Under the pieces are notes generated by a model that worked only from the letters and a program-made list of their open reading frames with translations, made no database searches and was not told the origin of the DNA. DNA of 14,106 nucleotides, taken from Chitinophagaceae bacterium (lineage in GTDB: Bacteria > Bacteroidota > Bacteroidia > Chitinophagales > Chitinophagaceae). The stretch lies in the NCBI GenBank assembly GCA_019747455.1, contig JAIEQT010000641.1, positions 1-14,106 on the forward strand, in the 5' to 3' direction. Numbering within the stretch: position 1 is the stretch's first letter; every line of letters starts with the position of its first letter. Positions 1 to 14,106 of this stretch are shown piece after piece. A program made the translations under genes and the position numbers.

Positions 1-582
1 AAACCTGAAACCAAATTAAATATTCAAATTAGAGCAACCATAGAACAATATATTTTAACCTTGCAAAAGCTTATCAATATGCCAACTGAACTTGAAAAAG
101 AGTTATTAGATTTAATTGGGAAACAAGAAATATATAAGATTATACCTCAACTACATGACGCGTATCATACGTTCAGAAGGCGTACCTATGAGAAATTTTT
201 TGAATCACTTAATAAAAACAAAGAAAATCAAATTGAATTTAACTTCGAAGATCAACCTACGCTGAAAGGTGAAATTTTAGTTGATAAAGATGGCCTATAT
301 TATGGATATACGCTTGCAGTTGATAAAAATATATACGATGCAGGTAAAGAGTATTATTGGAAGATATTAAAAGAAGTTGATTCCCGTTTTTACACAAACG
401 ATATTTACGTTGGATGGATATACTCAAATATTTTTAAAAATTTTTATGACGACGACAAAGTCAATATTCTTGAATTGGAAAAGAGTGAAGAATCAGTTGA
501 TAAATTAATAAATGCCGTCATTGATGATTTTAAGGAATTAAATAATAAAATCAAAAACAAGATTCAATCTAAAAACAAGTAA
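1..582 (+). CDS. C-terminal end of an unidentified protein, possibly a PD-(D/E)XK nuclease family member (5' truncated)
   Basis: The frame is open from base 1 with no convincing start, so the gene begins left of the window and 193 residues are visible. A TTG at 61 could be read as a start, but the upstream in-frame codons read as ordinary protein (a helix containing IRATIEQYI), so I treat it as internal. The visible part is highly charged and mostly helical. It has a central tract around LYYGYTLAVDKN and an acidic-then-Lys-rich tail ending in KNKIQSKNK. The helical layout and tail recall the region after the nuclease core in PDDEXK_4-type proteins. No catalytic D/E-x-K motif is visible, so that assignment is weak. 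It converges on the metallophosphoesterase with a 15-bp gap and no obvious terminator hairpin. Confidence 0.75.
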   Translation, partial: KPETKLNIQIRATIEQYILTLQKLINMPTELEKELLDLIGKQEIYKIIPQLHDAYHTFRRRTYEKFFESLNKNKENQIEFNFEDQPTLKGEILVDKDGLYYGYTLAVDKNIYDAGKEYYWKILKEVDSRFYTNDIYVGWIYSNIFKNFYDDDKVNILELEKSEESVDKLINAVIDDFKELNNKIKNKIQSKNK

Positions 583-597
583 GTATGTTTTCTCTAC

Positions 598-1158
598 TTA
601 TGTCACATTAAAAAACTTAACGATGTCGACTTTTAAGCTTAACGAATTATATTTGTGTGCATGCCCAAAAAAATGATACAACGGCTTTTGGTATTGTACA
701 AAATCTAATAATATTGGGCAGCCGATACCATCATCCAAAATGCCTTTGGGTGGAACATGCGAGAGTAAAATATCAATTGGCTTATTGATTATTTCGGGCA
801 TTTCGAATAAATTTTCTTGGGATTTTATTCCGTAAATAGTTAGCCCAAAAACGTTGATACATTTATTCTCTAACAAAATCACATTCTTAGGGACTATATG
901 TCTTGCTGCTTTAGGTTCAAACACAAAGGGATAATCGTGGTTGCCACTTACAAAGAGCCTTTTCTTGGCTGGAAGCGCAGAAAACCACTCAAAGAAATCC
1001 AGTATTTCTTTTTCATCTCCATTATTGCAAATATCACCGCAATGAATGACAATATCACAATTGGGAATTACACAGTTTCTGTGTTTCCCATGCGTATCAG
1101 ATAATGCAACTATCACAACACCCTTATGTATAATTTTAACCAAATTATATTGATTCAA
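598..1158 (-). CDS. MPPED-like calcineurin-type metallophosphoesterase
   Basis: This 186-aa protein has the full metallophosphoesterase motif series: SDTHG (D21, H23), HCGD (D42), GNHDY (N73, H74), LSHVPP (H134) and FGHAH (H166, H168). These residues normally hold two metal ions and hydrolyse a phosphomono- or phosphodiester. The stretch PPKGILDDGIGCP followed by the GHAH box is typical of the MPPED1/MPPED2 branch, many of which act on cyclic nucleotides or other small phosphodiesters. The substrate here is unknown. The TTG start at 1158 overlaps the upstream P-loop gene by 14 bp, which suggests translational coupling as the last gene of the leftward arm. Another TTG at 1143 is also possible, and the first motif lies downstream of either. 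There is no signal peptide, so it is cytoplasmic. Confidence 0.88.
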   Translation of the reverse strand: MNQYNLVKIIHKGVVIVALSDTHGKHRNCVIPNCDIVIHCGDICNNGDEKEILDFFEWFSALPAKKRLFVSGNHDYPFVFEPKAARHIVPKNVILLENKCINVFGLTIYGIKSQENLFEMPEIINKPIDILLSHVPPKGILDDGIGCPILLDFVQYQKPLYHFFGHAHKYNSLSLKVDIVKFFNVT

Positions 1159-1738
1159 CAGTTAATAGGGTATCTCCAAAATTCGCAAATTTTTCATTCA
1201 GGTACGGCGGTCGAGTTAGCGTTATCTCTAAAAATGAAAAATCATCTGCAAACTTCGACACTGTATGTTTTAAGAGTTTGACAGGCTCGTCGCTCTGTAT
1301 AATATACCGCATTCGGGTATCATCATACAATGCTTTCGATAAACATACCAAAAAAAGATATTTAGCGAACCTATTCTTTAAAGCATCTATTTGATCAGTA
1401 AAAAGTACAGAAGCTGGTAACATATTAAAAATAAAATTTTCTCCTTCGGTAGCTTCACTTTTCACTCTATTCTGATGATAAAGGTTTACCAAACACCCAT
1501 CGGCTTTTAGCTTACTAACTAAAAAAGGAGTTAGCTGCCCTAATGAAACATAAGCCAATGATTGTGGTTTATCACTGTTTAATGCCATGTATTTTAAAAT
1601 CTTCAACATAAAAGCAGTTTTGCCAACTTTTTTGTTTCCACGAACTATGATAATCGTTTTGGGTCGCTGAAAAAGTTGAGCCATTGGCTCAAAATCACTG
1701 AGCTCTTCCCAATCAAGTGGTTGTATGATATATTCCAT
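1145..1738 (-). CDS. Small RecA/DnaB-like P-loop NTPase
   Basis: This 197-aa protein has a clear Walker A motif, GNKKVGKT (residues 34-41), after a hydrophobic beta strand (TIIIV). Behind it comes AFMLKILKYMALN, then a strand reading LAYVSLGQLT. The order P-loop, helix, 'A-x-V-S-L' strand recalls the DnaB/KaiC branch of RecA-fold ATPases, where the second strand usually reads FSLEM. Here the acidic residue after SL is replaced (SLGQ). The remainder (about 75-197) does not show a canonical DnaB Walker B by eye. Family placement is inference; nucleotide binding is well supported. The start ATG overlaps the end of the AAA gene by 26 bp, so the two are almost certainly co-translated partners. It occupies the same position relative to its AAA gene as the FtsK-like gene does in the rightward arm. 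Confidence 0.85.
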   Translation of the reverse strand: MEYIIQPLDWEELSDFEPMAQLFQRPKTIIIVRGNKKVGKTAFMLKILKYMALNSDKPQSLAYVSLGQLTPFLVSKLKADGCLVNLYHQNRVKSEATEGENFIFNMLPASVLFTDQIDALKNRFAKYLFLVCLSKALYDDTRMRYIIQSDEPVKLLKHTVSKFADDFSFLEITLTRPPYLNEKFANFGDTLLTVESI

Positions 1739-2804
1739 TTTGATGATAGATATCTGCTAAAAGCATCGGTTTATTAATTTTGGTATTGAAGCCTAACTTA
1801 TCCGATAATTGCTGCGCTTTGTTCGTTTCCAATTCTTTAAATTGATATTGTGCTATAAGTCTTCCTTTTCGCAGTAATGCACTATCGATTTTTGAAATGT
1901 CGGTATTAAACGTACAAATGAATTGTACATTCAAACAATCGGCTAGTAATCCGTCGGTAATGTTTAGTAATACATTCACTGGTGAATTCACTTGCTCTCC
2001 CCTATCCAGAATGATACTTTCGGCATCTTCAATAACAAAAACAGTATTGGGTTTGCTCATGAAAATGCCAATTAATTTAGGGTTGATAATGGTGCTGATC
2101 ATCGATTGGGGTAAGAAAACTACTTCCTTATCAATAGCGGTGATCAAGAATTTAATATACGAGGTTTTACCAGTTCCGGGGCTGCCGTGTAACAATACCA
2201 ATCCCTTATCCTGCTTATTATTGAGTCGCTGCAGAATCAGTTGATGAACTTCATCAAAATCATCATTATAATTTTCTTGTATGCTATTGATAGACGGCTT
2301 TACCTGCAATGGTTTAAATTCATGGGAGCAATCGTGATAAATCAATAAGGATATTTCAGGTTTATCAGGTACTTTTTGTTTTTTCTGCGTTTGAATAAGC
2401 GCAATAATTTCATTGACCAATTCAACCTTTGTTTGTCTATACAAAAACTTGACTATACCAGATTCCATTTGAAAATACACAATTAGATCTTCAAACAAGA
2501 AATAAAAAATATCGGCTACCTCTGGTTTCAAGAAAGCGTCGTAATTACATTTTGCATAGTAACAGTCGTAAATTTCTTTTTGGTAGGTGATAAGAAATAG
2601 CAATACGGCCTCCATGCAATTGATTCCTGTTTCAATCACATAGTTTGGAATTGACCTATAGTAATAGCTATAGAGAAGTAGTTCGTTTAAATAGAAAGCT
2701 TTTTTGTTGGAAAATAGATCCAAAACAATCTCTTCATTGGAACTCACTTGCCTATACTTAGCATAGTCAATTGACATTTTATTAAATAAATCATCTAACT
2801 CCAT
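1713..2804 (-). CDS. BCS1-like AAA ATPase (leftward arm paralogue)
   Basis: This 363-aa protein has an N-terminal region (1-170) with no recognised motif and an AAA module from about 175. Visible motifs are Walker A GSPGTGKT (207-214), a Walker B-type strand VFVIEDAE (255-262), the LLNITDGLL helix, sensor 1 in CTFNTD (N300), and the arginine-finger segment SALLRKGR (308-315). The IED Walker B, the 'LLN-x-x-DG' helix and the 'ALLRKGR' box place it in the classic AAA clade closest to BCS1-type proteins. Such proteins remodel or translocate protein substrates as hexamers. No membrane helix is evident. It lies 3 bp after the UDG-like gene and overlaps the next gene by 26 bp. It is similar along its whole length to the AAA protein at 4841-5980, including an FEDLI motif in the N-terminal region. 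Substrate unknown. Confidence 0.92.
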   Translation of the reverse strand: MELDDLFNKMSIDYAKYRQVSSNEEIVLDLFSNKKAFYLNELLLYSYYYRSIPNYVIETGINCMEAVLLFLITYQKEIYDCYYAKCNYDAFLKPEVADIFYFLFEDLIVYFQMESGIVKFLYRQTKVELVNEIIALIQTQKKQKVPDKPEISLLIYHDCSHEFKPLQVKPSINSIQENYNDDFDEVHQLILQRLNNKQDKGLVLLHGSPGTGKTSYIKFLITAIDKEVVFLPQSMISTIINPKLIGIFMSKPNTVFVIEDAESIILDRGEQVNSPVNVLLNITDGLLADCLNVQFICTFNTDISKIDSALLRKGRLIAQYQFKELETNKAQQLSDKLGFNTKINKPMLLADIYHQNGIYHTTT

Positions 2805-2807
2805 ATA

Positions 2808-3611
2808 CTATTTTATTAATGCTAATAAATGGTTCACATGCGTTTCCGCATTTCCAAAACGTGGTCTTGTAGTAACAATAATTTTTGTTCCCTTGAATTC
2901 TTCGAAAGCAACAATATTTGTCAATGATTGATCGTATTCAATATCCCTTGTTTGCAATAATGACTTAAATGGCGCCCACCAACTGTAATTGGTTAGTACA
3001 ATACAATACTTAGGTTGTAATTCTTCTATCTCAAGCGCGATTAATTGAGCAGCGATGTCAAGTTGACTCACCTTCAGAAATGAATTTGGGTTTTCCCCAT
3101 CGGGAGCAATTTTGTATAAATTAGACCATGCTATTTTTTTCGACCAGTCCCAACTGCTTCTATTGTATCCGTAATAATCACTAGTTAACTTATATACAGC
3201 TTTCCAAAAAAAAGAGCGAAAAGTCCTATAGTCGGTTTTGTTATCATAGAATTTTTTTGCAGTTGGGTCAGCTACAATTTGATCATACGTATCGTTGCTC
3301 CATCGAACATTTACCCAATCGAGCGGAGAATGACCGAGTTTAGCAAAGTAGCGATTAGAAGCAGTTATGCTTTCTTTGATTTGTGTTTCACTAACAGCAT
3401 CATATACATCAAAACCTGATGCCCAACCGTTAAGTGCTTGACCATAAAAAAGTAAATCACATGGTTCTTTTTGCCGTACTCCTAAACTGGGGTAAAAATT
3501 TGTGAACCAGCCATTACTATTCCAATTCTCTTGAAGTGAGTTTTGAAACTGTAGCATATTTTCCACAAATAAGCTATCATACTCACTCGACATTTTATTA
3601 TAGATTTCCAT
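2808..3611 (-). CDS. Uracil-DNA-glycosylase-fold-like protein (GQALNGW type)
   Basis: This 267-aa protein is not a canonical UNG but follows the order of UDG-superfamily elements. A hydrophobic strand runs into CDLLFYGQALNGW (51-63), where the family has a GQ/GE-type motif I. Next come aromatic helices with FRSFFWKAV (131-139) and a strand-turn WSNLYKIAP (162-170), resembling the 'WNNLxK' strand of UDG-like proteins. The hydrophobic strand ELQPKYCIVLTN (197-208) matches the 'L-x-P-x-x-I-V-x-x-G' strand. A C-terminal TTRPRFGNAETH (247-258) sits where motif II (HPS/HPR) lies. Proteins with a GQETNGW-like motif are a divergent UDG-like group whose function I do not know. Nucleic-acid binding or base excision is inference. 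It lies 3 bp upstream of the AAA gene in the same operon. The start at 3611 is ATG; an in-frame ATG at 3593 is also possible. Confidence 0.82.
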   Translation of the reverse strand: MEIYNKMSSEYDSLFVENMLQFQNSLQENWNSNGWFTNFYPSLGVRQKEPCDLLFYGQALNGWASGFDVYDAVSETQIKESITASNRYFAKLGHSPLDWVNVRWSNDTYDQIVADPTAKKFYDNKTDYRTFRSFFWKAVYKLTSDYYGYNRSSWDWSKKIAWSNLYKIAPDGENPNSFLKVSQLDIAAQLIALEIEELQPKYCIVLTNYSWWAPFKSLLQTRDIEYDQSLTNIVAFEEFKGTKIIVTTRPRFGNAETHVNHLLALIK

Positions 3612-3638
3612 AATATTTAATTCTGCTTTTATTAAGAA

Positions 3639-3860
3639 CTAGCTTATCTTAATTACGTCGAAATAGGTTGACGACAATAAGCCTGTTTTTTTAAGATCAA
3701 ACCCATAAACTCTTTGAAAGGCTTCAGCTACAGCGAGACCCCCATTTTCCACGAAAGGACTCGATGAATTTTTTGTGACTACTTGAGCCGTCATCCCTTT
3801 TTCAAGGCGAACTCCATTTGAAATTGCTGTGCGGTTGGCTGTTACTTTAACTAGTGGCAT
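3639..3860 (-). CDS. Small DUF6140-like protein
   Basis: This 73-aa protein begins MPLVKVTANRTAISNGV, continues with RLEKGMTAQVV, and ends with the pattern NGGLAVAEAFQRVYGFDLKK followed by a short strand ending VIKIS. That layout (an N-terminal beta pair with 'NGV-R-x-EKGM', then 'NGG-x-x-V-x-x-AF-x-R-YG-x-D-x-KK') matches my memory of small Bacteroidota proteins named DUF6140. Their function is unknown, and the assignment is from recall only. It is the first gene of the leftward arm, 27 bp ahead of the UDG-like gene, and starts 69 bp from the divergent WYL gene. It has no signal peptide or transmembrane segment. As a small leader protein it could be a structural or regulatory subunit of the arm it opens. 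Confidence 0.8.
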   Translation of the reverse strand: MPLVKVTANRTAISNGVRLEKGMTAQVVTKNSSSPFVENGGLAVAEAFQRVYGFDLKKTGLLSSTYFDVIKIS

Positions 3861-3873
3861 ATTATATTTTTTA

Positions 3874-3881
3874 CAAAGGTT
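3874..3881 (-). promoter_or_regulatory. Possible -7 box for the leftward operon
   Basis: Read on the minus strand this is AACCTTTG, one mismatch from the Bacteroidota -7 consensus TAnnTTTG. It lies 13 bp upstream of the DUF6140-like start. No clear TTTG -33 element is present. The place where one would be is covered by the palindrome at 3890-3910. Confidence 0.3.
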
Positions 3882-3889
3882 AAAAACGT

Positions 3890-3910
3890 AAGCGCCATAC
3901 TATGTCGCTT
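3890..3910. promoter_or_regulatory. 21-bp palindromic candidate operator of the WYL regulator
   Basis: The sequence has the form AAGCG-n-CATA-n-TATG-n-CGCTT. It is a perfect inverted repeat apart from one internal mismatched pair and the central base. It lies between the divergent WYL and DUF6140-like genes. Its centre (3900) is 19 bp from the near edge of the -7-like box on each strand (3919-3926 and 3874-3881), so it covers the -33 region of both promoters. Dimeric WYL regulators of defence loci (BrxR, CapW) bind inverted repeats next to their own genes, so autoregulation plus control of the leftward operon is a reasonable inference. Confidence 0.6.
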
Positions 3911-3918
3911 TACTTATT

Positions 3919-3926
3919 TACTTTTG
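3919..3926 (+). promoter_or_regulatory. Candidate -7 box of the WYL gene promoter
   Basis: TACTTTTG matches the Bacteroidota -7 consensus TAnnTTTG exactly. The expected -33 position overlaps the palindrome at 3890-3910. Transcription would start within a few bases of the ATG at 3930, which would give a leaderless or nearly leaderless mRNA if this box is used. Confidence 0.42.
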
Positions 3927-3929
3927 AAC

Positions 3930-4835
3930 ATGCCAAAAAATATTTATTCAGCGCGTTACGCGCTAATCCTTCGCCGATTAGAACAAAGTCCGGCTACTTA
4001 TCAAGAAATTGCTGATTTTTTAGACATCGAATCTGAGATCCACGAGCGAACTTTCTCTGCATCCCAGAGAACTTTACAAAGAGATATCAAGGATATAGCA
4101 AGTCAATTGAATATTGAAATTCTAAATAACAGATCGACAAAAAAATATTATATCGCATCAGAAGATGGAATCAGTGAAAGCAGCCGTCGACTCTTAGATG
4201 CTTATCAAATTAACTCCTTCATTCAGTCTGCAAGTTTTTTTTCGAATAAAGTATTCCTTGAAAAAAGAGCCTCGCATGGATTAGAGTATTTTCATCCTCT
4301 ACTGACTGCAATAAACAAAAAAAGGATTATAAACTTCATGTACTATGAATATTGGTCGGAACTGGAAACACAAAAAAAAATACATCCATTAGCATTAATG
4401 GAAGCGCAGGGTCGCTGGTATCTTATTGGCATAAACCCACCCAAAAAAGAGCTAGAAAGATTTGGTTTAGATAGAATAAGTGAATTGAATATACAGGATC
4501 AGAAGTTCCGTGAAAAATATTCAATCGATATACAGAAATATTTTGAGTCGTGCTTTGGCCTACTACAGAGTGAAACAAAACTCATTGAAAAGGTTGAATT
4601 AAAGTTTAACTACGAACAAGGCCTATACGTTGATAATTATCCTTTACATCACTCACAAACGGAAATAGCAAGGGAAGTTGGTTATATTATTTTTTCCTTT
4701 GAGCTACAAATCAGTTATGATTTTTTACAAGCGCTACTCGCTTTCGGCTCGGAGCTTGAGGTACTAAAACCAGCTTCATTAAGAAAAGAGATGAAAAATA
4801 TGTTGGAGAACACTTTACGGAACTATAAAAAATAA
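3930..4835 (+). CDS. WYL-domain transcriptional regulator
   Basis: This 301-aa protein has the standard layout of WYL regulators. A winged helix-turn-helix spans about 1-75 and includes TYQEIADFL and SQRTLQRDIKDI. A WYL domain spans about 120-195, with the signature GRWYLIG (W163) and the strand RFGLDRISEL. A C-terminal WCX domain ends with DFLQALLAFGSELEVL-x-P, a typical WCX match. WYL domains bind ligands, often nucleic acid or nucleotides, and many of these proteins repress defence or DNA-damage genes. I prefer the ATG at 3930 over the TTG at 3924, because the TTG lies inside the -7 box and family members commonly begin MPKN. It is divergent from the leftward operon and ends 5 bp before the second AAA gene. 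A run of nine A residues (4372-4380) lies inside the WYL domain coding region. Confidence 0.93.
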   Translation: MPKNIYSARYALILRRLEQSPATYQEIADFLDIESEIHERTFSASQRTLQRDIKDIASQLNIEILNNRSTKKYYIASEDGISESSRRLLDAYQINSFIQSASFFSNKVFLEKRASHGLEYFHPLLTAINKKRIINFMYYEYWSELETQKKIHPLALMEAQGRWYLIGINPPKKELERFGLDRISELNIQDQKFREKYSIDIQKYFESCFGLLQSETKLIEKVELKFNYEQGLYVDNYPLHHSQTEIAREVGYIIFSFELQISYDFLQALLAFGSELEVLKPASLRKEMKNMLENTLRNYKK

Positions 4836-4840
4836 ACGTC

Positions 4841-5980
4841 ATGGTTTGGCGCCGACTGCACGTTTCTTGCACTCAAAAAATGAATCCCAACTTACGAGAT
4901 ATTAGACTGAAAGAACTTGCAAAAGCTATGAGTGCCAAAAACCAGTTTATAGATATTTTTGGCAGCAATAATATTCATATAGACGGTTGCAAGCAATTCA
5001 TAGCCTTTCACTATGCTATTCCCAATATAATAAACTTAGTTCATATAGACTGTACAAAAGCGAGGAATTGGTTCGATGAAACCTATTTTACAAAAATCAA
5101 AGAGATCACATATTTTAAAAAAAATACAGGCAAGGAAACACCAAAGATTGAATATATTCTCTATCATTCATTTGAAGACCTTATAATTAATTTCTATATT
5201 GCTGAAAATGAGATTAAGTTATTTTTTAAAAAAACGGATCCGAAACTTATTGAAAAAATTACTGCCGAGTTAAGGAAATATAGTAAAAGATATCGCCATC
5301 GAAAAAAAAGAACCATTGAGTTGTTAACTAATGATTCCCGTGGACTATCGCTTGCCTCACTTGAAGTATCTAAACCAAAACTTTCAATAGAAGATAATTA
5401 TAATGATGATTTCAAAGAAATAAATAGCATTATCATTAAACGACTTTCACAGAAAAATGATAAGGGAATCGTTCTATTACACGGCAAGCCCGGAACAGGG
5501 AAAACTACTTATATACGGTATTTACTAGCCTCACTAAAAAAGACGGTTATATTTTTACCGTTAGAATTAGTGAATTCGCTAACAGGGCCCGATTTAACAA
5601 CATTTCTATTAAAGCATACCAACTCTGTACTTGTAATTGAAGATGCGGAGAAAATTATCCAATCTCGAGATTCAACGAGGAGTTCAACGGTGTCGGGTCT
5701 ATTGAACATTTCAGACGGCTTACTTTCCGATTTCCTATCTATTCAAATCATCTGTACTTTCAATACAGACATTTCCAAGATAGATCATGCACTTCTTAGA
5801 AAGGGGAGATTAATTGCCATGTATGAGTTCAAAGAGTTGGAAGTAAGTAAAGCACAGGCACTATCGCATAAACTTGGTTTTTCAACAATTATTGATAGTC
5901 CAACTACGCTTACTTCCATATACAACCAAAGAGAAAAAGACTTTGAGAATCTCAAGAGACCCGCAATTGGATTCAAATAG
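4841..5980 (+). CDS. BCS1-like AAA ATPase (rightward arm paralogue)
   Basis: This 379-aa protein has an N-terminal region (about 1-180) with a Lys/Arg-rich stretch around 146-158, then an AAA module. The motifs are Walker A GKPGTGKT (215-222), Walker B-type VLVIEDAE (263-270), the LLNISDGLL helix, sensor 1 in CTFNTD, and HALLRKGR (316-323). It parallels the protein at 1713-2804 throughout: both have ENYNDDF/EDNYNDDF before the module, CTFNTDISKID at sensor 1, and FKELE-x-x-KAQ after it. The N-terminal FEDLI motif is also shared. They are therefore full-length paralogues, not a shared domain only. The start is uncertain: ATG 4841 lies 5 bp after the WYL gene, and ATG 4880 (residue 14) has an A-rich upstream typical of Bacteroidota. 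It overlaps the FtsK-like gene. Confidence 0.92.
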   Translation: MVWRRLHVSCTQKMNPNLRDIRLKELAKAMSAKNQFIDIFGSNNIHIDGCKQFIAFHYAIPNIINLVHIDCTKARNWFDETYFTKIKEITYFKKNTGKETPKIEYILYHSFEDLIINFYIAENEIKLFFKKTDPKLIEKITAELRKYSKRYRHRKKRTIELLTNDSRGLSLASLEVSKPKLSIEDNYNDDFKEINSIIIKRLSQKNDKGIVLLHGKPGTGKTTYIRYLLASLKKTVIFLPLELVNSLTGPDLTTFLLKHTNSVLVIEDAEKIIQSRDSTRSSTVSGLLNISDGLLSDFLSIQIICTFNTDISKIDHALLRKGRLIAMYEFKELEVSKAQALSHKLGFSTIIDSPTTLTSIYNQREKDFENLKRPAIGFK

Positions 5981-6647
5981 TCTGCATAATAAACAGTCGA
6001 GTTTACTTGTAAAAATTGGAAAGAATAGCCTTGGAGAAGCTGTAGAAGTAGATATATCAACTTACCCATTTTTATTAGTCACAACAGATGAAAGAGGATT
6101 ATCAACTCGGTTTATTGATGAATGCTGCATTAATGTATTCAATCAATCGAAAGGTTCAATTATCTATCGCAGCACCCGACAGAGTAAAGTTAAATATAGG
6201 GTAGATGAAAGCTTTGCTATCCGATATTTCTTTGAGGACGATCCCTCAATATCGAGCTATTCTTCAAAAATGCATTTCATTGATTCAGTATTAAGGCTTG
6301 TCAAATCTGATACTTCAAATACTCCTTGCTTCTTGATTATCGACGATATACGGACTTTTCTTGGAAATAAGCAGTCTACGTTACTACTTGCGATTATTAA
6401 AATAATCCTTCAAAGCCATAGTCATCATTTCCATGTCATTCTTGGAAGTGCATTGCCTTATGCAAATTTATTTAACCAAATAAATTTCAAGCACAAAGCG
6501 TTCGCCAATATCTTAGTTTATAACAATATCACTTTACCTCAATATTTAAAACAATTAGCAGGAGAACTTGTATTTACCACAGAGGGATTGATTTTTTTAA
6601 AAACCCCAGGTAGTTTAGGTTTTGAAAAGTTTTATCCTTATCATTAG
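5967..6647 (+). CDS. FtsK/HerA-like pseudo-ATPase lacking Walker A
   Basis: This 226-aa protein follows the FtsK motor-domain layout closely. It has a strand LLVKIGKNSLGEAVEVDIS (as in 'IxxGxDxxGxPxxxDL'), then FLLV where FtsK reads LLVAG-TTGSGKS. Here the P-loop reads TTDERGLS (39-46), without the catalytic lysine. Later elements persist: a Walker B strand FLIIDDI (122-128), a strand HFHVILGSALP in place of 'GIHLILATQRP', the segment INFKHKAFANILVY in place of 'IKANIPTRIAFKV', and a terminal TEGLIFLKTPGSL in place of 'GDMLFLPPG'. The alignment is from memory of FtsK. I infer a non-hydrolysing paralogue that may act as a scaffold or inactive ring subunit. I chose TTG 5967, which overlaps the AAA stop by 14 bp. 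The ATG at 5874 would add 31 residues unlike FtsK. Confidence 0.75.
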   Translation: MDSNSLHNKQSSLLVKIGKNSLGEAVEVDISTYPFLLVTTDERGLSTRFIDECCINVFNQSKGSIIYRSTRQSKVKYRVDESFAIRYFFEDDPSISSYSSKMHFIDSVLRLVKSDTSNTPCFLIIDDIRTFLGNKQSTLLLAIIKIILQSHSHHFHVILGSALPYANLFNQINFKHKAFANILVYNNITLPQYLKQLAGELVFTTEGLIFLKTPGSLGFEKFYPYH

Positions 6648-6694
6648 ATTGAATATTTTTTCGAATAGTTGATAACATTTACTAAATTTACCCT

Positions 6695-6970
6695 ATGAAA
6701 GTGTTGGGTGTAAAATATAAGGGTGATTATATGATTCAAGTATCTTTCCAAGATGGCATAGAAGGTGTTATTGATCTAAGCGATTTAGTAGATAAAGGTA
6801 TTTTCATTGAATTAAAGGATACACAAAAATTTTCGACCGTTTATACAACCGGCTATTCAATAGCTTGGTCGGAAGAACTTGAAATAGATGCCGCAAATAT
6901 TTATGCTGAAATAACTGGTAAGCATCCTATGACAGCATTTACACCTACTACAATGTATGCCTCAAATTAG
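6695..6970 (+). CDS. DUF2442 domain protein
   Basis: This 91-aa protein matches the DUF2442 pattern: an N-terminal strand MKVLGVKY, then YMIQVSFQDG followed by GVIDLSDLV, a short helix with F-x-x-x-x-LKD, and the characteristic WSEELEIDA. DUF2442 proteins are small and commonly adjacent to DUF4160 proteins, and the pair has been suggested to behave as a toxin-antitoxin or regulatory module. It overlaps the DUF4160 gene by 14 bp, so the two are probably co-translated. It begins 47 bp after the FtsK-like gene on the same strand and may share its transcript. Confidence 0.88.
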   Translation: MKVLGVKYKGDYMIQVSFQDGIEGVIDLSDLVDKGIFIELKDTQKFSTVYTTGYSIAWSEELEIDAANIYAEITGKHPMTAFTPTTMYASN

Positions 6971-7217
6971 TTATTTTTTAGGCGTTATTATTAGGATGTT
7001 CTATAGAGATCACAACCCTCCGCATTTTCATGCAGTTTACGGTGATTATGAAGCCTTGATTGATATTGCAAAGAATGAGCTCATAAGTGGTTATTTGCCT
7101 CCGCGAGTTCTTGGACTTGTTATTGAATGGACGGCAATTCATCAAAACGAACTAATGGACAATTGGGAACGAGCAAAAAATCAGAATCCACTGCTTCCGA
7201 TAGCCCCGTTGGTGTAA
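6957..7217 (+). CDS. DUF4160 domain protein
   Basis: This 86-aa protein carries the DUF4160 signature. It starts MPQISYFLGVIIRMFYRDHN, followed directly by PPHFHAVYGDYEA with its two histidines, then GYLPPRVLGLVIEW and a C-terminal helix with ELMDNW. The family is small and widespread in bacteria and is usually paired with DUF2442, as here. Biochemical function is unproven, and the toxin-antitoxin interpretation is inference from pairing. The start ATG at 6957 lies inside the end of the DUF2442 gene (14 bp overlap). The gene ends 50 bp before the signal-peptide Met of the histidine kinase. Confidence 0.9.
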   Translation: MPQISYFLGVIIRMFYRDHNPPHFHAVYGDYEALIDIAKNELISGYLPPRVLGLVIEWTAIHQNELMDNWERAKNQNPLLPIAPLV

Positions 7218-7238
7218 TAACAGTACTTACTGAATTTC

Positions 7239-7266
7239 TTTGTACCTTACTTATCCAAGATTTTTG
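7239..7266 (+). promoter_or_regulatory. Weak promoter candidate for the sensor histidine kinase
   Basis: A TTTG at 7239-7242 and GATTTTTG at 7259-7266 (one mismatch from TAnnTTTG) are separated by 16 bp, short for this promoter class. The box ends one base before the ATG at 7268, so a start from it would be essentially leaderless. An imperfect direct repeat of GTAC(c)TTACT (7223-7231 and 7242-7251) overlaps it. Confidence 0.22.
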
Positions 7267-7267
7267 T

Positions 7268-9649
7268 ATGAAAAAAATACTGCTTGCGGCATTTATATTA
7301 TTCGCTTGCACATTACAAGCACAGATAAAAGTACGTTTCGAGCTTACAGATAAATCAATTTTTTCGCACGATAGCATATTCATAGCCGGTAGCTTCAACA
7401 ATTGGGATGAAAAAGCAAATACCAATTATTTACTCTATCCCTTACAATCAAAACAAAAATCAATCACGCTTTCGCTAAAACCCGGAACTTATCGTTATAA
7501 ATTTCATCGTGGTAATTGGATATCTGTTGAAAAAACGGCTGCTAATGAAGAGGTGATAGACAGAGAAATAAAGATTAGCCGAGATACCGTTTTAAAAGAT
7601 CAAGTGTTTTCTTGGAGAGATGAGTTTTTAAAGGAAAAATGGCAATTGATTGCTGCTGAAAAGCAGGATACACAAACAGTAAAATATCTTTCCGCCATTG
7701 CAAGCTACTATGCATTTGACGGACAAAATAACAATATCGATTCTGCAGGATATTATGCCAATAAGTGCTTGAATTTAATTGCTGAGATTAAAAAAAGAAA
7801 GGAAACGAGTAACATAACAGTAAATAGCCTCAATATTATTTTGTTCAATACTACAGATGTATCCGCTTCTTTATTTCACAGCTTAGGTAATTACACGAAA
7901 GCACTGGAACTAAGGTTTGAAAACCTTGCGCTGGCAGAGAAATTAAATGAACCCTTTCAGGTATTTTGGGCATTACAGTATGTTACAAACGAATATGCTG
8001 CCATGAAAGATTACGAAACCTGTTTGGTTAATGCAAAGCGTTTAGATTCTGTAGTGCAACAATTAAAAAACTCGCAGTATTATGAATTTGCAATTGCACA
8101 AGTAAATAGTTTATACGCAACTACTTATCTAGGATTAAATAAACCAAAACTGGCGATAAATCATGCAAGAACCATGCTTCAAGTAAATCCTAAAATATTA
8201 AATGAAGGCAATACTACCATCGCTCAATACTTACTTGGTAAAGCATTTTTAGGAACCGGGCAGTTCGACTCATCACGTTACTATTTAAAGCTTGCAAGAG
8301 ATCGGGTGTTAACAAAGTTTGTGCTTTTTAGATCGCAGGTAGACATTGAATTGAGCAGGGTTTTTTTAGCAACAAATAAATTAGACTTGGCATTAACATA
8401 CGGGCGAGCTGCCTATCAATACTTTTTAACGAATGCTAGCGAAATAAGGAGGCTCGGAGAGAGTGCGTTATATTTTCAATCTGAAGTAACGCCAATACTT
8501 TCCAAAATTTTTAAGGCCCGGAATAATACAGATAGTGCTTACTACTATTTGTCTTTATCAAATTCATTGAAAGATAGTTTATACAACAAAGAGAAAATAA
8601 CGCAATTTCAAAACCTATCTTTTAATGAGTCTGTAAGAAAAAAGCAATTAGCTGATGAAGAAATTCAAAATCAAAAAGCTTTTAGAACCAAGCTCGTGTA
8701 TTGGGGGTTGGGAATTGGATTAGCAGGATTTTTATTAATCAGTATTATTCAATTTAGAAATAATCAACAAAAACAAAAAGCTAATAGAGTTTTGGAAACA
8801 ACACTAACCGAACTTAAATCCACCCAATCTCAACTGATTCAATCCGAGAAGATGGCTAGCCTGGGTGAACTCACAGCGGGTATTGCACATGAGATACAGA
8901 ACCCGTTGAATTTTGTAAATAATTTTTCTGAGGTGAGTCGGGAATTTATCGATGAGCTAAAACAAGAGAGGGTTAAGGAGGAAGGTGTAAGGGATAAGGT
9001 GTTGGAGGAAGAATTATTAAGTGATATAGATGCGAATTTAGAAAAGATCAACCATCATGGTCAACGAGCAGCGTCGATAGTTAAGGGAATGCTGCAACAT
9101 AGCAGAAGTAGCAGTGCCACCAAAGAACTAACGGATATCAATGCTTTGTGTGATGAATATTTAAGACTGGCGTATCATGGATTAAGAGCCAAAGACAAGA
9201 GCTTTAATGCAGCGTTTAAAACGGAGTTTGATGAAAGTATACCTAAAGTGAATATCGTACCACAGGATATGGGCAGGGTGGTATTGAACTTGATTAATAA
9301 TGCGTTTTTCGCCGTGAGCCAGCGTCAGAACGTCGGAACGTCAGAACGGGAGCCTAATGACGACCCGACGATCCGACGTTCTGACGAAGAATACACCCCA
9401 ATGGTAATCGTATCAACACGAAAAAAAGAGGACACCATCGAAATCACCGTCTCCGACAATGGTACCGGTATTCCTAATGAGATCAAGGAAAAGATCTTCC
9501 AGCCCTTCTTTACCACCAAGCCAACCGGACAAGGAACGGGACTAGGATTAAGCTTGGCATATGATATCGTTACCAAAGCGCATGGAGGGAAGCTAACGGT
9601 GGAGAGTGAACAAGGAAGGGGAACAACCTTTAAAATTGAAATCCCGTAA
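7268..9649 (+). CDS. TPR sensor histidine kinase with an N-terminal AMPK-CBM48-like domain
   Basis: This 793-aa protein begins with a signal peptide (MKKILLAAFILFACTLQAQ), which fixes the start at 7268; the frame is open further upstream, into the DUF4160 gene. A sensor domain follows (about 22-105) with FIAGSFNNWDEK and LKPGTYRYKFHRG, as in AMPK/CBM48 glycogen-binding modules. A helical TPR-type region runs to about 470, then a membrane helix (476-496), a coiled coil, and a HisKA domain with GIAHEIQNP (His541). The HATPase has an N box (NLINNA, N678), DNGTGIP (D730) and GQGTGLGL (754 onward). Phosphate would go to a separate response regulator; none is next to it. The INHHGQRAASIVKGMLQHSR stretch marks a Bacteroidota family. 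Residues 686-707 are encoded by an inserted palindrome. It converges on rho with a 5-bp gap. Confidence 0.93.
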   Translation: MKKILLAAFILFACTLQAQIKVRFELTDKSIFSHDSIFIAGSFNNWDEKANTNYLLYPLQSKQKSITLSLKPGTYRYKFHRGNWISVEKTAANEEVIDREIKISRDTVLKDQVFSWRDEFLKEKWQLIAAEKQDTQTVKYLSAIASYYAFDGQNNNIDSAGYYANKCLNLIAEIKKRKETSNITVNSLNIILFNTTDVSASLFHSLGNYTKALELRFENLALAEKLNEPFQVFWALQYVTNEYAAMKDYETCLVNAKRLDSVVQQLKNSQYYEFAIAQVNSLYATTYLGLNKPKLAINHARTMLQVNPKILNEGNTTIAQYLLGKAFLGTGQFDSSRYYLKLARDRVLTKFVLFRSQVDIELSRVFLATNKLDLALTYGRAAYQYFLTNASEIRRLGESALYFQSEVTPILSKIFKARNNTDSAYYYLSLSNSLKDSLYNKEKITQFQNLSFNESVRKKQLADEEIQNQKAFRTKLVYWGLGIGLAGFLLISIIQFRNNQQKQKANRVLETTLTELKSTQSQLIQSEKMASLGELTAGIAHEIQNPLNFVNNFSEVSREFIDELKQERVKEEGVRDKVLEEELLSDIDANLEKINHHGQRAASIVKGMLQHSRSSSATKELTDINALCDEYLRLAYHGLRAKDKSFNAAFKTEFDESIPKVNIVPQDMGRVVLNLINNAFFAVSQRQNVGTSEREPNDDPTIRRSDEEYTPMVIVSTRKKEDTIEITVSDNGTGIPNEIKEKIFQPFFTTKPTGQGTGLGLSLAYDIVTKAHGGKLTVESEQGRGTTFKIEIP
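9323..9386. repeat. Palindromic repeat element inside the kinase HATPase coding region
   Basis: A perfect 15-bp inverted repeat has arms at 9323-9337 (CGTCAGAACGTCGGA) and 9372-9386. Pairing continues imperfectly inward for about 7 bp. The left arm is also the start of a tandem run of an 8-mer, CGTC(A/G)GAA, with three copies at 9323-9346. It replaces a short variable linker between the N box and the strand before the DNG motif and adds about 20 polar residues (RQNVGTSEREP and on) without breaking the frame. The arrangement resembles coding-embedded palindromic elements such as Rickettsia RPEs. Dispersal elsewhere in this genome is unknown. Confidence 0.85.
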
Positions 9650-9654
9650 CCTCC

Positions 9655-11286
9655 TTACCTATTCATACTTGCTAAAAACTCTTCGTTGTCTTTTGTGCCG
9701 CGCATTCGTTTGAGCAGTTCTGTCATAGCTTCTTCCGGATTCATATCATTGAGGAATAGCCTTAAGATATTCATGCGACTGAGAATATCTTTATCTAATA
9801 ATAAATCATCTCTACGGGTAGATGATCCAACTAAATCGATAGCAGGGAAAATACGTTTGTTGGCCAACTTGCGATCTAGCTGTAATTCCATATTACCGGT
9901 TCCTTTAAATTCTTCAAAGATCACTTCATCCATTTTACTACCTGTTTCAATTAAGGCGGTGGCAAGAATAGTAAGCGATCCTCCGTTCTCAATTTTACGC
10001 GCAGCTCCAAAAAATTGTTTTGGTTTTAATAGCGCATTTGCTTCCACACCACCACTTAATACTTTACCACTAGAAGGTGCTACGGTGTTATGTGCACGTG
10101 CTAAACGCGTGATAGAATCGAGTAGTATAACCACATCATGTCCGCACTCCACTAAGCGTTTTGCTTTTTGTAAAGCAATAGAAGAAACTTTTACGTGCTT
10201 CTCGGCGGGCTCATCGAATGTAGAGGCAATTACCTCTGCTTTTACACTGCGCTCCATATCGGTAACCTCTTCTGGTCGCTCATCAATTAACACCACCATC
10301 AAATAGCATTCCGGATGATTGGCGGCAATCGCATTAGCTACTTCTTTGAGCAACATGGTTTTACCCACTTTAGGTTGCGCAACAATCAACCCACGCTGAC
10401 CCTTACCAATTGGTGTAAACAAATCAATGATGCGTGTGCTATAGTTGTTAGGGGTAGTAAATAAATTTAATTTCTCATAGGGAAATAATGGTGTGAGATA
10501 ATCGAAGGGAACACGATCTCGCACTTCATCGGGGCGCTTACCATTGATATAATCAACCTTTAACAGCGCGAAATATTTTTCCCCTTCTTTGGGTGGACGA
10601 ACACTACCTTGAACGGTGTCGCCGGTTTTAATACCAAATAATTTTATTTGAGAAGGAGATACATATACATCATCCGGAGAGGATAAATAGTTATAATCAG
10701 AGGAGCGTAAGAATCCATAACCATCTGGCATCATTTCCAAAACCCCTTCACTGGGTATTACGCCTTCAAATTCTATGTTAAAAGCAGGCTCTTTGCGCTG
10801 CTGTGGCTGAAATCTGTTTTTTTCCTGGGTTTGTGATTCAGCGGCCTGTGTTTGCGCTTCTTGATTTTCGCTGGCTTCCAGTGTTTGGATAATAGCAGCA
10901 GCAATATGTTCGGTTAGATCGGGAGCATTGCTTTCCGTATCTCCGGCAGATATGCTTCCTGTTTCCGGTTTTGCCGCCGGCTTCGCTCCTTTTTTAGGAA
11001 CTGCTTTTTTAATAGGGCGACTATTACGAGACGGAGCCTCTGGGGCTTCTTGCATTATTTCGGCTTCTTCTGTTCCATTGGCCGTTTTAACAGTTACTGG
11101 TCGTTTTGCTTTGGTAGTTTTTTTCTTATCGTCTTTCACTTCACTAGCTTTTACGGCTTGGTTATCAAGAATTTTATAAATCAAACCTTGTTTATCGAGT
11201 TTTTTGGTGCCGGTAATTTTGAGCTGCTCAGCAATATCGAGGAGCTCGGGCAATAACATGTCGTTTAATTGCAGAATGTCGTACAT
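9655..11286 (-). CDS. rho: Transcription termination factor Rho with a long disordered insert
   Basis: Rho is a hexameric RNA-dependent ATPase that ends transcription. The N-terminal helical domain ([20 protein letters not shown]) fixes the start at 11286. The frame stays open to 11412, but those upstream 42 residues do not fit Rho. Residues about 45-168 are a Lys/Ala/Glu/Pro/Gln-rich low-complexity insert, which explains 543 aa against about 420 in E. coli. The cold-shock-like RNA-binding domain contains GYGFLRSS (189-196). The motor has Walker A AQPKVGKT (K309), Walker [15 protein letters not shown], the Q-loop region [20 protein letters not shown], and the R-loop region GTGNMEL. Rho of Bacteroides thetaiotaomicron has a comparable disordered region linked to phase separation. 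The gene is divergent from asnS with a leader of about 220 nt if the box at 11512-11519 is used. Confidence 0.97.
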
Positions 11287-11428
11287 AAATTCAAAAGGAT
11301 TAAAATAACTAAGTAAAAAACCACTCGAACCAGAAAATTTGTTGGATAATTTGGAAGAGATGACTGAAAACGAGGGGTTATAAAATTCGCTAGTCAGTTG
11401 ATTCCGATGCAATTATACACTCTTTTTC

Positions 11429-11458
11429 TAAAAATCAAGCATAAATACATGATTTTTA
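11429..11458. repeat. AT-rich inverted repeat in the rho leader
   Basis: Arms TAAAAATCA (11429-11437) and TGATTTTTA (11450-11458) are perfect 9-bp complements with a 12-nt spacer. In the rho transcript this could form a weak A-U hairpin about 145 nt before the start codon. As DNA it could be a regulator site. It lacks a GC stem, so it is not a convincing intrinsic terminator. Confidence 0.5.
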
Positions 11459-11473
11459 AGTGAGAAAATCAAT

Positions 11474-11509
11474 TTTGATGGGCTTTTAGACACCATTCGA
11501 GTACTTTTG
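11474..11509 (+). promoter_or_regulatory. Candidate asnS promoter
   Basis: TTTG at 11474-11477 and an exact TAnnTTTG box (TACTTTTG, 11502-11509) fit the Bacteroidota -33/-7 pattern. The 24-bp spacer is somewhat long. The predicted start near 11515 gives an asnS leader of about 140 nt. The -7 box overlaps the palindrome TTTTGCGCAAAA (11505-11516). Confidence 0.42.
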
Positions 11510-11511
11510 CG

Positions 11512-11519
11512 CAAAATTA
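11512..11519 (-). promoter_or_regulatory. Candidate rho -7 box
   Basis: Read on the minus strand this is TAATTTTG, an exact TAnnTTTG match. It is the reverse face of the same palindrome used by the asnS box, separated from that box by 2 bp. No clear TTTG -33 element is seen upstream on this strand. If used, the rho leader is about 220 nt. Confidence 0.35.
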
Positions 11520-11522
11520 GTA

Positions 11523-11626
11523 GTTACGGTTTTCACGATTCGAGATTCGGGTTAATAAGGTAGTTCTGGTTTACTTTGCTACTAAGTTTACCAATATCTC
11601 GAAATCCAAAACTCGTAAACCGTAAC
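11523..11626 (+). repeat. Nested inverted repeats in the asnS leader
   Basis: A perfect 10-bp pair, GTTACGGTTT (11523-11532) and AAACCGTAAC (11617-11626), encloses a collinear perfect 8-bp pair, TTCGAGAT (11539-11546) and ATCTCGAA (11596-11603). The leader RNA could therefore form a long branched hairpin ahead of asnS. The DNA could equally be a degenerate dispersed repeat. A further 8-bp pair (11521-11528 with 11642-11649) competes with the outer arm. Confidence 0.6.
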
Positions 11627-11646
11627 TCGTAACCCGTATCACGTAA
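11612..11646 (+). repeat. Tandem 7-mer run before asnS
   Basis: There are five consecutive 7-base units: CTCGTAA, ACCGTAA, CTCGTAA, CCCGTAT, CACGTAA. The core CGTA is invariant. The run ends 9 bp before the asnS ATG and provides several alternative right arms for pairing with the GTTACG and GGGTTA sequences at 11523-11554. Confidence 0.7.
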
Positions 11647-11655
11647 CTAAAGTGT

Positions 11656-13107
11656 ATGTTTAATAAAAGAATAAAAATAAAAGCCTTGCTTGAGCAGGGG
11701 CAACCAGGTACAGAAGTAGTTGTTATGGGATGGGTGCGTAGTTTTCGTAATAACCAGTTTATAGCGCTGAATGATGGTAGTACGAACAACAATATTCAGG
11801 TAGTTGCCGAATTGGGACTATTAGATGAAACCACACTTAAGCGAATCACAACCGGAGCTTCGCTTCGGGTAGAAGGAAAGCTCGTTACCTCCTTGGGGAA
11901 AGGTCAGCGCGTAGAGGTGAAAGCTGATAAGGTTGAGATTTTGGGAGATAGTGATGCAGAGAAATACCCCCTTCAACCTAAAAAGCATAGCCTAGAATTT
12001 TTAAGAGAAATAGCCCACTTGCGTTTTCGTACAAACACCTTCGGTGCCGTTTTTCGTATCCGTCATTCTCTTGCCTTTGCTGTTCATCAATTTTTTAATG
12101 ATAAAGGGTTTGTGTATTTACACACGCCAATCATTACAGCCAGTGATGCAGAGGGGGCGGGCGAAATGTTTAGAGTAACCACCTTGCCGATGGATGGCAC
12201 AGCCCCCAAAAAAGAAGATGGCACCATAGATTATGGAGAAGATTTTTTCGGTAAGAGTACAAACTTAACAGTAAGCGGACAACTAGAAGGAGAGCTAGGT
12301 GCCATGGCTTTTTCGGAGATATATACTTTTGGCCCTACATTTCGCGCAGAAAATTCCAATACAACCCGCCACCTGGCTGAATTTTGGATGATTGAGCCTG
12401 AAATGGCTTTTTACGATATTGAAGACAATATGAATTTGGCGGAAGAATTCATTCAATACCTCATTCGTTATGCTATGGAGCATAATAAAGAAGACCTGGA
12501 ATTTTTAGACCAACGATTAGCAGAAGAAGAGAAACAAAAGCCACAACAAGAGCGTGCCGAAATGGGCTTGTTGGAGAAATTGAATTTTGTGTTGAACAAT
12601 CAATTTGAAAGAATAACCTACACGGAAGCCATTCAAATTTTATTGGATAGTCCGGCCTATAAAAAGAAAAAATTCAAATATGAAGTTAGTTGGGGTATCG
12701 ATATGCAGAGTGAGCATGAGCGATATTTGGTAGAGAAGCATTTTAAAAAACCGGTGATCGTAACCGGATATCCGGCTAAGATCAAAGCATTTTATATGCG
12801 CCTGAATGATGGCTGTGAGCCCGGAAAAGAAACGGTGGCAGCCATGGATATTTTAGCGCCGGGCATTGGTGAAATTGTGGGTGGAAGTCAGCGGGAGGAG
12901 CGGTTGGAAAAACTTGAAGCGCGTATGAAAGAGATGCATATACCGGCAGCAGAAATGAGTTGGTATTTGGATACACGTAGGTTTGGAACAGTACCTCATG
13001 CAGGGTTTGGATTAGGTTTTGAAAGAATGGTACAGTTTGTAACGGGTATGACCAATATCCGCGATGTGATTGCCTTTGCGCGTACCCCGAAGAACTGCGA
13101 ATTTTAA
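11656..13107 (+). CDS. asnS: Asparaginyl-tRNA synthetase
   Basis: This 483-aa class II synthetase charges tRNA-Asn with asparagine in the cytoplasm. The N-terminal OB-fold anticodon-binding domain contains [21 protein letters not shown]. The catalytic core has motif 2 ([22 protein letters not shown]230) and motif 3 ([11 protein letters not shown]456 and R457). The C-terminus [14 protein letters not shown] corresponds to the usual 'DVI-x-FPR-x-x-x-x-x-x-F' ending of AsnRS. The length is close to the family norm of about 465. Separation from AspRS and LysRS rests on the '[11 protein letters not shown]' motif and the C-terminus. The start ATG follows an unusual repeat-rich leader. The DUF3050 gene follows 56 bp downstream on the same strand. 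Confidence 0.97.
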
Positions 13108-13163
13108 TTTCCCTAGAACTATTTGTAACCCTGAAGCGTATATATACACGATTTGGATATTGT

Positions 13164-13949
13164 ATGGATAGGATTGAGCAAATGAAGCAAACGCTTCAAC
13201 CCGTTCGAGAAAAATTAATTTCTCACCCCCTTTATCATTCTCTTCAGAGCCTGGAAGATTTACAGCTATTTTCAGCAAGCCATGTATTTGCGGTATGGGA
13301 TTTTATGAGTTTATTGAAAGCGCTACAAATGCGTCTTACTTGTACTACCGTGCCTTGGGTGCCTGTAGGGAATGCAGAAACCCGATACCTGATTAATGAA
13401 ATTGTATTGGGCGAAGAGAGCGATGTAGATCCGGGTGGACATCGCACAAGTCATTTTGAATTGTACCTACAAGCTATGCATCAGATGGGTGCGGATACTA
13501 AGCCCATCAAAAATTTTATAGAGGCGATCCGCAGGGGAGAAAAAAGCGAAGAGGCGCTGAAACGCTTATCGGTGAGTGAAGGGATTCGCGATTTTGTTCG
13601 GTTCACGCTGGAAATAGCCACCCAGGCTCCTACGCATGTGCAGGCAGCCGTTTTCACATTCGGGCGAGAAGATCTGATCCCTGATTTATTTATGGGCATA
13701 GTGCGCGAGTTATCTGATTTGCATCCTGAAAAATTGGGCTTGTTTCGGTATTATTTGGAGAGGCATATTGAAGTAGATGGTGAACATCATAGTAAGTTGG
13801 CTATGCAAATGGTTAGTTTACTTTGTGATAATCAACCCCATTATTGGCAAGAAGCTATGGATGCAGCCAATGCGGCGCTGCGCTATCGCTTGCGCCTCTG
13901 GGATACGATTTATGCGTCTTTACCACTTCGAGCCGCTGCGGCCTTATAG
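13164..13949 (+). CDS. DUF3050 family protein (haem-oxygenase-like fold)
   Basis: This 261-aa, all-helical protein matches DUF3050. It has an N-terminal helix ending HPLYHSLQSLEDL, then SASHVFAVWDFMSLLKALQ (H40, D46), PWVPVGN, and NEIVLGEESD. SHFELYLQAM (H97, E99), FTFGREDLIPDLF (E169) and RHIEVDGEHHSKLA (E203, D205, H208, H209) follow. The family belongs to the haem-oxygenase-like/TenA superfamily. The late D-x-x-x-H spacing and scattered Glu/His resemble haem-oxygenase-like diiron oxidases, so a dinuclear metal site is plausible but unproven. No signal peptide. It lies 56 bp downstream of asnS; an upstream TTTG (13122-13125) and the palindrome GTATATATAC (13138-13147) may belong to its own promoter. 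Substrate unknown. Confidence 0.9.
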   Translation: MDRIEQMKQTLQPVREKLISHPLYHSLQSLEDLQLFSASHVFAVWDFMSLLKALQMRLTCTTVPWVPVGNAETRYLINEIVLGEESDVDPGGHRTSHFELYLQAMHQMGADTKPIKNFIEAIRRGEKSEEALKRLSVSEGIRDFVRFTLEIATQAPTHVQAAVFTFGREDLIPDLFMGIVRELSDLHPEKLGLFRYYLERHIEVDGEHHSKLAMQMVSLLCDNQPHYWQEAMDAANAALRYRLRLWDTIYASLPLRAAAAL

Positions 13950-13998
13950 AAAAAGTCACTCTTTCATGTGGATTATTTGTGAAAACCCCCTATTTTTG

Positions 13999-14016
13999 CT
14001 GCCCCGTAAGGAGCAG
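13999..14016 (+). repeat. Short hairpin upstream of tRNA-Phe
   Basis: CTGC-C-CC and GG-A-GCAG pair around a GTAA (GNRA-type) tetraloop with one internal mismatch. No T-run follows, so it is not a standard intrinsic terminator. It could be a processing or stabilising structure between the DUF3050 gene and the tRNA. Confidence 0.35.
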
Positions 14017-14050
14017 TGCGGTATCCGCCACGGCGAAGAAAGACTGAAAA
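14016..14050 (+). pseudogene. Possible decayed 5' half-copy of tRNA-Phe
   Basis: The first 8 bases, GTGCGGTA, equal tRNA positions 2-9 (14052-14059). The last bases, GACTGAAAA (14042-14050), equal the anticodon-arm sequence at 14080-14088. The distance between the two matches is 35 bases here and 37 in the tRNA. The interior is poorly conserved. It directly abuts the real tRNA, so a partial tandem duplication followed by decay would explain it. Chance similarity is not excluded. Confidence 0.35.
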
Positions 14051-14106
14051 GGTGCGGTAGCTCAGTCGGTAGAGCAAAGGACTGAAAATCCTTGTGTCGC
14101 CGGTTC
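14051..14106 (+). tRNA. tRNA-Phe (GAA), 3' end beyond the window
   Basis: The 5' acceptor strand is GGTGCGG. A D arm follows (GCTC, loop AGTCGGTA, GAGC), then an anticodon stem AAGGA/TCCTT around the loop CTGAAAA with anticodon GAA at 14084-14086. The variable loop is GTGTC, and the T stem begins GCCGG-TTC. The last roughly 20 bases, including the 3' acceptor strand, lie beyond the window. Confidence 0.95.

Follow-up and report, generated by a model that had tools for sequence, protein, structure and literature searches.

A divergent locus of a Chitinophagaceae bacterium with a WYL regulator gene and two AAA ATPases with a BCS1-like core, each followed by a putative remnant of a different DNA motor

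BCS1 is a mitochondrial AAA translocase. For the BCS1 orthologues of jumbo phages, a role in membrane-proximal assembly has been proposed (PMC7824862). Among WYL-domain transcription regulators, a kind often linked to phage defence, BrxR binds inverted repeats and represses a defence island (PMC9122601). PafBC, DriD and SiwR are ssDNA-sensing WYL regulators and have the WYL-WCX layout that is common to the regulator described here. The locus analysed in this study, from a Sediminibacterium-like Chitinophagaceae bacterium, resembles BCS1 in the core of its two AAA ATPases: BCS1 was the top PDB match of the AAA family profile (E 8.3e-11), followed by AFG2 (1.8e-8) and Cdc48 (1.3e-7). The two proteins differ from BCS1 in that a BCS1 N-domain is not among the Pfam matches listed for either of them (for AAA2, the best 25 of 28), in having no clear membrane helix within approximately the first 200 residues (maximum 19-residue hydropathy of 1.5 for AAA1 and 1.2 for AAA2), and in that a small gene usually lies directly behind AAA genes of this kind. 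The regulator is like BrxR and CapW in being a WYL transcription regulator that stands beside restriction-type genes in related loci, but here it is linked to an AAA gene, and the chain named BrxR scores only 1.3e-4 against it; another WYL chain, 7qfz, which we presume may also be a BrxR, scores 1.3e-7.

The window, i.e., the whole stretch of 14,106 nucleotides of contig JAIEQT010000641.1 that was analysed, contains the features collected in Table 1. The ORFs were found at the positions given in the first-pass annotation, with two AAA genes on opposite strands and a WYL gene between them, and the 26-bp overlap of AAA1 with the left partner is exact (1713-1738). The 14-bp overlap claimed for AAA2 and the right partner holds for a start at TTG 5967 and depends on that start, since TTG 5943, which gives the 234-aa length found in databases, makes the overlap 38 bp, and the first TTG of the ORF makes it 107 bp. 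The start of the WYL gene is the conserved ATG at 3930 and not the TTG at 3924.

Table 1. Coordinates, strand and supporting matches of the features of the locus
Feature	Position	Strand	Evidence
Metallophosphoesterase, calcineurin-like	598..1158	-	PF00149 E 2.2e-12; nearest solved relative MPPED2; PADLOC PDC-S10
Left partner, orphan of 197 aa; P-loop segment (GNKKVGKT) resembles DnaB	1145..1738	-	hhalign
AAA1, AAA ATPase, BCS1-like core	1713..2804	-	PF00004 E 1.7e-13
UDG-superfamily-like protein, divergent	2808..3611	-	PF03167 E 0.016, below cut-off
DUF6140 protein	3639..3860	-	PF19637 E 1.4e-24
Divergent promoter region (putative)	3861..3929	.	imperfect inverted repeat at 3888-3913
WYL-WCX transcription regulator	3930..4835	+	PF13280 E 4.3e-13, PF25583 E 1.1e-9
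AAA2, AAA ATPase, BCS1-like core	4841..5980	+	PF00004 E 1.5e-12
Right partner, predicted FtsK-motor-derived pseudo-ATPase	5943..6647 (start 5943 or 5967)	+	family profile

The description of AAA1 and AAA2 as full-length paralogues stands for 309 matched aa (45% identity, E 2e-87), including intact Walker A, Walker B, sensor 1 and arginine fingers in both proteins, as we assign these motifs; it does not extend to the C-terminus, where the [IVLM]GF tail of 45 of 52 family members is absent from AAA1. At E<1e-30, the AAA family was present in 35 of the 295 Bacteroidia genomes; it also occurred in only one of 18 other genomes of the same genus, in plasmid records as five partial matches, and on at least 80 viral contigs, with some phage homologues annotated as ATPase or BCS1 in their records. 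Therefore, the family is not by itself assignable as host defence. A recent tandem duplication was considered for the pair; the tree speaks against it, with AAA1 in a group with ten sequences from other genomes that leaves out AAA2 (support 97/86), although the AU test does not reject AAA1-AAA2 sisterhood (p-AU 0.227). Separately, the N-domain of the family was found on its own, as one copy, in L155.

The reading of the small genes as P-loop-derived, one per AAA gene, was borne out by profile comparison, the left being DnaB-like and the right being FtsK-like through its family, and the two have no resemblance to each other in direct comparison. This pairing of one AAA gene with each of two decayed copies of different DNA motors is unusual. 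The left partner matched a DnaB alignment (six rows, DnaB identity checked for two) with an hhalign probability of 93.5 and E 2.4e-7 over residues 26-79 only, compared to a probability of 0.1 for the FtsK control; beyond these 54 residues it is not alignable, a whole RecA-type motor domain or any remainder of the helicase was not recognised in it, and a protein search for homologues returned only the left partner itself. By this comparison, it derives from DnaB with the P-loop segment kept.

The family of the right partner comprises 111 protein clusters, counting its own, and aligned with the FtsK motor over 229 columns (hhalign probability 95.9, E 5.1e-9; an alignment of twelve rows with FtsK identity checked for three), compared to a probability of 0.1 for the DnaB control. 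The link to FtsK runs through the family, with the right partner alone reaching a probability of only 0.55, and among PDB matches the family profile found YukB at 7.4e-5 and FtsK weakly at 0.068. At approximately 235 aa, the protein is too short for the other domains of FtsK. In contrast to the FtsK/SpoIIIE/EssC motors, the GK[ST] P-loop (Walker A) is missing and the Walker B Glu is replaced by Asp (hhhhDD) in 31 of 31 aligned rows of the family. On these alignments, the family is an FtsK motor domain with both ATPase motifs lost, and represents a newly identified group of FtsK-derived pseudo-ATPases. A structure model of the right partner built from two sequences was of unusable quality (pLDDT 44.7), whereas 31 sequences raised the pLDDT to 73.7. 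The family was not found on the viral contigs.

A gene directly behind the AAA gene is recurrent, mostly small and varied in kind: a same-strand gene within 60 bp was seen in 30 of 49 cases, with a background of 246 of 707. The idea that these partners form a general P-loop class was rejected, as 24 hand-picked downstream genes of other AAA loci gave no match above a probability of 8.3 with the FtsK, DnaB, AAA or right-partner profiles.

Both the WYL and the WCX domains of the regulator exceed the Pfam cut-offs. The best-scoring solved WYL protein by whole chain is PafBC (5.9e-18, two WYL domains summed), and the best match by single stretch is 7tzv (4.8e-13). The locus-type WYL proteins differ from PafBC, DriD and SiwR in that the first of the two ssDNA-binding arginines is absent in 10 of 10 aligned sequences, the second being kept; these sequences have FGL, FAL or YGL before [DE]R, compared to FRLDR/FRLSR in PafBC and SiwR. 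The numbered PafBC and SiwR arginines would correspond to the R-x-x-R motif, judging by its spacing. Upstream of the gene, an imperfect inverted repeat (GTAAGCG / CGCTTTAC, 3888-3913) was read by eye and is a possible operator; a gap-free repeat finder did not list it, and a promoter scan performed no better than shuffled sequence (31 found vs. 28.5 expected).

Across relatives, the proposed tie between the WYL regulator and the AAA gene proved to be recurrent. A WYL gene lies within 3 kb of the AAA gene in 12 of 38 loci, where approximately 0.1 would be expected from a background of 88 WYL domains in 99 genomes; the WYL profile for this count was built partly from the same loci, and the 38 loci come from an AAA2-only query, being 38 of 43 places with E<1e-30, of which the other five are all of a longer AAA type. 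The remaining 26 sampled loci lack a WYL gene within that distance. Among the 80 named loci, with L085-L149 (65 loci, matches of 5e-22 or weaker) excluded and L082 having no AAA ORF, the proportion is 7 of 14. In L224, from the one other same-genus genome that has the AAA family, an AAA gene, a WYL gene and a homologue of the FtsK-like right partner occur together within 5.5 kb. The expectation that the AAA pair, the WYL gene and both partners would stay together did not hold up, the arms being mostly separate: two AAA genes flanking a WYL gene were found in none of the 52 other AAA loci, so that a single conserved two-AAA system was rejected; a single AAA gene is present in 47 of 53 loci, and more than one in six (window included); and in L245 a right-partner homologue stands with neither AAA nor WYL in 19 kb. 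Of the 295 genomes, 5 gave UDG-like matches and 3 gave DUF6140 matches (own genome included in each), the two sets overlapping only in the window genome. Judged from the relatives, the locus looks more like a mosaic of pieces that move separately than like one fixed system.

The operon-mates of this WYL type (n=105) include seven exonucleases, five GmrSD_N, four PDDEXK_4 and four UDG proteins, compared to two GmrSD_N and at most one each of exonuclease, PDDEXK_4 and UDG among 103 more distant control genes of these loci (two genes also in the near set were dropped). These nuclease and restriction-type operon-mates support a role in DNA conflict. Metabolic genes also occur among the operon-mates, and PADLOC matches occur in the distant control set too. 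In agreement with the first-pass annotation, no named system was matched, with the strong PADLOC matches among the 10 ORFs of the window being to PDC-S10, generic WYL and Cas3c models only; the Cas3c model matches the WYL protein (2.4e-9). The label PDC-S10 is a candidate label only, and PDC-S10, PDC-S26 and PDC-S48 were not mentioned by name in the literature searched. A search of the literature for prokaryotic BCS1-like AAA proteins with WYL or defence likewise found no description of an AAA-client-WYL unit.

Several explanations were weighed for this gene set. One dedicated two-armed system, with AAA1 and AAA2 forming a mixed ring, would fit the symmetric layout around one regulator and the identity and intact ATPase motifs of the pair, and at least two AAA genes also occur in L047, L073 and the arrays L066, L067 and L069; it is nevertheless distinctly unlikely, as the AAA genes of those loci share a strand and have no WYL gene in the stretch examined, most loci have a single AAA gene, AAA1 groups with foreign sequences (sisterhood with AAA2 not being rejected), and the UDG, DUF6140 and phosphoesterase homologues occur apart from the AAA pair. 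It is unlikely that the neighbourhood arose by chance, with accessory genes gathered at a variable site beside rho-asnS and sharing no function beyond two AAA-partner operons. The parts are found separately, the island has a G+C of 34.3% compared to a mean of 37.1%, and beyond rho the 8 genus relatives examined gave no match to any window gene; these points are countered by the tight gene overlaps, by the single divergent promoter, by a WYL-AAA linkage far above chance, and by the renewed co-occurrence of AAA, WYL and FtsK-like genes in L224.

A DNA-damage response operon of the PafBC/DriD type, in which the WYL protein would sense ssDNA and the locus would repair or process DNA with no anti-phage role, draws on the top score of PafBC and on the DEDDh exonuclease and UDG among operon-mates elsewhere, and is unlikely given the patchy gene set, which is unlike core repair, and the missing first arginine in the WYL proteins, for which the residue mapping is by motif spacing. 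The wide presence of the AAA family on viral contigs and the assembly role proposed for the jumbo-phage orthologues could indicate that the AAA genes are BCS1-like assembly chaperones of phage origin, left behind in the host; this reading is very unlikely, because WYL and right-partner homologues are both absent from 80 viral loci and no phage structural gene was recognised in the 10 window ORFs with Pfam and NCBIfam. Finally, the partners could be motor decoys, catalytically inactive or incomplete imitations of DnaB and FtsK, with a separate AAA ring guarding each one, such that a phage factor attacking the host motor would bind the decoy and thereby trigger the AAA protein, which would unleash the DNA-acting genes. 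This reading is highly improbable; if true, bacteria would use a guard-decoy logic of immunity for DNA motors.

The explanation preferred here, which we hold at about even confidence from the sequences compared, is that the locus is a WYL-controlled composite of AAA-client modules in a mobile accessory island, probably with an anti-phage or DNA-stress role. Two copies of one module type, a BCS1-core AAA gene with a small client gene behind it, would have been joined to the WYL gene at a divergent promoter. The WYL protein may control both operons in response to a nucleic-acid or nucleotide signal that it senses under DNA stress or phage attack, with each AAA ring holding, remodelling or threading its own client. 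The clients would act on replication or translocation machinery, the right one being predicted unable, and the left one unlikely, to be a motor. The most likely purpose would be defence against invading DNA, of phages or of other kinds, with the UDG-like protein and the phosphoesterase serving as possible add-on nucleic-acid or nucleotide effectors. More generally, the unit recurs in Bacteroidota as a BCS1-core AAA ATPase with a changeable small client and often a WYL gene, it can adjoin restriction or exonuclease genes, and its ATPase is common to large phages as well. Should the ATPase control its clients, such loci would provide a handle on ring ATPases with changeable effectors in bacterial conflict.

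For the leftward accessory genes, the metallophosphoesterase and DUF6140 assignments of the first-pass annotation are firm, whereas that of the UDG-like protein is weak (15.7 bits for PF03167, below the cut-off of 24.3). Close relatives of the UDG-like protein were not found on viral contigs. In L156 a UDG homologue lies directly before a WYL gene, and in L155 it lies 2.7 kb from one (row L153 was left out of the UDG alignment as a wrong ORF). The phosphoesterase matched the PADLOC PDC-S10 model at E 1e-46 and MPPED2 at E 2.4e-13 over 64 residues, and contains motifs that we take to be metal-binding. In L072, a phosphoesterase homologue with 34% identity is encoded directly downstream of the AAA gene.

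The first-pass annotation had described two divergent arms around the WYL regulator, and this layout was borne out by the open reading frames (table below), with the two transcription units lying 69 bp apart and the WYL gene followed by AAA2 after 5 bp. The proposed paralogy of the two AAA ATPases was likewise upheld, as AAA1 and AAA2 share 45% identity over 309 aligned residues and both retain intact ATPase motifs. The overlap between AAA2 and the right partner does exist; the 14 bp originally given for it is one option, with 38 or 107 bp obtained by choosing other start codons. An imperfect inverted repeat was read by eye within the divergent promoter and is a possible operator. Directly after the right arm, a DUF2442 gene overlaps a DhiT-like gene (86.3 bits, below that model's cut-off of 100), and judging from sequence the two are likely a toxin-antitoxin pair.

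Coordinates of features in the window and in loci of other genomes (L-numbers)
Locus	Feature	Position	Direction
Window	Metallophosphoesterase gene	598-1158	leftward
Window	Left partner, small P-loop gene	1145-1738	leftward
Window	AAA1	1713-2804	leftward
Window	UDG-like gene	2808-3611	leftward
Window	DUF6140 gene	3639-3860	leftward
Window	Inverted repeat (putative operator)	3888-3913	
Window	WYL regulator gene	3930-4835	rightward
Window	AAA2	4841-5980	rightward
Window	Right partner, second small gene	5943 or 5967-6647	rightward
Window	DUF2442 and DhiT-like genes	6695-7217	
L224 (genome G307)	AAA gene	5630-6712	
L224 (genome G307)	WYL gene	9084-10076	
L224 (genome G307)	Right-partner homologue	10349-11059	
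L155	149-aa AAA-family N-domain protein	7357-7806	
L155	FtsH-like AAA + M41 peptidase gene	9343-12968	

The reading of the locus as a single two-armed system fared less well, the window parts being mostly apart in relatives. Across 53 AAA loci (the window, 38 from a search of 295 Bacteroidia genomes and 14 of the 15 best from a second, named set), more than one AAA gene was present in six: the window, L047, L073, L066, L067 and L069. Whether the AAA pair, WYL gene and partners stay together had been the proposed check; in the latter five loci the AAA genes are all on the same strand within each locus, and the fetched stretch showed no WYL gene. One of the two AAA genes in L073 is broken or mis-called, and L066, L067 and L069 come from one genome, G273, which carries arrays of two to four same-core AAA genes, mostly longer forms. 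In a tree of 53 AAA proteins, AAA1 groups with ten sequences of other genomes to the exclusion of AAA2 (97/86), and constraining AAA1 and AAA2 together was not rejected (p-AU 0.227).

The additional genes of the leftward arm are similarly dispersed, with UDG homologues in 5 and DUF6140 in 3 of the 295 genomes and the window genome as the sole overlap. A UDG homologue directly precedes the WYL gene in L156 and lies 2.7 kb from one in L155; at L158 no WYL or AAA gene was shown beside the homologue, and at L157 the UDG ORF was not recovered. The L155 homologue still keeps some association with the AAA family, because two genes before it sits a 149-aa protein matching the N-terminal part only (profile 13-136, E 4e-12), which may be a separate module or else a remnant. 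The FtsH-like AAA + M41 peptidase gene of L155 shares one operon with a WYL and a UDG-superfamily gene. In L072, a homologue of the window phosphoesterase lies directly behind the AAA gene.

Within the genus, this AAA family was found in one (G307) of 18 other genomes, several of which are incomplete. Its locus L224 brings an AAA gene, a WYL gene and a homologue of the right partner together in 5.5 kb, in a different order and with other genes intervening, and this co-location is the one sign of the right-arm parts belonging together. There the WYL gene and the right-partner homologue are divergently oriented, and a gene for a UvrD-type helicase-nuclease is convergent with the homologue; all of these features lie in the stretch 5630-14541. 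The right-partner family proper occurs in 3 of 19 same-genus genomes, its own included, and in L245 the homologue stands in 19 kb of sequence that shows neither an AAA nor a WYL gene.

What does recur is the linkage of WYL and AAA genes. In 12 of the 38 class-search loci the AAA gene has a WYL gene no more than 3 kb away, against a chance expectation of about 0.1 of 38 from the PF13280 background (88 domains in 99 genomes, about 0.9 per genome of about 3.4 Mb); the search gave 43 places below E 1e-30, and the count covers 38 of them, the remaining five all being longer AAA forms. This is a fairer count than the 7 of 14 named loci, because the latter were found with a profile including WYL-linked members; behind both counts stands a WYL profile built from the window and nine WYL-linked loci, and some of the loci stop at contig ends. 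A same-strand gene follows the AAA gene within 60 bp in 30 of 49 cases, versus 246 of 707 for all genes of the same loci. Among these 30 are three WYL genes, a fragment of the AAA gene itself and, in one case, a further AAA gene; 22 of the other 25 encode at most 261 aa. The downstream genes are mostly dissimilar, with one family common to L032 and L071 and another to L048 and L054. No motor relation was found in 24 downstream genes from other AAA loci, and the motor-derived clients are therefore a feature of the window and not of the module.

The left partner matched only itself among 5.8 billion proteins, in a search sensitive only to similar-length proteins sharing short exact words; its residues 26-79 match a DnaB P-loop segment (prob 93.5), with no match to FtsK. 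As sole query the right partner also matched only itself. The L224 protein is 22% identical to it (E 1e-12, single comparison), and a two-row profile of both retrieved 111 protein clusters, itself included, a few of them bearing the names Sediminibacterium, Asinibacterium sp. OR53 and Hydrobacter. A 31-row alignment of the two loci and 29 of these clusters matched FtsK (prob 95.9, E 5.1e-9, 229 columns), with the DnaB control at prob 0.1; the 3 of 12 FtsK rows and 2 of 6 DnaB rows that were put to Pfam all proved correctly identified. In the PDB, the family matched YukB/EssC (7.4e-5) and, weakly, FtsK. The link does not appear with the window protein alone (prob 0.55 against FtsK). Walker A is absent and DD replaces the DE of Walker B in all 31 rows.

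The best solved match of the AAA family profile is BCS1 (8.3e-11), followed by AFG2 and Cdc48. The BCS1 N-domain is absent among the Pfam hits shown and hydropathy gave no clear membrane helix, and the AAA proteins therefore combine a BCS1-like core with a different N-terminal part. A C-terminal [IVLM]GF tail, possibly a docking motif, ends 45 of 52 family proteins of 330-480 aa, AAA1 being among the seven without it. Matches at E <= 0.001 occur in 45 of the 295 Bacteroidia genomes, 35 of them (own genome included) below 1e-30. Homologues are also present in 52 of 50,697 phage records and on at least 80 viral contigs; 32 of the 80 listed exceed 100 kb, and none of these 80 loci showed a WYL gene or right-partner homologue. 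One such contig of 217.7 kb (L246) encodes a family protein 46% identical over nearly its full length.

Among solved proteins, the top whole-chain score of the WYL regulator is with PafBC (5.9e-18, a sum over two WYL domains), whereas the strongest single stretch is with 7tzv (4.8e-13); a chain that carries the name BrxR scores 1.3e-4. PafBC binds ssDNA through two arginines of its WYL domain (PMC11804915), as does SiwR (PMC10693628). The WYL family of the locus differs in lacking the first, which is Gly or Ala in 10 of 10 aligned proteins with the residue placed by spacing; because of this replacement, the ligand of this WYL type may differ.

The operon-mates of this WYL type were compared as a near set of 105 genes from the fetched loci (same strand, gaps below 150 bp; WYL genes, AAA genes and the window left out) and a control of 103 genes of the same loci, each separated by six genes or more; 105 had been drawn for it, of which 2 were also in the near set and were dropped. 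RNase_T exonuclease (7), GmrSD_N (5), PDDEXK_4 (4) and UDG (4) occur in the near set, versus GmrSD_N 2 and at most 1 each of the others in the control; this enrichment holds within chosen loci and is no census, because the loci were picked via AAA or WYL searches. PADLOC families matched at 1e-5 numbered 152 versus 50, these being family counts with redundant models and not proteins, with matches in the control as well. Metabolic genes, too, occur in the near set, one each. The order AAA, small gene, exonuclease, GmrSD, WYL is found in L032, L033 and L071, and L196 has a longer AAA, exonuclease, GmrSD, a 746-aa gene and WYL. The exonuclease of this recurrent operon is of DEDDh type, and the operon as such is a candidate for a separate restriction-like system.

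Defence is the most likely purpose of the window locus, at roughly even chances. A DNA-damage response is a distinctly less probable reading, and so, to a similar degree, is a locus without joint purpose. In the most likely working model, which starts from the observed layout, motifs, ancestry and recurrence, the WYL protein would sense stress and govern both arms, each AAA ring would handle its own small client, and the motor-derived clients might touch replication or translocation machinery, with the UDG-like protein and phosphoesterase as presumed add-ons. The available portions of papers on regulators of the WYL type, on BCS1 of jumbo phages and on further NTPase conflict systems (PMC7159879, PMC7824862, PMC4012209, PMC9122601, PMC10693628, PMC11804915) yielded no description of this AAA-client-WYL unit.

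Of the 23 other genomes in which Rho was matched, 8 were viewed, and all of these retain rho-asnS; on the far side of rho no window gene was matched in any of the 8, the content there being common to some and different in others. The G+C of the island is mildly low, at 34.3%: the mean is 37.1% (sd 1.9%) over 75 segments of 3 kb taken on 20 of the 650 contigs, and 9% of the segments lie below the island.
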